This document shows, one piece after another, positions 1 to 64,000 of a stretch of 64,000 nt of DNA (position 1 is its first letter; each line of letters begins with the position of its first letter). The translations under genes were made by a program, and so were the position numbers. Source of the stretch: Candidatus Raymondbacteria bacterium RIFOXYA2_FULL_49_16 (GTDB lineage Bacteria > Fibrobacterota > OXYB2-FULL-49-7 > XYB2-FULL-49-35); the NCBI GenBank assembly GCA_001789205.1, contig MFYT01000023.1, forward strand, positions 111,911 to 175,910, in the 5' to 3' direction. The notes under the pieces are model-generated. The model made no database searches, was not told where the DNA came from, and saw nothing but the letters and a program-made list of their open reading frames with translations.

Positions 1-1159
1 CGTACCCCACGTCCCAGCCATGGTCGCACAGCCAAGGGAATTTTCCTGGAAAATCCCGCAATTGCAGTATCCGGCCGTTTTCCTTGTTACGGCCGTGCAC
101 GGGAAAGCTTGCCGCTTGTTCTCCTGCGCAGAGCATGACCTCTTCATTCCGCCAATCCATTGAATAGAGATAATCGGTTGTCCAGCTTGGGAAGATTTTC
201 CTGTCATCGCGTCCTGCGCACTCGATCAGGTTCCTGAAAATGACGCCATTTTCAAGAATGTCATTTCCATCAGCCGTCCCATTTAAAAATGATGCGTATC
301 TGCCGGCAATTTTATTTTCTTCTATGCCTTTCGTGTAATCATATGGAGGCAGGTATCCAGTGGATATCAAATAGGTAACATTAAACTTGATCTGCGACCG
401 GGATGGCTTGTTTCCAAGCCAGAACACTCTGCGCCACCGCGAATCACGCCAGTGACGCACTGAATCCCGGCTGAATGCATTTATTGGTGAAGCATTGCCA
501 AGAAAAAGGTCAACATCGTAATAGGCTGCGCCACGGTTGCAATGCCATACATTTTCCGCAACAACAGATACCCGTATGCCGTTCCAGCCTGGATAACAGC
601 GGACCTGGTATTGGACATTGATGTTTTCGCTGGGGTTTAGGTTCGTGTCGTTCAGTAAAAACTCCGTACATAAACCGCCGGAAAGCCACGTTTCGAGCGA
701 AGAGGCGTTTTGGACTATCTGCCGCGCTGAAATTGATGTAAGGCTATCTATGGCCGACAAGCCGCTATCACGATAAAATTTAAACTCAAGGCGTGCGTCA
801 AAATCATGGAAAAGGAGCGAATCCTTATTCCACTCATCATTGCCCTGCATCGGGCTGCCATCAGATAATTCTATGGTTTGCTCGCTATTTGCAGTGAGTA
901 AAGGTATGATCAAAGAGATGATCCCATACCGCACCGAACCATCGTCGTACCGGTTTTTAATATCCATCTGGGCCGGAACATCCAGCCCATTAATCCGCGC
1001 TATAATTGAAGACTGCACATGGCCTTTGATAAAAGGATGGCCAAAGGTGACCGGATAATGGGGTGTGGTAACGCCCGCGAGTTCCTTGATGGAGATTTCA
1101 GTAACTTTGGCATAAATTGGAAAAAAGGCTAGAATGAAAAATAATAAAGAAAGTCTCAT
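1..1159 (-). CDS. Secreted PcRGLX/YetA-like rift-barrel protein (C-terminus beyond window)
   Basis: The frame is open from an ATG to the window edge, at least 386 codons. It begins with a hydrophobic signal peptide (MRLSLLFFILAFFPIYA). The next part reads VTFGHPFIKGHV, then VPAQMDIKNRYDDGSVRYG. This follows the pattern of the N-terminal rift-barrel domain of the YetA / exo-rhamnogalacturonan lyase-like family (a Pro-rich entry, VPAQ, then a DGSVR strand). I infer an extracellular or periplasmic protein acting on a plant or microbial polysaccharide. The catalytic part would lie outside the window, so the substrate cannot be named. The neighbouring regulator gene lies upstream in the same orientation and may control it. 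Family call is by motif only. Confidence 0.55.
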   Translation of the reverse strand, partial: MRLSLLFFILAFFPIYAKVTEISIKELAGVTTPHYPVTFGHPFIKGHVQSSIIARINGLDVPAQMDIKNRYDDGSVRYGIISLIIPLLTANSEQTIELSDGSPMQGNDEWNKDSLLFHDFDARLEFKFYRDSGLSAIDSLTSISARQIVQNASSLETWLSGGLCTEFLLNDTNLNPSENINVQYQVRCYPGWNGIRVSVVAENVWHCNRGAAYYDVDLFLGNASPINAFSRDSVRHWRDSRWRRVFWLGNKPSRSQIKFNVTYLISTGYLPPYDYTKGIEENKIAGRYASFLNGTADGNDILENGVIFRNLIECAGRDDRKIFPSWTTDYLYSMDWRNEEVMLCAGEQAASFPVHGRNKENGRILQLRDFPGKFPWLCDHGWDVGY

Positions 1160-1353
1160 GATAGCCCCCGGTATATTAAATAGCCCCCTGTCCTTTTCCT
1201 TTTTTCCTGACAATTGCCTGATCGTTAATCGTTTAATAATATAATGGCGTATGTATCAACGAAATAGCCTTTTACGGCAAAAAACGCTATCCTAATGGAA
1301 AAAGCGCTGATGTTAAGGGAAATTCCGTACTTTTTTAGAAAAGAAGGCTTTTT

Positions 1354-3345
1354 TCAGCCCCTGCGGTAGTCTTTTGGGGTCTTTCCAGTGATCTTTTTAA
1401 AGTTACGAAGGAAGATGATGGGATCGCTAAAGCCCACTTCATATGCTATTTCAGAAATGGATTTTCCAGTCAATTTCAGCAGTTCAGAGGCCTTTTGAAT
1501 ACGGTATTCCCTGAGACGCTGCACAATGGAGATGCCGCGTACTTCCTGATAAATGTCCGATGCGCGGCGCTCACTTAAAAAAACATGCCGTACGAGTTGT
1601 TCCCTGTCCATGTTCGCGTCAGAATATTTTTCAGCAATACAGGCGTCGATCTGGTCCGCGATTTTCCGCCACTGCTCAGGTATTTGTTGTTCCCCTGGTT
1701 TTTTCCTACGCCAGACCCAAAAGATCGCGATCAACACGCATGCAAGCGTTAGAACAGCCAAAAGCGGCAGAATACGGCGAAAGAACATTGATAGAGGAGG
1801 GTTGGAAAGGAGAAAATAGAGTGAAGAAAACCGGCTAAGGGCCGAAGTATCCTGGCAGACCATGTTCGCGTGGATAGCCCAAACACCGGGTAGCATTTTA
1901 GAGATAGTGTGAATTGATACCTGTGCGGATCCGCTTTCAGGGCAAAATATAACTTTATCCAAGAGCAGTACTTGCATTGGCAGGGATTGATCCCCGGCAA
2001 CGGCCACGGTGGTCCTGTTTTTGCCTTGTTGGCATTTATAGAAAACGGAATCACCTGATGAAATACTGTAAACGTAGTTGGAGGACTCGTCAAATACTCC
2101 GAACCTGTCTTGTTTTTCGCTGGTAAATGATTCAGAGCAGAGGTTCAGGTCAATATAGGCTTCTTTCTTACAGGGGGGGAATGTAAAAAGGAGAACAAGC
2201 GTGTCTCCGGACCTGATGCGGTTGCCAGGACCCGCGGGCATGGTAAGCGCCATTTGATCGCTGGAAGAAAGCCTGCTGAACATCAGACTGCTGGAAGATT
2301 TCCCCGTGAAAAACAGGCGCTTCTTGGACCAAGGGCCTCTTGATTCCGGCGCGTCGATAAACCGGCCCGCATAGCGATATTCCGCGCCCTGCGGAAAAGG
2401 ACGGGCGAATGTAAAAGGCCCGCCAACAGCGAATACGCTATCACGCACAATTTTACCGGCAGAGTCAACCCGGATTTCACACCATCGTATCCGTGTTCCG
2501 GGTACTGCGCTAATCATAAACTCAGGCCGGTGTTCTTCGAGGTAGCAAAACGGGACCGGGCTGACGAATCCGGGAGTACGCAAGATCGGAATAAAACGCT
2601 GCTCAGAGATGACGATATTATCCACATCCATCGCGGTCAAAGGCAGCTGTGAAGCTTGCGCAATCCCAAAGGCCCATGATTTTAAAAACATAGGCTGACT
2701 CGACAGCTTCATTGTTCCGCATCCAACGAACATTGTATCAATGAACAGGGAATCAATTATTGAATCGCTCCGAAACGCCATGAACAGGGCCGCGTGATAC
2801 CATCGCAAGGCTTCAAGGGGAACATTGTCTTTTACACCGATGGTTTTCGCGCTGCTGTCAAACGCGGGCCGTTGAAGCGTTTGAAGGTATATGCGGCCAT
2901 CAGCATGTTTCTGAAAAAGAAGCACTGGCGTGTGAAAGTGGTTTCCTGACACTGGCGCCAGAAGGAATTGAGCGATTCTGACATATGGATTGCCTTGGGT
3001 GATAGCCGCGGTGTCCGCCAGGATAATCCTGAACCAGAATTGGCAGTAGATGCCTTTTTCGAACTGCGGGGAATGTATGGGCCAGTGGATACTTTTTTCG
3101 AGAAAGCGTCCTTCTCCTGTGAGTATGCGCAGCCCGCCGTTGCCCTCAAACGCATGCTGGCTGTCAACCGATGCCCATGATGTAATGGAATCGCCCGTAT
3201 TCGCATTCCACTGGTTCAGGGACTCTTTTGATTCGAAATCCTCTGAAAAAATGATTATTGCGGACGCTGAGTTGAAAAGGAGCGCCATCAGGACGGCAAT
3301 CAGCAACAATGTACAATTGCGCGGTAAACTCATGCTTGGATGCAA
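1354..3345 (-). CDS. Membrane-anchored AraC-family regulator with lectin-like ectodomain
   Basis: 663 residues with an unusual order of parts. A signal peptide or anchor (about 1-29) is followed by a large beta-rich region (about 30-530). A single strong membrane helix follows (about 535-560, ILPLLAVLTLACVLIAIFWV, then the basic stop WRRKK). The C-terminus is an AraC/XylS-type DNA-binding domain (about 575-663), with the second helix-turn-helix hallmark ISEIAYEVGFSDPIIFLRNF and the ending TGKTPKDYRRG. The first ectodomain part (FSEDFESKESLNQW...) resembles concanavalin-like sugar-binding folds. It is probably a one-protein sensor that reads an extracytoplasmic ligand and binds DNA on the inside. 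A second Met at residue 5 is an alternative start. Confidence 0.75.
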   Translation of the reverse strand: MHPSMSLPRNCTLLLIAVLMALLFNSASAIIIFSEDFESKESLNQWNANTGDSITSWASVDSQHAFEGNGGLRILTGEGRFLEKSIHWPIHSPQFEKGIYCQFWFRIILADTAAITQGNPYVRIAQFLLAPVSGNHFHTPVLLFQKHADGRIYLQTLQRPAFDSSAKTIGVKDNVPLEALRWYHAALFMAFRSDSIIDSLFIDTMFVGCGTMKLSSQPMFLKSWAFGIAQASQLPLTAMDVDNIVISEQRFIPILRTPGFVSPVPFCYLEEHRPEFMISAVPGTRIRWCEIRVDSAGKIVRDSVFAVGGPFTFARPFPQGAEYRYAGRFIDAPESRGPWSKKRLFFTGKSSSSLMFSRLSSSDQMALTMPAGPGNRIRSGDTLVLLFTFPPCKKEAYIDLNLCSESFTSEKQDRFGVFDESSNYVYSISSGDSVFYKCQQGKNRTTVAVAGDQSLPMQVLLLDKVIFCPESGSAQVSIHTISKMLPGVWAIHANMVCQDTSALSRFSSLYFLLSNPPLSMFFRRILPLLAVLTLACVLIAIFWVWRRKKPGEQQIPEQWRKIADQIDACIAEKYSDANMDREQLVRHVFLSERRASDIYQEVRGISIVQRLREYRIQKASELLKLTGKSISEIAYEVGFSDPIIFLRNFKKITGKTPKDYRRG

Positions 3346-3387
3346 AATAACTATTTAAGCCATAAAATAGGTAGCTGGTTCAGGGTT

Positions 3388-3819
3388 TTATTTAATAAAA
3401 TATCCAACAAGCTTCCAGGTATCGTCCTCTTTGAGCACAACGACTGTTTCAACAGCCTCTTTTTTATTCTCAAACGATGCTTTGAATTCTATTTGAGCGT
3501 AGCGGCCGTCCGGCGCTCCGGGTGCCTTGTCCATGGTTTTGGACGATACGAGTTCCCGCGAAACGCATGTTCCCAGGGGCTTCCGGACAGCAGTGAGCAT
3601 CTCAGCCCATTTTTCATCAGAACCCAGCGCGGTCTTGAAATAGGGGGCCGCCGCATTGTACGATCCGGCATAATCCTCTTTATCAATTGCGGTGACGATG
3701 GTTTGGGCCGATTGAATGGCTGAATCATCGGCCTGAGGGTTGCTTTTTTCTTTGCCGCACCCAATGATGGGCGGTAATAGAAGCAGGGTGCTGATAAGCA
3801 TAAGGGCTGTTTCTTTCAT
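3388..3819 (-). CDS. DUF4019 family lipoprotein
   Basis: 143 residues. An N-terminal hydrophobic stretch ends in a lipobox-like IIGC, so the mature protein probably starts at Cys21 as a lipoprotein. The body matches the DUF4019 pattern: a repeated small-helix start (SAQTIVTAIDKEDYAGSY), an aromatic WAEMLTAVRKPLG core, and a C-terminal strand pair ending in DTWKLVGYFIK. The function of DUF4019 is unknown; the fold is probably NTF2-like. It stands alone between the AraC regulator and the restriction operon, on the same strand as both. Confidence 0.75.
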   Translation of the reverse strand: MKETALMLISTLLLLPPIIGCGKEKSNPQADDSAIQSAQTIVTAIDKEDYAGSYNAAAPYFKTALGSDEKWAEMLTAVRKPLGTCVSRELVSSKTMDKAPGAPDGRYAQIEFKASFENKKEAVETVVVLKEDDTWKLVGYFIK

Positions 3820-3914
3820 GACAGGTTCTCCTTTTGATATTTTGAATATGAACGGTCCTTTATTTTACCTCATCCTTTGAGGCCAATAGCTGTTTTTGTC
3901 GTGCCATTCATTGA

Positions 3915-6900
3915 TTATTTGCCTTTCGTCATCTCATCAGCAATCAACTCAGCTTGCTTCAGGACCGTTTCAGTTGCGAGCATCTGCATATCCGGCGGAT
4001 AACCGTATTGCCTTAAAATTCTTTTTACAATAACTTTCAGCTTCGCCTTCACGCTTTCTTTGATTGTCCAATCAATTGAAGCGTTTTCCCTGACCTTTTC
4101 AAACAGGACAACTGCCAATTCACGCAATTTATCCTTTTCCATCAATTGTTGTGCGCTCTCATTGTTGGCAATTGCCGTGTAAAAGGCATATTCATGATCG
4201 GACAGCCCCATTTCCTTAGGCTCCTTGTCCATTTCCTTGATTTCTTTGCTCAACTTGATGAGCTCGTTAATGACCTCTGCTGCTGTCAGGATTTTATTAT
4301 GGTATTTTTTGATTGAATTTTCAAGCATTTCCATCAAAGTCCTGCCCTGCACCAAGTTTTTTCTGGTGCGAGCCTTGATTTCGTCATTAAGCAGCTTTTT
4401 AAGAACTTCAAGGGCAATGTTCTTATGCTCCATGTTACGGACTTCGAGAAGGAATTCCTCTGAAAGAATGGAAATGTCAGGCTTTTTTATACCTGCGGCA
4501 TCGAATACATCTATAACCTGCTCGGTTACGAGCGCCTTGTCGATGACCTGCCGGATTGCGGTTTCTATCTCTTCGTCTGTTTTGCCTGAATCGGTCCAGT
4601 CAAATTTGGCCAGTCTCGCTTTCACTGCCTGAAAAAACGCGACTTCATCCTTGGCATCCATTGCCTGCTCATGAGGAATTGCGATTGAGAAGGCCTGGGA
4701 GAGCGCCGTTACTTCATCAATGAACCGTTTTTTGCCATCATCCAACCCAAGAATGTGCTCTTCCGCTGCCAGAATAAATGATAGCTTTTTGCTGGTGTTG
4801 GCTTCAAAATAGTCCTCGTAAGCAAAACCGTGGAACATCTGTGAAATTATCTCAATCTTTTCAAGCATAAGCTGGACAGCTTTTGCCTGCATAACAGCCG
4901 GGTCGCCCTTGCCGCCGCTATTTGAGTAGAAAGACAGGGCTTTTTTAAGATCAGCCGCAATGCCGAGATAATCAACGATAAGACCGCCTGTTTTGTCCTT
5001 ATAAACCCGGTTCACGCGCGCGATCGCCTGCATGAGGTTATGCCCCTGCATTGGCTTGTCAATATACAGCGTATGCAGGCATGGGACATCAAAACCAGTA
5101 AGCCACATATCACAGACAATGACGAGTTTGAGTTCGTCTTCCGGGTCCTTCATTCTGTCGGCCAATGCACGCCGCTGTTCTTTTATGGTGTGGTGCTTTG
5201 AAATTTCCGGGCCATCGGACGAAGCCGAGGTCATGACCACTTTCAAGGCGCCTTTTCTCAGGTCGCTGTTGTGCCAAAGGGGCCGTAGTTTTATAATTTC
5301 AGCATATAATTCGGCAGCGATACGGCGGGACATGGTTACAATCATGCTCTTGCCATCAAATACTTCCTGCCGCAGTTCAAAATGGGTAACAATATCCAAT
5401 GCCACCCGCCGTATTCTGTCTGCGCTGCCGATGAGCGCTTCAAGCTGTGTCCATTTAGCCTTGGCCTTCTGGGTCTCTGTCAGTTCGTCCTGCTTAAGTT
5501 CTTCATCAAGGTCGGATACAAGCTTTTTGCCTTTTGCGCTCAGGCCAATTTTTGCCAGGCGGCTTTCGTAGTATATACGCACTGTTGCGCCATCGGTCAC
5601 GGCCTGCGCAATATCGTAGATATCAATGTAATTACCGAAAACAGCCGGAGTGTTGATGTCGGTACTTTCAATTGGAGTGCCGGTAAATCCAAGGTATGTC
5701 GCATTTGGCAACGCGTCACGCATGTATTTTGCATACCCGTAGGCTATTTTTTTACCTACAACACTTCCGTTTTTGTCTTTTGCATCAACGGTTTTTGCCT
5801 TAAAGCCATATTGCGTGCGATGGGCTTCGTCTGCAATTACAATGATGTTTTTTCTATTAGAAAGCTGTTCGTAAACATTGCCTTCATCGGGAAAGAACTT
5901 TTGAATTGTGGCAAATACAATCCCGCCTGAAGCGACCTTCAAGAGTTCTTTCAGTTTGTCCCTGCTTTCCGCCTGAACCGGTTCCTGGCGAAGAAGCTGT
6001 TTGGAAGATGCGAAGGTATCAAAAAGCTGGTCATCCAGGTCATTTCTGTCAGTTATCATCACAATTGTAGGATTATCCATTGCCAAAACGATTTTTCCAG
6101 CATAAAAAACCATGGAAAGAGATTTGCCGCTGCCCTGCGTATGCCAAACAACGCCGCCTTTTTTGTCTCCAATAGGCTGCGTCTCGGTACTGGGCAACCC
6201 ATAGGTTGCAGGTGGTTCCATTACCATACCGGTGACTTCGACAGGCTCAGCCACCGGTCTTTTATCGGGCGCTGAGCTTGCCGAAGTGCCCGCATACCCT
6301 GATGCCCTGAGTGTGGATTCCACAGCCAGATTAACGGCATAATACTGGTGATACGCCGCCAGTTTTTTAACGGTTTCTATGGTAATAATGCCGGTATCTT
6401 TATCTTCTTTTCTGGCTTTTTCAAATACTATAAAATGTCGGATAAGGTCTAAAAGTGTGGTTTTGCACAGCATACCTTTTATCAGCGTTTCCAGTTGTCC
6501 GATAAGCGGGGATGCTTCCAGTTTGCCGTCCGAAGTTTTCCAAGCCATAAAACGGCTGAAACCAGCGGAAATGGTCCCAGCCCTTGCTTCCAAACCATCG
6601 GATATGACAGTAAAGCCATTATAAGTAAACAGAGTGGGAATGGCCTGTTTATAGGTTTGGATTTGTCTGAACGCCGAATGGATAGTAGCGTTTTCATCCG
6701 CAGGGTTTTTCAGTTCAATTACTACGAGAGGTAATCCATTTACGAAAAGAATGACATCGGGTCGTTTATTGACATTGTTTTCAATAACCGTATACTGATT
6801 CAAGACAAAAAAATCATTTTTATCAGGGTTGGTAAAATCAATAAGCCACACCAGGTCGCCCCGGTTATTGCCGTCTTTTTGATAGCTTACCTTGATACCT

Positions 6901-7190
6901 TCGGTAAGCATCCGGTGGAAGGCTTCGTTGTTCGCTATAAGTTCTGGCGAATTGAGGCGGAGTAACTGTTTTATGGCATCTTCCCGTACTTCTGCGGATA
7001 ATTTTGGATTAATTCTGGCAACTGCGGCGGTAAGTCGTTCAAGGAGGATGACATCTTCAAAGGACTGACGTTCCGGGGTTTGGCTGTCCGGCGCAATATC
7101 CGGGCCATAGATGTACTGATAGCCCGATTTTTCGAGAAGTTCTAGGGTGAATCGTTCTATTTCGGATTCTGTAATTCTATTTTTCGACAT
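3915..7190 (-). CDS. hsdR: Type I restriction enzyme, endonuclease/translocase subunit HsdR
   Basis: 1091 residues, normal for HsdR. The N-terminal nuclease domain has the PD-(D/E)XK elements RPDVILFVNGLPLVVIELKN (about 140-160). A superfamily 2 motor follows, with Walker A HTQGSGKS (about 350) and Walker B/DEAH IADEAHRTQYG. Motif VI is around QAIARVNRVY, and a C-terminal helical region binds the rest of the complex. It cuts and translocates DNA that lacks the methylation set by HsdM-HsdS. It is the last gene of the operon and overlaps the end of the RhuM gene by 14 bases. About 17 residues before the motor (about 302-318, SAPDKRPVAEPVEVT) are encoded by a palindromic element (separate entry) and look like an in-frame insertion. 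Confidence 0.95.
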   Translation of the reverse strand: MSKNRITESEIERFTLELLEKSGYQYIYGPDIAPDSQTPERQSFEDVILLERLTAAVARINPKLSAEVREDAIKQLLRLNSPELIANNEAFHRMLTEGIKVSYQKDGNNRGDLVWLIDFTNPDKNDFFVLNQYTVIENNVNKRPDVILFVNGLPLVVIELKNPADENATIHSAFRQIQTYKQAIPTLFTYNGFTVISDGLEARAGTISAGFSRFMAWKTSDGKLEASPLIGQLETLIKGMLCKTTLLDLIRHFIVFEKARKEDKDTGIITIETVKKLAAYHQYYAVNLAVESTLRASGYAGTSASSAPDKRPVAEPVEVTGMVMEPPATYGLPSTETQPIGDKKGGVVWHTQGSGKSLSMVFYAGKIVLAMDNPTIVMITDRNDLDDQLFDTFASSKQLLRQEPVQAESRDKLKELLKVASGGIVFATIQKFFPDEGNVYEQLSNRKNIIVIADEAHRTQYGFKAKTVDAKDKNGSVVGKKIAYGYAKYMRDALPNATYLGFTGTPIESTDINTPAVFGNYIDIYDIAQAVTDGATVRIYYESRLAKIGLSAKGKKLVSDLDEELKQDELTETQKAKAKWTQLEALIGSADRIRRVALDIVTHFELRQEVFDGKSMIVTMSRRIAAELYAEIIKLRPLWHNSDLRKGALKVVMTSASSDGPEISKHHTIKEQRRALADRMKDPEDELKLVIVCDMWLTGFDVPCLHTLYIDKPMQGHNLMQAIARVNRVYKDKTGGLIVDYLGIAADLKKALSFYSNSGGKGDPAVMQAKAVQLMLEKIEIISQMFHGFAYEDYFEANTSKKLSFILAAEEHILGLDDGKKRFIDEVTALSQAFSIAIPHEQAMDAKDEVAFFQAVKARLAKFDWTDSGKTDEEIETAIRQVIDKALVTEQVIDVFDAAGIKKPDISILSEEFLLEVRNMEHKNIALEVLKKLLNDEIKARTRKNLVQGRTLMEMLENSIKKYHNKILTAAEVINELIKLSKEIKEMDKEPKEMGLSDHEYAFYTAIANNESAQQLMEKDKLRELAVVLFEKVRENASIDWTIKESVKAKLKVIVKRILRQYGYPPDMQMLATETVLKQAELIADEMTKGK
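6236..6286. repeat. Palindromic element inside hsdR coding sequence
   Basis: Two 16-base arms, CTTCGACAGGCTCAGC at 6236-6251 and GCTGAGCTTGCCGAAG at 6271-6286, are inverted with 14 of 16 matches around a 19-base loop. Palindromes of this sequence type are common dispersed intergenic repeats in many bacteria. Here the element lies in frame inside a gene and encodes a Pro/Ala/Glu-rich stretch between the nuclease and motor domains of HsdR. Confidence 0.75.
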
Positions 7191-8202
7191 CTTTTTTTCC
7201 CATTATGCGCTTGATTTCTTTATCAAAATCCGAGACAAAGTTTTTATCCTGTATCTGCCGGTATGTTTCATATTCCTGCTCGGCCTTGAGCTTTGCTTCC
7301 AACGCAGTTACTTTGCCGTTGTCCTTCAATATCGGGTAGTTCGACAATTCCAGAATTCTATGGAGAAATTTTACCCAATCTTTCATGGTCATAATAATTT
7401 TTCGCGACGCATTATTTTCCGCCAAATCCAGATATGCGGAGACAATCCGGTTCAATTCCTTAATGTGCTGTTCGTTCAGGTAATTTTTTGCCACCGTGAC
7501 ATCAGATTTCAATATTTTGCCATCCAACCCTTGTTTCCAGGTGGTTAGACCCATATAAAGCTTTGTGGCATCGGCGGAGGTATAAATAAGTTCCGCAGCG
7601 GTTTTTCCGGTTATGGCCCAATGAAGTTTGTTTTGAACGATAGCGAAGAAATCCTTAGTTATAGGCGCATTTTTATCATAGTCCGCGGAGAGAGCGAAGA
7701 TGTCGGTAATTTTCTGATAGAACCGGCGTTCACTGGCCTGAATTTCACGGATTCGTTCAAGGAGTTCTTCGAAATAATCCTTGCCGAAAACCCTGTTACC
7801 CTGTTTCAGCCGTTCATCGTCCAGCACAAATCCCTTTATAATGTATTCTTTGAGTGTCTTTGTGGCCCAGATACGGAATTGTGTTGCCTGGTAGGAGTTA
7901 ACCCGGTAACCGACTGCGATAATTGCATCGAGGTTATAGTAATTGGTTTTATACTGTTTTCCATCAGCGGCAGTTGTTTCCAAAATGGAAATAACTGATT
8001 TTTTCTGTAACTCGTTTGATTCGAATATGTTATTGAGGTGCTTATTGATGGCTGGGACTTTAACCCCGAATAATTCGGCTAAAGCCTTCTGCGTGAGCCA
8101 GACGGATTCATCTTGAACAAAGACTTCGACCCTAACTTTACCATCAACTGTAGTATAGAGAAGAAAGTTAGCTTGAGGGGCTGGGAGGTTTGATTTATTC
8201 AT
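7177..8202 (-). CDS. RhuM family protein
   Basis: 341 residues. The N-terminal half has the RhuM (virulence protein RhuM / Pfam Virulence_RhuM) signature: VWLTQKALAELFGVKVPAIN (a helix-turn-helix-like part), then NYYNLDAIIAVGYRVNSYQA and FRIWATKTLKEYIIKGF. The C-terminal half is charged and helical, ending in KEIKRIMGKKD. The biochemical role of this family is not established. It is often found within type I restriction loci, as here, where it sits between GxxExxY and hsdR and overlaps hsdR by 14 bases, implying co-translation. The family assignment is firm and the function is not. Confidence 0.88.
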   Translation of the reverse strand: MNKSNLPAPQANFLLYTTVDGKVRVEVFVQDESVWLTQKALAELFGVKVPAINKHLNNIFESNELQKKSVISILETTAADGKQYKTNYYNLDAIIAVGYRVNSYQATQFRIWATKTLKEYIIKGFVLDDERLKQGNRVFGKDYFEELLERIREIQASERRFYQKITDIFALSADYDKNAPITKDFFAIVQNKLHWAITGKTAAELIYTSADATKLYMGLTTWKQGLDGKILKSDVTVAKNYLNEQHIKELNRIVSAYLDLAENNASRKIIMTMKDWVKFLHRILELSNYPILKDNGKVTALEAKLKAEQEYETYRQIQDKNFVSDFDKEIKRIMGKKDVEK

Positions 8203-8213
8203 GCAGGAATTCT

Positions 8214-8660
8214 TTATCTTTCATTTGTTTTTGTCAGTATGGAAATCCCAAGAGCGGTTGCTCGAACCGGTTGATTGAATTTGGAATTTATCAGCCGCTT
8301 GAATTCCAGGCTTTTTGAACCGAAGTTTATCAACAACCCGACTTCCAGATTGTACGCTTCCAGATAGTTAATGGCTTGCGCCAGGTGAACGTCTTCTAAT
8401 TTTGTGATGCTTTTAATTTCAACGGAAACAACCTCGTCGATTAAGAAGTCGACCCTGCGCGTACCGATTTGCCGCTGTTTATAATAAATCGGCATTTCGT
8501 GTTCCCTGCTGAACGGGATGGCATTGTCCACAAGCTCAATCTTCAACGCCCTCTGATAAACCACTTCCTGAAAACCATTGCCCAGCGCCTTGTGAACAGC
8601 CATTGCACACCCGATAATCTTGGATGTAAGTTCCGAGTACTTGTAGCGTTCGTCTATCAT
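8214..8660 (-). CDS. GxxExxY protein
   Basis: 148 residues from ATG (MIDERYKYSEL); an in-frame GTG four codons upstream is less likely. The family-naming motif is present as GNGFQEVVYQ (Gly-x-x-Glu-x-x-Tyr), followed by RRVDFLIDEVVSVEIKSI. The D...E-x-K spacing of that stretch resembles a PD-(D/E)XK nuclease core, so a nuclease fold is plausible but not shown. It lies between hsdS and the RhuM gene. An inverted repeat sits between its start and the end of hsdS, with one arm running into hsdS. This suggests the gene entered the operon as a small cassette. Confidence 0.88.
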   Translation of the reverse strand: MIDERYKYSELTSKIIGCAMAVHKALGNGFQEVVYQRALKIELVDNAIPFSREHEMPIYYKQRQIGTRRVDFLIDEVVSVEIKSITKLEDVHLAQAINYLEAYNLEVGLLINFGSKSLEFKRLINSKFNQPVRATALGISILTKTNER

Positions 8661-8672
8661 GATAAAAACCAC

Positions 8673-8777
8673 TGTCTGAACCGTTGATTAAGCTGATTAA
8701 TCTGATTACCTTGATTTAATACCACTATTTTCACAATCATCCCAATCATTAAATCAGCTTAATCAGTGGTTCAGACA
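8673..8777. repeat. Inverted repeat at the hsdS / GxxExxY junction
   Basis: Arm 1 (8673-8699) and arm 2 (8751-8777) match in inverted orientation at 24 of 27 positions; the core is TGATTAAGCTGATT. Between them are further CTGATTA-like units (around 8693-8708), so the element has a short-period inner structure. The outer arm supplies the last five codons of hsdS (KCLNH) and its stop codon. The other arm ends 12 bases upstream of the GxxExxY ATG. Confidence 0.85.
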
Positions 8778-9869
8778 TTTTACTTCCCCATTCATTAATT
8801 TTGGCAATAAAGTATCGCGCATTTTTTCGAGTATCCTGATTTGTGCATGATTGGATTTAATTTTATTTAGCCATCCATCGCATAGTCGGGAGGCGGCATG
8901 CAACAATTCATCGGAAGGAGCCTTTATTTCTAAATCACGTAATTGATCGAAAGTTATTTGCGGGAATGTACCGGATCGTGCTTCGGCCAAAGTCTGAAGC
9001 CATTCTGTGGTCTTTTTATTTGTCAGGTAGAAATACACAAATGCTTGACTTAAAATCCCTTTTGAACGTAAGACCATGAGCTTGGTGGAAACGACATAGT
9101 CGCTTGCCTCAAAATCAATATAAGCATATCGTCCGTTCGCTGGTCGTATTTCACTAAATAGTATATCATCCTTCTTTATAGATTTTTTTGCCTGCCCAGG
9201 AAGATTTTTGACGCTTTCATAATGAGTATTTAGAACATCACCCAAATAAATATCTGATGTGTTTAAAAAAATAATTCCCGGTTTTGGAAAAGTATGCGTA
9301 ATCGAAACGGTTTCTATTAGATCGCCTAAGAAAATTTGTTTCTCATAACTAACTTCCGCCTCCTCCACAAACCACTGCCTGAACAGCGTTTCCGCCATGG
9401 CTTCCAGCGTTTTGTTTTGCCGATGGAGTAGGTCTATTTTGTCGTCGAGACTGGAAAGGACTGAGGCGATGGCGTGTTGTTCAGGGAGAGAGGGGAGAGC
9501 AAGACCTATTTCGTATATTTCATAACGATCCGTTGATGGGATAGCAGAGCCACTATCCATCGCATTAATATCTTGCGTTAAAAGAAAATTGTAGAGAAAA
9601 ACCAAATCAATGTCTGTGGTTTTCGGCTTCACATAAAAGGCGGTATCAATTACAGAGAATGGGACCCGAGAAAAATGAACACCTCTATAAGCACCTTTTC
9701 TCCCAATAATAATACTGGGGATTGGGCTTAAAAAAGAATTTGCGTAGCCGATTTTGCCATTGGTGCCATATACGGGATACACACCTTGACAATCATGATA
9801 ACCTTGTAATGATTTCCCATATTCCAAGGTTATGAGATCCCCTAACCTACATTCTTTCCACTCAGTCAT
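8763..9869 (-). CDS. hsdS: Type I restriction-modification specificity subunit HsdS
   Basis: 368 residues with two target-recognition domains. The first is about 1-130, starting EWKECRLGDLITLEYGKS. The second is about 178-310. They are separated by a conserved helical spacer (LPEQHAIASVLSSLDDKI, about 130-175) and closed by a second helix ending RDTLLPKLMNGEV. It dictates the bipartite recognition sequence for both methylation and cleavage. The start overlaps the end of the upstream 85-aa gene by 8 bases. The final residues CLNH and the stop codon are encoded by a dispersed inverted repeat, so the natural C-terminus may have been altered by that element. Confidence 0.93.
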   Translation of the reverse strand: MTEWKECRLGDLITLEYGKSLQGYHDCQGVYPVYGTNGKIGYANSFLSPIPSIIIGRKGAYRGVHFSRVPFSVIDTAFYVKPKTTDIDLVFLYNFLLTQDINAMDSGSAIPSTDRYEIYEIGLALPSLPEQHAIASVLSSLDDKIDLLHRQNKTLEAMAETLFRQWFVEEAEVSYEKQIFLGDLIETVSITHTFPKPGIIFLNTSDIYLGDVLNTHYESVKNLPGQAKKSIKKDDILFSEIRPANGRYAYIDFEASDYVVSTKLMVLRSKGILSQAFVYFYLTNKKTTEWLQTLAEARSGTFPQITFDQLRDLEIKAPSDELLHAASRLCDGWLNKIKSNHAQIRILEKMRDTLLPKLMNGEVKCLNH

Positions 9870-10119
9870 CTCTATTCACCCTTTGCAACACAACCGCCTC
9901 AAACGCTTCCATGTCTCGATCTCGCGCAATCTGAAACTCGCCATCCTCCCACCAGCTTTCAGGATCATGTTTCATTTTCAGAACACTTGGATGATGGAAA
10001 TTCTCGAAGCCTGTCTTGTATCCGCTGGTAAGGACCGGCATATCGGGAGGGAACGATTTCAAGACATCGATCAATTTTCCTACCGTGAAATAGAATTTGT
10101 CGGAAAAGGCGTCCTTCAT
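9862..10119 (-). CDS. Small protein of type I restriction locus
   Basis: 85 residues, acidic and soluble, with the pattern FYFTVGKLIDVLKSFPPDMP, then VLTSGYKTGFENFHH. Short proteins of this kind (a leading helix, then FPPDMPV, then SGYxxG) recur beside restriction systems; no activity is known. It overlaps the hsdS start by 8 bases, so its translation is probably coupled to HsdS. It could be an accessory to the complex, but nothing in the sequence shows this. Confidence 0.7.
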   Translation of the reverse strand: MKDAFSDKFYFTVGKLIDVLKSFPPDMPVLTSGYKTGFENFHHPSVLKMKHDPESWWEDGEFQIARDRDMEAFEAVVLQRVNRDD

Positions 10120-10189
10120 TTTCTACTCTCATATCCCCAAGGTATTTGGGCAACAAGCTGTTGCCCAATTGAAGGAGAAATTATTATCA

Positions 10190-11128
10190 TTATAAATTCA
10201 CCTTCTTTAATCTCTCCAGCATATCCATGGCGTTTATATCCATTTTCGAAAATGCGAACCACCTTTTCCCCAGGTCCTTTAAAGAAGCGCCAAAATGGTA
10301 TAACTCTGTTTCATCCAGAATCAGGAATCGATCGTGCGAAATGCCAAATTCTTTCAAGACTATTGGCGGATATTGTTCGTTGAATTTCACCGCATCTGAT
10401 ACAAGCTGCCGCGAGATGTTCTTCGTGAAGATTGCAACCGTGACCCCTTTATTTCTCTTCGCAAATAATGCCAACACTCTATCGTCCACATAGTTGTCAA
10501 TCAGTGCAATCGACTTTTTCGCCGAACGGACAAGGCTTGAAATGAATTGCCAGGCGTCAAAAACCTGGCCGTTGTAGAAAACGCCCTGTTTTGGTTTTAT
10601 CTCTTTCGCTTCTATGGCGTTGAATATCTTTTTAAACTTCTCGTCGCTGTCCTGCTTGTGTTCAAGTTGTTTTCTTTCTACAGTATTAAGCCGTTGAAAA
10701 ACCTGGGCGTTTGCAGCGATGAATTTGCGCATGACGATAAATGCATTTATAATTTGAATGCTTACTTTAACGGCGGTTTGGCTCCGCAAAACTGCCGAAA
10801 GCATGGCAACGCCCTGTTCGGTGAATGCATAGGGTAGATATTTGCGATGCCGCCCTCGCTTGTTTAAGGTGCCAGATTGGAACCTTAAAGAGTTCGCTTT
10901 TTCTATGGTCACAAATTGTGACCTTAAAGAATCGTATTCGTCAGTGGTCAGTTGAAACATGAATAGATCGGGAAATCTTTCGAGATTGCGTTTTACCGCC
11001 CGATTTAAGGTTTTTACTTCCGTTTTATATAATACGGCCAGATCGGTATCGAGCATGGCCTGAACTCCGCGAATTGAATAAATGCGGTTATGTATGGTGT
11101 CAACTTTCATAATGTTTTTTGTGGTCAT
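10190..11128 (-). CDS. ORF6N domain protein with PLD-like C-terminal region
   Basis: 312 residues. Residues 1-130 fit the phage-derived ORF6N DNA-binding domain: [20 protein letters not shown], then [15 protein letters not shown] and [18 protein letters not shown] coiled linker (about 135-175) leads to a C-terminal domain. This contains [17 protein letters not shown] and [21 protein letters not shown], resembling a phospholipase-D-like fold with a partial HxK-like motif (the Lys is replaced). It overlaps the end of hsdM by 4 bases, so it belongs to the restriction operon. Its role there is unknown; ORF6N proteins are often carried on mobile DNA. Confidence 0.85.
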
Positions 11129-12654
11129 GCCTTAACCCTCTTCAAATTCTCCAATATCGCCTTATTCAGCCTCTCCTCTTCTTTAAGCTGTTCCTCGAAC
11201 TCCGCCTTCAGCTTGGTAAACCGCTCGTTAAAATCAAAATCATCCTCATCATCAGGCAGGCCGACATAACGCCCTGGCGTGAGTACATAATCCAATTCCC
11301 GTACCCGTTCAATGGACGCCGAATTACAAAAACCTTTAATGTCCTCATATTTGCCCTTAGGTTTCCTCCACGCATGATACGTGCCGACAATTTTCTGGAT
11401 ATCTTCCGCCGAAAGTTCCTTTGTTCTGCGATTTATCAAATGCCCTTCGTTTCTGGCATCTATAAATAGGATTTCATCCGTGCGGTTACGAAATCCGCCA
11501 TTGGCCTTATTCCTGCTTAAAAACCAGAGACAAGCGGGAATCTGCGTGTTCAGGAATAATTTGGCTGGCAAATTGATGATACAATCAACCAATCGGGCTT
11601 CAATCAAAGCCTTGCGGATTTCACCTTCACCGGAGGTCTTGGAAGTGAGTGAACCTTTTGCCAGAACAAAGCCGGCAATCCCGCTCGGACTCAGGTGATA
11701 TAAGAAGTGCTGGATCCATGCGTAATTAGCGTTTCCTGTCGGTGGCATGCCATATTTCCATCTGCCATCTTTGCGGAGCAGGTCACCGCTCCAGTCACTG
11801 TCGTTAAATGGGGGATTAGCTATGACAAAATCCGCTTTTAAGTCTTTGTGAGTATCATTCAGGAAAGAGCCTTCATTGTTCCACCTCACTTGCGAGCTGT
11901 CTAAACTACGGATGGCAAGGTTCATTTTCGCCAGGCGCCATGTGGTTTGGTTACTTTCCTGTCCAAAGATGGAAATATCATTGGTTTTACCCTGGTGACT
12001 TGCGACAAACTTTTCAGATTGGACAAACATACCGCCCGAGCCGCAGCAGGGATCAAAAACCCGGCCTTTGTGAGGTTCAAGCATTTCTACCAGGAGTTCA
12101 ACAACGCTTCGGGGGGTATAGAATTGCCCACCCTTTTTACCTTCGGTAAGTGCGAATTCACCAAGGAAATATTCGAATACATGCCCAAGAAGGTCTGCGC
12201 TGCGGGCCTTGGCATCACCAAGGGCAATATTACTGACAAGGTCTATGAGGCCGCCAAGATTGGTTGGGTCCAGGTTTCCGCGCGCAAAAACTTTTGGTAA
12301 TACATCTCTCAGAGAAGGGTTCTCGCGTTCAATGGCATCCATCGACTCATCGACGGTTTTTCCAATGGTCGGCTGTTTTGCGTGGGATTTGAGGAAACTC
12401 CAACGTGCGGTGGGAGGAACAAAAAAGACATTTTCAGCTTTATATTCGTCTTTATCCTCTGGATCAGCGCCTTTATATTCGCCCTTGCCGCTCTTTAGCT
12501 TGTCGTGCAATTCCTCGAAAGCATCTGAAATATATTTGAGGAAAATAAGGCCTAAAACAATGTGCTTATATTCCGCGGCATCGATATTTTTCCGGAGTTT
12601 GTCCGCGGCTTTCCAGAGTTGTTTTTCAATCGGTTCGGTGGGTTCTGTTTTCAT
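11125..12654 (-). CDS. hsdM: Type I restriction-modification methyltransferase subunit HsdM
   Basis: 509 residues. The N-terminal HsdM helical domain (about 5-140) precedes a Rossmann-type adenine N6-methyltransferase domain. The SAM-binding motif is [18 protein letters not shown] (about 200) and the catalytic motif IV is [13 protein letters not shown] (about 285, NPPF). It methylates the target adenine and, with HsdS and HsdR, forms the restriction complex. It is the first recognisable gene of the operon, which continues through hsdR on the minus strand with overlaps or short gaps throughout. No clear Shine-Dalgarno precedes its ATG. The ATG overlaps the stop of a short upstream frame as ATGA, so coupled translation is possible. 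Confidence 0.95.
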
Positions 12655-12848
12655 AGATTTGGTTTCATCTTAAGGTGGGTTCCATTTTCTCCGCCATGGA
12701 TGGCAGGTGATTCTTTTAGGCGCGGCTTTTTCATTGATTCATAAGGAAATATAACCTTTTGCACCTGTTGGCAAATAGCACAAAAGAATTGATTTTCTTT
12801 GGCGATGAACTTCTTGTTAGTATCCTTATGTAAATATAGGGAGAGCAA
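12651..12848 (-). CDS. Possible 65-aa leader protein upstream of hsdM
   Basis: A short frame whose TGA overlaps the hsdM ATG (ATGA). The product has one CxxC pair ([14 protein letters not shown]) and a basic tail, and matches no family I know. The evidence for it is the start/stop overlap and the absence of a good ribosome site for hsdM. Against it, the composition is not clearly coding. It could instead be plain 5' leader. Confidence 0.25.
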
Positions 12849-12962
12849 GAATTTGTTGACGGTCGTGGCGTATTGGGCCGATTTCCTCTGTTATGCGAGG
12901 GGAAAAACCATGGATCATCCTGTTTGAAAAAATTATATTAGAAAAAAAAGGAAAAATATTCC

Positions 12963-13925
12963 ATGCACTACAGAACCCTTGGCCGCACAGGCCTCACAGT
13001 ATCGGAAATCGGTTTGGGAACCCTGGCAATTGGCGGACCCTGGTCATTCGGCGGATTTGAATTCGGCAGGGGACAGGTCGATGACAAAAACTCCCTGAAA
13101 ATGATCTCCATTGCCCTGGACGCTGGGGTCAATTTCATTGATACCGCGGATATCTACGGATATGGCAAGAGCGAGGAGATTATCGGCAAGGGCATTGAGG
13201 GAAAACGCGAAAAGACCGTGATATGCACCAAGGTGGGCAACCGGGGGACTGAGCGCGAATGGTTCAAGGATTTTTCACCCGCATGGATAAAGGCCGCGTG
13301 CGAACAGAGCCTCAAACGCTTGAAGACAGATTACATTGACGTCTACCTGCTCCATTCTCCTGACGAGGATTTTATTTTCCGCGATGACCTGTTCACTGCT
13401 TTCAACGAACTGAAGAAAGAGGGAAAGATAAGATTTTACGGCTGCTCCGTGGTCTCCCCGAAACAGGGTGTGGATTTCCTCTCATCCGGATATGGCGATG
13501 TCATTGAAACCTTTTACAATATCTGCGACCGTGCGGCCCTGGACGATCTTTTTCCCGCGGCGCAGCACGCGGACGCGGGCATTGTAATCAAAGCGCCGCT
13601 TTGTTCGGGCCTGCTCACGGGAAAATACACTAAAAACACCAGCTTTGACCCCAGCGATTTCAGGAGTGAGTTGTATCCCCGCGAACGTCTTGAGAAGATC
13701 ATCAATGTGACCGATTATGCGCGGCCCTTTGCGGACAGGGCCGGTCTTTCGCTTTCCCAGTTTGCCCTGAAATACTGCCTTACGCGCGATGAGGTGTCAA
13801 CTATTATTCCAGGGGGAAAGACCGCGGGCCAGGTCCTTGAGAATGTGCGTGCCAGCGATGGCGGCGATTTGCCTATTGCAACGCTTGAACAGATTGAAGA
13901 GGCGATAAAAGATTATCTGAAATAG
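12963..13925 (+). CDS. Aldo/keto reductase
   Basis: 320 residues, a full-length (beta/alpha)8 aldo/keto reductase that uses NAD(P)H to reduce aldehydes or ketones. The conserved N-terminus is LGRTGLTVSEIGLGT. The catalytic residues are visible: Asp and Tyr in DTADIYGYGKSEEIIG, Lys in TKVG, and His in LLHSPD. The cofactor-binding tail is typical (TIIPGGKTAGQVLENV). The substrate cannot be told; relatives act on sugars and small carbonyls. It is transcribed away from the restriction operon and towards purA. A run of AAAAAAAAGGAAAAAT precedes the ATG and serves as its ribosome site. Confidence 0.9.
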   Translation: MHYRTLGRTGLTVSEIGLGTLAIGGPWSFGGFEFGRGQVDDKNSLKMISIALDAGVNFIDTADIYGYGKSEEIIGKGIEGKREKTVICTKVGNRGTEREWFKDFSPAWIKAACEQSLKRLKTDYIDVYLLHSPDEDFIFRDDLFTAFNELKKEGKIRFYGCSVVSPKQGVDFLSSGYGDVIETFYNICDRAALDDLFPAAQHADAGIVIKAPLCSGLLTGKYTKNTSFDPSDFRSELYPRERLEKIINVTDYARPFADRAGLSLSQFALKYCLTRDEVSTIIPGGKTAGQVLENVRASDGGDLPIATLEQIEEAIKDYLK

Positions 13926-13956
13926 CCGCACAAGTCAGCCATAATCCGCAGCGTCT

Positions 13957-15240
13957 TCAGAAGTCGCTGTTGACAATGGTCTGGTCGCGTTCGGGGCCAA
14001 CCGACACCAGCGACATAGGCACTCCCACCAACTGTGACAGGCGTTCAAGATAGCGCTGCGCTTTTTCCGGAAGATCGCTGAATTCCCTTGCCGCGCTGGT
14101 GCTGCAATTCCACCCGTCCATTTCTTCATATACCGGCGTGACAGCAGCGCATTCGTCGATGTTTCCCGGAAAGGTGTCGATTGTTTCCCCATTGAGCGTA
14201 TAGGATGTGCAGATGCGCATTTTTGGGAAGCTGTCGAGTACATCGAGTTTGGTGATGGCAAGCGAGGTAAAGCCATTGAGCTGGTGCGCCTTTTTCATCT
14301 GTACTGCGTCAAACCATCCGCAACGCCGCGGCCTGCCTGTGGTGGCGCCATATTCGCCGCCAACGTTTCTGATTCGTTCGCCCATTTCGTCCGTAAGCTC
14401 GGTAGGGAAGGGGCCATTGCCTACCCGGGTTGTGTATGCTTTGGTTATGCCAATGACCGAATGGATGTGGGTTGGGCCAATGCCGCTGCCGCAGCATGCT
14501 GATCCGGCTATTGTATTTGATGATGTCACAAAGGGATAGGTGCCATGGTCAACATCGAGCATGGTCCCTTGGGCGCCTTCGAAAAGCAGGTTTTTTCCAT
14601 TTTGGGCAGCCTTGGCCAGGAACACTGAGGTATCAGTGATATAGGGCTTTAACTGTTCGCCAAAAGCGAGGTAGTCAGCGATCAGTTTTTCCGCGTTAAA
14701 AGGTTTTTCACCAAATACCTTTGTGATGAGCGCGTTTTTCTCCTCAAGGTTCATGGTCACCTTTTCACTCAGAGCGTGTACTGAAAGAAGATCGCCAACG
14801 CGGATGCCCCATCTGCCAACTTTGTCCATATAGGCAGGTCCAATGCCTCTGCCAGTGGTGCCGATTTTACTGTTGCCCCTCATTTTTTCCCGCAACTGGT
14901 CCAGGGCAATGTGGTAGGGCATGACAATGGTGGCGCGGTCGCTTAGGAAGACGCGGCCAGCGTAGTCGAGTCCTTTGTCAGAGATCTCCTTGAGCTCTTT
15001 GAGGAACTGGGCCGGGTCGAGGACAACGCCATTGCCGATGACGCATTCTTTTCCCGGATGCATGATGCCAGCGGGAATGAGGTGGAAGATGAATTTGGTA
15101 CCTTTAACTATAACCGTATGGCCGGCGTTTGCGCCGCCCTGGAAACGGACCACTATGTCCGAGTGTTCAGTCAAATAGTCGACGATTTTCGCTTTACCTT
15201 CATCGCCCCATTGCGCGCCGATAATAATCCGGTTTGCCAT
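13957..15240 (-). CDS. purA: Adenylosuccinate synthetase
   Basis: 427 residues, full length. It joins IMP and aspartate with GTP hydrolysis to give adenylosuccinate, the first committed step to AMP. The N-terminal GTP-binding loop reads GAQWGDEGKAKIVDYL; most enzymes have GDEGKGK, so the Gly-to-Ala is a small variation in this loop. Other hallmarks are GGANAGHT, the IMP-binding TTGRGIGPAYMDK, and GATTGRPRRCGWFD. It converges with the aldo/keto reductase gene with a 31-base gap and is divergent from the glycosidase-like gene. It appears to be a single-gene unit. Confidence 0.97.
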   Translation of the reverse strand: MANRIIIGAQWGDEGKAKIVDYLTEHSDIVVRFQGGANAGHTVIVKGTKFIFHLIPAGIMHPGKECVIGNGVVLDPAQFLKELKEISDKGLDYAGRVFLSDRATIVMPYHIALDQLREKMRGNSKIGTTGRGIGPAYMDKVGRWGIRVGDLLSVHALSEKVTMNLEEKNALITKVFGEKPFNAEKLIADYLAFGEQLKPYITDTSVFLAKAAQNGKNLLFEGAQGTMLDVDHGTYPFVTSSNTIAGSACCGSGIGPTHIHSVIGITKAYTTRVGNGPFPTELTDEMGERIRNVGGEYGATTGRPRRCGWFDAVQMKKAHQLNGFTSLAITKLDVLDSFPKMRICTSYTLNGETIDTFPGNIDECAAVTPVYEEMDGWNCSTSAAREFSDLPEKAQRYLERLSQLVGVPMSLVSVGPERDQTIVNSDF

Positions 15241-15410
15241 ACCATTCCCCTTGTGCTGGAAACGTGTTTAATAATGTCGAGTGTAAAAATTGAAGGAAAA
15301 GGCCCAATCTTTACACTAAAAACTAATTATTGAAGAACAGAGGTGTCAAATTAATTAACCGGCCAATAATTTCCTTTTTTCCAGCGGTTCAATCTAATAT
15401 CTTATATCCT

Positions 15411-16253
15411 ATGTTTAAAGCAGCGCTGGTTATTGCAGTGTTCCTGTGCGCGGAGGAACAATACTTTATCGTGCCGGAAGCGGGCGCTTCACGGCCAATT
15501 GGCGCGTCCGTTGTTGAACAGGAGTCGTTCACTGAAGCTGACGCGGTCATGGCGGACGCTGTTGCCTGGGAACAGCTCGAAAAGGGGCTTTCAATCGGCA
15601 CGGTCTCGCTCATGCGTGCGGATACCACGGGGTCAAAGATCACGCTCCTCAAAATAGACACTGCTTTTTTTGGATTCAAGGTGATTGGCGAGCCTGGAAC
15701 CGGCCAGGACATTGACGATCTGGTCACAGGAGCGCGGTGCGCGGCTGGCATCAATGGCGGATATTACTATTTCAAAAATGACCAGGGGCTCAAAATGCCC
15801 CTGGGGCTTGCGGTGCAGGACAGCCGGGAAATTTCAGCGTACAAGGGTAACTATTCAGGCTGTTTTTTCGCCTCGCAACAAGGAACGGGCATTGCCGCGG
15901 GAACAGCCTGCAGTGAGTGCAAGACAGGTCATGCGCTTCAGTCGTTTCCCCTGGTCATTCGAAACGGGAAGATACCGCCCCATCTCAAGGAAGAGGGGTC
16001 CAGACTCCACATACATACCCGGTCGCGGCGGTCGGCCGTGGGCGTAACTTGGAAAGGGCACATAGTTTTTTTAAACACAGTCCGCGAAATCAGCTTTTTT
16101 GAACTTGCCTTTTGCGCAGGCGCCCTGGGTCTCAAGGACTGCCTTACTCTCGATGGCGGCGGATCGAGCCAGATGGCGGTCTTCTCCAAGCGTACCATCG
16201 TTGTCCCGGGCCTTGAAAAGGTGCCTCTCGCAATCGGCGCATACAGGAAATGA
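15411..16253 (+). CDS. Secreted phosphodiester glycosidase family protein (NAGPA domain)
   Basis: 280 residues from the ATG at MFKAALVIAVFLCA, which gives a plausible signal peptide. A longer frame opens 81 bases upstream but adds a non-signal-like extension. Family hallmarks are AGINGGYYYF near the middle and LTLDGGGSSQMAVFSK near the end, the D-G-G-G-S-S loop of NAGPA/DUF2233 enzymes that cleave phosphodiester-linked sugars. It probably acts in the periplasm or outside on a decorated glycan; the substrate is unknown. It overlaps the frame of the next small gene, suggesting one transcript. Confidence 0.8.
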   Translation: MFKAALVIAVFLCAEEQYFIVPEAGASRPIGASVVEQESFTEADAVMADAVAWEQLEKGLSIGTVSLMRADTTGSKITLLKIDTAFFGFKVIGEPGTGQDIDDLVTGARCAAGINGGYYYFKNDQGLKMPLGLAVQDSREISAYKGNYSGCFFASQQGTGIAAGTACSECKTGHALQSFPLVIRNGKIPPHLKEEGSRLHIHTRSRRSAVGVTWKGHIVFLNTVREISFFELAFCAGALGLKDCLTLDGGGSSQMAVFSKRTIVVPGLEKVPLAIGAYRK

Positions 16254-16264
16254 AAGGAGTCTTT

Positions 16265-16564
16265 ATGCAAGAGCAGGAAAAAGACGACAAAGAGAAAACG
16301 AGCGTCATTGGGCATGAATTCGACGAATTTCTCGCTCCCACAAAGAGGAGCAAGGCGCTGACGTGGAGCCTCTGGCTGCGTGTCGGTGGTTTTTTGCTGC
16401 TTGCCATGGCCCTTGTTGTCATGGTGCTTTGGCAGCGCGGACAGATAAATCCACTTTATCAGAAAGCCTCGTTCGGCATGGCCATAGCCGGGATAATCAT
16501 CTATTTCTCGGGCCGTATCATGGCCTTCATGGAAATACGCAAGCGCAGCAATAGAAACGTATGA
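16265..16564 (+). CDS. Small two-helix membrane protein
   Basis: 99 residues. The start is set by AAAGGAG 8 bases before ATG. A charged N-terminal 35 residues (EQEKDDKEKTS...) precede two membrane helices, about 40-62 (VGGFLLLAMALVVMVLW) and about 72-90 (FGMAIAGIIIYFSGRIMAF), and a basic tail. No family is recognised. It lies 11 bases after the glycosidase-like gene and overlaps the next gene by 4 bases, so all three are probably co-transcribed. Confidence 0.7.
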   Translation: MQEQEKDDKEKTSVIGHEFDEFLAPTKRSKALTWSLWLRVGGFLLLAMALVVMVLWQRGQINPLYQKASFGMAIAGIIIYFSGRIMAFMEIRKRSNRNV

Positions 16565-16998
16565 GTCCTTTCCGCCATGCAGCGGCCTCCATTGTCTTTG
16601 CCGGAGGAACCTATGCGGCGACAAGGTCTTTGACGCTTGCGGCGGTTACCCTGGCAACCGGGGTTTTTCTCGATATTGACCATATTCCCGAATACCTGCT
16701 TTTGCACGACAGATCGCTGAATCCGCGGCGCTTTCTGGATTCGGAGATGCATCTTTCCTCAAAACATTCATTTCTTTTTTTTCACGGGTTTGATCTAATA
16801 ACCTTGGTTTTCTTCATTTTTTATTCAGCGGGTTTCAGGCAGGCTGCCTGGGCAGGCTATATTGGCGCAGTGCAGCACCTGGTTTTTGACACGCTTATAA
16901 ATCCTGTAAAAAGCCCTTTTACCTATTTTCTTTTTTTCAGAATTGCAAAGCGGTTCAGGACCGAAAAACTCTATTTCAGAAAGAGCGTTCGCTTATAA
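16561..16998 (+). CDS. YdjM-like membrane-bound metal-dependent hydrolase homologue
   Basis: 145 residues with three or four hydrophobic segments. The motifs FLDIDHIPEYL and a later HLVFDTLINP supply Asp/His pairs, as in the YdjM / DUF457 family of inner-membrane predicted metal-dependent hydrolases. Further His residues (HLSSKHSF) could bind metal. The activity of the family is not known. It ends the short operon that begins with the NAGPA-domain protein. Confidence 0.6.
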   Translation: MSPFRHAAASIVFAGGTYAATRSLTLAAVTLATGVFLDIDHIPEYLLLHDRSLNPRRFLDSEMHLSSKHSFLFFHGFDLITLVFFIFYSAGFRQAAWAGYIGAVQHLVFDTLINPVKSPFTYFLFFRIAKRFRTEKLYFRKSVRL

Positions 16999-17036
16999 AT
17001 AATGCCTTGTTCAGGCAATATTTGCATTCTTTTTTA

Positions 17037-17064
17037 TTGATTTGCCCTTGCGAGTCTTTATAGT
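17037..17064 (+). promoter_or_regulatory. Candidate sigma-70 promoter of the flagellar operon
   Basis: TTGATT and TATAGT are separated by 16 bases, 133 bases upstream of fliO, in a 198-base gap that otherwise holds nothing recognisable. The boxes are reasonable but not perfect. No convincing sigma-54 (GG-N10-GC) or sigma-28 box was seen in the gap. Confidence 0.4.
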
Positions 17065-17196
17065 CATTTTACCGCATAAGCGATTGTAATAAAACAACAT
17101 ACAATAATATCCCAGACAATAAAAGGGGCGCGGCATGTTTTTTGGTTTTATATGCCGTTAGGGATAGGTGTATCAAAATTAGAAAAAGGGATATAT

Positions 17197-17805
17197 ATGG
17201 GAGCTCGTTTCTGTTTTTTCTGCGTCTTTTTCTTTTCCGTTTTTACCATTATTCATGCGGCTGATAGCGTCACTGTTTCTGATCCTGGCTTTGACATGGC
17301 AAAGCTCAAGGCTGAAATTGAGGCAGGCAATGTCACGGTAGCAAAACAGCCAGGCCAGTACAAACCGAGCGGTTCAAAAGAGGCCATGCTTATTTCGCTC
17401 AAGATGCTGGTCTACGTGAGCCTTATTGCCGCGGTCCTCTATGTTGTTCTGCGCATTGTAAAAAAGAACAGCGCAGGAGGCGCGTATAAGAAGGGAAAGG
17501 GAAACAGCAGAAACATTGAAATTGTGGAGCATGCCTTTATACGGGAGAATAAATCCGTGGGCCTGGTCAAGGTACTCGACCGTGTGTTGGTGCTTGGGGT
17601 CACGGAAAAAGGGATCAATCTTCTTACTGAATTCAACGATGCTGAATCAGTGTCCCGGATAATGCATAACAACCAGGAAACCGCGTCAAAGGTCGGGGCC
17701 CAGTTTGCGGCGTCGGTCAATGGTTTTCTGGAAAAATTTTCGAAAAAGGGCGCTGTAAAAACAGCTGAAGAGTTCCAGCTTGGGCTGCAGGAATCGAAGG
17801 TTTAA
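17197..17805 (+). CDS. fliO: Flagellar biosynthesis protein FliO
   Basis: 202 residues from the ATG preceded by AAAAAGGG; an earlier in-frame ATG lacks a ribosome site. A signal-like N-terminus is followed by a periplasmic linker and one membrane helix (about 75-95, MLVYVSLIAAVLYVVLRIV). A cytoplasmic domain then has the FliO/MopB pattern IEIVEHAFIRENKSVGLVKV, then VLVLGVTEKGINLL. FliO helps assemble the FliP ring of the flagellar export gate. Sequence conservation in this family is low. The call rests on this pattern and on its position directly before fliP. Confidence 0.85.
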   Translation: MGARFCFFCVFFFSVFTIIHAADSVTVSDPGFDMAKLKAEIEAGNVTVAKQPGQYKPSGSKEAMLISLKMLVYVSLIAAVLYVVLRIVKKNSAGGAYKKGKGNSRNIEIVEHAFIRENKSVGLVKVLDRVLVLGVTEKGINLLTEFNDAESVSRIMHNNQETASKVGAQFAASVNGFLEKFSKKGAVKTAEEFQLGLQESKV

Positions 17806-17809
17806 CCGT

Positions 17810-18562
17810 ATGAAAAACAACAAGTTGCGGCTTGCCATCCTTGCTATAGCCATTGTTTTGATGGCTGCTTCAAGCGGGTCGGCGCAGATCCTTCCCAAGG
17901 TGACGTTGGGGTTTGATCAGGCAAAGACCCCGCAGGATGCGGCAGTCACACTCGAGATACTGTTCCTGATCACCATTCTGACGCTTGCGCCGTCGATCCT
18001 GATCATGATGACATCGTTCACGCGCATTGTCATTGTGCTTTCGTTTCTGCGCAAGGCGCTTGGAACAACCACAGAGCCGCCCAACCAGGTGATCGTGGGC
18101 CTTTCGCTCTTTCTTACCTTGTTTATCATGATGCCGGTGCTGACGCAGATAAACGACAAGGCGCTCCAGCCCTATCTTGCGGAGCAGATCGACTACAAAG
18201 TGGCGCTCAAGGAGGCCATGTCACCCCTGCGGCTCTTCATGCTCAAGCAGGTCGAGGAAAAGGACATAGCCTTGTTTGTGCGCATCTCAAAAATGGAGAT
18301 CCCTCGCACTGTTGACGATTTGCCCAACACGGTCATTATTCCCGCGTTCATTATCAGCGAACTCAAAAAGGCTTTTATTATCGGTTTTTTGCTGTATATA
18401 CCTTTCCTTGTCATTGATATGGTGGTAGCCTCGCTTCTCATGTCCATGGGCATGATGATGCTGCCGCCCATCCTGATTTCCCTGCCATTCAAGCTGATTC
18501 TTTTTGTACTGGTCGATGGCTGGCACCTTATTGTCCAGCAGGTTGTGACCAGTTTCGCGTAA
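17810..18562 (+). CDS. fliP: Flagellar export gate protein FliP
   Basis: 250 residues from ATG at MKNNKLRLAILAIAIVLMA, a cleavable signal peptide as usual for FliP. Hallmarks are ILIMMTSFTRIVIVLSFLR, the GTTTEPPNQVIVGLSLFLT stretch, and the C-terminal helices with LLMSMGMMMLPP and LFVLVDGWHLIVQQVV. It forms the core ring of the type III export gate with FliQ and FliR. It is four bases after fliO in the same operon. Confidence 0.97.
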   Translation: MKNNKLRLAILAIAIVLMAASSGSAQILPKVTLGFDQAKTPQDAAVTLEILFLITILTLAPSILIMMTSFTRIVIVLSFLRKALGTTTEPPNQVIVGLSLFLTLFIMMPVLTQINDKALQPYLAEQIDYKVALKEAMSPLRLFMLKQVEEKDIALFVRISKMEIPRTVDDLPNTVIIPAFIISELKKAFIIGFLLYIPFLVIDMVVASLLMSMGMMMLPPILISLPFKLILFVLVDGWHLIVQQVVTSFA

Positions 18563-18575
18563 ACGGAGGTGCTGT

Positions 18576-18845
18576 GTGACTACCGCAATGGTGATTGATG
18601 TGGGCCGTGACGCTCTATTGACAACGCTCATGGTATCGGGCCCCATGCTTCTTGCAGGCCTTGTTATCGGCCTTATCGTGGGCATTTTTCAGGCAGTGAC
18701 CCAGATTCATGAAATGACCCTGACATTTATCCCGAAAATCGTGGCAGTGGGCCTGGTCATGCTTTTTACCCTGCCCTGGATGCTGAACAAGTTCATGGAT
18801 TTCACCTATAGCCTGATACAAATGATTCCCATTGTGGCCCACTAA
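18576..18845 (+). CDS. fliQ: Flagellar export gate protein FliQ
   Basis: 89 residues with a GTG start placed by ACGGAGGT 7 bases upstream. Two membrane hairpins are visible: LMVSGPMLLAGLVIGLIVGI, then TLTFIPKIVAVGLVMLFTLP. The characteristic FQAVTQIHEMTLTFIPK loop lies between them. It is a small export-gate subunit packed around FliP/FliR. Its stop codon overlaps the fliR start (TAATG). Confidence 0.96.
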   Translation: MTTAMVIDVGRDALLTTLMVSGPMLLAGLVIGLIVGIFQAVTQIHEMTLTFIPKIVAVGLVMLFTLPWMLNKFMDFTYSLIQMIPIVAH

Positions 18846-19630
18846 TGCAGAACATAGGCGACCTTACCGTAGATCAGATCCTTTGTTTCCTAATGGCGTT
18901 CATCCGCATCGCCACCATGGTCGCTGTTTTTCCCGTTCTGGGATCGCGCAATGCACCAGTCATGGTCAAGGCCGGGCTTTCCCTTATCCTCGCGATCATT
19001 CTTTTTCCTCTGATTCCCACTGGCGTCATTGAACTGCCCACAGGACTCTTGTCCTTTTCCATTGTGGTGGCAAAGGAGATGCTCATAGGCCTTATCCTTG
19101 GATACGCGGGTAGCCTTATCTTTGCGGTGCTCAATTTTGCCGGACGCATGCTTGACCAGCAGATGGCCTTTGCCATGGCAACCATGGTCGACCCGGTCAC
19201 TGATTCGCCAAGCACCTTGATCGCGCAGCTCAATATAATACTTTTTTCCATTATTTTTTTACTCATTGGCGGCCACCACATGTTCATTGAAGCGCTTGCC
19301 TACAGCTTTACCGCGATAAACATCACCAATGTGCATTTCGCGGCAGGGCCCACTGTTGCCAAGCTTACCCAAATGACCGCGGACATTTTTGTCCTTGGAT
19401 TCAGAATGGCCTCGCCGGTGTTCGTTTCACTGCTGATCACTGATATTTCACTGGGCATCATTGCCCGGACCGTGCCCCAGATGAATGTCTTTATCGTCGG
19501 TCTTCCTCTCAAGATAGGTTTGGGCCTTGTGCTGCTTATCATCTGCCTTCCATCTTTCGTCAATTTTTTTGAAGGTATGGTGCTGCAGCTTAAGAAAGAC
19601 GTGTATACGCTCATCCAATTCATGACATAA
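18845..19630 (+). CDS. fliR: Flagellar export gate protein FliR
   Basis: 261 residues, about six membrane segments, full length for FliR. Conserved features include FIRIATMVAVFPVLGSRN, GLILGYAGSLIFAVLNFAG, and the middle GRMLDQQMAFAMATMVDP. It completes the export gate with FliP and FliQ. It is translationally coupled to fliQ and is 13 bases before flhB. Confidence 0.96.
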   Translation: MQNIGDLTVDQILCFLMAFIRIATMVAVFPVLGSRNAPVMVKAGLSLILAIILFPLIPTGVIELPTGLLSFSIVVAKEMLIGLILGYAGSLIFAVLNFAGRMLDQQMAFAMATMVDPVTDSPSTLIAQLNIILFSIIFLLIGGHHMFIEALAYSFTAINITNVHFAAGPTVAKLTQMTADIFVLGFRMASPVFVSLLITDISLGIIARTVPQMNVFIVGLPLKIGLGLVLLIICLPSFVNFFEGMVLQLKKDVYTLIQFMT

Positions 19631-19643
19631 AGGACCACGCATC

Positions 19644-20702
19644 ATGGCTGAAGAAGAAAAAACCGAAGAACCGACCTCGAAACGGCGCGGTGAAGCGCGG
19701 TCCCAGGGGCAGGTCGCGAAGAGCGTTGAAATAAATTCCACGGCCATTTTGATCGCTGGCATCTACGCAGTGTATATCTACCGGTGGGACCTCTTTGACG
19801 GGCTTTCCACGATGATGAAACTTGTCTTTCAAAATGTGAATCATTTCAACCCATCGATCAATGAGATGGTCCATTATAGTATTGTGGGTGTTATCTGGAT
19901 GGCAAAGCTTATTGGTCCCATTTGCCTCATCCTTCTATTGGTGGGTGTAGCGGCAAATTATCTGCAGATCGGATGGCTTTTTACGCTAAAGCCCATTACC
20001 CCTGATATCAGCAAGGTGAGTCCAATTAAAGGGATTAAAAATCTGTTTTCAATGTCAAAGGTCTTTGACCTGGTCAAGAACCTGGCAAAACTTGGTATTA
20101 TCGGAGGAGTGGCATATTATACGGTTAAGGATTTCATGGGTGTTTTTATAATGCTTGTTTATTGTTCTCCTGCTCAAATACTTGAAGTATTACTTTCAGT
20201 CATACTGAAACTTGGCATAAGAATTGCGTTAGTGTTACTGTTGCTTTCCATTATTGATTTTATTTACCAGAAGCATAGACACAACAAGCAACTGAAAATG
20301 AGCAAACAGGAAGTAAAAGAGGAACGCAAGCAAACTGAAGGAGATCCTCAGGTGAAGGGCAGGATCAGATCGTTACAGATAGAAATGGCGCGGCGGCGCA
20401 TGATGGGTGAAGTGCCTAAAGCCACTGTCGTTATTACAAATCCGACGCATATTGCCATTGCCCTAAAATATGAAATGGGCGTGGATAAGGCGCCTGTTGT
20501 GCTTGCAAAGGGCAAGAGGAAGATAGCTGAGAAGATCAAGGAAATCGCTCGGGAATACGGCATTCCCATTGTTGAAGACAAGCCTTTGGCCCGTGCCATG
20601 TACGACGTACTTGAATTGGGTTCTGAGGTTCCCCAAGCATTTTTTACCCCGGTTGCTGAAATTCTTGCCTATGTTTACAGGCTCAAAGGAAAGGTCGCAT
20701 GA
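19644..20702 (+). CDS. flhB: Flagellar export switch protein FlhB
   Basis: 352 residues. The basic N-terminus is KTEEPTSKRRGEARSQGQVA, followed by four membrane helices. The cytoplasmic domain contains the self-cleaving NPTH motif (VVITNPTHIAIALKYE), where cleavage between Asn and Pro switches export from rod/hook to filament substrates. The downstream PVVLAKGKRKIAEKIKEIA and PLARAMYDV are also conserved. The ribosome site AAAGGACC lies before the ATG. Its stop overlaps an ATG of the following non-flagellar gene. Confidence 0.97.
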   Translation: MAEEEKTEEPTSKRRGEARSQGQVAKSVEINSTAILIAGIYAVYIYRWDLFDGLSTMMKLVFQNVNHFNPSINEMVHYSIVGVIWMAKLIGPICLILLLVGVAANYLQIGWLFTLKPITPDISKVSPIKGIKNLFSMSKVFDLVKNLAKLGIIGGVAYYTVKDFMGVFIMLVYCSPAQILEVLLSVILKLGIRIALVLLLLSIIDFIYQKHRHNKQLKMSKQEVKEERKQTEGDPQVKGRIRSLQIEMARRRMMGEVPKATVVITNPTHIAIALKYEMGVDKAPVVLAKGKRKIAEKIKEIAREYGIPIVEDKPLARAMYDVLELGSEVPQAFFTPVAEILAYVYRLKGKVA

Positions 20703-20713
20703 CCTTACATATC

Positions 20714-22456
20714 ATGAAAAACAGAAAAATCGTAAAAAATACACTAGGGGCAGTATTAGCTGTAATATCCATACTATTATTTTCGTGCTCCAAGGATTCT
20801 CCCACAGGACCTGAAGAGGCGCCCTTTGTGCATATCACATGCACAAAAAATTCTTTTTCCGGTCAGGCAATCACTTTTTACGCCGTATTTTCGACACCGG
20901 TTGTCGAGAACACTATTGAATGGCATCTCTCGGGCAGGGAGGAGTACCGCGCTTCAGTTCCAATAACCGGCCTTCGCCGTATTACCCGCGACACTCTTGT
21001 TGTTAACTGGAACAATATCACTGCCCCCTATGTTGGCCAGAACGCCGCAGATACCGTGTATGTGTTCATGAAAAACAGTAACGAGGTGTCGAACCAGATC
21101 GTCATTTCCCTGAAAAACCATGTGCCAGTGCTCGATAGTGTTAAAATGAACCGTATTTTACTGGGACGCAATACCACTGAGGACACTATAAATATCATCC
21201 GCGTCCATATGAATCCTACAGTCGGCTGTACGCTGAGCCTTTTCATCCATGACGTTGACCAGGACCACCCCTCGTTTTTCATCAAGGACCTGCCAGATCT
21301 CATTAATCCGAACCAGGCCATGGACAGCGTCTGGGTATTACCGCGCCAGGAATTTGACACAGTGCGTACCGGCCAGCTGCTTTTTACCGACGGCAAGGGC
21401 GGCATGCGTTCATATCCCTTCGAGATCGTGGTATACAGCGAAGTGCATTCCGTATGGGTGGCCTCGACCTATGGGCCCAACTCTGTTTCACCCCTAAGCA
21501 AGATCACCAACAGCGGCAAAAAGCTTTTTACCCTCAACCGCTTCCAGCAGGTGAAGTTTCTTGAGGTCTTTCCCACAAATAAAAACGGCTCCGAGGCGGT
21601 CTGGGTGCTTGACCGCACCATACCAGCGACAAAGACACAGCTTGTCTCCGACACCCTGTTTATCCTCGACGATGACGGCAGGGTCCTCAAGTCAGTGGGC
21701 GGGTTCAAGGAACATGTGCGCTGTTTTACCATAAATAAAATAGACAATATCGCCTATGCCGTTGATAGCAACACCGTGAAGCGCATCACCCAGGACGGCA
21801 AACTAACCACTGATTTCACCTTGGCGTCCGGCCGCATAGAGGCCATGGACGTGAACCAGTACAATCCTAACACCTACTGGATCGGGATTGCCGTGACCAG
21901 CGGAGTCCAAACCAAGCGGTATATCTGCCGCGTGCTCGACAAGGCAATTGTGGACACAGTAAATTATGATTCGCTCGATAAAGTGGTCGGCATTGCGGCC
22001 GCCACGCGCAACAATATTTACTGGGTCGCGGGCGATGGCGCCATTCTTTTAGTCGACATGACCGCCGATACCGTGATCGCGGAAATCACCGGCTTCAGGA
22101 GTCCGCAGATTGTGGCGAACCAGGTGCGCGATTCCCTTTATTGCTGGGTCGCGGACGTTGGCAACAACCGAGTCGTGCGTTTGACCGCGAACGCGATCAG
22201 CGGAAGCATGAGCGTGGACGATGGGTTCTCATCAGGGCTTTTCATTACCACCAGCGGCACACTTTTCGAACAGCCGCGCGCCATTGCGCTCGACTATTCC
22301 GCGAACCCGCCTGTACTGTGGGTGGCTGATTATGGAAATTATCGTATCGTAAAAGTCAACGCGGTCAACGGCATCGTGATCGGGAGCCAGATCGACCTGT
22401 TCGACCTTGAACTGGAAAACTCGGATGCGATATCGGTGAACGTGGGTATTTTCTAG
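20714..22456 (+). CDS. Lipoprotein with NHL-type beta-propeller, inserted in flagellar operon
   Basis: 580 residues from MKNRKIVKNTLG; an ATG five codons earlier overlaps the flhB stop as ATGA. The signal peptide ends in a lipobox (LLFSC), followed by a Ser/Pro/Gly-rich stretch. Residues about 25-120 look like an Ig-type domain. From about 240 to the end there are repeated blades, such as VADYGNYRIVKVNAVNG and CWVADVGNNRVVRL. These fit NHL or six-bladed propeller repeats, which bind protein or sugar ligands. It is not a known flagellar part, yet it lies between flhB and flhA on the same strand. It may be a cell-surface protein that is merely co-transcribed. Confidence 0.75.
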   Translation: MKNRKIVKNTLGAVLAVISILLFSCSKDSPTGPEEAPFVHITCTKNSFSGQAITFYAVFSTPVVENTIEWHLSGREEYRASVPITGLRRITRDTLVVNWNNITAPYVGQNAADTVYVFMKNSNEVSNQIVISLKNHVPVLDSVKMNRILLGRNTTEDTINIIRVHMNPTVGCTLSLFIHDVDQDHPSFFIKDLPDLINPNQAMDSVWVLPRQEFDTVRTGQLLFTDGKGGMRSYPFEIVVYSEVHSVWVASTYGPNSVSPLSKITNSGKKLFTLNRFQQVKFLEVFPTNKNGSEAVWVLDRTIPATKTQLVSDTLFILDDDGRVLKSVGGFKEHVRCFTINKIDNIAYAVDSNTVKRITQDGKLTTDFTLASGRIEAMDVNQYNPNTYWIGIAVTSGVQTKRYICRVLDKAIVDTVNYDSLDKVVGIAAATRNNIYWVAGDGAILLVDMTADTVIAEITGFRSPQIVANQVRDSLYCWVADVGNNRVVRLTANAISGSMSVDDGFSSGLFITTSGTLFEQPRAIALDYSANPPVLWVADYGNYRIVKVNAVNGIVIGSQIDLFDLELENSDAISVNVGIF

Positions 22457-22512
22457 TCCGGCATCGGGAGTGCCGGCCTGGATTGGTTTAGAAAAATATT
22501 GGGAGAACTTCT

Positions 22513-24591
22513 GTGAACGCATTGGATACCACTCAGGGTATTATCCAGAGAATCATCCGGAGCACGGATTATCTCATCGCCGCTGGCGTGGTGGGCGTCA
22601 TTATCCTCATGCTGGTGCCGCTACCGACATTTTTACTCGATATACTTCTTTCCGCGAACATCGCGCTTTCCATCACCATACTCATGGTGTCCATGTACAC
22701 CAAGCGGACCACGGACTTTTCTGTTTTTCCCGGACTGCTCCTGGTCATCACCCTGTTCCGCCTGTCCATGAACGTGGCAAGCACGCGTCTGATCCTCGCT
22801 GAAGGCGAAGCGGGCGCGGTCATCCACGCGTTCGGCACTTTTGTGACCAAGGGCAACGCGGTGGTCGGATTCATCATTTTTCTTATTCTGGTAATCATTC
22901 AGTTCGTGGTCATCACCAAGGGCGCCACGCGTATCGCGGAAGTGGCGGCGCGTTTCACCCTTGATGCTATGCCCGGCAAGCAGATGGCCGTGGACGCTGA
23001 CCTGAATTCAGGGCTCATTACCGAAGCGGAAGCGCGCGAACGCCGCGACCTTATCCGCCGCGAAGCTGATTTTTACGGGGCCATGGACGGCGCCAGCAAA
23101 TTCGTGCGCGGCGACGCGGTCGCGGGCCTTATCATCACCGCGGTCAACATCATCGGCGGTTTTATCATCGGCATCCTCGAATTCGACATGACATTCATGC
23201 AGGCGATCAAGACCTATACGCTGCTCACCATAGGCGAGGGCCTGGTGAACCAGATGCCCGCACTTATAGTCAGTACTTCAGCAGGCATCATTGTGGCGCG
23301 CGCAGCGAGCGAGTCAAACCTCGGCGGCGAAATAACCAAGCAATTGCTCCAGAGTCCAAAAGCGCTCATTATCGCGAGCGGTATCATGGGCCTTTTGGCC
23401 GTTGTACCCGGACTGCCCACCATCCCGTTTCTCCTTCTTGCGCTGGTCGCCGGTTTTGCCGGCTTCTTCGCAAGCCGCGGTACGCTGCTTCCCAGCGACG
23501 CGCCCACGGCTGTGGAAGAGAAGGAGACCAAGCCCGAGGAGCGGGTCGAGGATTACCTCAATGTGGACCAGATGGAGATGGAAATCGGCTATGGCCTCAT
23601 ACCCCTGGTCGATGTGTCACAGGGAGGAGACCTGCTCGAACGAATCACCATGATCCGGCGGCAGTGCGCCACTGAACTGGGCATCATTGTGCCGCCCATC
23701 CGCATCCGCGACAATATCCAATTGAAACCAAACGAATACCGTATAAAGATCAAGAACGTCGAGGTGGGCAAGGGCGAACTCATGAGCGGGTCGTATCTTG
23801 CCATGAACCCGGGTACAGTGAGCAGGGAGATCCGCGGCATCAAGACCAAGGAACCCGCGTTCGGCCTGCCCGCGCTCTGGATCACAGAATCGCAGAAGGA
23901 AGAGGCGGAGCTTGCCGGGTACACGGTTGTGGAGCTGCCAGCGGTCATTGCCACGCAGCTCACTGAAATCATCAAAGGCAATGCCGGCGAGATCCTCACG
24001 CGCCAGGACGTCAAGCGTCTCATCGACAACGTGAAGCATTCGAACCAGACGGTTGTCGACGAACTGATCCCGGGCAAAATGTCAGTGGGCGACGTACAGA
24101 AGGTGCTCCAGAACCTGCTGCGCGAAAAGGTCTCCATCAGGGACCTCGCCACGGTGCTCGAGGCCATTTCCGACAATGTGGAAAAGACCAAAGATGTGGA
24201 AGTCATTACCGAATATGTGCGCAACAGCCTTGCGCGTCAGATATGCGACCAGTATCGCCAGGCGAACAACACCATCTCGGTCATCACCCTCGATCCCAAG
24301 CTCGAACAGCTGCTCGAGGTGTCGATGCAGGGGACCGACCGGGGCAGCAAGCTGGTGCTCCGTCCCGAGGTGGCCACCCGCGTCATTGAGGCTGTGGGCG
24401 AGGAGACCGCGCGCGTCATGTCGCAGAACGAGCAGCCCGTGGTGCTTACGTCGCCGCTGGTCCGCTCCCAGTTCCGCAAACTTGTCGAGGCGTCGTATCC
24501 GCACGTCGCGGTCGTTTCGTACAATGAAATAGTGCACGGCATAAACATACGCTCACTTGGGATGATAAGGATGGATGGCCATGAAAATTAA
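22513..24591 (+). CDS. flhA: Flagellar export protein FlhA
   Basis: 692 residues. The N-terminal half has about eight membrane helices. It includes the FHIPEP region VVITKGATRIAEVAARFTLD, the sequence DAMPGKQMAVDADLNSGLIT, and VRGDAVAGLIITAVNIIGG. The cytoplasmic half (about 340-692) is the docking platform for export chaperones and includes DLATVLEAISDNVEKTKDVE near the end. FlhA uses the ion gradient to drive export. A 56-base gap separates it from the lipoprotein gene; its end overlaps flhF. Confidence 0.97.
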   Translation: MNALDTTQGIIQRIIRSTDYLIAAGVVGVIILMLVPLPTFLLDILLSANIALSITILMVSMYTKRTTDFSVFPGLLLVITLFRLSMNVASTRLILAEGEAGAVIHAFGTFVTKGNAVVGFIIFLILVIIQFVVITKGATRIAEVAARFTLDAMPGKQMAVDADLNSGLITEAEARERRDLIRREADFYGAMDGASKFVRGDAVAGLIITAVNIIGGFIIGILEFDMTFMQAIKTYTLLTIGEGLVNQMPALIVSTSAGIIVARAASESNLGGEITKQLLQSPKALIIASGIMGLLAVVPGLPTIPFLLLALVAGFAGFFASRGTLLPSDAPTAVEEKETKPEERVEDYLNVDQMEMEIGYGLIPLVDVSQGGDLLERITMIRRQCATELGIIVPPIRIRDNIQLKPNEYRIKIKNVEVGKGELMSGSYLAMNPGTVSREIRGIKTKEPAFGLPALWITESQKEEAELAGYTVVELPAVIATQLTEIIKGNAGEILTRQDVKRLIDNVKHSNQTVVDELIPGKMSVGDVQKVLQNLLREKVSIRDLATVLEAISDNVEKTKDVEVITEYVRNSLARQICDQYRQANNTISVITLDPKLEQLLEVSMQGTDRGSKLVLRPEVATRVIEAVGEETARVMSQNEQPVVLTSPLVRSQFRKLVEASYPHVAVVSYNEIVHGINIRSLGMIRMDGHEN

Positions 24592-25840
24592 AAAATTCAA
24601 AGCACAGACTGTCAAAGAAGCGCTTCTTCTGGTCAAGGCCGAACTCGGCCCCAACGCTGTTATCCTGAATTCGCGCAGGCTCAAAGGCCCGCTGCTTCCC
24701 GCATTCGGGAAGGATTCGTACGAGGTCACGGCCGCTCTCGATGAATCGGCCTATGCCATGCCCGAACAGGCCTGCGCGGATGAAGGCGTGGCCACCAGGC
24801 CGGCGAAGAGCGTCCAGGCCTATGCGCCCCGTAAGGTGGAAACGGCAGTGGCGATCGCGGAACTCGACCGGGAAAAAAAGGAGAAAGTCCTTCCCAGCGG
24901 ACTCTCCTTCGAACATTTTGCCCCACCCGCGCCCCCGGCCAATACCGACGGCAATTTTAGCGTCTTGCGCCAGGACATAGATACAATGCGCGGCGCACTC
25001 ACGTCGCTTGTCACTTCGTTGCCCGATGCGGCTGATCAGCGTCTGGGCAAGGGACTGCGCGCGATCAAAAAGGAGCTTGAGGAGAGTGAAGTGCACGCGG
25101 CCCATATCGATGAGATTATCACCGCCATCAGGCAGCGCAGCAGCGACGAGGACACGGGAAGTATTTCCCGCATGTTCAGGGAAGCGCAGGTCATGATAGA
25201 GAAGGGAATCACGGTTTCGGGATACAGCGCCGCGCAGAAAAAGGGGCGGGCGCTCAAAATCGCCATGATCGGACCAACAGGCGTGGGAAAGACCACCTCG
25301 ATCGCAAAACTTGCGTCGCACTTTAAGCTCAAGGAAAAACTGAATATAGCGCTTGTGGCGGCGGACAACTACCGTATCGCCGCCATCGAACAGATACAGA
25401 CGTTCGCGGCCATTGCCTCAATACCCGTGGAGATCGTCTTCAACGAGGAGGAAATGGAGCGGGCGCTCAAGAAATTCTCCGGGTTCGATATGATTTTCAT
25501 CGACACTGCCGGACGGAGCCAGCGGAACGCGGAGCACATGAGCGACCTTAAGCGCATGATGGCCGCGATCCACGCTGACGAAGTCCATCTGGTGCTCTCC
25601 ATCACCACAAAGCAGAGCGACCTCAGGGAGATCACCCGCAGGTATGCGGACGCGTCGTACGACCGGATCTTGTGCACCAAGCTCGATGAAACAGAGCGGT
25701 TTGGCCCCCTCTACAACTTGTGCCGTGATACGGGTATGCCCCTGTCGTATATTTCCACGGGCCAGAATGTGCCCGACGACATTGCAGCGGCAACGTCTCA
25801 CGCCTTGGCCCGCCTCATTATCGGCGGAGGTGACGCATGA
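24581..25840 (+). CDS. flhF: Flagellar SRP-type GTPase FlhF
   Basis: 419 residues from the ATG at MKIKKFKAQTVKEALLLV; an ATG two codons upstream is also possible. The N-terminal B domain is followed by a variable linker (about 70-150) and the N and G domains. G1 is GPTGVGKTTSIAKLA, then AADNYRIAAIEQIQ, the DTAGRS G3 motif, and G4 TKLDE. It places the flagellum at its cellular site together with FlhG. The 11-base overlap with flhA and 4-base overlap with flhG show tight coupling. Confidence 0.95.
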   Translation: MKIKKFKAQTVKEALLLVKAELGPNAVILNSRRLKGPLLPAFGKDSYEVTAALDESAYAMPEQACADEGVATRPAKSVQAYAPRKVETAVAIAELDREKKEKVLPSGLSFEHFAPPAPPANTDGNFSVLRQDIDTMRGALTSLVTSLPDAADQRLGKGLRAIKKELEESEVHAAHIDEIITAIRQRSSDEDTGSISRMFREAQVMIEKGITVSGYSAAQKKGRALKIAMIGPTGVGKTTSIAKLASHFKLKEKLNIALVAADNYRIAAIEQIQTFAAIASIPVEIVFNEEEMERALKKFSGFDMIFIDTAGRSQRNAEHMSDLKRMMAAIHADEVHLVLSITTKQSDLREITRRYADASYDRILCTKLDETERFGPLYNLCRDTGMPLSYISTGQNVPDDIAAATSHALARLIIGGGDA

Positions 25841-26739
25841 TAGACCAGGCACAGGGACTCCGTACGCTCGCGGCGCACACAGCAGCCGCTGATCATGCGC
25901 GCCTCGACACCATACTGACTGAGACGCGGTGCACTGGTGCGCAGCGCGCCTGCACCACCATCGCGGTCACATCGGGAAAGGGTGGAGTGGGAAAGACCAA
26001 TGTGAGCATTAATTTGGCGCTTGCCCTGGCCAGCCTCAACAAGCGCGTCATTCTTTTCGACGCTGACCTTGGCCTTGCCAATGTCAATATCCTCCTGGGC
26101 ATGAACCCCGCTTTTTCGCTACTCGACGTGGTCGAGGGACGCGCGGCTATCCGCGACGTACTACTCGACGGCCCCGGCGGCATCAGCGTGGTACCGGGCG
26201 GCTCGGGCATTGAAAAAATGGCGAACCTCGATTCGGTCGCCTTTATGAAACTGGTGCGCGAGCTCGAACAACTCGAACGTATGTGCGATTTCCTTATTTT
26301 TGACACGGGCGCCGGCATTGGACACATAGTAAAAACCTTCGTCAAGGCGGCTGACCGCAAGATCGTCATTGTGACGCCCGAACCATCGTCGCTTGCCGAT
26401 GCCTATGCGGCGGTGAAAATGGCAGTCAATGCGGGCGGCGGCGACATCGCGGTCATCGCGAACATGGTCCGCTCGGAACAAGAAGGACTAGACACCTTTA
26501 AGCGTCTTGCGGCGCTCACCCGCAGATTTTTGGGGAAAATCCCCATCTATCTTGGGGCGCTTCCCTATGATAAAAATGTGGGCAATGCTGTACGCAGGCA
26601 GTTCCCGCTTTTTCTCGAAAACCCCCGCGCAGCCTTTTCCCATACGCTGTTGAAAATAGCCTACCGTTTCGCCGGCCGGAAGGACAACGAGGCGAGCGGT
26701 TTCTTTGTACGTCTTGCGGAGTTCTTTAAAAGGACCTGA
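25837..26739 (+). CDS. flhG: MinD-like ATPase FlhG (FleN/YlxH)
   Basis: 300 residues. It has the deviant Walker A SGKGGVGKTNVSINLAL, switch-like DADLGLANVNILLG (the ParA/MinD pattern), and DTGAGIG. It controls flagellar number and stimulates the FlhF GTPase. The short N-terminal region before the P-loop contains QAQGLR, the FlhF-activating helix expected of FlhG. Start and stop overlaps bind it to flhF. Confidence 0.94.
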   Translation: MIDQAQGLRTLAAHTAAADHARLDTILTETRCTGAQRACTTIAVTSGKGGVGKTNVSINLALALASLNKRVILFDADLGLANVNILLGMNPAFSLLDVVEGRAAIRDVLLDGPGGISVVPGGSGIEKMANLDSVAFMKLVRELEQLERMCDFLIFDTGAGIGHIVKTFVKAADRKIVIVTPEPSSLADAYAAVKMAVNAGGGDIAVIANMVRSEQEGLDTFKRLAALTRRFLGKIPIYLGALPYDKNVGNAVRRQFPLFLENPRAAFSHTLLKIAYRFAGRKDNEASGFFVRLAEFFKRT

Positions 26740-26741
26740 TC

Positions 26742-27044
26742 ATGGCGACGCTATCACGTAAAATCGCGCAATTCCTGAGCCTTTTCGTCTTTTTCACACT
26801 GCTCATCGTGGGCATTGTCTCGGACGAGTCGTTCTCGTTATCCCATTTCCCCATTATAGGGTTGAAAGCATTCACCGGATATGTTATTTTCTGGTTGTTC
26901 GGACTCATCATTTCCGACATCGTGTTAAAGGCGATAGTGACATCGGTCGAGGACAAGGATCTTGACAAGTGGGAGGGCGGCATGCTCGACAACTTCTCCA
27001 AAGACAAGAACGAGGAACTGCAGCGGGTGCAGGCCCGTAAGTAG
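26742..27044 (+). CDS. Small membrane protein between flhG and fliA
   Basis: 100 residues with two hydrophobic helices (LSLFVFFTLLIVGIV and FTGYVIFWLFGLIISDIVL) and a highly charged C-terminal tail (KDLDKWEGGMLDNFSKDKNE). No named family is recognised. Its position two bases after flhG and directly before fliA suggests a link to the flagellum, but this is inference. Confidence 0.75.
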   Translation: MATLSRKIAQFLSLFVFFTLLIVGIVSDESFSLSHFPIIGLKAFTGYVIFWLFGLIISDIVLKAIVTSVEDKDLDKWEGGMLDNFSKDKNEELQRVQARK

Positions 27045-27082
27045 ACCGGACGATAGCGCACCTGAGCGGAACATAAAAATAT

Positions 27083-27862
27083 ATGGAACAGAAAAATAAA
27101 GATGTCGACCGTCTCTGGGACGAATACCTGAAGACGCGGAGCAAGACCGCTAAGGACAAACTCCTGGTCGAATATTCATCACTGGTAAAATACACTGCCC
27201 AGCGCATGGCCATCAACCTGCCCAAGTCGGTCGATGTCAACGATCTCATGGGCGCGGGCGTGGTGGGACTCATCAAGGCCGTCGAAGCCTTTGATATGGC
27301 GCATGAAGTGAAATTTGAGACCTTTGCCACCCACAAAGTGCGGGGCGCCATTCTCGACGAACTCCGTTCCCTCGACTGGGTGCCGCGTTCGGTACGCCAG
27401 AAGGCGCGGTCGCTCCAGCGCGTGTACGCAAAGCTTGAAAACGACCTTGGCCGCATGCCCTATGACGATGAGGTCATGGCTGAAATGAAGATAGGCCAGA
27501 AGGAATTCGAGGACATGCTTTCCGAGGTCACACCTACCACCATCATCTCGCTCGAGGAGGCCATGCCCGAAAAACCGGGCGGCGACAGCAAGCAGATCAC
27601 CCTTATTGACGTCATCGCTGATCCCAACGGCACCAATCCGCTCAAAGAGATGGGTTTTGCCGAGACAAAAAGGATCCTCAAGGAGACCATCGCGGCGCTT
27701 CCCGAAAAGGAGCGCCTGGTCATCGCGCTCTACCACTATGAAGAACTCACCCTCAAGGAAATCGGCGAGGTGCTCAACATCTCGGAATCGCGCGTCTCTC
27801 AAATCCATTCAAAGGCCATCATCAAGCTTCGCAGCAGGCTTATCAAACGCATGAACGAATAG
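27083..27862 (+). CDS. fliA: Flagellar sigma factor FliA (sigma-28)
   Basis: 259 residues with regions 2, 3 and 4 of a sigma-70-family factor of the FliA/WhiG type. Region 2 is VDVNDLMGAGVVGLIKAVEA, then FETFATHKVRGAILDELRS. A DWVPRSVRQKAR linker follows. The region 4 helix-turn-helix is LTLKEIGEVLNISESRVSQI. It directs RNA polymerase to late flagellar and chemotaxis genes. No anti-sigma factor FlgM is seen in the window. Confidence 0.96.
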   Translation: MEQKNKDVDRLWDEYLKTRSKTAKDKLLVEYSSLVKYTAQRMAINLPKSVDVNDLMGAGVVGLIKAVEAFDMAHEVKFETFATHKVRGAILDELRSLDWVPRSVRQKARSLQRVYAKLENDLGRMPYDDEVMAEMKIGQKEFEDMLSEVTPTTIISLEEAMPEKPGGDSKQITLIDVIADPNGTNPLKEMGFAETKRILKETIAALPEKERLVIALYHYEELTLKEIGEVLNISESRVSQIHSKAIIKLRSRLIKRMNE

Positions 27863-27881
27863 CTTTTTGCGGGAGCATAGC

Positions 27882-28178
27882 ATGCGGCAGATTGATTTTC
27901 AAGACAGCGTATACCGGACCCAGCCCACTGAAAAGATCCAGGCGCGCCAAAACCAACAGCCGGTTGAAGGTTTTTACCTCAATCAGATGAAAAAGGGGGT
28001 TGAGGACGAGACCAAGCAGAACACCGTGGTTGAAACCGAAGATATGCGCGGAAAAATAACCGAACGGGAAAAACGCGAACAGGAACGCCGCGAACGGCAG
28101 CGCCGCCGCCGCGAACGCGAGGCGGCCTCGCGCGACGACCACGCGGCAGGCGACCATTTAATTGACATTGAAGCGTGA
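27882..28178 (+). CDS. Basic, disordered hypothetical protein downstream of fliA
   Basis: 98 residues from MRQIDFQDSVYRTQPTEKIQ. The C-terminal half is an Arg/Glu-rich helical repeat (REKREQERRERQRRRR), probably a charged single helix, followed by an acidic end. No family is recognised. An ATG 15 bases upstream is an alternative start. The stop overlaps the GTG start of the HDOD gene, so the two are coupled. Confidence 0.65.
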   Translation: MRQIDFQDSVYRTQPTEKIQARQNQQPVEGFYLNQMKKGVEDETKQNTVVETEDMRGKITEREKREQERRERQRRRREREAASRDDHAAGDHLIDIEA

Positions 28179-29134
28179 CACCGCGCGCAGGCACCACCGT
28201 GGTCCCAATCCCCCCTCTCTATTCCCGCCGCACCACCGCAAGCATGGGCAAGGTCCAGCGGGTCCGTTTTGTGGCCGAGCGTGTCATCGGCATTCCCACG
28301 CTGCCCACCATAGCGGCCAAGCTTATGGAGCTGGTCGACAACCCCAAGGTCTCGGCCGAGTCCCTTGCACGGCTTATCCAGGGTGACCAGGCGCTTACCG
28401 CAAAGATACTCAAGCTGGCCAACAGTGTCTATTTTGGCATGCAGCGGGAGGTGTCCACCGTGCCCCACGCAGTAGTGGTCATCGGGTTTAACGCAGTCAA
28501 GGACATGGGACTCTCGGTCAGCGTGCTCGATACCTTCAAGAACCCCTCGGGCAACGAATATTTCGAACTCTCCCGGTTTTGGGAGCACGCCATAAGTGTT
28601 GGCGTGGGCGCCCAGATGCTCGCGAAGCGGTTCAAACCAGAATACGCAGCGGTCTCGTTCGTCGCCGGACTGCTACACGATATCGGCAAAGTGGTGGTCA
28701 ACCAGTATATGAATGATGATTTCAACGAGATCATGGATCGCGTGCATACTGACAATATGGACCTGCTCGAGGCCGAGAAGACGGTGCTCGATACTACGCA
28801 CGACCGCATCGGTGGCTGGCTCGCCGACCGCTGGAACCTGCCGTTTCCCATTGTTGAGGCCATTGAATTCCACCACAACCCGTATCTTTCCGCCAACCAC
28901 CAGACGCTTGCCGCGCTGGTCAAACTCGCCGATTACCTCGGCCGGCGCACACGCATTGGCGTCTCCGGGAACAAGAAGGCGCCTTTGCTTTCAGACGAGG
29001 ATACTGTATTTCTGGAAAAGGAGGGCATAGGGGCTAATGAAAACAGCCTGCAGGAGCTTTCCGAGGAGTTTCTGCTCTCCCTCGACCAGGCGCAGACGTT
29101 CATATCACTGTTACACGGAGCTGCCGGCGATTGA
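28175..29134 (+). CDS. HDOD domain signalling protein
   Basis: 319 residues with a GTG start overlapping the previous stop. The HDOD domain spans about 45-250 and includes IPTLPTIAAKLMELVDNPKV, LARLIQGDQALTAKILKLAN, and the metal-site-like GLLHDIGKVVVNQ. HDOD proteins are related to HD-GYP phosphodiesterases but usually act as non-catalytic regulators of motility or cell-cycle signalling. Its place after fliA suggests a role in motility control. Confidence 0.9.
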   Translation: MTPRAGTTVVPIPPLYSRRTTASMGKVQRVRFVAERVIGIPTLPTIAAKLMELVDNPKVSAESLARLIQGDQALTAKILKLANSVYFGMQREVSTVPHAVVVIGFNAVKDMGLSVSVLDTFKNPSGNEYFELSRFWEHAISVGVGAQMLAKRFKPEYAAVSFVAGLLHDIGKVVVNQYMNDDFNEIMDRVHTDNMDLLEAEKTVLDTTHDRIGGWLADRWNLPFPIVEAIEFHHNPYLSANHQTLAALVKLADYLGRRTRIGVSGNKKAPLLSDEDTVFLEKEGIGANENSLQELSEEFLLSLDQAQTFISLLHGAAGD

Positions 29135-29158
29135 CCGGCGTTATTGCAAGGAGGACCC

Positions 29159-29416
29159 ATGGATACGCGAGAAATACGATGTCCCTGCTGCAACGCGACG
29201 CTGATCGTCAAAGCGGGAACATCCGAAATACTCCAGGCCACACCATTCAAGAAGGGACCGGCTGAGTTCAACGATTTTCTCCAGAAGCAGAAAGGACGGA
29301 CCGAGGAGCTGGCGCGGAAATTCGAGGCGGTCAAGGAAAAGAGCAAGACGCGGCTTCAATCTATTGAGGACAAAATCCGCTACGCGAAAGAGCGGCACGA
29401 CAGTCAGGACGAATGA
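29159..29416 (+). CDS. Small zinc-ribbon-like hypothetical protein
   Basis: 85 residues with the start set by AAGGAGGACC before ATG. One CxxC (EIRCPCCNATLIVKAGTSEI) suggests half of a zinc ribbon, perhaps completed by dimerisation. The remainder is a long charged helix (TEELARKFEAVKEKSKTRLQ). The family is unknown. It is the last gene before a strong terminator and so closes the flagellar operon. Confidence 0.7.
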   Translation: MDTREIRCPCCNATLIVKAGTSEILQATPFKKGPAEFNDFLQKQKGRTEELARKFEAVKEKSKTRLQSIEDKIRYAKERHDSQDE

Positions 29417-29435
29417 AGATTCCCGTTTAAAAAGC

Positions 29436-29471
29436 AAAAGCCCCCGCAGGCGCTGCCTGCGGGGGCTTTTT
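29436..29471. terminator. Strong bidirectional rho-independent terminator
   Basis: A 16-base perfect inverted repeat with a 4-base loop. The core CCCCCGCAGG pairs with CCTGCGGGGG, flanked by AAAAG and CTTTTT. T runs on both strands let it end the flagellar operon on the plus strand and the lysine-rich peptide gene on the minus strand. Confidence 0.93.
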
Positions 29472-29488
29472 ACTTTTGTGCGGCTCGA

Positions 29489-29548
29489 TTATTTTTTCTT
29501 CGAGCTCTTCTTCGCTTTTTTCTTAGCAGCTTTTTTCTTAGCGGCCAT
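29489..29548 (-). CDS. 19-residue lysine-rich (histone H1-tail-like) peptide
   Basis: A tiny gene with product MAAKKKAAKKKAKKSSKKK, 12 Lys of 19 residues and no acidic residue. An excellent ribosome site (AAGGAGG) lies 6 bases before ATG. A stop and then a strong terminator follow within 55 bases, and a plausible promoter lies upstream (TTGATT, 17 bases, TTATTT). The Ala/Lys repeat resembles bacterial histone H1-like tails, so nucleic acid binding is a fair guess. No family of this length is known to me. The combination of signals makes a real gene more likely than chance. Confidence 0.72.
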   Translation of the reverse strand: MAAKKKAAKKKAKKSSKKK

Positions 29549-29577
29549 TAAAGCCTCCTTGAAAGTTAAGGTTGAGG

Positions 29578-29595
29578 GAGCAGTAAAAACTGCTC
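29578..29595. promoter_or_regulatory. Hairpin in the 5' leader of the lysine-rich peptide gene
   Basis: GAGCAGT, a 4-base AAAA loop, then ACTGCTC: a perfect 7-base inverted repeat 30 bases upstream of the peptide start. It could be an operator or a leader hairpin. Nothing shows which. Confidence 0.4.
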
Positions 29596-29709
29596 TTAAC
29601 TGATAAATAAAATATTTCACGGTAAAAAATCAAAGAAAATATTGAAAAAATGGATTTTATTTCAAGACATCGGTCAATGCTGGCGCGGCCCTGCAACGGG
29701 TGTTATGTA

Positions 29710-29739
29710 TTGACTCCCCATTCGCCAAAGGAATATTTT
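29710..29739 (+). promoter_or_regulatory. Candidate promoter of the V-ATPase operon
   Basis: TTGACT and TATTTT are separated by 18 bases, 46 bases upstream of the first V-ATPase gene, with AGGGAGAA as the ribosome site after it. This is a good -35 box with a moderate -10 box. Confidence 0.5.
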
Positions 29740-29785
29740 CTTAAGTCTTATACATCCAACCCCATTTTTTCCAGGGAGAATCGCC

Positions 29786-30400
29786 ATGGAAACCAAAATA
29801 GCCGAATTAACCAGGGCCTTGTACCAGGAAGGCGTTGAAAAAGGAGAGAAAAAGGCTCTTGATATTACCGCGGAGGCGAAAATAGGCGCCGCGCGTATTG
29901 TCGCTGATGCGGAGCAGGAGGCCGCACATCTCAAGGCCAAGGCGGAAAAGGAATGCGCTGAACTCAGACGCACTGTCGACGCTGAGATTAAACTGTCAGC
30001 CTCCCAGGCGTTCAATAGTTTCAAACAGCAGGTCCTCGACAGTCTTGTTGCCAAGGCTGTGGACGGCTCTATTGCGAAAAGCATGGCCGACCCCGGCACG
30101 GTCGCTGATTTCATCAAGACCGCGCTCCAGAATTGGAAGGTTGCCGCAAGCGAGGCGCCCGATTTTGCGGTCATGCTCCCCGAGGCAAAGAAAGCCGAAC
30201 TCGATACAGCGGTGCGCACGGCCCTGTCCCAGACGCTTTCCAAGGGTGTTGAGATGCGGTTTTCCAAAACCATAAAGGCGGGTTTCCGCATTGGGCCAAA
30301 GGACGGTTCGTTCGCGGTCAGCTTCACGGAAGATGATTTTAAGGAATTTTTCAATCAATATGTCAGACCAAAGGCACGGAACTATCTTTTTGGGGAATAA
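29786..30400 (+). CDS. atpE (V-type): V-type ATPase subunit E
   Basis: 204 residues. A long charged N-terminal helix (TRALYQEGVEKGEKKALDI ... AEQEAAHLKAKAEKE) forms the peripheral stalk. The globular C-terminal part ends in DDFKEFFNQYVRPKARNYLF. It links the catalytic head to the membrane sector. First gene of the operon. Subunit E sequences vary, and the call is supported by shape and by position before DUF2764 and subunit A. Confidence 0.88.
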   Translation: METKIAELTRALYQEGVEKGEKKALDITAEAKIGAARIVADAEQEAAHLKAKAEKECAELRRTVDAEIKLSASQAFNSFKQQVLDSLVAKAVDGSIAKSMADPGTVADFIKTALQNWKVAASEAPDFAVMLPEAKKAELDTAVRTALSQTLSKGVEMRFSKTIKAGFRIGPKDGSFAVSFTEDDFKEFFNQYVRPKARNYLFGE

Positions 30401-30406
30401 GCGCGC

Positions 30407-31237
30407 ATGTCACAAAGTTACTATTACCTGGTAGCGGGACTGCCCGACTTGGCCCTCGATGAGAAACGGCAGGTCCCCGCTATTGCCGAGTTCCTTTCCC
30501 AGACCGAAGAGGAATTGGATCCCGGGGACCGGGCGCTGGTGTCGTTGCTGCGCTGCCCGTTTGACAACGCAAACCTCATCACGCTTCTCGAAAACAGACG
30601 GCGGCCTTTTGATCAGCGGGGTCATTTCACCAGAGACGAACTCGAGACGGAGATCAAGAACCCGTCAGCGCTGCCCGAATATATGATTGATTTTCTTTCC
30701 GCGCACAAAGAAGGCAGGCAGCTCTTTCCGGGCCTTTCGTCCGAGGACCAGCTTGCATGGCTTTTTTACGACACTGTTTCAGACCACGCCAACCAATTCA
30801 TCCGGGAGTGGTTTTTATTCGATCTAAACCTCCGGAACGCGCTTACCGCGCTTAACTGCAGGGAAAACGCCGCGGCCGCGGGTTTGCCCGCGTCCGAACT
30901 CATTGAAAAGGCGGTCATCTGCCGCAACGAAGTCGCGGAGCTCCTGCGCCGTAGCAACGCCCCCGATTTTTCGCTTGGCACCATATTCCGCGAGATTGAG
31001 GAAATTCTCTCGTTTCCCCGGGAGCGGCTGGCTGATTTCGAAAAGAGCATCGACCTTCTGCGGTGGCGCGTTCTCGACGAACTGGTTTTTCTGCGGGCGT
31101 TCGCGATTGACGCCATACTCGCGTTTATTATAAAACTCGACATTGCGCACCGCTGGCTCCGTCTCGACCCAGCGGAGGGACGGCGCATGCTCGACGGCCT
31201 TGTCAGCGGGGTCAAATCAGGACTTGTCATTTCATAA
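30407..31237 (+). CDS. DUF2764 family protein of V-ATPase operon
   Basis: 276 residues, mostly helical, with an N-terminal SYYYLVAGLPDLALDEKR and a later QFIREWFLFDLNLRNALTAL. This fits DUF2764, a family found almost only between subunits E and A in bacterial V-ATPase operons of this type. It probably takes the place of subunit C (the central-stalk/membrane connector), which has no other candidate here. That role is inferred from position. Confidence 0.85.
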   Translation: MSQSYYYLVAGLPDLALDEKRQVPAIAEFLSQTEEELDPGDRALVSLLRCPFDNANLITLLENRRRPFDQRGHFTRDELETEIKNPSALPEYMIDFLSAHKEGRQLFPGLSSEDQLAWLFYDTVSDHANQFIREWFLFDLNLRNALTALNCRENAAAAGLPASELIEKAVICRNEVAELLRRSNAPDFSLGTIFREIEEILSFPRERLADFEKSIDLLRWRVLDELVFLRAFAIDAILAFIIKLDIAHRWLRLDPAEGRRMLDGLVSGVKSGLVIS

Positions 31238-31255
31238 TAATCACAGGAGATATCC

Positions 31256-33016
31256 ATGAGCACCAGGGGAAAGGTTACCGGCATTGTCGCCAACCTCGTG
31301 ACCATCGAAGTCGATGGCCCAGTGGGGCAAAACGAGATCTGCTACATAGACTACCTGGGCACAAAGCTCATGGCAGAGGTCATCAAGATTGGCGGCAAAA
31401 ACGCCTATGTCCAGGTCTTTGAAAGCACGCGCGGCCTTTTTGTTGGCTGCACGGCCGAATTTACGGGTCACATGCTCGAAGTGACGCTTGGACCAGGCAT
31501 GCTTTCCCGCAACTATGACGGACTGCAGAATAATCTCAATACCATGGACGGCACCTTTCTCCAGCGCGGCCAGTATACGGCCGCGCTCGATGACACCACC
31601 CTGTGGGAGTTTAAACCTTTGGCAAAAGTCAATGATATTGTCCAGTCCGCTGACTGGCTGGGAGAGGTCACGGAGGGATGGATCAACCACAAGGTCATGG
31701 TCCCCTTTACCTTTGCCGGCACCGGAACAATCAAGAGCATTGCGCCGGCCGGAACATACAAAGTGCACGATACTATTGCCGTGGTAACCGATAGCGAAGG
31801 CGTTGAGCGCAAACTTGACATGACAATGAAATGGCCGGTAAAGATCGAAGTGCGCACCTATGAGAACAAGCCCAGGCCATTCAAGATTTTTGAAACCGGC
31901 ATCCGTTGCATCGATGCCATTAATCCCATGGTCGAAGGCGGCACAGGTTTTATCCCCGGCCCTTTTGGTTGCGGTAAAACCGTTCTTCAGCACCTGCTGG
32001 CAAAACACGCCGAGGCGGACCTTATCATTGTGGTGGCCTGCGGCGAACGCGCCAATGAAGTGGTGGAAATTTTCACCGAATTTCCAGAACTCGACGACCC
32101 GCGCACGGGCCGCAAGCTTATGGAACGCACCATCATCATCTGCAATACCTCCAACATGCCTGTTGCGGCGCGCGAAGCCTCGGTCTATACCGGCATGACC
32201 ATTGCAGAGTACTATCGCGCCATGGGACTCAAAATCCTCCTGCTTGCCGATTCCACTTCGCGCTGGGCGCAGGCGCTCCGCGAAATGTCCAACCGCATGG
32301 AAGAACTGCCCGGTCCTGACGCGTTTCCCATGGACCTGCCGGCCATTATCTCCAACTTCTATTCTCGCGCCGGCTATGTCAATCTGCGTAACGGCACAAC
32401 AGGTTCCATCACCTTTATCGGTACGGTCAGTCCCGCGGGCGGCAATCTCAAAGAGCCGGTCACCGAGTCCACCAAGAAAGCTGCGCGCGCGTTCTACGCG
32501 CTTGCCCAGAGCCGCGCTGACAGCAAACGATATCCCGCCATTGATCCCATTGACAGTTATTCCAAATATCTCGAATACGCCGAGGTGGTCGAATACTTCG
32601 ACAAAGCGCTTGAAAAGGGATGGGTCGACAAGGTGCTCAAGATGAAGGACATGCTTTTACGCGGCAAAGAGGCGCGCGACCAGATAAATATCCTGGGCGA
32701 TGACGGCGTGCCCGTGGAATACCATATCACCTTCAACAAGGCCGAGATCATCGATTTTATCATACTGCAGCAGGACGCGTTCGACACAATTGACCAATCG
32801 ACAAGTCTTGACCGGCAACGATATATGGTCAACAAAGTGCTCGATATTGGCGCGACCGCTTTTGCCTTTGACAATTTTGACGAGATCAGCGCCTATTTCA
32901 AGAAGGTCATCAATCTGCTCAAACAGATGAATTATCAGGAATATAAAAGCGAGACGTTTGGCTCCTTTGAAAAAGAACTCGAGAAACTCCTTTCTGAAAG
33001 GAGGAAAGCAGCATGA
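31256..33016 (+). CDS. atpA (V-type): V-type ATPase catalytic subunit A
   Basis: 586 residues. Walker A is PGPFGCGKTVLQHLLAKHA, with Cys where Ser/Ala is common. Walker B is ILLLADSTSRWAQALREM, and the family-specific insertion lies between about 110 and 200. It hydrolyses or makes ATP at the A-B interface. The ribosome site CAGGAGA precedes ATG. It overlaps subunit B by 4 bases. Confidence 0.97.
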   Translation: MSTRGKVTGIVANLVTIEVDGPVGQNEICYIDYLGTKLMAEVIKIGGKNAYVQVFESTRGLFVGCTAEFTGHMLEVTLGPGMLSRNYDGLQNNLNTMDGTFLQRGQYTAALDDTTLWEFKPLAKVNDIVQSADWLGEVTEGWINHKVMVPFTFAGTGTIKSIAPAGTYKVHDTIAVVTDSEGVERKLDMTMKWPVKIEVRTYENKPRPFKIFETGIRCIDAINPMVEGGTGFIPGPFGCGKTVLQHLLAKHAEADLIIVVACGERANEVVEIFTEFPELDDPRTGRKLMERTIIICNTSNMPVAAREASVYTGMTIAEYYRAMGLKILLLADSTSRWAQALREMSNRMEELPGPDAFPMDLPAIISNFYSRAGYVNLRNGTTGSITFIGTVSPAGGNLKEPVTESTKKAARAFYALAQSRADSKRYPAIDPIDSYSKYLEYAEVVEYFDKALEKGWVDKVLKMKDMLLRGKEARDQINILGDDGVPVEYHITFNKAEIIDFIILQQDAFDTIDQSTSLDRQRYMVNKVLDIGATAFAFDNFDEISAYFKKVINLLKQMNYQEYKSETFGSFEKELEKLLSERRKAA

Positions 33017-34335
33017 AGACCAAGGCTTTCCAGCGCATCTATACCCGTATCGAGAACATTACCAAGGCGACCTGTACGGTCCTGGCGGACGGCGTTGCCA
33101 ACGAGGAGATGGCCTATGTCGACTCGCGGCCTGCCCAGGTGGTCAAAATCGCGGGAAACCGCATCACGCTGCAGGTCTTTCCCGGGACCCAGGGCATTGC
33201 GACCAACGCTGAAGTGGTTTTTATGGGAAAACCGCCGACCGTAACGGTAAGCGACGCCATGCGCGGCCGTTTTTTCAACGCCTATGGCCAGCCCATTGAC
33301 GGCGGTCCTGCCATTGAGGGTGAAGAGCGCGAGATCGGCGGTCCTTCGGTAAACCCGGTGCGCCGCAAGCAGCCCTCGGAACTCATTGCCACTGGAATTG
33401 CGGGTATCGATCTGAACAATACGCTGGTCACAGGCCAGAAAATCCCCTTTTTCGCTGATCCCGATCAACCGTACAACATTGTCATGGCTGATGTCGCTCT
33501 TCGCGCAAAAGCCGACATCATCATTCTTGGCGGCATGGGCATGCCTCACGACGATTATCTGTACTACAAGACCCTGTTCGACAACGCGGGCGCGCTGGAC
33601 CGCATCATCTCATTCATGAACACCACTGACAATCCTCCGGTCGAACGTCTGTTGGTGCCCGATATGTGCCTGACCACGGCTGAATATTTTGCGGTCGAGA
33701 AGAATGCCAAGGTCCTGGTGCTGCTTACCGATATGACGCTTTTTGCCGATGCGCTTGCCATTGTCTCGAACCGCATGGACCAGATCCCTTCAAAGGACTC
33801 AATGCCTGGTTCACTCTACAGCGATCTTGCCAAGATATATGAGAAGGCAGTACAGTTTCCTGATGGTGGTTCCATCACCATCATTGCGGTCACCACTCTT
33901 TCCGGCGGCGATATCACGCATGCCATTCCCGACAACACGGGATATATCACCGAAGGCCAGCTCTATCTGCGGCGCGATACCGACATCGGCAAGGTCATCA
34001 TCGACCCGTTCCGCAGCCTTTCACGCCTGAAACAGCTGGTCATAGGCAAAAAATCGCGAAAGGACCATCCGCAGGTCATGAACGCGGGCGTGCGCCTCTA
34101 TGCTGACGCGGCCAATGCCAAGACCAAGCTCGAAAATGGCTTTGATCTCTCTGACTACGATAAGCGGGCCCTCGATTTTGCGCATGAATATTCGCGCGAG
34201 CTCCTGGCAATCGATGTAAATATTGACGTGGACAAAATGCTTGATACCAGCTGGGCGCTCATGGGCAAGTATTTTTCAAAGGACGAAGTGGGTATCAAAC
34301 AGGAGTTTATGGACAAGCATTGGGCGGGAAAGTGA
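33013..34335 (+). CDS. atpB (V-type): V-type ATPase regulatory subunit B
   Basis: 440 residues of the non-catalytic nucleotide-binding subunit. It has GIDLNNTLVTGQKIPFFADP, where the P-loop is degenerate as normal for B, then LVLLTDMTLFADALAIVSNR and ITHAIPDNTGYITEGQLYL. It alternates with A in the hexameric head. After it comes a 67-base gap with two hairpins before subunit D. Confidence 0.97.
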   Translation: MKTKAFQRIYTRIENITKATCTVLADGVANEEMAYVDSRPAQVVKIAGNRITLQVFPGTQGIATNAEVVFMGKPPTVTVSDAMRGRFFNAYGQPIDGGPAIEGEEREIGGPSVNPVRRKQPSELIATGIAGIDLNNTLVTGQKIPFFADPDQPYNIVMADVALRAKADIIILGGMGMPHDDYLYYKTLFDNAGALDRIISFMNTTDNPPVERLLVPDMCLTTAEYFAVEKNAKVLVLLTDMTLFADALAIVSNRMDQIPSKDSMPGSLYSDLAKIYEKAVQFPDGGSITIIAVTTLSGGDITHAIPDNTGYITEGQLYLRRDTDIGKVIIDPFRSLSRLKQLVIGKKSRKDHPQVMNAGVRLYADAANAKTKLENGFDLSDYDKRALDFAHEYSRELLAIDVNIDVDKMLDTSWALMGKYFSKDEVGIKQEFMDKHWAGK

Positions 34336-34345
34336 CCCTTCCCCG

Positions 34346-34391
34346 CTGGACTTTCCAGTCCAGTCGACCCTCCCCTTAAAAAAGGGGAGGG
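34346..34391 (+). repeat. Two consecutive hairpins in the atpB-atpD gap
   Basis: Hairpin 1 is CTGGACT / TTCC / AGTCCAG (34346-34363). Hairpin 2 is CCCTCCCCTT / AAAA / AAGGGGAGGG (34368-34391), ten perfect pairs. The 3' arm of hairpin 2 is also the only good Shine-Dalgarno of the next gene (GGGGAGGGGG, 10 bases before ATG). Folding would hide it. The sequence style is that of a dispersed intergenic repeat. Confidence 0.75.
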
Positions 34392-34402
34392 GGAAAAATT
34401 AT

Positions 34403-35005
34403 ATGGCGTTAAAATTTCAGTACAATAAAACTTTCTTGCACCAGCTGGGCAAAGAACTGCGGGTGAGGGAAAATGCGCTGCCCACATTGCAGGCTAAGGA
34501 ATCCGCCTTGCGGTTCGAGGTTAAAAAGGCAAAGCAGGAAGTGCGTGAACTTGAGGCTGAATACGCGAAGCGCAACGCAGCGATCGAGGCCACTTATCGT
34601 CTCTGGGGCGAGTTCCCGAAAAACCTTGTCACGGTTGAGAAGGTGCATATGGGTGTGCGCAAGGTGGCGGGGGTGAAGGCGCCCGTGCTCGAAGGCGTCT
34701 CTTTTACGATAGAGCCGTACAGCATGGTCTCCATGCCTTCCTGGGTGCCTGCGGGTGTCACTATTATAAAGGAACTTGCCGTGCTTGTCATCAAACGGGA
34801 GATCGCCGAGAAAAAGATGCTGCTCCTCGAATATACGCGGCGCAAAACAACCCAGAAGGTCAATCTGTACGAGAAAGTGCAGATTCCCGCCTACCGCGAG
34901 TCAATCCGCAAGATAAAGCGTTATCTCGAGGACGATGAGAACTTGGCGAAATCGTCCCAGAAAATCCTCAAAGTACGCATTGCCGAAGCAGAGGCCGCTG
35001 CATGA
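34403..35005 (+). CDS. atpD (V-type): V-type ATPase subunit D
   Basis: 200 residues. The ATG at MALKFQYNKTFLHQLGKELR is used rather than the earlier in-frame one, because a ribosome site precedes it and the earlier codons overlap atpB. The central-stalk coiled coil is formed by the N-terminal helix (LRVRENALPTLQAKESALRF) and the C-terminal helix (KVRIAEAEAAA). It turns within the A3B3 head. It overlaps the I subunit gene by 4 bases. Confidence 0.93.
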   Translation: MALKFQYNKTFLHQLGKELRVRENALPTLQAKESALRFEVKKAKQEVRELEAEYAKRNAAIEATYRLWGEFPKNLVTVEKVHMGVRKVAGVKAPVLEGVSFTIEPYSMVSMPSWVPAGVTIIKELAVLVIKREIAEKKMLLLEYTRRKTTQKVNLYEKVQIPAYRESIRKIKRYLEDDENLAKSSQKILKVRIAEAEAAA

Positions 35006-36927
35006 TAGTCAAAATGAGGAAAGTTTCGGTATTGCTCCACCACAAGGCGCGGGAGGAGTTTCTTGCGGGCCTGCAGGAAGTGGGCGTTGTGCATGTCACG
35101 GAAAACCCTGATAAAGACGCGGTTTCAATGCACAAGCGGATCGAATCCATCAAGGAGACCGAAAAGGTTTGCGCAGGGCTTAAAAAAGCCGCCGCAGTCT
35201 TGGAGGAGCAACTGCCGCAGAAAAATGACCAGGACGCGGGTTCGGTCATGCGCCAATTCCACGACCGCACCCAGCGCATTGATGCGCTTGACCAGGGCCT
35301 GCAGCGGCTGCAGAAGGATGAGGCTGTGTTTGAGCCATGGGGAGAATTCGACCCAACGATAATTAACAAACTCCAGGAAACCGGAATCTCGGTGCGTTTC
35401 TTTCAGGCCCCGGAAAAAAAGTTCAATCAGCTTGATCCGTCTGGGTTCCTTCGCGTCGAGATATCGCGCGTAAAAGGCCAGGTCTTTTTTGTCATTGTTG
35501 CGCAAAAGAACGAAAACACGGTAATCGACGCTGATGAAATCCGCTTGCCCGCAGGTTCCCTGCGAAACGTCAGAGACGCCAATATCAAGGCAATCGCGGA
35601 CAAAAACACGCTTGGCAAAGAGTTGCAAGCGCTGAGCGCTTATAGCGACGTGCTCCGGGCCCACGCCAATCTTCTTCAGGACCAGCACTGTTTTCTTTCC
35701 GCGGGCGAAGACCTTGTCTCGGAAGCGCAGGGAAAGCTGCTCATGCTCACTGGTTTTTTTCCCGCAGGGGAGGAGAAAGCGGTCAAAGAATATCTTGAAA
35801 AGCGGCCTGTCTGGTTCGAAATTTCTGAACCCGCGGCAACTGACTCCATTCCAGTACTGCTGAAAAATGGCTGGTTTGCCCGCAAGTTCGAACCTGTGCT
35901 GAGCATGCTCAGCCTTCCCTCATATTATGAAATAGACCCAGTGCCCTTTTTTGCGCCGTTCCTCGTGCTTTTTATTGGCTTGTGCCTTGGCGATGTAGGC
36001 TATGGCAGCCTGCTGCTGATCGCGTCGATCGCAGGGCTTTTCAAGGCGCCTAAAAAATTTAAACCAGTGTTTGAAACCACCACGGTCATCTCCGCAGTTG
36101 TCATTTTCGCGGGCGTACTGCTCAATTCATTCTTCGGACTCACGCTTTTTGCCGGCCCAGGCATACCAGCGGAGACCGCGATTTTCAGCAATGGGGCCCA
36201 ATGGTTCTGTCCCTTGAGCCCCTTTGCAAGCGAAAAGGGCACCATATATCCCATGATGAGTTTTGCCATTGTGCTGGGCATGGTCCAGGTCTTTCTAGCA
36301 ATAGCTTTGCGCGCGGTAAATGCGGTCAGACAGAACACCTGGGTGCATGGTATTTATCCGCTCTCCTTTTTTCCCATATTTGGCGGCTTCCTTGTTATTG
36401 GCGCCCATACCAATCTGTTTGGCCTTAACATGGCTGGATTTGCCGTGAACCAGTGGAAGGTGGGCGCATTGTGGATGGCAGTTCCAGCAACCGCCGGGTG
36501 GGCCATGTTTTTCGGGGGCATTGCCTTGTTTATGCTGTTCAACAACCCGGGCACCAAGATCTTTATGCGGCCCCTGCGCGGTTTGTGGGAGGCATTCAAT
36601 TTTATTACGGGCATGCTCTCCAGCATCCTCTCATATCTGCGCCTTTTCGCGCTTGGCCTTGCCAGCGGACTTCTGGGCAGTTCGTTCAACAATATGGCGG
36701 TTCAGATTGTTTCGTCAGGAGGGTCGCCTGACTGGACCAGTCCCATGGCGGTCGCGGCCGTGCTGCTGCTGGTGGTTGGGCATTCAGTCAATCTTGGGCT
36801 TTCTATTATCAGCGCTATTATTCATCCGCTCCGTCTCACCTTTGTCGAATTTATTTTCAGTAATCTGGGGTTTGCGGGAGGCGGCAAGGCGTACAATCCT
36901 CTGAAAAAATTAACACAGTCATCATAA
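35002..36927 (+). CDS. atpI (V-type): V-type ATPase subunit I (a-subunit)
   Basis: 641 residues. The cytoplasmic N-terminal half has coiled coils (about 30-300). The membrane half has about seven or eight helices, beginning FFAPFLVLFIGLCLGDVGYG and including the key helix FITGMLSSILSYLRLFALGL. The Arg in that helix (SYLRLFAL) is the conserved residue facing the rotor's carboxylate. It provides the ion half-channels beside the K ring. Confidence 0.95.
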   Translation: MIVKMRKVSVLLHHKAREEFLAGLQEVGVVHVTENPDKDAVSMHKRIESIKETEKVCAGLKKAAAVLEEQLPQKNDQDAGSVMRQFHDRTQRIDALDQGLQRLQKDEAVFEPWGEFDPTIINKLQETGISVRFFQAPEKKFNQLDPSGFLRVEISRVKGQVFFVIVAQKNENTVIDADEIRLPAGSLRNVRDANIKAIADKNTLGKELQALSAYSDVLRAHANLLQDQHCFLSAGEDLVSEAQGKLLMLTGFFPAGEEKAVKEYLEKRPVWFEISEPAATDSIPVLLKNGWFARKFEPVLSMLSLPSYYEIDPVPFFAPFLVLFIGLCLGDVGYGSLLLIASIAGLFKAPKKFKPVFETTTVISAVVIFAGVLLNSFFGLTLFAGPGIPAETAIFSNGAQWFCPLSPFASEKGTIYPMMSFAIVLGMVQVFLAIALRAVNAVRQNTWVHGIYPLSFFPIFGGFLVIGAHTNLFGLNMAGFAVNQWKVGALWMAVPATAGWAMFFGGIALFMLFNNPGTKIFMRPLRGLWEAFNFITGMLSSILSYLRLFALGLASGLLGSSFNNMAVQIVSSGGSPDWTSPMAVAAVLLLVVGHSVNLGLSIISAIIHPLRLTFVEFIFSNLGFAGGGKAYNPLKKLTQSS

Positions 36928-36939
36928 GGAGGTTTTCTC

Positions 36940-37386
36940 ATGCTTACAGCATCAGGTATTGGATTGGGACTCATGATCGGGTTGTCCGCGGCTGGTTCGG
37001 CCATTGGCCTTTCCATAAGTGGCCAGGCCCTGATGGGCATGCTCAAGAAGCGGCCCGAGGCGTTTGGCATTGGTCTTGTGCTCTCCGCCGCGCCGTCCAC
37101 GCAGGGTCTGTATGGTTTCGTCGCCTACATGCTTTATAAAAGCATCATCACTCCCGACCTGACAGCCGTACAGGGCGCGGTCGTCCTTGCCGCCGGCATC
37201 ATGGTGGGCATTGCATGCCTGCTCTCGGCGATCTTTCAGGGAAAAGTGTGCGCCAGCGGTCTTGCCGCGTTTTCCAGCGGGCACAATGTTGTCGCGCAGA
37301 CGCTCATTCTCGCGGCGTTTCCCGAGTTTTACGCCATCCTTTCGCTGGTCGCGGCCATTCTTATGAAGGGGCTCATGGCGGCGTAA
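36940..37386 (+). CDS. atpK (V-type): V-type ATPase rotor subunit K (Na+-type ligands)
   Basis: 148 residues making two hairpins (four helices). The residues that bind Na+ in Enterococcus hirae NtpK are all recognisable here: Thr54 and Gln55 (APSTQGLYGF), Gln100 (AIFQGKV) and Glu129 (FPEFYAIL). This suggests Na+ rather than H+ coupling, which fits the Na+-symporter genes elsewhere in the window. The ribosome site AAGGAGG precedes ATG. Last V-ATPase gene; no F subunit gene follows, as is usual for this operon type. Confidence 0.95.
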   Translation: MLTASGIGLGLMIGLSAAGSAIGLSISGQALMGMLKKRPEAFGIGLVLSAAPSTQGLYGFVAYMLYKSIITPDLTAVQGAVVLAAGIMVGIACLLSAIFQGKVCASGLAAFSSGHNVVAQTLILAAFPEFYAILSLVAAILMKGLMAA

Positions 37387-37389
37387 GTC

Positions 37390-37506
37390 ATGGACGAATC
37401 TGTCAGGAACGACCCCCATTTTCAGGCGTTGAAGCGCAAGCGCATTGGCGTGGTTTTGGGCGGACGCAGCGGTGAGTACGCTGAAGGTCCTTTTCAGAAA
37501 GAATGA
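37390..37506 (+). pseudogene. Truncated 5' copy of ddl
   Basis: A 38-codon frame starts 4 bases after the V-ATPase K stop. Its first 29 codons match the first 29 codons of the intact ddl downstream at 21 of 29 residues and 65 of 87 bases: NDPHFQALKRKRIGVVLGGR here against HDPHFHTLKRRRIGVLMGGR there. Similarity stops after the GGRSGE loop, and the frame ends nine codons later. It is the remnant of a ddl gene cut by the toxin-antitoxin insertion that follows. The fragment is too short to work. Confidence 0.88.
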
Positions 37507-37524
37507 ATTAAGGTATATTTATTT

Positions 37525-37788
37525 ATGAGCGCCATTGAAAGTATCAGGAATATATTCACGTATGGGACATATCATTTTACGGATCATCTCTTTGATGAGT
37601 TGGATAACGATGGGTTCACTATCTATAATCTTGAATGCTCCATCGCGAACGGAAGGATCAGAAAAACCTGGCCAAAAGAGAACAAATTCGAGGTCGTTGG
37701 AAAAGGTTTTGACGGCAGGCCGCTTGGCTGCATTTGCCGGATCACCCATACAAACAAATTAATTATTATCACTGCTTATGAAGACTAA
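37525..37788 (+). CDS. DUF4258 protein, probable toxin of a TA pair
   Basis: 87 residues matching DUF4258: YHFTDHLFDELDNDGFTIYN, then CSIANGRIRKTWPKE and GCICRITHTNKLIIITAYED. DUF4258 proteins are RelE/MqsR-like in size and are commonly paired with a YgiT-type zinc-finger protein, as here (11-base overlap). The probable action is as an mRNA interferase held by the antitoxin; activity is inferred from the pairing. Confidence 0.8.
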   Translation: MSAIESIRNIFTYGTYHFTDHLFDELDNDGFTIYNLECSIANGRIRKTWPKENKFEVVGKGFDGRPLGCICRITHTNKLIIITAYED

Positions 37789-38062
37789 AAACGGTTTGCT
37801 GAAGACAGCGAAAAGATATTGGGAAAACGAAGTATGCGAGACCTGCGGAGGTTCTGCCATACGGGAAGTTGCGGTAGAAGTGTACCGCCACCGGGGCGGG
37901 AAAAGATACCTTTTTCAGGATGTCCCTGCCGGGGTATGCTCTGACTGCGGGGCACGGTACTTCACAGGGCATACGGCCCGGATGATGGAAGAACGCATGC
38001 GTCTCACCAGATCGGGCAAGCGCCGCAAGACAATTACTATGCCGGTGTTGTCACTCACATGA
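37778..38062 (+). CDS. YgiT-type zinc-finger antitoxin
   Basis: 94 residues. Two CxxC knuckles (CETCGG and CSDCGA) form one zinc site, with VYRHRGGKRYLFQDVPAGVC between them, the pattern of YgiT/MqsA N-terminal domains. The C-terminal DNA-binding helix-turn-helix of MqsA is short or absent here. It overlaps the DUF4258 gene and ends 26 bases before ddl. Confidence 0.85.
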   Translation: MKTKNGLLKTAKRYWENEVCETCGGSAIREVAVEVYRHRGGKRYLFQDVPAGVCSDCGARYFTGHTARMMEERMRLTRSGKRRKTITMPVLSLT

Positions 38063-38088
38063 TCATACGGATAGTTTTAATTTGATCC

Positions 38089-39093
38089 ATGTACGAATCC
38101 ATACGGCACGACCCCCATTTTCACACACTCAAGCGCAGGCGCATCGGCGTGCTCATGGGCGGCCGTTCGGGCGAGCGCGAAGTGTCGCTCATGTCCGGAA
38201 AAGGCGTCATGGCCGCCTTGCACAGGCTCGGATTTTCCTGTACGGCCATAGATGCCGCGACAAATCTCGAACAAAAGCTTGTTTCAGAACATGTTGAGAT
38301 CGCCTACCTTGCGCTGCATGGCAGATGGGGAGAAGACGGTTTTGTCCAGGGGCTTCTTGAATATATGAACATTCCTTATACGGGTTCCGGCGTGGCAGCG
38401 TCAGCGCTTGCCTTCAATAAAGTTTTTACAAAGCAGGTTTTATCGTTCTGGCATATACGGACCGCGCCGTTTGTCGACATGTGCGAATGGTGCGATATCG
38501 ATCAGGCGCTGGACCAGTGCGCGCGCATTGGTTTTCCCCTTATCTGCAAACCGCACGACGAAGGGTCTTCCATTGGTTGCCATATAGTAAAGAACGAGAC
38601 CGAACTTTTGGCCATAGTAAAAAAGGAATGGAAACGGTATCCGAAGATGTTCGCGGAAAAGTTTGTGAAAGGCAAGGAACTCACCGTGGGCGTCATAGAG
38701 CGGGAGAGCAGAAAAGTTGTATTGCCGGTGCTTGAGGTCGCTCCCCGGAGGATATTTTACGATTATAAAGCGAAATATACCGCGGGGTATGCGGATTTCA
38801 TTGTTCCGGCGAGAATTCCGGAGCGGCAGGCAAAGCGAGCCAAGGAGCTTGCGTTGCGCGTTCATGAGGTCATAGGGTGCCACGGGATGTCCCGTACCGA
38901 CTTTATCCTCGATGAAGGGACCGGCAAACTGGTTGTCCTGGAAACCAACACCCTGCCCGGCATGACCGCTTTTTCAGACCTGCCCGCCCAGGCGCGCGCG
39001 GCCGGGTATACCTACGACGAACTTGTCTATTTTATCCTTGCATCGAGCATGACAGCGCTACGGAGCCAGAAAAAGGCGCAGTATCAGGGATAA
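38089..39093 (+). CDS. ddl: D-alanine--D-alanine ligase
   Basis: 334 residues, an ATP-grasp enzyme that makes the D-Ala-D-Ala dipeptide for peptidoglycan. Hallmarks are IGVLMGGRSGEREVSLMSG, HGRWGEDGFVQGLLEYMNIP, ICKPHDEGSSIGCHIV and the closing ETNTLPGMTAFSDLP, with Thr where most have Val in EVNT. Its start has no clear Shine-Dalgarno. The V-ATPase operon is followed first by a broken copy of its 5' end, so the intact gene was apparently once directly next to it. Alanine racemase lies 5 kb downstream. Confidence 0.95.
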   Translation: MYESIRHDPHFHTLKRRRIGVLMGGRSGEREVSLMSGKGVMAALHRLGFSCTAIDAATNLEQKLVSEHVEIAYLALHGRWGEDGFVQGLLEYMNIPYTGSGVAASALAFNKVFTKQVLSFWHIRTAPFVDMCEWCDIDQALDQCARIGFPLICKPHDEGSSIGCHIVKNETELLAIVKKEWKRYPKMFAEKFVKGKELTVGVIERESRKVVLPVLEVAPRRIFYDYKAKYTAGYADFIVPARIPERQAKRAKELALRVHEVIGCHGMSRTDFILDEGTGKLVVLETNTLPGMTAFSDLPAQARAAGYTYDELVYFILASSMTALRSQKKAQYQG

Positions 39094-39121
39094 AACCCTT
39101 TTACGAACGCATGATCAATTG

Positions 39122-39388
39122 GTGTTTTTCAGGTTTCCGGGCCTTGTGGCTGACAGCGCCCTGTGCAGCCGGGTCATTGGGCTTGGTCTTATTCCCATAG
39201 GCTCTGATTCCTGGCCGGCAAAGGGCCAGGTACCGCGCGAAGGAAGCATTGTCCTGATACACGGTAATGGCAATGAACCGTATGGCATCAAGAAGTTTAT
39301 TGAGCTGTTACATAGTAAAAGAAACGATATTCTTTCGAAAAAGTGGCTGTTGCTGGATTTACGGGAAAGCATCACGACCGACGAATGA
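39122..39388 (+). CDS. Short unrecognised open frame
   Basis: About 89 codons with a GTG or TTG start and no good ribosome site. The second half reads like real protein (GSIVLIHGNGNEPYGIKKFI, then KKWLLLDLRESITTDE) but matches no family I know. It sits between ddl and a broken gene and may itself be a remnant of a longer gene. Confidence 0.35.
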   Translation: MFFRFPGLVADSALCSRVIGLGLIPIGSDSWPAKGQVPREGSIVLIHGNGNEPYGIKKFIELLHSKRNDILSKKWLLLDLRESITTDE

Positions 39389-39407
39389 GGATCACCTGGC
39401 AGCCGAG

Positions 39408-39995
39408 TTAGTGGTCCTTTTTTGCGCGCAGACCGATTTCTCGCATTGCCAGGCCATTCCATAGGCCCATAGCGGGCCGCACCTTCAGTCCCGCGCTTTT
39501 CAACGCGTGTAATACAAACGCATGGCATGAATAGACCACCGTATAATCTCTCGTGCTTTTATAAAACGTCTCCGCACCGTATGCGCCCAGGATCGTCTTC
39601 CTGTCAATCCATGTCTCGATAAAGCGCCGCATTTGCCGGTACGCGTCACATGAGATATTAAACGTGAATACCTGGATGGCGCTGTCCGCTTTGGGGAACG
39701 TGGACAACCGTGTTTCACCGACTGTAGCTTCGGTCGGTGTAAAGAGCACGGGAAAGATCCGGTACCATTGCTGTTTGCCGTCCAGGTACCACGCTTTTTC
39801 GGCATATTCATATCTGAGAAATGCGTTGCGCGTCCACGGGCAGGAATCAGGGATAATCAGATATATATGAAAACCATCGCTTACGGCATGGATGGCCAGT
39901 GTATCCGCTGCAAAAAGTCACGATGCACACACTGCAATGAAACAGAACACAAAGAGTCTTGACCTTGGTGGCTTTTGATATCCATAGTGTCGCAT
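39408..39995 (-). pseudogene. DUF2459/TIGR02117-like secreted protein, interrupted by an in-frame TGA
   Basis: The frame runs 196 codons from an ATG at 39995 to a stop, but codon 26 (39918-39920) is TGA. Before it is a signal peptide (RLFVFCFIAVCAS). After it the mature protein is intact. This includes IHAVSDGFHIYLIIPDSCPW, then FLRYEYAEKAWY, FTPTEATVGETRL and YSCHAFVLHALKSAGLKV, the Gly-x-His and Cys-x-x-x-x-x-x-Ala-Leu-x-x-Ala-Gly features of DUF2459. One base change restores the gene, so this is a recent nonsense mutation or a sequencing error. Confidence 0.75.
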
Positions 39996-40102
39996 GGTAT
40001 AAAAATAGTATTCAACACAATTATGCGGCTTGTTGATCCCTGGCACCGATGGCGTCAGGGATCACAAAGTACCTGGTGTGTCGTTCGCTGGCAGGGATTT
40101 GT

Positions 40103-41875
40103 CTAAGTACCTTTCTCCATTTCCGATACAGTCCATATATACCAGCCATTGTGCGGGGCCCAGTATTCCGCTGTTCGCCAATCATATCCGTTCACGGTGT
40201 CGAGTACAGGTTCGTCCTGCATATTGCCACCAATACCGTTGATAATGCCGCCCGGGATTAGCCCGACAAAGCGTGAATGCGGGAACACATGGTTTATACC
40301 TTCGCCGGTCATGCTGCACGCATTGAAGGGATTGGCGCCCATAACCCATTCCATCTGACGCCTGGCAAGATCGCGATATGCGGTATTGTTGAAGGCGGCT
40401 GCGGCCTGTGTCAGTAAACATGCGTAGCTTTCAAGATGCGAATTTATCCTTACCTACCAGAACTCTTTTCGAACAGGTAAAAAATATCGGTAGGTCAGTT
40501 CTCCCGCAAGAGGACGGTACGTATCCTTGGTAGGAGATCCATAGTAGACGCCATAGGGGATTATCCTGAATGCATTTCGTGCGCATAATGGAACAACGTA
40601 TTCCTCCAGATGGAGTTGGACCGCTGTGCGCCAAGAGGCGGCAGAGGGATGAGCAGGCAGGTGGCCCGCAAGTTCCAGTAGCGCAATCGCAGGAAGGGCT
40701 GAATAGACCGCGTTTGTTAACGGGGCCTTATTTGTAGGAGATTCCTTCCAGAATCCCCTGATCAGTTTCTGATTTCCCGCGAATTCCTGCACCTGCAGCG
40801 CCGCAAGATTTTGTCCAAGGCCTGCTGCCTCATCTGCCCATTGTTTCAGGTTCGTGGCGCGATACAGTTCCAGAGCAGCCAGAAGCCACCAGGTAATATC
40901 ATGGGTTGATTTTGTTCCAGGAGTGGTTGCCGCACGGCAGCGGAGGCCGGCAGCCAGGCATTTCTGGGCATATCCAGGATCAACGTCCTTGAATAGCTGG
41001 GCGATCATGGCCTGGACCAGCACAAATTCTGCCTGAATGGAGCCGATGATTTTTGTATTGATATACCTGTCATCCTTGGTGCCAATTATATTGCCGGTCC
41101 AATGGTTGTCGCTGTTGTCGCCATTGATACCTCCTGCGCAGTCAGCCCATATTTGGCCGTTGCTGTCCTGCATTTTAAGCCAGTAGCGGTTTCCCCAACG
41201 GATTTCCTCGAGAATGGGTTTTAAACCTGACCCGTTCTGGTTCCATGTATCTCCCAAGTTTCGGCCCATCCGCATAATGGCCATGCCGCTGTGGAGGGCC
41301 GTGGACATCCATTTGCGCAGATCGCCGGCATCGTGCCATCCGCCGGTAACATCTATATGCGCACCGTTGTCTCTGCGCCTGCCATCGTCAAGATGGCAGA
41401 CTGGATGCACGTTGGGAACAGCAACACCGCACCGCTGCTGATAATAATATTTGAAAGCTTCGGGCAGCGTGCGTTTCCAAAGGTCGTGTCTGATGAAAAA
41501 AGGCACTGAGAGGAGATCGCCAATTGTAATCTGGTACATTCCCGGCCTTTCGAGACCGCTGAAATCCCCGGCCAGGCATGGCCCAAAGTCGCAATCCACG
41601 GCTTTGAGAGGTCCGGCCAGTTTGAATGGCGGCGTGTTGGGCTCTGGTTCCGCCATGTCGGAGAGTAAAAATTCGGCAGGCGGAGCAATGTCCGGCAGCC
41701 GGAAAAGGACTGGTTTTTTTGACTTGGGTAAAAAACCCAGGTGGTTGAGCGCGATGTTAGGGTTTTGAGGGGCTGTTAGCGTTTCTATTCGTTCTTGCCG
41801 GGAAGGACCATCCTGGGCAATCAGGGGACAGGCAATGGAAAGGCTTAAACTTTTTATAAATGAACGCCGTTTCAT
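40103..41875 (-). pseudogene. Glycoside hydrolase family 9-like protein, interrupted by an in-frame TAG
   Basis: A single frame of 590 codons is split by TAG at 40454-40456 (codon 474). The N-terminus MKRRSFIKSLSLSIACPLIA looks like a signal of the twin-arginine type (RRSFIK). Next is a cellulase-like Ig domain (NIALNHLGFLPKSKKPVLFR). The GH9 (alpha/alpha)6 barrel has VTGGWHDAGDLRKWM, the catalytic-base motif. Past the stop the barrel continues in frame (VRINSHLESYACLL, WVMGANPFNACSMTGEG, HSRFVGLIPGGIINGIGG, DWRTAEYWAPHNG). The C-terminal catalytic Glu lies after the stop, so a product ending at TAG should be inactive. Confidence 0.85.
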
Positions 41876-42004
41876 ACACGCTCCTTTTACTTCTTTGAAA
41901 TATATTATAGTACACCAAATACCCTCCTCTGGACCCCTGGCGCTAAATTTGCAGATTATGCTTCCGAAAGTAATCTTGCAAAACCTTCAGGCTATTATAT
42001 TTTT
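41876..42004 (+). other. Junction between GH9 pseudogene and a 5'-less gene
   Basis: Directly beyond the GH9 start codon the plus-strand frame of the next gene is already open and codon-like (FADYASESNLAKPSGYYIFV). No start codon or ribosome site was found. This looks like a recombination joint and not a normal intergenic region. Confidence 0.4.
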
Positions 42005-42307
42005 GTGGATTTTGTTCCCGAGATTGTCATTTTTAACCCACATAAGAAAACGTGGGATGGCGATCTATTCTTAAAACGGATGGTTTTTAGAGGCAATGGA
42101 GAATTGTCGATGAATCACGACCCTCCAAACCAGGCGATCCGGTGGACAAAGGGCGCCGTCATCGATGAAGCAGGTCAGACAGCAAGTGCATATGTTATTA
42201 AAAACATGAACGGAAATACTTTCATGTTTTTTGAATGGAAGAGTGGTGATTACACCAACCGGCACATGAGGCCATATTATTACGTACTGAAAAAAAGCAG
42301 CTTTTGA
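42005..42307 (+). pseudogene. C-terminal remnant of a BlaR1-tail-like protein
   Basis: 100 codons remain from a convenient GTG; the protein-like reading extends upstream without a start. The sequence resembles a C-terminal beta domain found on BlaR1/M56-type peptidases and related proteins: VPEIVIFNPHKKTWDGDLFL, then WTKGAVIDEAGQTASAYVIK and FMFFEWKSGDYTNRHMRPYY. The N-terminal part of the parent protein is absent. The family call is moderate. Confidence 0.5.
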
Positions 42308-42310
42308 CTG

Positions 42311-42604
42311 CTATGCCCTGTCCAGCCAATAATCAGGATGCCGGTGAAGATGCATGGTGGCGAGGACAATGATTTCTGTCGGATCTATTCGATAGAGTAG
42401 CCCATAGGGAAAACGGTAGATCAGCCGACGGCGGATGTTCCCACGGAGTACAGGGCATGCCTCCGGATAGTTGGCTATACCTTGAACCGCACTATCAATT
42501 TTATCCAGGAATTTGACACCAAGTCCTGGTGCTTGGATTTCGTAATATCGGACAGCATCCAGCATTTCAAGTTCTGCAGGACGCAAGAAACGAACATTGT
42601 TCAT
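42311..42604 (-). CDS. ParE/RelE-type toxin
   Basis: 97 residues with the ParE/RelE-superfamily pattern: FLRPAELEMLDAVRYYEIQA at the start, FLDKIDSAVQGIANYPEACP, and the closing strand IIVLATMHLHRHPDYW. It probably poisons gyrase or ribosome-bound mRNA when free of antitoxin. It overlaps the antitoxin gene by 4 bases. Confidence 0.9.
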   Translation of the reverse strand: MNNVRFLRPAELEMLDAVRYYEIQAPGLGVKFLDKIDSAVQGIANYPEACPVLRGNIRRRLIYRFPYGLLYRIDPTEIIVLATMHLHRHPDYWLDRA

Positions 42605-42831
42605 GTGATTGTTGAACGGGCGTCACGGAGTACGGATTTGGCGGAACGTGCGGGAATTTTACCTTTTTTATACTGCAGATATCTTTTATTCGCTTCATTG
42701 ATCCAGAGGTCCTCGTTATCTTTGTCATCAAGGGTATCGAGGCTTGCAATGAGATGTTCAGCAAGTGTCGCCCGTTCTTTTGGACGGAGTTTAAGGGCTC
42801 GCGCCTCACATTCTTTCAGTAATGGTAACAT
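42601..42831 (-). CDS. Addiction-module antitoxin (TIGR02574-like)
   Basis: 76 residues matching the putative addiction module component family: LKLRPKERATLAEHLIASLD, followed by DNEDLWINEANKRYLQYKKG. It is the antitoxin partner of the ParE-type toxin and the first gene of the pair. An AGGTG-type ribosome site precedes it. Confidence 0.9.
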   Translation of the reverse strand: MLPLLKECEARALKLRPKERATLAEHLIASLDTLDDKDNEDLWINEANKRYLQYKKGKIPARSAKSVLRDARSTIT

Positions 42832-42874
42832 AATTCACCTCCGTTTATATTCTTATAATATAAAATATTACAAC

Positions 42875-44152
42875 TTATCCCGTAATACGCAGCGCTTTAA
42901 ATTTTGCACAGCGTGAGGTAATCTCATCGTGTATTTGAAAATTTAGGGCCAGACGAAACGCTTCTGTGTTCGTGGATGTCGCCATTCGTTGCTGTTCCAT
43001 ACAGACAGAGGGACTGATCCGCGTGTCTTGTTTGAGGTCTTCTACTGAAAGTCCTTCAATCGAGAGGCCTGTGACAGCCGTGTTTCGGATGCGAAGGGTG
43101 GGGGCGTCTGGCACAGCGTCTTTATTTTGCACGCGGTAAAAGCGTTCAATGGAGAAGTTCCGCATCCGTGTCTCAAGCAGTAGCAATGGGTTGAGGCTTG
43201 GCCCATCGCCGTCTGTTCCAAGGGTTCTATAAATCTCAAAATCAGAAAGACGGATATTTGAAAGAAGGCCTGCACCATCGGGAAATGGCGGTTTTGCCGG
43301 ATCAAAAACCGGCACACGGCAATAGCGCAGCGCATCGCAATTGACCGCACAGTTCTGGCATCCGCCGTGCACACCGCTTGCCACAACGTCTTCGATAGGG
43401 TTCCACACACTGGCAAGGCGCAGAAAGCTGTGACAGTCGTCGGCCTTAAGATCGAGTATGGTGATGCGCCGGACAGGACCATTGGCTTTACCGATGTTTT
43501 GCGCGCGATTGAGCGCATCGTCCGCAACAAGGGGCACCAGATCGTCGTTTGGCGTCATGCGGCCAAACCCCGCGATGTTCCGGATAAAGCCGTCCTCACA
43601 TCCACCGCCTACATGCACGCCATCCTGGTTGGGGCGGGTCCGCGTTGTGAACAGGCTGATGTTTTCCACACGGAAATTACGCACTTCACAGAAGCGGATA
43701 TTGTACGATTCCGGGTCCTTCAACGTCATGTTCAGAAGCGTGAGGTTTTGGACTTTTTTAAAATTGACAAGCACACCGGTATAGCTGTTTGGCGCGTCAG
43801 GACCACGGGGGTTTCCCAGGTTGTTCCCGTCCCAAATGCCACCCTCCACTGCAATATCCTGGTTCCCGTTTTCATGGTCGCTGTTGGTCAGAAGAAAACT
43901 GTGGCTGTCTATGCCTGTTCCATCAGCGAAGAACATGCGCGCTTCAGGATGGGCCATAATCCGCGTACCCGAGGGCAGGCGGATAGATTTAGCAATCTTG
44001 TAAAAGCCGGGTGGGACTACGACCGGACCTGTATGCTTGGCGAGCGCTTTTTCAAACGCGGGGCCATCGTCTGTGGTGCCGTTTCCCGATGCACCGCACT
44101 CCCTGACAGAAATGCCCCACGCAGGGATTGAATTATTCAATGTCATTCCCAT
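42875..44152 (-). CDS. Right-handed beta-helix (pectate lyase-3 / GH28-like) protein
   Basis: 425 residues. The N-terminus has the Pectate_lyase_3 signature ISVRECGASGNGTTDDGPAF. It leads into repeated helix coils (VQNLTLLNMTLKDPESYNIR, FRVENISLFTTRTRPNQDGV). NQDGVHVGGGCEDGFIRN and NDDLVPLVADD resemble the paired Asp sites of GH28 enzymes. It lacks a clear signal peptide, and the start MGMTLNN is weak. It probably cleaves or epimerises a polyuronic or host glycan; the substrate is unknown. Confidence 0.75.
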   Translation of the reverse strand: MGMTLNNSIPAWGISVRECGASGNGTTDDGPAFEKALAKHTGPVVVPPGFYKIAKSIRLPSGTRIMAHPEARMFFADGTGIDSHSFLLTNSDHENGNQDIAVEGGIWDGNNLGNPRGPDAPNSYTGVLVNFKKVQNLTLLNMTLKDPESYNIRFCEVRNFRVENISLFTTRTRPNQDGVHVGGGCEDGFIRNIAGFGRMTPNDDLVPLVADDALNRAQNIGKANGPVRRITILDLKADDCHSFLRLASVWNPIEDVVASGVHGGCQNCAVNCDALRYCRVPVFDPAKPPFPDGAGLLSNIRLSDFEIYRTLGTDGDGPSLNPLLLLETRMRNFSIERFYRVQNKDAVPDAPTLRIRNTAVTGLSIEGLSVEDLKQDTRISPSVCMEQQRMATSTNTEAFRLALNFQIHDEITSRCAKFKALRITG

Positions 44153-44258
44153 TAAATATTGTATATTAAAGCAAATCCCTGCAATCTAATGGAATCCATC
44201 GAATAAAAAATCAGGTCTGAGGGTAATTTTAATTATCTTTTATTTAAACGAGTCCCTT

Positions 44259-45419
44259 ATGATCGATAAACTCGGCACCAAATGGATTGAGATAAACCTC
44301 GATGTCCTTGGCCGCAACATCAAGGCCATCAAGGAGCACGTTTCACCCGTGGGCATCATGGCGGTCATCAAGGCAGACGCCTATGGCCACGGCGCAGTTG
44401 AAGTGGCGCGCCATTTGGAAAAATGCGGTATCAGGATATTTGCCGTATCGTGCCTCGAAGAGGCGATTGAATTGCGGCAGCATTTTATATCCAAGGGTAT
44501 TCTCATTTTCGGCGCCATCCCCGAGGCGCAGATCTGCGATATCATCAATTATGACCTCATGCCCACCATTACAACCGCTGATTTTGCCGCGTCCCTCGAC
44601 AAACAGGCAGGGGAGATGGGTAAAATAGTCCGTGCACATATCTATATCGATACTGGTATGGGCAGGGTGGGGCCGCTCTATTCCGAGGCCGCGCCGTTCA
44701 TCAAGAAGATGGCCCGTTTTAAGAACATCAAGGTAACCGGCATATACACACATTTCGCCACCAGCGAGTTGGCCGACGCTTTTGCGCAGGAACAACGTAA
44801 ACGGTTCGACGCCATTCTGAAAAATCTTACGCAAGAAGGGATTGTCATTTCCGCTGCGCACATGGCGAACAGCGGCGCGGTTGTCAATCTTGCGAACAGC
44901 CGTTATTCGCTGGTCAGGCCGGGCCTTCTCATCTATGGCATTTATCCGTGCGAAAAAAAGCGCGGGTATCCCGCGGTACAGCCGGTATTTTCGTTTAAAG
45001 CGCGCGTGGTTTTCAAGAAGACCATTCAGGAGGGTTTTTCCGTTGGCTATGGCCGCAGGTTCACCGCTGATGCTGAAACCGACATTGTGACCCTTCCGGT
45101 AGGCTATGCCGATGGTTTCTCGCGCAAATTCACCAATGCGGGCAAAGTCATTATCCGGGGAAAAAAATACCCGGTTGTCGGATCCGTGTGCATGGACATG
45201 ATCATGGTCAATGCGGGCGCGCATTCACCGATCGAAGTGGGAGACGAGGCGGTCATTATCGGCAAGCAAGGCAAGGAAGAAATTTCAGTATATGATATTG
45301 CCCGTGAGCTGGATACTATTCCTTACGAAGTGATCTGCAGTATTGGCAGGCGCGTCACCCGCGTATATCTAAACAAAGGGACCATTCACGCGGTCCAGAG
45401 GATGGTTTCAGAATTCTAA
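44259..45419 (+). CDS. alr: Alanine racemase
   Basis: 386 residues, full length and PLP-dependent. The Lys that holds PLP is in MAVIKADAYGHGAVEVARHL, and the second catalytic Tyr is in FSVGYGRRFTADAETDIVTL. CMDMIMVNAG is the conserved C-terminal domain strand. It supplies D-alanine for ddl and cell-wall synthesis. It converges with a symporter gene with a 17-base gap. Confidence 0.96.
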   Translation: MIDKLGTKWIEINLDVLGRNIKAIKEHVSPVGIMAVIKADAYGHGAVEVARHLEKCGIRIFAVSCLEEAIELRQHFISKGILIFGAIPEAQICDIINYDLMPTITTADFAASLDKQAGEMGKIVRAHIYIDTGMGRVGPLYSEAAPFIKKMARFKNIKVTGIYTHFATSELADAFAQEQRKRFDAILKNLTQEGIVISAAHMANSGAVVNLANSRYSLVRPGLLIYGIYPCEKKRGYPAVQPVFSFKARVVFKKTIQEGFSVGYGRRFTADAETDIVTLPVGYADGFSRKFTNAGKVIIRGKKYPVVGSVCMDMIMVNAGAHSPIEVGDEAVIIGKQGKEEISVYDIARELDTIPYEVICSIGRRVTRVYLNKGTIHAVQRMVSEF

Positions 45420-45436
45420 ACGTCCATCAACTTTCT

Positions 45437-47251
45437 TCAATCAGTCCACTTTTCAGCCCCCATTCTCGCATATACGACGATGCCGCAAGCCACGGCGACC
45501 GTAAGCAACACAAGTCCTATACCGGTGTTCTGCAAGATGAGTTTGCCCACGCCAATCAACGTACAAAGAACGGCTATGATTGAAAGTACCGCACAGATGA
45601 TATTACGCCAGGTAGCAAGGGAGACATGGGTCATGGGTTTTGTGACCATGGCCGCAATGGCCCTCCATCCTCTGCCGCCGGGATGTACGCGCGAATAAAA
45701 TTCAAGCAGCCTGCTCTCATCGGTGGGTTGTGTCAGCATTGTTACGGAGATCCATACTATAAGTGAGACCGGTACGGTAAAAAGCAAGGTCACTGGGAAC
45801 CGGATCTGCATATGCAGCACATGGGGACCCACACCGAACAGGAGCACAATGGCCATGACAATGGCAGTGGCAATGGCTGAAATCTCGGACCAGGCATTTA
45901 CGCGCCACCAGTACCAGCGGGCAAGATAGACAAGGCCCACGCCCGCGTTGAGCGATGAAATGATGAGCCAGGCCGTGAAAATGTCGTTGAGGAAAAAGGT
46001 GACCACAGCGCCGATGAGCGCGATGAGTATGGTTGCCGCGGTGGAAATAAGCACGTAATGTTTTTCCGTGGCCTCTTTTTTTACAAAGGGCCTGTAGAAA
46101 TCGTTCACCAGATACGATGCGCCCCAGTTGAGCTGGGTGGCAATGGTCGACATGTAGGCCGCGAGGAACGAAGCGAGCATAAGGCCAAGCAGACCCGGTG
46201 GCAGGAGACTGAGCATGACCGCGATATACCCCACTTCGGGATTGACTTTTGCCGGGTTGGCAGGGTCAGCTATTCCCGGAAACATGACCGCGGCCACCAG
46301 GCCAACGACTATCCAGGGCCAGGGCCGAAGACAGTAGTTCGCCACATTGAACCAGAGAAAACCCAGGAAGGCGTGCTTTTCATTCTTCGCCGAAAGCATG
46401 CGCTGGGCAAAATACGATCCGCCGTCAGTGTTGCCTGTTGTCCACCATGACAGAAGTATGTATATAAGGAAAAGACTCATGGGCAGGAGCGGTTCATTGT
46501 ACAGTGGTGCAAGCGCGTTGTTGCTGGGAATGATGTTTGTCATGCCCGCGGCCTTGTCGCCGTAGAGCGTTGTGAGCTTGGACAGCAGGGCATCCATACC
46601 GCCAATATGGCCCACTGCGTACACGGCGAGAAAAATTGCCATGCCTATGGCGAGTATGAATTGGAAGAAATCGGTCACCAGTACACCCCAGAGCCCGGAA
46701 AGCGCTGAATAAGCCATGGTGATGAAGAAGCAGATGAGCACTGCTTTGAATTTATCAATATGCAGAGTCATGGAGACAATGTTTGCCATGGCCAGGTTGA
46801 CCCATCCGATAACAATGCAGTTGTAGGGAATGGCGAAATACACGGCCTTGAACCCGCGGAGCGCGTTTGCGGCTTTTCCCGAATAGCGCAGGGAAATGAG
46901 TTCCGTGTCCGTAATGAGCGCTGTGCGGCGCCACAGCCGTGAAAAGAAGAAAACACCGATGATGCCCATGGGTATGCCGCACCACCAGAACCAGTTGCCC
47001 GCAATGCCCTGTTTCATGACAAGGCCGCTCACGGCAAGGGGCGTGTCCGCGGCAAAGGTGGTGGCAACCATTGAGGTGCCAAGCAACCACCATGAGACGC
47101 CTTGGCCTGATGTGAAAAACTCCCTGGTGCTTTTTCTCGCCCTCCGGGTATAGTACAGGCCAATGGCGAGTGAGAAGGCGAAATATAGGATGATAATGGT
47201 CCAGTCTATGGTCTTGAGCGTAGCGGTAATTGAATAGACAACAGGCTGCAT
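45437..47251 (-). CDS. Sodium/solute symporter (SSS family)
   Basis: 604 residues with about 13-15 membrane segments of the LeuT-fold SSS family. Visible features are the first helix and loop YYTRRARKSTREFFTSGQGV, TTFAADTPLAVSGL, LISLRYSGKAANALRGFKAV, and the long helix AYMSTIATQLNWGASYLVND (the Na2-site-like STIATQLN). It imports a sugar, sugar acid or similar solute with Na+. It lies in a cluster with an FAD oxidoreductase and a second SSS transporter, probably one catabolic module. Confidence 0.9.
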   Translation of the reverse strand: MQPVVYSITATLKTIDWTIIILYFAFSLAIGLYYTRRARKSTREFFTSGQGVSWWLLGTSMVATTFAADTPLAVSGLVMKQGIAGNWFWWCGIPMGIIGVFFFSRLWRRTALITDTELISLRYSGKAANALRGFKAVYFAIPYNCIVIGWVNLAMANIVSMTLHIDKFKAVLICFFITMAYSALSGLWGVLVTDFFQFILAIGMAIFLAVYAVGHIGGMDALLSKLTTLYGDKAAGMTNIIPSNNALAPLYNEPLLPMSLFLIYILLSWWTTGNTDGGSYFAQRMLSAKNEKHAFLGFLWFNVANYCLRPWPWIVVGLVAAVMFPGIADPANPAKVNPEVGYIAVMLSLLPPGLLGLMLASFLAAYMSTIATQLNWGASYLVNDFYRPFVKKEATEKHYVLISTAATILIALIGAVVTFFLNDIFTAWLIISSLNAGVGLVYLARWYWWRVNAWSEISAIATAIVMAIVLLFGVGPHVLHMQIRFPVTLLFTVPVSLIVWISVTMLTQPTDESRLLEFYSRVHPGGRGWRAIAAMVTKPMTHVSLATWRNIICAVLSIIAVLCTLIGVGKLILQNTGIGLVLLTVAVACGIVVYARMGAEKWTD

Positions 47252-47296
47252 AGCGTTTTAAAATATACTTTTTTGGGCCTGTGCACCAAGCAAATA

Positions 47297-48553
47297 TCAG
47301 ATAAACGCGCCTTGTCTTTTCAACTTCTTCCTGAGCAATGCCGGATTAATCGCCGATGCTTTCTTCCCTTGCTTCGCGCACATGGCGGCGGCTGTGCCCG
47401 CTGCCTCGCCAATGTTCCATACTATGGGCATAATGCGCAGGGATGAATGCGCCTCGTGCGTGGAGGAAATGGCCCTGCATGCCATGAGCAGATTTTCCAC
47501 ATTGAGCGGCGTGATGCACCGGTAGGGGATTTGGTACCAGGTACCAATTTCCAGTCTTCTGATGTCCGTGCCTGAACCTGACGGGTTATGGATGTCTATG
47601 CAATACGATCCTGAAGCTATGCTATCGCTACAATGCCGGGCGGAAAGCACATCGTCAGCGGTCAATATATACCTGCCCAGTATCCTGCGGCTCTCGCGCA
47701 CCCCTATCTGTGGGGCAATTTTACGCAGCGTTGCTTTTTCAAATCCCGGCACACGGCGTTTCAGGAATTTGTACATCTCAAGCGCCTGTCTGCGGCCTTC
47801 GACCTCAGCGCTGGTGAGAGACCAGCCATCCACAGATGACTCGCCAACGACCCTGGTGGTGTTGAAATGGATCTCGTTTGGCGTCACGGTGGGGAACCAG
47901 AGAACATTTTCACGAGGGTTCTTTATTTCCCTCCGTTTTCGAGCAGCGTCATACAGCGCATTGATTTTTTTCTGGGAGGGCATCCGTTTTATGTTAATGT
48001 CGCCCATGCGAAAGGCTGTTGTCATTGGCTGGCACGCATGGTCCTTGTCCCTGCCTATCTGAAAAGGCGCGCCCGCCATTGCGGCCACGTCACCATCGCC
48101 TGTTGCGTCGATAAAGACCTTTCCGGATATGGTTTCAAACCCGCCCCGGTGAAAGACGCGGACAGCTTGTATGCGGCCGCCTTTCTTGATGACATTTGTG
48201 ATGGTCGCATGGAAAAGCAGCTCAACGCCAGCGGTCAGGGTGAATTTGTCGAGCAGTAATTTCATTATTTCAGCGTCAAAGCCGATGAGGCGGCCCCTGA
48301 ACAGGCTGGTCAGACCTTCTTTTTTCATACACCCGCAGAATTCCTCAAAGAGGCCGCGGTTTACGGGCTTTTTTCCAGCCAAGTGGCTCATATAGGGTGC
48401 TACAAGCGCCGCGGTTGCAGTGCCACCCAGCATGCCAAGGCGTTCTATAAGAAGCGTGCGCGCACCGTTGCGCGCGGCAGCCACGGCAGCGGGTACGCCG
48501 CCAGTGCCTCCGCCGCACACAATAACATCGTACATTCGGGAACAAGACTTCAT
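47297..48553 (-). CDS. FAD-dependent oxidoreductase (PF12831 family)
   Basis: 418 residues from ATG with AGGAG upstream; an earlier in-frame start has no such site. The N-terminal dinucleotide fold is VIVCGGGTGGVPAAVAAARN, with the acidic end of the second strand in LIERLGMLGG. Later motifs are FIDATGDGDVAAMAG and the C-terminal MACRAISSTHEAHSSLRIMP. Members oxidise diverse small molecules and often sit in sugar-use loci. The substrate is unknown, and its flanking by two Na+ symporters suggests it acts on an imported compound. Confidence 0.9.
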   Translation of the reverse strand: MKSCSRMYDVIVCGGGTGGVPAAVAAARNGARTLLIERLGMLGGTATAALVAPYMSHLAGKKPVNRGLFEEFCGCMKKEGLTSLFRGRLIGFDAEIMKLLLDKFTLTAGVELLFHATITNVIKKGGRIQAVRVFHRGGFETISGKVFIDATGDGDVAAMAGAPFQIGRDKDHACQPMTTAFRMGDINIKRMPSQKKINALYDAARKRREIKNPRENVLWFPTVTPNEIHFNTTRVVGESSVDGWSLTSAEVEGRRQALEMYKFLKRRVPGFEKATLRKIAPQIGVRESRRILGRYILTADDVLSARHCSDSIASGSYCIDIHNPSGSGTDIRRLEIGTWYQIPYRCITPLNVENLLMACRAISSTHEAHSSLRIMPIVWNIGEAAGTAAAMCAKQGKKASAINPALLRKKLKRQGAFI

Positions 48554-48608
48554 TGTAACTCCTTTTTTTTGCATACCCGTTCTCTAAAAAAGGGAAAGGA
48601 TGTTGGGA

Positions 48609-50720
48609 TCATGGCCATTGCAGTTTAACTACGCCCCATAGTACCAGGAATATGCAACCCACCAGCACCCAGCAGAGGCCAAAACCGATGATGTCCCTTT
48701 TTTCCGGCTTGAGCATTTCCCATTGCGTATTGGGAAAGAGCTTTTTGCTGTTAAAACGGCCAAAATCGGCAGTAGACTCTTTGAGCGCGCGGGCGTCCTT
48801 TTCAGGGTCAGCGTCCACGGGCGTGTTCTTTTTGGCAAAGAAGGCGTCAAGGTCCTCTTTTTTCTCTTCTGGTTTCATGAACATGCTGAGGGTCATGATA
48901 AGAATAAAGGGAAAGACCAGATTGAATAGGAAGCGGGCGGTTTCAATATCAGCCTTTGTCCCTTTTGAAAAATCCATTCCCAGCAATTCCAGAATGGCCA
49001 CCTGGATGTAGAATTCACCCCTGCCTTCCTTGGATGACGCAGGATCGTTCGGATTGACGCGTACAACCTTCTCGAAATAAATACCTACAGGATCTATGAC
49101 GGTCTTTTTAACGATGCGTTGCCCGGGTTTTTCCGCAAGTCCGGCTTTGACGTCCGCAACAGTGGCAAAAGTATCCTCGGTTTTCTCAATTTTCTCCGTT
49201 TCTTTAAGCAATGCGGGATGTGTTGTTATCAGGGGTATTGCCATGGAGGCAAAAGGCGCCACGACAATAAGGAAAATGCAGATGATTATTTCCGCAATGA
49301 CCGCGCGCCGTGTGGCCCTGCGCCAGAAAAGGCCCAGCCAGATAGGCGCGCTGAAAATGCCGGTAAAGGCAAAGCCTATTTTCATTATAGCCAGCACGCT
49401 GTTGAACGTAAGCGCCACAATGATGCCGCTGAAAAGATAAATGCATATTGCGATACGTCCCATCAGAACATAGTGAGACTCGGATTTGTCCGGGAAAAAA
49501 GGTTTGTAGATATTTTTCACCAGGAGCGAAGAATATGAGACGGAATAGGAGCTTTTGGTCGACATGCTCGCGGCAAGGAACCCTGCGAGCATCATTCCCA
49601 CGAACCCAGGCCCCAGGAGGTCGTGTGTCATGACACCCCAGATGGTATCAGGGTCAGAGATAGAGGCGCCGTACATGGCCAGCGCAAGGAGGCCGCATAT
49701 TGCCCAGGTAATCATGACCAGTCTTTTCACGAATGAACCGGTGATCATGCCAAACTGGGCGTCGAACTCGGTGCGGGCAGCGCTGCTCACGGTCGCGTTG
49801 GGCGCTGACTGGAGCGTTCCGATGAGATTGAGGAGCGCGAGGGTGAGCACAAAATACCATGTATATTCACTGCCGTGCGTGCCAAAAAGTTCGAATAGCG
49901 ATGCTGGAACACGATCGTGCAACCCTGAGAAACCGCCGACGTGCATCAGGCCATAGGGGATAAGGATGAGCGAGAAGACGAGTATCAGGAGGCTTTGGAA
50001 AATATCGTTGATTGTTGCCGCCATGAGACCGCCCAGCAGCGTGTAGATGCAGATGATCAACCCATATACGATGAAGAAGGGGACGGGTTTGACATAGCTG
50101 ATATACGAATCAAGCTCATCCTGTTTATCGCGTTCCTGCAACACAGCAAGTTGCGCGGTCTCTTCGCCGCTCAGGCTGCTGTGCCCGCGCTTTTCTTCAA
50201 GGGCGCGCATGAGTTGGTAGCTTTCCACACTTTCGCGTTCTTGGACAGTGTATTCAATCGCGGGTTTTACCGTAAGGGCCTTGATGGTTTTGTAGGCCAC
50301 CACGTAGCCCAGGCCTATGGTAAAGACGGACATAAATATCTGGAACGCCGAGAAGAAAATGGTAATAAACGAGCTGCGGTAACGTTCCATGTAGACGTCT
50401 GAAATGGTCACAAAACGCATACGGCGGTGCCACTTGGCAAGAAACCAGTGGAATGGGGTCATGAAAAGGAGGCGGAAACTGAGCCACAGGCCGCTGATGC
50501 CTTGGCGGTAAACTTCGCGCACCACGACAATGGCAGTGTCAGCGTCGGTCGCCTGGCCAAAGAGGAGGAAGAACTGAAGGCCTTTGCCCATTTTCCGGTT
50601 GGCAATAAAAAACCCCTCGCTGTTTTTAATGGAACGGCTTACGCGGACGCCCACAAAGATGGTGATGGCAAAGAAGACTATGACGACCGCAATGTCGGCT
50701 GGATGGAGTCCGTAGATCAT
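48609..50720 (-). CDS. Sodium/solute symporter (SSS family), long form
   Basis: 703 residues, longer than most SSS transporters. It has TDADTAIVVVREVYRQGISG, AYKTIKALTVK, and STKSSYSVSYSSLLVKNIYK in the Na2-like helix. About 40 extra residues near 180-220 are hydrophilic (EEKRGHSSLSGEETAQLAVL), and a charged region of about 100 residues precedes the last helices. It overlaps the IclR regulator gene by 4 bases and is therefore probably under its control. Confidence 0.9.
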   Translation of the reverse strand: MIYGLHPADIAVVIVFFAITIFVGVRVSRSIKNSEGFFIANRKMGKGLQFFLLFGQATDADTAIVVVREVYRQGISGLWLSFRLLFMTPFHWFLAKWHRRMRFVTISDVYMERYRSSFITIFFSAFQIFMSVFTIGLGYVVAYKTIKALTVKPAIEYTVQERESVESYQLMRALEEKRGHSSLSGEETAQLAVLQERDKQDELDSYISYVKPVPFFIVYGLIICIYTLLGGLMAATINDIFQSLLILVFSLILIPYGLMHVGGFSGLHDRVPASLFELFGTHGSEYTWYFVLTLALLNLIGTLQSAPNATVSSAARTEFDAQFGMITGSFVKRLVMITWAICGLLALAMYGASISDPDTIWGVMTHDLLGPGFVGMMLAGFLAASMSTKSSYSVSYSSLLVKNIYKPFFPDKSESHYVLMGRIAICIYLFSGIIVALTFNSVLAIMKIGFAFTGIFSAPIWLGLFWRRATRRAVIAEIIICIFLIVVAPFASMAIPLITTHPALLKETEKIEKTEDTFATVADVKAGLAEKPGQRIVKKTVIDPVGIYFEKVVRVNPNDPASSKEGRGEFYIQVAILELLGMDFSKGTKADIETARFLFNLVFPFILIMTLSMFMKPEEKKEDLDAFFAKKNTPVDADPEKDARALKESTADFGRFNSKKLFPNTQWEMLKPEKRDIIGFGLCWVLVGCIFLVLWGVVKLQWP

Positions 50721-51463
50721 ATGTGTCCATTCAGTTTTAAGGAAATGGTTGATGCTGTGCCGCGCAGGGCGTCGAGCAGCAGCTGTTTTATATCAGACTG
50801 GTAACGTGTGGCAGGAAGGTAGGTGCCCAGTGCCGCGACAAGCGTGCAGTCTTTGCGCAGTATGGGAACGGCAAACGCCGCGATTTCGTTTTTTTCAGGA
50901 TCGTTCATTGAATAGCCATTGCGGCGGACAATCTGACAGCCTGCGTCCAGCGCTTCAAAGGTGGTAATATTGTCCCAGGCAGGACCAGGGAAGCGGTTTT
51001 TTTCAACATACGCGCGAAGTTCAGTTTGGTCAAGATGGGCAAGGAGCACCCTGCCGGTTGGTTTGGAATACATGATAGTCTCGGCCTCGGGATCAATGGG
51101 GGCGATGACCGAGTGCTGATGAGAGACATGGCCGCCGACAATGCGGCGTTTGCCCTCATGGTACACGGCAAGCACAACGGTTTCTTTAATTGTATCGGAT
51201 AATGCACGCAAAAGGGGCTCTGCGATTTTCCAGAGATACCCAAACTTGAAGGGCGTAACAAAGGCATCGAAGAACCGGTCACTAATACTATACAAGTTGT
51301 CTTTTTTCTGAACATACCCAAGTTCAAGGAGGGTTTTTAGCAGATTATGGGCTGTTGGGGGATTGATGGTAAACTCTTTTGAGATGGCAACAAGCCTTTT
51401 GCCGCTTTCGTGTGAAGCGATGTATTCAAGGATATTAAATGTTTTGACTACTGAATTAACCAT
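50717..51463 (-). CDS. IclR-family transcriptional regulator
   Basis: 248 residues from MVNSVVKTFNILEYIASHES. The N-terminal winged helix is VAISKEFTINPPTAHNLLKT, then LGYVQKKDNLYSISDRF. The C-terminal ligand-binding domain includes GGHVSHQHSVIAPI and SKPTGRVLLAHLDQTELRAY. An ATG 18 bases upstream is an alternative start. It is the first gene of the minus-strand run with the long SSS transporter and probably the oxidoreductase and second SSS gene. Palindromes upstream are candidate binding sites. Confidence 0.93.
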   Translation of the reverse strand: MVNSVVKTFNILEYIASHESGKRLVAISKEFTINPPTAHNLLKTLLELGYVQKKDNLYSISDRFFDAFVTPFKFGYLWKIAEPLLRALSDTIKETVVLAVYHEGKRRIVGGHVSHQHSVIAPIDPEAETIMYSKPTGRVLLAHLDQTELRAYVEKNRFPGPAWDNITTFEALDAGCQIVRRNGYSMNDPEKNEIAAFAVPILRKDCTLVAALGTYLPATRYQSDIKQLLLDALRGTASTISLKLNGHI

Positions 51464-51482
51464 ATTTATATCTAAAAACAAC

Positions 51483-51518
51483 TGAATTAAAATTCATACT
51501 GAATGAATAGATTCAGTA
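51483..51518. promoter_or_regulatory. Palindromic operator cluster upstream of the IclR gene
   Basis: Two adjacent perfect inverted repeats share the half site TGAAT: TGAATT-AA-AATTCA (51483-51496) and TACTGAAT-6 bases-ATTCAGTA (51497-51518). They lie 20 bases upstream of the regulator's probable start, where an autoregulating IclR protein would bind. Confidence 0.6.
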
Positions 51519-51612
51519 TTAATGAATAATATAATAAAAAAGGTATTGAATGTCAAATGTTTTTTCTAACTAAGTAGTTATGGGCTTGGAAGATAACCTA
51601 AATAATATTTTA

Positions 51613-51640
51613 TTGACTTTGGTTACGTAAAAAATAATGT
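51613..51640 (+). promoter_or_regulatory. Candidate promoter of galM
   Basis: TTGACT and TAATGT are separated by 16 bases, 54 bases before the galM start. The gap between galM and the divergent IclR gene is 231 bases and AT-rich. Confidence 0.45.
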
Positions 51641-51694
51641 TTTAGCCGAAGATTTGTTTAATAATTAATATTTATCTAAAAATAGGATTCTATT

Positions 51695-52759
51695 ATGACA
51701 ATGCATTGCGAGAAAAAGAGCTTTGGAAGAGTCAATGGAGTACCCGTTGATCTATTTACCTTGATAAATGCTAATGGTGTGACCATGACCGTGACAAATT
51801 ACGGTGGCACAGTAACTTCACTAACCGTACCGGATAGAAATGGGAACATGGCTGATGTAGTGCTTGGATTCAATGATATCAGCGGCTATCTAAAGACCAA
51901 AGCGCATCATGGCGCCATTATCGGCCGCACGGGAAACCGTATTGGCAATGCCAGGTTTACGCTGGAAGGGAAAGAATACAAGCTTGCCGCAAATAATGGG
52001 AAAAACAATCTTCATGGAGGATTCAAGGGCTTTGACAGGGTCGTTTGGGAGGCTGCGGAGGTCAGGAAGTCCGATGCCATAGGCCTTGAATTGAAATACC
52101 TGAGCAAAGATGGTGAAGAGGGCTTTCCCGGTAATCTCTCCGTAACTGTCGTGTATTGGCTCACTAATGCCAATGAATGGATAATCGAATACACGGCCAC
52201 AACCGACAAGACAACCGTGGTGAACCTGACACAGCATGCCTATTTTAATCTGGTTGGAGAGGGCTCTGGCGATGTTCTTGACCACGAGGTCATGCTGAAT
52301 GCCAGCCGGTTTGTTGCTGGCGATGAAGGCCTCATTCCCACTCGCGAGATCCTTGAAGTGCGCGGCACCCCTCTGGATTTTACCACTCCATTTGCCATTG
52401 GCGCACGGGTAAACGCTGATCATCCGCAGCTAAAAGCAGGCCGGGGCTACGACCACAACTGGGTCATCAACCAGAAAAGATCCGGCGAACCAACGCTTGC
52501 CGCGACTGTTTTTGAACCAAAAAGCGGCCGTTACCTGGAAGTTACAACTACTGAACCAGGCGTCCAGTTCTATATTGGGAATTTTCTCGATGGCTCGGAC
52601 ATTGGGAAAAGTGGAAAACCATATGTATTCAGGAGCGGCTTTTGTCTCGAAACCCAGCACTTTCCCGATTCACCTAACAATCCTGCGTTTCCATCAGTGG
52701 TCTTGAAACCAGGCCAGATATATAGAACAATTACTATATACCGGTTCCTGGCAAAATAA
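51695..52759 (+). CDS. galM: Aldose 1-epimerase
   Basis: 354 residues, full length for the GalM family, which interconverts alpha and beta anomers of sugars. The catalytic His region is NLTQHAYFNLVGEG, and the catalytic Glu region is TTEPGVQFYIGNFLDG. The substrate-binding ends LETQHFPDSPNNPAFPS are typical. It has no signal peptide and so is cytoplasmic. It is divergent from the IclR regulator and may share its operators. Confidence 0.95.
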   Translation: MTMHCEKKSFGRVNGVPVDLFTLINANGVTMTVTNYGGTVTSLTVPDRNGNMADVVLGFNDISGYLKTKAHHGAIIGRTGNRIGNARFTLEGKEYKLAANNGKNNLHGGFKGFDRVVWEAAEVRKSDAIGLELKYLSKDGEEGFPGNLSVTVVYWLTNANEWIIEYTATTDKTTVVNLTQHAYFNLVGEGSGDVLDHEVMLNASRFVAGDEGLIPTREILEVRGTPLDFTTPFAIGARVNADHPQLKAGRGYDHNWVINQKRSGEPTLAATVFEPKSGRYLEVTTTEPGVQFYIGNFLDGSDIGKSGKPYVFRSGFCLETQHFPDSPNNPAFPSVVLKPGQIYRTITIYRFLAK

Positions 52760-52764
52760 CGGGA

Positions 52765-54438
52765 TTATTTTAACAGACAGACTTTTTTATTCACCATAGC
52801 ATTCCTAGTCTTCAATTGAACCAGATATATTCCGCTGGGCAGGGTAGAAGCGTTCCAGACTATGCCGGTTGGCAGCTGGCAACTGGCAACCGCCAATTTT
52901 TGAACTAGTTTGCCGTGGGCATTGTATATATCAATCTTCGCGTTCTCTCCGCCAGCTTCACCCGCCCGTCTAGACTCACTGGTGAAATAAAGCGAGCTGA
53001 TGACTATTTTTGCTGACGGATTAAACGGATTTGGGTTTACCTCAAGTGCAGCGTCTGCAAGGCCGCCTGCGACCTTCTTTTTTACGTTTGCATTTACAAC
53101 AAGGTCAATGCTGGCGGCATCGGCAACCGAGGGAATAGTGATAAGTCCCCACTGGTCCGCGGTTACCTGGGCTGCCGGGCTGTTGTTGATTGTCACGTCA
53201 TACGTTGTTCCTGGCGTGTGCACAAGGTTCTGAAGCCTGCGCAAGGTAACATCAGACGTGCCCGTACCGGTCAGCTTGATATGGTAGTGGTTTGCCTCGT
53301 CAGTAATGCTGTCCGGGTCCCAGCCATGGACTGAAAGATCGTTGAATTTGCCCGTTGCGCTGAAGTCCTGGAGCCCGTAATTCCGGTTGGTAAAAGCGGG
53401 ATAACTCACGTTTTTGCGGAAATTTCTCATGTACCGCCACATGATAAGTCCGCCGCCTTCTGAATGACCGCCTGAGATACGCTGGTATTGATACCCGCGT
53501 TTTGAAAGTTCCATTGAAGGCTGGAGGTTGTCTCCCTGGTGGTTCGGGTCGTCAACATTGCCGTTTGCGAAAAAGCAAAACGGGGTGGGGAAGGAGGGGT
53601 CCCGGTAGTTCCAATCATTACCGGTTTTCCCAAAATACCAGCCCAGATCGGTATAGAGAAAGGCGTGATATTCAGTGGCGCTCAAGGGCAGGTAGGTCTG
53701 GTCAGCATTGCCCTGTATCCATACGTTACTGTCCGCCTCGCAGTGGCGTGTGGGTGTATAGGTGTCGATACCGCCGATCATAGAGGCAAACGCGAGACAT
53801 CCCCTGTCGTCGGAGAAGAAATTGTTGTCCACGCCATAATACCGTGTCCAGCCCGCATGGCCATAATATGCGGCAAAGATTTCAGGGTGTTTTGTGCACA
53901 ATTGGTTTACCGCTGTGCCGCCAATACTGTGGCCATAGGCATAAATCCTATTCGTATCAATGGTGCATCCTGGGAAAACGCTGTCCACTAGGTTACCGTA
54001 TTTGACCTGGTTGATGACATCGATGACGCCTTTGTGGGTCCAGGGAACGGTCCATTTCTTGCCGTTGCCATCGGTCCATTTATTGCCCCAGTACCAGTTG
54101 CTCGTCTGTCCTGAAGGCATAATAACAAGGGTGATCCAGGGATCGTTACCTTCGTTCTCATAATTACGGAACCCTTCGGTCTGGTCAATGGTCCCACCCC
54201 ATTCAATGCACATGACCAGCAGCGGCAGGTTCTGGCGCGGTGCGGTATAACGGAAAAAAGCGCATTCGAGCGTGCCTGTTGAAGTGCTCGAGCCTGAATA
54301 AGTGGTGACGCTTCTGTTGACGGTTATTTTCTCTACAATGGACATTGAACCGCCGCCTGCGACTTCAATGATGTTGCGACTATAAGACACAGCAGCGAGA
54401 AGACACAACAGCAGAAGATTTGTAACGATGAATTTCAT
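52765..54438 (-). CDS. Secreted alpha/beta-hydrolase with type IX-like sorting domain
   Basis: 557 residues. A signal peptide (about 1-20) precedes an alpha/beta-hydrolase of the esterase/PHB-depolymerase type, with nucleophile elbow YAYGHSIGGTAVNQL and a later His region (SGGHSEGGGLIMW). A C-terminal sorting domain starts NPNPFNPSAKIVISS and ends GIYLVQLKTRNAMVNKKVCL. It probably removes ester groups from polysaccharides outside the cell. About 15 residues between two sorting-domain strands (ESRRAGEAGGENA) look inserted. Confidence 0.85.
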   Translation of the reverse strand: MKFIVTNLLLLCLLAAVSYSRNIIEVAGGGSMSIVEKITVNRSVTTYSGSSTSTGTLECAFFRYTAPRQNLPLLVMCIEWGGTIDQTEGFRNYENEGNDPWITLVIMPSGQTSNWYWGNKWTDGNGKKWTVPWTHKGVIDVINQVKYGNLVDSVFPGCTIDTNRIYAYGHSIGGTAVNQLCTKHPEIFAAYYGHAGWTRYYGVDNNFFSDDRGCLAFASMIGGIDTYTPTRHCEADSNVWIQGNADQTYLPLSATEYHAFLYTDLGWYFGKTGNDWNYRDPSFPTPFCFFANGNVDDPNHQGDNLQPSMELSKRGYQYQRISGGHSEGGGLIMWRYMRNFRKNVSYPAFTNRNYGLQDFSATGKFNDLSVHGWDPDSITDEANHYHIKLTGTGTSDVTLRRLQNLVHTPGTTYDVTINNSPAAQVTADQWGLITIPSVADAASIDLVVNANVKKKVAGGLADAALEVNPNPFNPSAKIVISSLYFTSESRRAGEAGGENAKIDIYNAHGKLVQKLAVASCQLPTGIVWNASTLPSGIYLVQLKTRNAMVNKKVCLLK

Positions 54439-54453
54439 GTTTCTCCTTTACAT

Positions 54454-56430
54454 TTATTTAACCAAGGTTATCACTTTCGTCAGCACTTTTTCCCCTGTCC
54501 GTGCCTTGATGATATAAACGCCTGAAGGCTGTGCTGAAGCGTCCCAGATAAACGAATTACCCGCTTCGCCTGCGGCGACGCGAGGCGAGCGAATTACGAA
54601 TTTCAAATTACGGGTATTTTGTGATAGATCTGCGACTTGCTTGCCATTGATATCGAATATTTTCAGTTCAGGATTCGTAATTCGCTCGCTTCGCTTCGCA
54701 GGCGAAGCGGGTAATTGTGAAGTCGTAATTGTTATTGTTGTTACCGGATTAAACGGATTCGGATATACCATAATTTCCTGTTTTTTCCCGGCTCTGCCCG
54801 CAACCTCAATCGCTGCAGGGGTCTCTTTTATTCGATACGCATGGATCATGGGTTCGCCATTGTCCTGCACCCGCTGGACGTATATATACACCATCCGGGA
54901 AAGAGAATCAAAACAAGCGCCTTGTACGGGTCTGCTGCGTATGAACGTCTTTCCCGTGGGATAATTTATCGTCACAAATGAAGCGGGTTTAATGCTGTCC
55001 GGCCTTAAATTTCCAAGTGCCACGGCCCCCAGATCCTTGATATCATAAAAATACCAGCAATTCTGTGAATGACCGTCAGTGTTATATCCGCCATAATCAT
55101 AGCCAATGCGGCCCGTGACCTGCTCCACGAATGCGAGATACCCCTTCTTGTCCGGGAGGTCGATGAACACTCCGGCATGACAGATATCGTTATATGTCCA
55201 TTTCCCTTCCCATGGGCTGGGAGGAGCGTCGTCCCAATAGCCAACTACCGGCAGATACTTGCCGTCCCTGACGCTGGCTGAAGGGTCAGTATAGTTCATC
55301 ATTGCCACCAGGTCGAGGGTCGTATTCGCGGTATCGGGCCGTGCGATTGCCCCAAGCGCAGGACCCCTGCTTGCCGAGCCGCAGATGCTGTAATATCCGC
55401 CAAAGCCCATTGCCATGTCTCTACCGCCGGTGTAGGTGTCGGCAAAGTCCTTTGAGAGTTTCAAGGGGCCTCCCCAATAGCTTTTATACGGACCCTGGTT
55501 ACCGGGAATGTACCAATAATCGATATTTGTTTTGGTACCTCCTGGATTGAGCCGTGTGGCCATGAGCTGAGGAAAGCCGCTCGCCCCTCCAGCATAATAC
55601 GCATTGTAATGGCTCCAGTAAATAATACTCGAGCTGTCCTCATACCAAAAACCGCAGTTAGAACCGATGTTTTCTCCGCCAATGGTCCCATACGCCAATT
55701 CACCCCAGTCCTGCACCACTGAACCAGTATGTACCAGGGAATAATCACCATCCTCGATCTTTTCCAGTTCCGGGATGGTCATCTCATAGAGCCGGAAATT
55801 GTAGGTTCCTGTGCGCACCAGCAGGTTTTTTGTTCCACCCACGTCTTTGAGCGCCAGGCCGCTTTCCGTGTATTTGTCCTCTTGTCCTGGAATATTGGGC
55901 ACCTTGAAAGACCCCATGTATTCAAAATCAGAACTGTCGAGCAGGGAATCCTTGTGCAAAGGCGGAGGAGGCGGCGTTTCAAGGCGCTGTGAGACATAGA
56001 TGCTTTCGCCTGTGACAGTGTCCCCGAAAAAAGGCGTGGTGGTATCAAAGCTGCCCCCGCCGCCGAGCCATCGTTCGATCTGCCAGCCGAAATCATACGT
56101 TCCCGGTGAACTAGGGGCCTTGAGACGAGAATGGAAGGTGAAGGTATCACCCGGAGCAATGGCATTTCCCTGACCAAGGATAATGAACCATGTGCCCCAT
56201 GTCATAGTACATTTAGGGTTTTGCGAGACCAGAGTCACAGGCGTCTGTCCGCTGGAAGAACCCCAGGTGGTTGTGCCCGTGTTTTTCATGGAGATCCGTG
56301 CTTCAAACACTTCGTCGGTTATCAGGCTTTCAGGAATGACACAGCCGATATATTGGGCGTCTTCAGCGGCAGAAAGCCAGGATGCTAAAACGAGAAGGAA
56401 CATCGCGCTACCCGCATGGTTTTTAAACAT
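54454..56430 (-). CDS. Secreted protein with Ig-like domain, propeller-like body and sorting domain
   Basis: 658 residues. Signal peptide about 1-21. An NBR1-like Ig domain follows (about 25-150; FEARISMKNTGTTTWGSSSG, SSPGTYDFGWQIERW). Then comes a large body (about 165-540) with repeated strands, such as FRLYEMTIPELEKIEDGDYS and MNYTDPSASVRDGKYLPVVG, probably a beta-propeller. A C-terminal type IX-like sorting domain starts YPNPFNPVTTITI. No catalytic residues are evident; it may bind glycans. An inverted repeat lies within the sorting-domain code. It lies between two esterase genes and is probably co-transcribed with them. Confidence 0.75.
   Translation of the reverse strand: MFKNHAGSAMFLLVLASWLSAAEDAQYIGCVIPESLITDEVFEARISMKNTGTTTWGSSSGQTPVTLVSQNPKCTMTWGTWFIILGQGNAIAPGDTFTFHSRLKAPSSPGTYDFGWQIERWLGGGGSFDTTTPFFGDTVTGESIYVSQRLETPPPPPLHKDSLLDSSDFEYMGSFKVPNIPGQEDKYTESGLALKDVGGTKNLLVRTGTYNFRLYEMTIPELEKIEDGDYSLVHTGSVVQDWGELAYGTIGGENIGSNCGFWYEDSSSIIYWSHYNAYYAGGASGFPQLMATRLNPGGTKTNIDYWYIPGNQGPYKSYWGGPLKLSKDFADTYTGGRDMAMGFGGYYSICGSASRGPALGAIARPDTANTTLDLVAMMNYTDPSASVRDGKYLPVVGYWDDAPPSPWEGKWTYNDICHAGVFIDLPDKKGYLAFVEQVTGRIGYDYGGYNTDGHSQNCWYFYDIKDLGAVALGNLRPDSIKPASFVTINYPTGKTFIRSRPVQGACFDSLSRMVYIYVQRVQDNGEPMIHAYRIKETPAAIEVAGRAGKKQEIMVYPNPFNPVTTITITTSQLPASPAKRSERITNPELKIFDINGKQVADLSQNTRNLKFVIRSPRVAAGEAGNSFIWDASAQPSGVYIIKARTGEKVLTKVITLVK
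54555..54716. repeat. Inverted repeat pair inside a sorting-domain coding region
   Basis: Arms at 54555-54601 and 54673-54716 are complementary over most of their length. Outer stretches AATTACCCGCTTCGCCTGCG and GCGAATTACGAAT match the reverse complement of the other arm; a few bases differ in the centre. Each arm encodes a short insertion in the protein (RSPRVAAGEAGNS and PASPAKRSERITN) between sorting-domain strands. Confidence 0.8.
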
Positions 56431-56487
56431 TACGCGCTCCTATGTTAAACAGTCAATTTTTATTAAAAACAATGTTATGTGAAACGG

Positions 56488-58158
56488 TTATCTCATGAGA
56501 GAGATGCGCTGCGAAAGGTTCCTGGTTCCCGCCTGTACCCGGACACAATATATACCCGATGGCCTGTTGCCCGCGTTCCAGGTCCCAAGACCATTGCGTA
56601 AGGGTATCGTGGCGATGCGCCTGCCCGACAGATCGTACACCGCGGCCTGTAGGAGCGACACACGCAACGCGCCCGCTGAGATCGTCACTTCAGGATTGAA
56701 TGGATTTGGCTTTGCCGAGAGCCATGCGTCATGTTCTATTCCTTTGGAGATCAGCGTCCCTGAGGGTATATCAGGTTCGATAATGATCTTGCTGCCCGCT
56801 GCCACACCAGTGATGGTCAGCGCACTGTTTTCATCAGCGGTCACCGCTGTCCCTTCCCCGTTTTTTGTACCTATCCAGTAATGGAATGCCTTGCCCGGGG
56901 TAATGATAAACTGCTGCAGTCTCCGAGGTGTTATATCCACGGTCCCGCTTGTGCCGGTCAATTGGACCTCGTAATAATCCGCCTGGTCCACAATCGATGA
57001 GGGACGCCAGCCTATACCATCGAGATAGTTGAAGCCCGTTGCCGTGTTGGTTGAATTGTTCGTAAGGGCAAGATAGCTCTGGTTTTTGCGAAAATTCAGC
57101 ATCCAGCTTGTACGTGTTCCATTCGCGTCTGAATGCTCCCCGGTATGACGGTAATATGTGCAACCGTATTTGAGTGAATCGAGCACAGAATGAATCCTGT
57201 CCGCGGAGGCGATATTAACCGCATCATCGCTGGTCCCATGGATCATGCACACATAGGGCGGCTCATATGCGCGGACATGGCCGGTCATGTTCTCCCATGA
57301 AACGCCTTTGTGGTCCCGGACAAACCAGCTCATGTCCGTATAGTCGCGCGCAACATATTGGTTGCCGTCAATACCATGGCATTGCTCTCCTGATATCCCT
57401 ACCTTTGTGTTAAATCCATCGGTAAAAGCTCCACAGGGGCCCTTGAAATCAGCAAAACCCGCATGGCATTGGATTGCGGCAAAAATATCGGGAAATTTAA
57501 TACCTAACCTATATGCGCCTGTACCGCCCATACTATGGCCGCGTAAATAAACCCGATTCACATCAACCTGTTTGCCATTAAGTTCCGTATTTCCGGCATT
57601 GGCCAGCAGTTGACAGGCATCGGTGGTCCGTTGCCGGATTATTCTTATGACAGCCTCTTCGGCCCATGGTGTTGGTACGCCGCTTATATTGCTGCCCCAC
57701 CACCAGGTGCCTGAATTATTTCCTGAAATATTGATGGAAAAGGTGAGGCTGATGACACGCATAGCGGCTGGAGCGTTTCCCAGATACGTATTCCCGCTTT
57801 CGAACAGTTGATCAAGCGTGGTATAGTCTGTCCAGCAATGAACACCGGCCATCAGAGGTATGGAATCTGGGACCGGAAGCGTGTTGTCCGGGATATTATT
57901 ATACCAATAGAGCCGCCAATAGATGGTCTGGGTGGAGTTGTCGGCAAGCGTAATGACCGTATCGCCGGTCACAGTAGTCGCGGAATAGGCGCGGCCCAAT
58001 GACCCATCAATATAGCGGCCATCGTACTGATCGTATGTTGTGCAATCACGGAACCAGATATTTGAAGTAATGTCCCATTTACCTCCAATACATGTTTGAC
58101 TAAAGCTAATGGAAAAAATCAGTAATGTGTTAATAAATAATAGATTAAACATTTTCAC
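56488..58158 (-). CDS. Secreted alpha/beta-hydrolase with type IX-like sorting domain
   Basis: 556 residues. Signal peptide about 1-20 (LLFINTLLIFSISFSQT). The alpha/beta-hydrolase has elbow YLRGHSMGGTGAYRLGIKFP and the acid and His regions MIHGTSDDAVNIAS and HTGEHSDANGTRTSW. The C-terminal sorting domain starts AKPNPFNPEVTI and ends GIYCVRVQAGTRNLSQRISL. Unlike its two neighbours it has no extra insertion there. It is related to the other esterase of the cluster and probably acts on acetylated or feruloylated polysaccharides. Confidence 0.85.
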   Translation of the reverse strand: MKMFNLLFINTLLIFSISFSQTCIGGKWDITSNIWFRDCTTYDQYDGRYIDGSLGRAYSATTVTGDTVITLADNSTQTIYWRLYWYNNIPDNTLPVPDSIPLMAGVHCWTDYTTLDQLFESGNTYLGNAPAAMRVISLTFSINISGNNSGTWWWGSNISGVPTPWAEEAVIRIIRQRTTDACQLLANAGNTELNGKQVDVNRVYLRGHSMGGTGAYRLGIKFPDIFAAIQCHAGFADFKGPCGAFTDGFNTKVGISGEQCHGIDGNQYVARDYTDMSWFVRDHKGVSWENMTGHVRAYEPPYVCMIHGTSDDAVNIASADRIHSVLDSLKYGCTYYRHTGEHSDANGTRTSWMLNFRKNQSYLALTNNSTNTATGFNYLDGIGWRPSSIVDQADYYEVQLTGTSGTVDITPRRLQQFIITPGKAFHYWIGTKNGEGTAVTADENSALTITGVAAGSKIIIEPDIPSGTLISKGIEHDAWLSAKPNPFNPEVTISAGALRVSLLQAAVYDLSGRRIATIPLRNGLGTWNAGNRPSGIYCVRVQAGTRNLSQRISLMR

Positions 58159-58371
58159 TAGAAAAATCCCCCTGCATTAAATTTAGAAGTAAAAATAATT
58201 GGGTATTTTGATATACCCCCCGTAAAAATTATCGCAAATTATATTCCATATAAGATAAAAAATTATAATGCAATATGGTTAAACGTGTTAGTTGTTTATA
58301 TTTCAAATTTAACAATTAATAGTGATATTAAATAGTTGAAATATTATATAAAATATCATATATTGATCACC

Positions 58372-60861
58372 ATGAAATCTAATGTATTTATCAGCGATGC
58401 AATGGTAGAAATTCTAAACGCGAGTCAGCATGCGTATTTTGCTGTTGATAAAAATGAGAAATTTATCTGGATATCAGACCACTTTAAAAAAATGTCGGGT
58501 TACTCGCTTTCGGACCTGAAAGACACTGGAATGTGGATGATCTTTACCCAGATTGGCAGGGGTTCCCGGCTAAGTAACCTGCGGTGCAGGTTGCGGCCAA
58601 ACCCGCACAATCCAGAGCAGGGAGTGGTGCCACATTTAAACGCGGTGGATTCTGAACGAGAAGGCATACATATAGACCTAAAATGCATAAAGAAGGAAAA
58701 CAGCCTTTACCTCTATTCTGTGGCTCATTTTCCCCATGCGATCAGTAAAACGCACCTTTTTTACCACAAGGAACTCTTTGCGGTCCTGGACCAGGACCTC
58801 TGTTTTGAAGAATTCGGCACCATGTTGTACGCCAAGCTCATGAGATTATATGGGAATATGGAGCTGCGCGGCAAACGGCTGCAAGACCTGATTGAACCAG
58901 GTGATTTCAGGGAATGGCGGGCGTCAAAGGAACGGCTTGAAAAATATGCAACAAGTCAATATGAACGGAATGACAATACCTGGGAACGCATTTTTGACTC
59001 TGACACGCAGGGTTTCCCTTCTTTTTTTAAAAAACCTGATACCTCCTGGAAGATTATGGACCGGGAAATATCCGTGTACAACTCGCAAACAGGGCCAGTG
59101 GAAAAATACCTGACCGCATGCCGCGACTTTGACTTCTTCAAGGAGGATATACGCGTTGAGTATTCCATTGAACAGGGACGGGGCGGTGTTTTCTTTTGCG
59201 GGACCGACAATCCTGACCTTTCGCCCGACGAGAACGGCTATCTGGTTTTCTTCGACAAAGGCATGGTGAATATCAAGCGCAACGGTAATACAGTGGATTT
59301 CCTGAAGGCTGGGGCGGGTTTGCATACAATACGCATTACAAAAAGCGGTTCAGTCATTGTTGTTCAGGCCGGCGATACCCTGATCGCCCACCATATCGAT
59401 GAGCTTCCCTTCTATGAAGATCCAAATACGCTCAACCGGTTCGGCCTTTTTACCTGGTTCAGCGAGGTCTTTTCCTCTCTGAGGATATATGTGCGGAAAA
59501 CGGGCTTTAATTATGACAAACTCAAGGAATTCCGCAAACTCGTGAGGTTCAGAAAAGACCCGGCCCGTTCCTATGAAATGCGGATATCGGCCGGCGAATT
59601 CATCGGGGAAATGAAGAACCTGCTCTTTATGCGCGAAATCAATGAGCTTATCAGGACCGAGGAGCGCATGATCGGGTACAAGCGGGAACTGGACAGGGTC
59701 CTTTTACAGTTGAGCGCAGCCCAAGAAGGGTTCCACGGGCTTATCGGCGATTCGCCAGCCATGTGCCAAGTCATCGAGGTGGTGAAAACCGTGGCAACGA
59801 CCAACGCCTCAGTGCTTGTTCTTGGTGAAACAGGGACAGGCAAGGACCTGGTGGCGCGCGCCATACATGCCGAAAGCGGCCGGTCAGGACAATTCATCAA
59901 ACTCGATTGCGCCTCATTGCCGCTCAGCCTCATAGAGAGCGAACTTTTCGGACATGAAAAAGGCGCGTTCACGGGCGCGGACCAGCGCAAACCAGGCAGA
60001 TTTGAACTGGCTGACAAAGGCACGCTTTTTTTGGATGAAATAGGCAACCTCTCTCCGGAACTTCAGATGAAGCTCCTGCGGTTTCTCCAGGACCATGAGT
60101 TCGAGCGCCTGGGCGGCAAGGAGACCCTTCGGTCTGATGTCCGGATCATTGCCGCGACAAACGTTGACTTGGACAAGGAGGTGGCGACAGGCAGGTTCAG
60201 GGCGGACCTCTATTTCCGGATAAAAGTGGTGAGTGTCGAGATCCCGCCGTTACGCGAGCGCCTGATGGATATTTATCCCATAGTAAATCATCTGATCGCG
60301 GCATTCGCTCATGCCGCCAATGTGCCTGCGCCGCTCATTCATAACGAAGTCTATCCCTTTCTGCTGAATTATCAGTGGCCGGGCAATGTCCGTGAGCTAA
60401 AAAACGTATTGGAGCAGGTCATTGTCCTCAACCGGGCGCGGACCATCACCGTGAATCTTTTTCCCAGGCACATGCGCCCGCAATCCCCGGATGAGCAATT
60501 GCATTCAGGAGGAATAGCGCCCCGTCACAAAAGATTATACCGGAATAAGGGTGCGTTTTTAAAGGCGTTTGATGAATGCAAGGGCAAGCCGTATAAGATC
60601 GCTTCACATTTTGGCTGTTCGTACAACACGGTCATGCAGTATATGGCCGCATTCGGTTTGGCCAAGCCCTGGGAGGTTTCACTGCAGGAAGCGCTGGACA
60701 GCCTGGGGAAGGCCCCATTTACCATAGAGCAGTTCAGGACGCGGATGAACGTTTCGCTGCCTACGGCGCGCAGATACCTTGATGAATTGAACGGCATGCA
60801 AAGAGTGGAGCGGCGAAAGAGCGGCCATAGCGTTTGTTTTCAAGTGTGCGAAGCCGGATGA
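58372..60861 (+). CDS. Sigma-54-dependent regulator with PAS and jelly-roll-like sensor domains
   Basis: 829 residues from MKSNVFISDAMVEI; an upstream ATG exists in an AT-rich leader. A PAS-like domain (about 1-70, AYFAVDKNEKFIWISDHFKK) comes first. A middle domain (about 190-390) then reads like a DUF1080/lectin-type jelly roll (GRGGVFFCGTDNPDLSPDEN, LHTIRITKSGSVIVVQAGDT). The AAA+ domain has VLGETGTGKDLVARAIH, GAFTGADQRKPGRF (the sigma-54 contact loop) and LFLDEIGNLS. The C-terminus has two helix-turn-helix-like parts (PYKIASHFGCSYNTVMQYMA, then FRTRMNVSLPTARRYLDE). No membrane segment. It probably senses a sugar inside the cell. Confidence 0.88.
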   Translation: MKSNVFISDAMVEILNASQHAYFAVDKNEKFIWISDHFKKMSGYSLSDLKDTGMWMIFTQIGRGSRLSNLRCRLRPNPHNPEQGVVPHLNAVDSEREGIHIDLKCIKKENSLYLYSVAHFPHAISKTHLFYHKELFAVLDQDLCFEEFGTMLYAKLMRLYGNMELRGKRLQDLIEPGDFREWRASKERLEKYATSQYERNDNTWERIFDSDTQGFPSFFKKPDTSWKIMDREISVYNSQTGPVEKYLTACRDFDFFKEDIRVEYSIEQGRGGVFFCGTDNPDLSPDENGYLVFFDKGMVNIKRNGNTVDFLKAGAGLHTIRITKSGSVIVVQAGDTLIAHHIDELPFYEDPNTLNRFGLFTWFSEVFSSLRIYVRKTGFNYDKLKEFRKLVRFRKDPARSYEMRISAGEFIGEMKNLLFMREINELIRTEERMIGYKRELDRVLLQLSAAQEGFHGLIGDSPAMCQVIEVVKTVATTNASVLVLGETGTGKDLVARAIHAESGRSGQFIKLDCASLPLSLIESELFGHEKGAFTGADQRKPGRFELADKGTLFLDEIGNLSPELQMKLLRFLQDHEFERLGGKETLRSDVRIIAATNVDLDKEVATGRFRADLYFRIKVVSVEIPPLRERLMDIYPIVNHLIAAFAHAANVPAPLIHNEVYPFLLNYQWPGNVRELKNVLEQVIVLNRARTITVNLFPRHMRPQSPDEQLHSGGIAPRHKRLYRNKGAFLKAFDECKGKPYKIASHFGCSYNTVMQYMAAFGLAKPWEVSLQEALDSLGKAPFTIEQFRTRMNVSLPTARRYLDELNGMQRVERRKSGHSVCFQVCEAG

Positions 60862-60894
60862 GTTTTATATATTTTCAGCCGCTAAAGGATCTAC

Positions 60895-61887
60895 ATGAAA
60901 TACACCCCGTCTCTTAAACGTTATGATGCCATGCTGTACCGTTGCTGCGGAAAGAGCGGCCTTAAACTTCCCGCTATTTCCCTGGGCCTCTGGCACAACT
61001 TCGGCGATGTTGATGATTTTGAGAATGCGAAAAAAATGATTTTCCGTGCTTTTGACCTTGGCATAACCCATTTTGACCTTGCGAATAACTATGGTCCGTT
61101 GCCAGGCTCGGCTGAAAAGAATTTCGGCAAGATACTCAACGGCCATATGAAGACGTACCGGGATGAAATGGTCGTCTCAACAAAAGCCGGATACCATATG
61201 TGGAAAGGCCCGTATGGCGAATGGGGAAGCCGCAAATACCTGCTTTCAAGCCTTGACCAGAGCTTGTCACGAATGGGATTGCCCTATGTTGATATTTTTT
61301 ATTCGCATCGGTTCGATCCTGATACCCCGCTTGAGGAAACAATGGGGGCCCTGGTTTCGGCCATACAACAGGGCAAGGCGCTGTATGCGGGGATTTCGAA
61401 TTATTCTGCCAGCGATACGGCGCGCGCAGCCAAAATACTGCGTTCCATGGGCGTTCCCTTGCTCATTCACCAGCCCAAATATTCCATGATGAACCGGTGG
61501 ATAGAGAATGGACTTACGGATGTCCTGCAGAAAATGGGCATAGGTTGCATTCCCTTTTCGCCGCTTGCACAAGGCTTACTTACCGACCGTTATCTCAAGG
61601 GAATCCCGAGGAATTCCCGTGCCGCCAAGCCGCACGGGTTTCTGAAAAAAGAGACTGTTACACCGGAAATTCGTGCAAAGATCAGGCGGTTTGGGGTATT
61701 GGCCCAAAAACGGGGCCAGACCATTGCCGAGACCGCGCTGGCCTGGGTACTCAGGCTAGCGACAACAACATCGGTCCTGATCGGCGCAAGTTCAGCTAAA
61801 CAGATCGATGATAATGTTGGTGCGCTCAGGAACATTTCATTTTTAGCCGGGGAACTAGCGGAGATAGACCGATTGTTTCCCGCATAG
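60895..61887 (+). CDS. Aldo/keto reductase of the YghZ type
   Basis: 330 residues. N-terminal YRCCGKSGLKLPAISLGLWH, then the YghZ hallmark FDLANNYGPLPGSAEKNFGK (Asp and catalytic Tyr), Lys in VVSTKAGYH, and His in FYSHRFDPDTPLEETMG. YghZ-type enzymes reduce L-glyceraldehyde 3-phosphate and related aldehydes with NADPH. It follows the sigma-54 regulator by 33 bases and may be its target or simply co-transcribed. It differs from the other aldo/keto reductase in the window. Confidence 0.9.
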   Translation: MKYTPSLKRYDAMLYRCCGKSGLKLPAISLGLWHNFGDVDDFENAKKMIFRAFDLGITHFDLANNYGPLPGSAEKNFGKILNGHMKTYRDEMVVSTKAGYHMWKGPYGEWGSRKYLLSSLDQSLSRMGLPYVDIFYSHRFDPDTPLEETMGALVSAIQQGKALYAGISNYSASDTARAAKILRSMGVPLLIHQPKYSMMNRWIENGLTDVLQKMGIGCIPFSPLAQGLLTDRYLKGIPRNSRAAKPHGFLKKETVTPEIRAKIRRFGVLAQKRGQTIAETALAWVLRLATTTSVLIGASSAKQIDDNVGALRNISFLAGELAEIDRLFPA

Positions 61888-62008
61888 CGAATACCCTTTC
61901 GCGATCATTATCATGTATTGTTGCGGTATGGAAAGAAACAGATCCGGAGGACGGCTTCTTGATCACGGCATATTTTACCTGTCAGCCGGCAAAATGGAGG
62001 AATATCAT

Positions 62009-62233
62009 ATGGAAACGATAAAATTCATGGAAGACACAAAGCATGTGAATCTTGAATATGATGAAGATGCTGATACGCTTTATCTGAGTGTAGGCGAACC
62101 GCGTGAGGCCATGGGTCTGGATGTTGGCGAGGGAACGGTTGTGCGGTATGATGAGAAGACCAGGGAAGTGGTCGGCCTGACACTGGGGGGTTTAAGAAGC
62201 CGTTTTGTGAAGGAACTCAAGCAGGCAGGATAA
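62009..62233 (+). CDS. DUF2283 protein
   Basis: 74 residues from an ATG preceded by GGAGGA. The sequence VNLEYDEDADTLYLSVGEPR, then GLDVGEGTVVRYDEKTREVV and GLTLGGLRSRF, is the DUF2283 pattern, a small beta-rich family usually found next to toxin-antitoxin or mobile genes. The function is unknown. Its stop is directly followed by the ATG of the RHS gene. Confidence 0.85.
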   Translation: METIKFMEDTKHVNLEYDEDADTLYLSVGEPREAMGLDVGEGTVVRYDEKTREVVGLTLGGLRSRFVKELKQAG

Positions 62234-63202
62234 ATGCGGAGCGCAATGCATCTTTCTTATTCTATCGCTTTTTCCCTATTCGCTGCAGGGGTACAACAGG
62301 AAAAACCCCATTATAGGAAAAAATTACGCATCCTCATCGAGAAGTCATTTGATGAGGATGGCGGGCATAATGACGGGGATGGGAATTTCTCCGAGACTGG
62401 TGAGACCATGCCGTTGAATTTGTATTATTTCGGCGCTAGATACTATGACCCGGATATCGGAAGATGGATAAGTGTGGATTTAAATGAAAATGATGGTGTT
62501 CTGGGCTTAAATCCATACGTTTATTGCAGAAACAATCCTCTTAATTCTATTGACCCTGATGGAAAGGATGTTTTTATTCTCAATAATCCAAAGGGTGCCG
62601 ATTTTCCGCTTTTACCGCCCCTTGGGCATACTGCAGTAATAGTTGGAAATGATGATCTTGGGTATACGTTTTACAGTCGGGATGGTAAAATTGCTAAGGA
62701 CTCTTATCAGGGGTATAGCGGTCTTACCCAACAGCTAAGCGCAAAAACAGTGGAAGAAATATTGAATTCTGTGGATTTAGCTGCGTCTGAGAACGCCGGT
62801 AAAAATATTTTAATACGCGAGCGGTTTGGTCGAATGGTCCAAATAAAAACCTCATACGAAGACGATCTTGAGATAACCGGCATTATGGCGAATATGATTG
62901 ATAGAGACTATGATTTTACCAAGGAGAATTGTTCTGACCTAGCCAGATATGCTCTTGAATACCTGGGAATCAGACTCCCAGATACATATGGTACAACAGC
63001 AAGTAATGTTCAATTTGATTTATTACAGAGTCTTTTTGGTGGCAGCAGCGACCTAAGCGTTAATGCAAGAATGAGAAATGCGGGATACGATCCATATTCT
63101 GGGGTTAAGATAGCAGATACTCCATGGAATTATGATCCTATGCGTGAAAAGAGTCATGACGCACAAGGCAACTATTATGATGATGACGAAAGTGATGAAT
63201 AA
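62234..63202 (+). CDS. Truncated RHS core with papain-like C-terminal domain
   Basis: 322 residues. About 65-115 is the RHS-repeat-associated core LYYFGARYYDPDIGRWISVD, then GLNPYVYCRNNPLNSIDPDG. The usual long RHS shell before it is missing, so this is an orphan tip. The rest (about 120-320) has GHTAVIVGNDDLGYTFYSRD and later NCSDLARYALEYLGI. A His followed by a Cys in a helix fits a circularly permuted papain-like (NlpC/P60- or LRAT-type) amidase. This is the place of a polymorphic toxin domain. It has an acidic tail. Confidence 0.7.
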   Translation: MRSAMHLSYSIAFSLFAAGVQQEKPHYRKKLRILIEKSFDEDGGHNDGDGNFSETGETMPLNLYYFGARYYDPDIGRWISVDLNENDGVLGLNPYVYCRNNPLNSIDPDGKDVFILNNPKGADFPLLPPLGHTAVIVGNDDLGYTFYSRDGKIAKDSYQGYSGLTQQLSAKTVEEILNSVDLAASENAGKNILIRERFGRMVQIKTSYEDDLEITGIMANMIDRDYDFTKENCSDLARYALEYLGIRLPDTYGTTASNVQFDLLQSLFGGSSDLSVNARMRNAGYDPYSGVKIADTPWNYDPMREKSHDAQGNYYDDDESDE

Positions 63203-63719
63203 GTATTCTCGGCATCTCATTATTATCGGCCTGTCAATTATGATGACTGTCATAGGTTATTGTTATATAAAGAGCGCTCCAGACATGCTTAGCGTTCATG
63301 TTTCGGCACGTGCAACAGCATCTTTTTTCTATAGTATTGGTTTGATTTATCTTTTTGTGAGCTTAAGACAAATCAGTTGCTGCAAACAATTTGTCGTGGT
63401 GTTTTGTCTCGTTATTTTGCCCCTAGTGATAGCAAGACATTTATTGCTTCTTAGTGTTTCGCACAACTTTTACAGTATGTTTTATCATAGTAATTCTACT
63501 TTTAAGAACGGAATATCTTTTTTAAAAGAATTCAGTGGTGATGTTGGGATTAATTATATAAAAATTGTTATTGTAGCTCTCTTTTTTGGGTGGATAAATT
63601 CTCGATACAAGTCAGCATATTCCAGACTGGTGATTCTTTTTTTTATGGTACAGATTGGTATCTTAATTGCAGATATGATTTCCTCATCAAAATACGGCTT
63701 GTATCATTTATTTATATAG
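63195..63719 (+). CDS. Membrane protein overlapping the RHS tip, possible immunity protein
   Basis: 174 residues from MNKYSRHLIIIGLSIMMTVI, starting inside the RHS stop region (ATGAATAAG). About five hydrophobic segments are visible (for example ASFFYSIGLIYLFVSL, FVVVFCLVILPLVIA, IKIVIVALFFGW, LVILFFMVQIGILIADMI). No family is recognised. Genes directly after RHS toxin tips usually encode their immunity partner; a multi-pass one would suit a toxin acting at the envelope. This role is inferred from position only. Confidence 0.6.
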   Translation: MNKYSRHLIIIGLSIMMTVIGYCYIKSAPDMLSVHVSARATASFFYSIGLIYLFVSLRQISCCKQFVVVFCLVILPLVIARHLLLLSVSHNFYSMFYHSNSTFKNGISFLKEFSGDVGINYIKIVIVALFFGWINSRYKSAYSRLVILFFMVQIGILIADMISSSKYGLYHLFI

Positions 63720-63825
63720 AGTATTTCAGAGTCTATCGTTGTCCCAAGCCCGCTTTCACTCATCCGTCATTCCGGCTGTTTCATAATCTGCGCAATATGC
63801 CCATTGCGCATCCCTGATGCATGGG

Positions 63826-64000
63826 TCACACTGTCGTCATATTGCGAAGATTATAGTAAACTTGGAGGGGAGCGAAAACCATGACAGCCGGAGCGTCAAA
63901 AATAAAGCGGAGGCTGGCATGGTTTTCGGCATGGGAGACAAAAACCGGTCCAGACTCCGCATTGATTGAGAATGCTCCGTCCGTCCCGGTTTTTGTTATG
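63826..64000 (-). CDS. C-terminus of a protein running past the window edge
   Basis: A minus-strand frame is open from the edge for 57 codons and ends in TGA. The end reads like a beta-sandwich protein (GAFSINAESGPVFVSHAENH, then LRFIFDAPAVMVFAPLQVYY). The opposite strand also has an open frame with a fair ribosome site at 63881, but its product is less protein-like. Family not recognised. Confidence 0.4.
   Translation of the reverse strand, partial: ITKTGTDGAFSINAESGPVFVSHAENHASLRFIFDAPAVMVFAPLQVYYNLRNMTTV

Follow-up and report, generated by a model that had tools for sequence, protein, structure and literature searches.

The window, by which we mean the whole 64,000-nucleotide stretch of Fibrobacterota DNA considered here, carries on its minus strand a 19-residue open reading frame (29548 to 29489) which starts with ATG, ends with TAA, and has counterparts of the same type in relatives. 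Its product, MAAKKKAAKKKAKKSSKKK, is composed of 11 lysine, 5 alanine, and 2 serine residues plus one methionine, bears a charge of about +11 across its 19 residues, and possesses neither a hydrophobic core nor a signal sequence. The frame, including its 5 alanine and 2 serine residues, had been proposed in the original prediction and was borne out on translation, except that 11 lysine residues were counted and not 12.

Expression signals and genomic setting

The frame is preceded by a Shine-Dalgarno (SD) sequence, AAGGAGG (29560..29554, minus strand), which is located 5 nt ahead of the ATG and forms a duplex of -11.2 kcal/mol with the canonical 16S 3' end. Next to it lies the leader stretch CTCAACCTTAACTTTC (29561..29576, minus strand), parts of which (CAACCTTAAC ... 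CAAGGAGGCT) recur in the leader of a gene for a 23-residue lysine-rich peptide in genome G041, and a hairpin of 7 pairs with a loop of 4 (29595..29578, minus strand). On the 3' side, a bidirectional intrinsic terminator (29436-29470) is composed of 16 GC-rich pairs with a U tract on each side (dG about -33 kcal/mol); it starts 18 nt past the micropeptide stop codon and also serves the plus-strand gene ending at 29416. Ribosome site, leader hairpin, and strong shared terminator had all been named in the original prediction and are present. The promoter-like pair named there, TTGAAA - 16/18 - AATATT/TATTTT (29665..29636, minus strand), was found as well, but with 9 of 12 matches it is weak evidence; these are the only sigma-70-like pairs on the minus strand in the surrounding 1.2 kb. 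Taken as predicted, the locus would be a single-gene transcription unit with its own promoter, leader hairpin, strong SD, 19-codon reading frame, and shared terminator.

The convergent neighbour (29159..29416, plus strand) encodes a protein of 85 aa that has a CPCC motif, belongs to no Pfam family, and is basic in its second half; it sits between a gene for an HDOD protein and the shared terminator, and a sigma-70-type factor and a ParA/MinD-type ATPase are encoded on the same side. The divergent neighbour (29786..30400, plus strand) opens a V-type ATPase operon; its position suggests a subunit E-like product, and DUF2764 and subunit A come next. The nearest named relatives of the subunit E-like product are found in Chitinivibrionales and other Fibrobacterota. 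Synteny of the micropeptide gene with this operon was considered and rejected, as a peptide gene adjoins none of the loci that encode relatives of this protein.

Related peptides in the Fibrobacterota

When 167 Fibrobacterota genomes were searched with a strict pattern (an SD followed by MAxKKKAxKK), matches were obtained in 11 of them, compared with 0 for a reversed control pattern. Most matches stand alone as peptides of 19-28 aa, with an intrinsic terminator behind the gene; on translation, such peptides were found in the window genome, G021, G023, G027, G028, and G159-G163, and the matches in G006 and G028 include SWIB proteins with the same start. With an HMM built from the peptides, G158 (28 aa) and G164 (42 aa) were recovered as well. 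In family f7, the gene is present in 10 of 10 genomes (strict pattern, including G023, plus the HMM additions) and is located between a GlnD-like gene (HD and ACT domains) and a convergent argS gene, the contig of G160 ending before argS. An SD is present, and a terminator starts about 20-50 nt past the stop codon, in each of the ten f7 genes, in the G028 gene, and in the window gene. The f7 SDs are of the GGAGGTGAT type, and because their duplexes with the canonical 16S 3' end reach -23 to -26 kcal/mol, compared with -11 kcal/mol in the window, strong translation appears plausible, more so in f7 than for the window gene. Across the phylum, the peptides comprise 19-42 residues, mainly lysine and alanine (or threonine, valine, or serine), in a design like that of the window gene, and the repeat of the relatives is KK-x-A. 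The 23-residue peptide of G041, which belongs to another family, is MPVKAKKAVKKVAAKAKKVAKKK, and a terminator is present there too. In G027, a second stand-alone peptide, rich in lysine, alanine, and proline (L124:1511, 37 aa, MAKKKAAKKTAKKAAPVKAAPVKKAPAKKAAKKAAKK), was observed besides the copy between glnD and argS; no terminator was seen downstream of it.

The position of the gene differs by family: it lies at the V-ATPase operon in the window, between glnD and argS in f7, and elsewhere in G028 and G041. Common descent of all members is therefore not proven, and some members across the phylum may have arisen independently, as low-complexity sequences converge easily. The glnD-argS site of the window's own genome was also inspected and holds no peptide gene; argS is followed there by what reads as a PfkB-like kinase gene. 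A closer link is suggested for the window and G041, the leaders of which have CAACCTTAAC and CAAGGAGGCT in common directly ahead of the start codon, and which both show TAATCG at the stop. A pattern made from the leader words had three matches in the 167 genomes, namely the window gene, the G041 gene, and an unrelated gene whose product of about 245 aa has a signal-like N-terminus. This similarity, noticed after the fact, suggests but does not prove common descent of the window and G041 genes.

Most genomes of the phylum are without a detectable member in strict-pattern, relaxed-pattern, and HMM searches, and the peptide is therefore not universally needed. The strict pattern gave 0 matches in 395 Bacteroidota genomes, and the search of the six genomes behind the named loci yielded no peptide match. 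Relaxed lysine patterns mainly retrieved tails of larger proteins, and a scan for KKK followed by a stop codon gave a number of matches like that of the control, except for the known lysine-rich peptides and that of G041. Solved structures and plasmids gave no match in searches that are both limited by low-complexity filters, and no description of such stand-alone peptides was found in the literature for Fibrobacterota.

The arrangement of a lysine-rich frame ahead of a terminator invites comparison with the leaders of amino-acid operons, which it resembles in composition and in terminator position; the locus could accordingly be a transcription attenuator whose leader peptide senses lysine through its 11 lysine codons. 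At the micropeptide locus no Rfam family scored near its gathering threshold; a sub-threshold His_leader match (29 bits, cut-off 49) would suit an attenuator. The same match occurs on the opposite strand of the terminator, however, and therefore reflects the hairpin. Attenuation is disfavoured because no same-strand gene follows the terminator, the next genes being convergent both in the window and in f7 (argS); moreover, lysine occurs in all repeats and the number of repeats is variable. We regard an attenuator as exceedingly improbable.

Coding status and selection on the peptide

The share of lysine in the micropeptide is 58 %, compared with a maximum of 33 % among SD-led frames of 12-60 aa in 60 simulated sequences of 64 kb each (order-2 Markov model, in which local A-rich stretches are outside the model). 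This margin is wide. At the mean composition of the window, 11 or more lysine residues in 18 codons have a binomial probability of 6e-13, again under a null that leaves local A-rich stretches aside.

The pattern of substitutions in relatives bears on the same question. In six of the f7 genomes, those of genus g39, identity over the first 26 codons is 90 %, whereas it is 56 % over the 120 nt ahead of the SD and 50 % over the 120 nt on the downstream side. The variable sites are distributed over codon positions 1, 2, and 3 as 0, 5, and 10. All 13 lysine residues in codons 1-26 are invariant, and the only replacements are between alanine and valine. The g11 peptides vary in length from 19 to 42 aa. 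Judged from these comparisons, the tail-only copies of f7 are under purifying selection that acts on the protein rather than on the RNA, because the remaining transcript diverges apart from SD and terminator. Lysine codon usage also differs between members, AAA with many AAA-AAA pairs prevailing in the window and mostly AAG being used in f7, and it is therefore the peptide that is conserved and not a poly(A) tract.

It might still be considered that the frame in the window is lysine-rich by chance and overlies an sRNA or a terminator region, since its genome (G000) is the only member of its family among the genomes compared. Against this stand the distance from the Markov maximum, the conservation of genes of the same design, and the leader words in common with G041, so that chance appears very improbable. 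The original prediction had held that a lack of conservation in relatives would indicate such a frame; conservation was found, judged on more distant Fibrobacterota. Its claim of a real gene gains from the relatives of the same design, from conservation at the peptide level, and from the retention of SD and terminator, all of this seen in the more distant relatives across the phylum. With the conservation evidence coming from relatives of the same design, the coding status of the frame is well supported, and the 19-residue reading frame is very probably a real, unannotated gene.

Tails of larger proteins and the possible role of the micropeptide

Lysine-rich repeats with small residues are known from bacterial histone H1-like proteins. 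Hc1 and Hc2 of Chlamydia and BpH1 of Bordetella contain lysine repeats with alanine, valine, and threonine, show an even distribution of positive charge, and change in length by repeat units; Hc2 comprises 165-237 aa and BpH1 182-206 aa, with pentamer repeats and non-repeat parts, and tails of such composition bind nucleic acids (PMC2848022). The Fibrobacterota peptides share with them the repeats of lysine and small residues, the charge, and the length change by repeat units, but are 19-42 aa long and consist for the most part of KK with two small residues, and of nothing more. An open reading frame of 19 aa between SD and terminator falls short of the Hc1/Hc2 type, for which more than 100 aa and either an N-terminal domain or a long pentamer array would be expected, and the hmmscan of four relatives described below likewise gave no match to a profile of this family. 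The likeness to H1-like tails at a far smaller size, pointed out in the original prediction, thus holds for a 19-residue peptide of lysine/alanine composition. Mycobacterial HupB has a tail of the PAKK/KAAK type which binds nucleic acids (PMC5676037), and an identical MAAKKKA start is found in SWIB proteins of Fibrobacterota; in contrast to both, the tail makes up the entire protein in the micropeptide and has a gene and a terminator to itself.

Lysine/alanine tails are attached to several larger proteins in the phylum. In SWIB proteins (L113:1321, L117:1336, L032:1513) they are N-terminal and about 15 to 50 residues long; the SWIB gene L112 of the window's own genome has hardly any tail. A pyruvate phosphate dikinase (PPDK)-like protein of the same genome (L125:1513, G000:C8:33250) starts with the tail MATKKAAKKKVKKPAKAKSAK, and a Fibrobacter DksA/TraR-like zinc-finger protein (L122:1511) with a long tail rich in lysine, glutamate, and alanine.

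An origin of the micropeptide gene from a SWIB-type tail is possible. The gene might be a relic left by chance, once the N-terminal tail of a larger protein (SWIB or PPDK, for example) and now orphaned; this would agree with the occurrence of MAAKKKA, or a start close to it, in SWIB proteins of G006, G028, and G032 and with the tails that begin the PPDK-like and DksA-like proteins. Yet there is no remnant of a body, the terminator following so closely on the stop codon, and the tail-only copies of f7 are under purifying selection; a mere relic is accordingly improbable. No SWIB domain follows the tail in the window, where the frame ends, and the three SWIB genes of the genome are located elsewhere (L112, L118, L119).

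The ribosomal proteins bTHX and bS22 are tiny and basic, are encoded by short, easily missed genes, and have defined sequences. The micropeptide is likewise tiny and basic; the defined sequence is theirs, while four relatives of the micropeptide (23-28 aa) matched no Pfam or NCBIfam family at E<=1 in hmmscan, a search of low power at such length. A comparable accessory peptide associated with the ribosome or rRNA, and not with DNA, would be in line with the family-wide presence of the gene in f7, and the very strong f7 SDs, the terminator, the fixed lysine residues, and the small size would suit a stoichiometric role. Nearly no side chains are fixed beyond lysine and small residues, however, and the length varies from 19 to 42 aa, both of which would be unusual for a defined rRNA pocket, and most genomes of the phylum have no detected member. 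We consider this role rather unlikely.

Phages encode small basic packaging proteins. One and the same 19-aa peptide, MATKKKATKKAKKKKLMQP, is encoded in four viral contigs (L137:3288, L141, L143, L149), where its SD-led frame lies between portal-like and protease/head-type genes. Like the micropeptide it is a tiny, lysine-rich, stand-alone reading frame with an SD, but it lies in a phage head module and ends with KLMQP.

On balance, and with confidence well short of certainty, we favour a single-gene unit encoding a tail-only, histone-H1-like peptide that binds nucleic acid by charge. The gene would yield a polycation built from KK and small residues, with no folded body and most likely made in quantity, which would bind nucleoid DNA or ribosomal RNA non-specifically, in the manner of the lysine/alanine tails of Hc1/Hc2/BpH1 and HupB. 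Binding to nucleic acids or ribosomes is suggested here by composition; we infer it, as we do expression, abundance, and cellular role. More tentatively still, some Fibrobacterota lineages may possess an undescribed class of stand-alone, strongly translated lysine/alanine micropeptides of 19-42 aa that act as free, body-less histone H1 tails and would rank among the shortest dedicated architectural polycations in bacteria. Since gene finders and low-complexity filters discard such genes, the class is probably undercounted. The bacterial H1-like proteins known so far are tails on a body or long repeat proteins. A tail-only gene with lysine residues under purifying selection would mean that a polycationic segment is by itself a selected gene product, and it would offer a minimal system for asking which of DNA, RNA, and ribosomes H1-like tails act upon.
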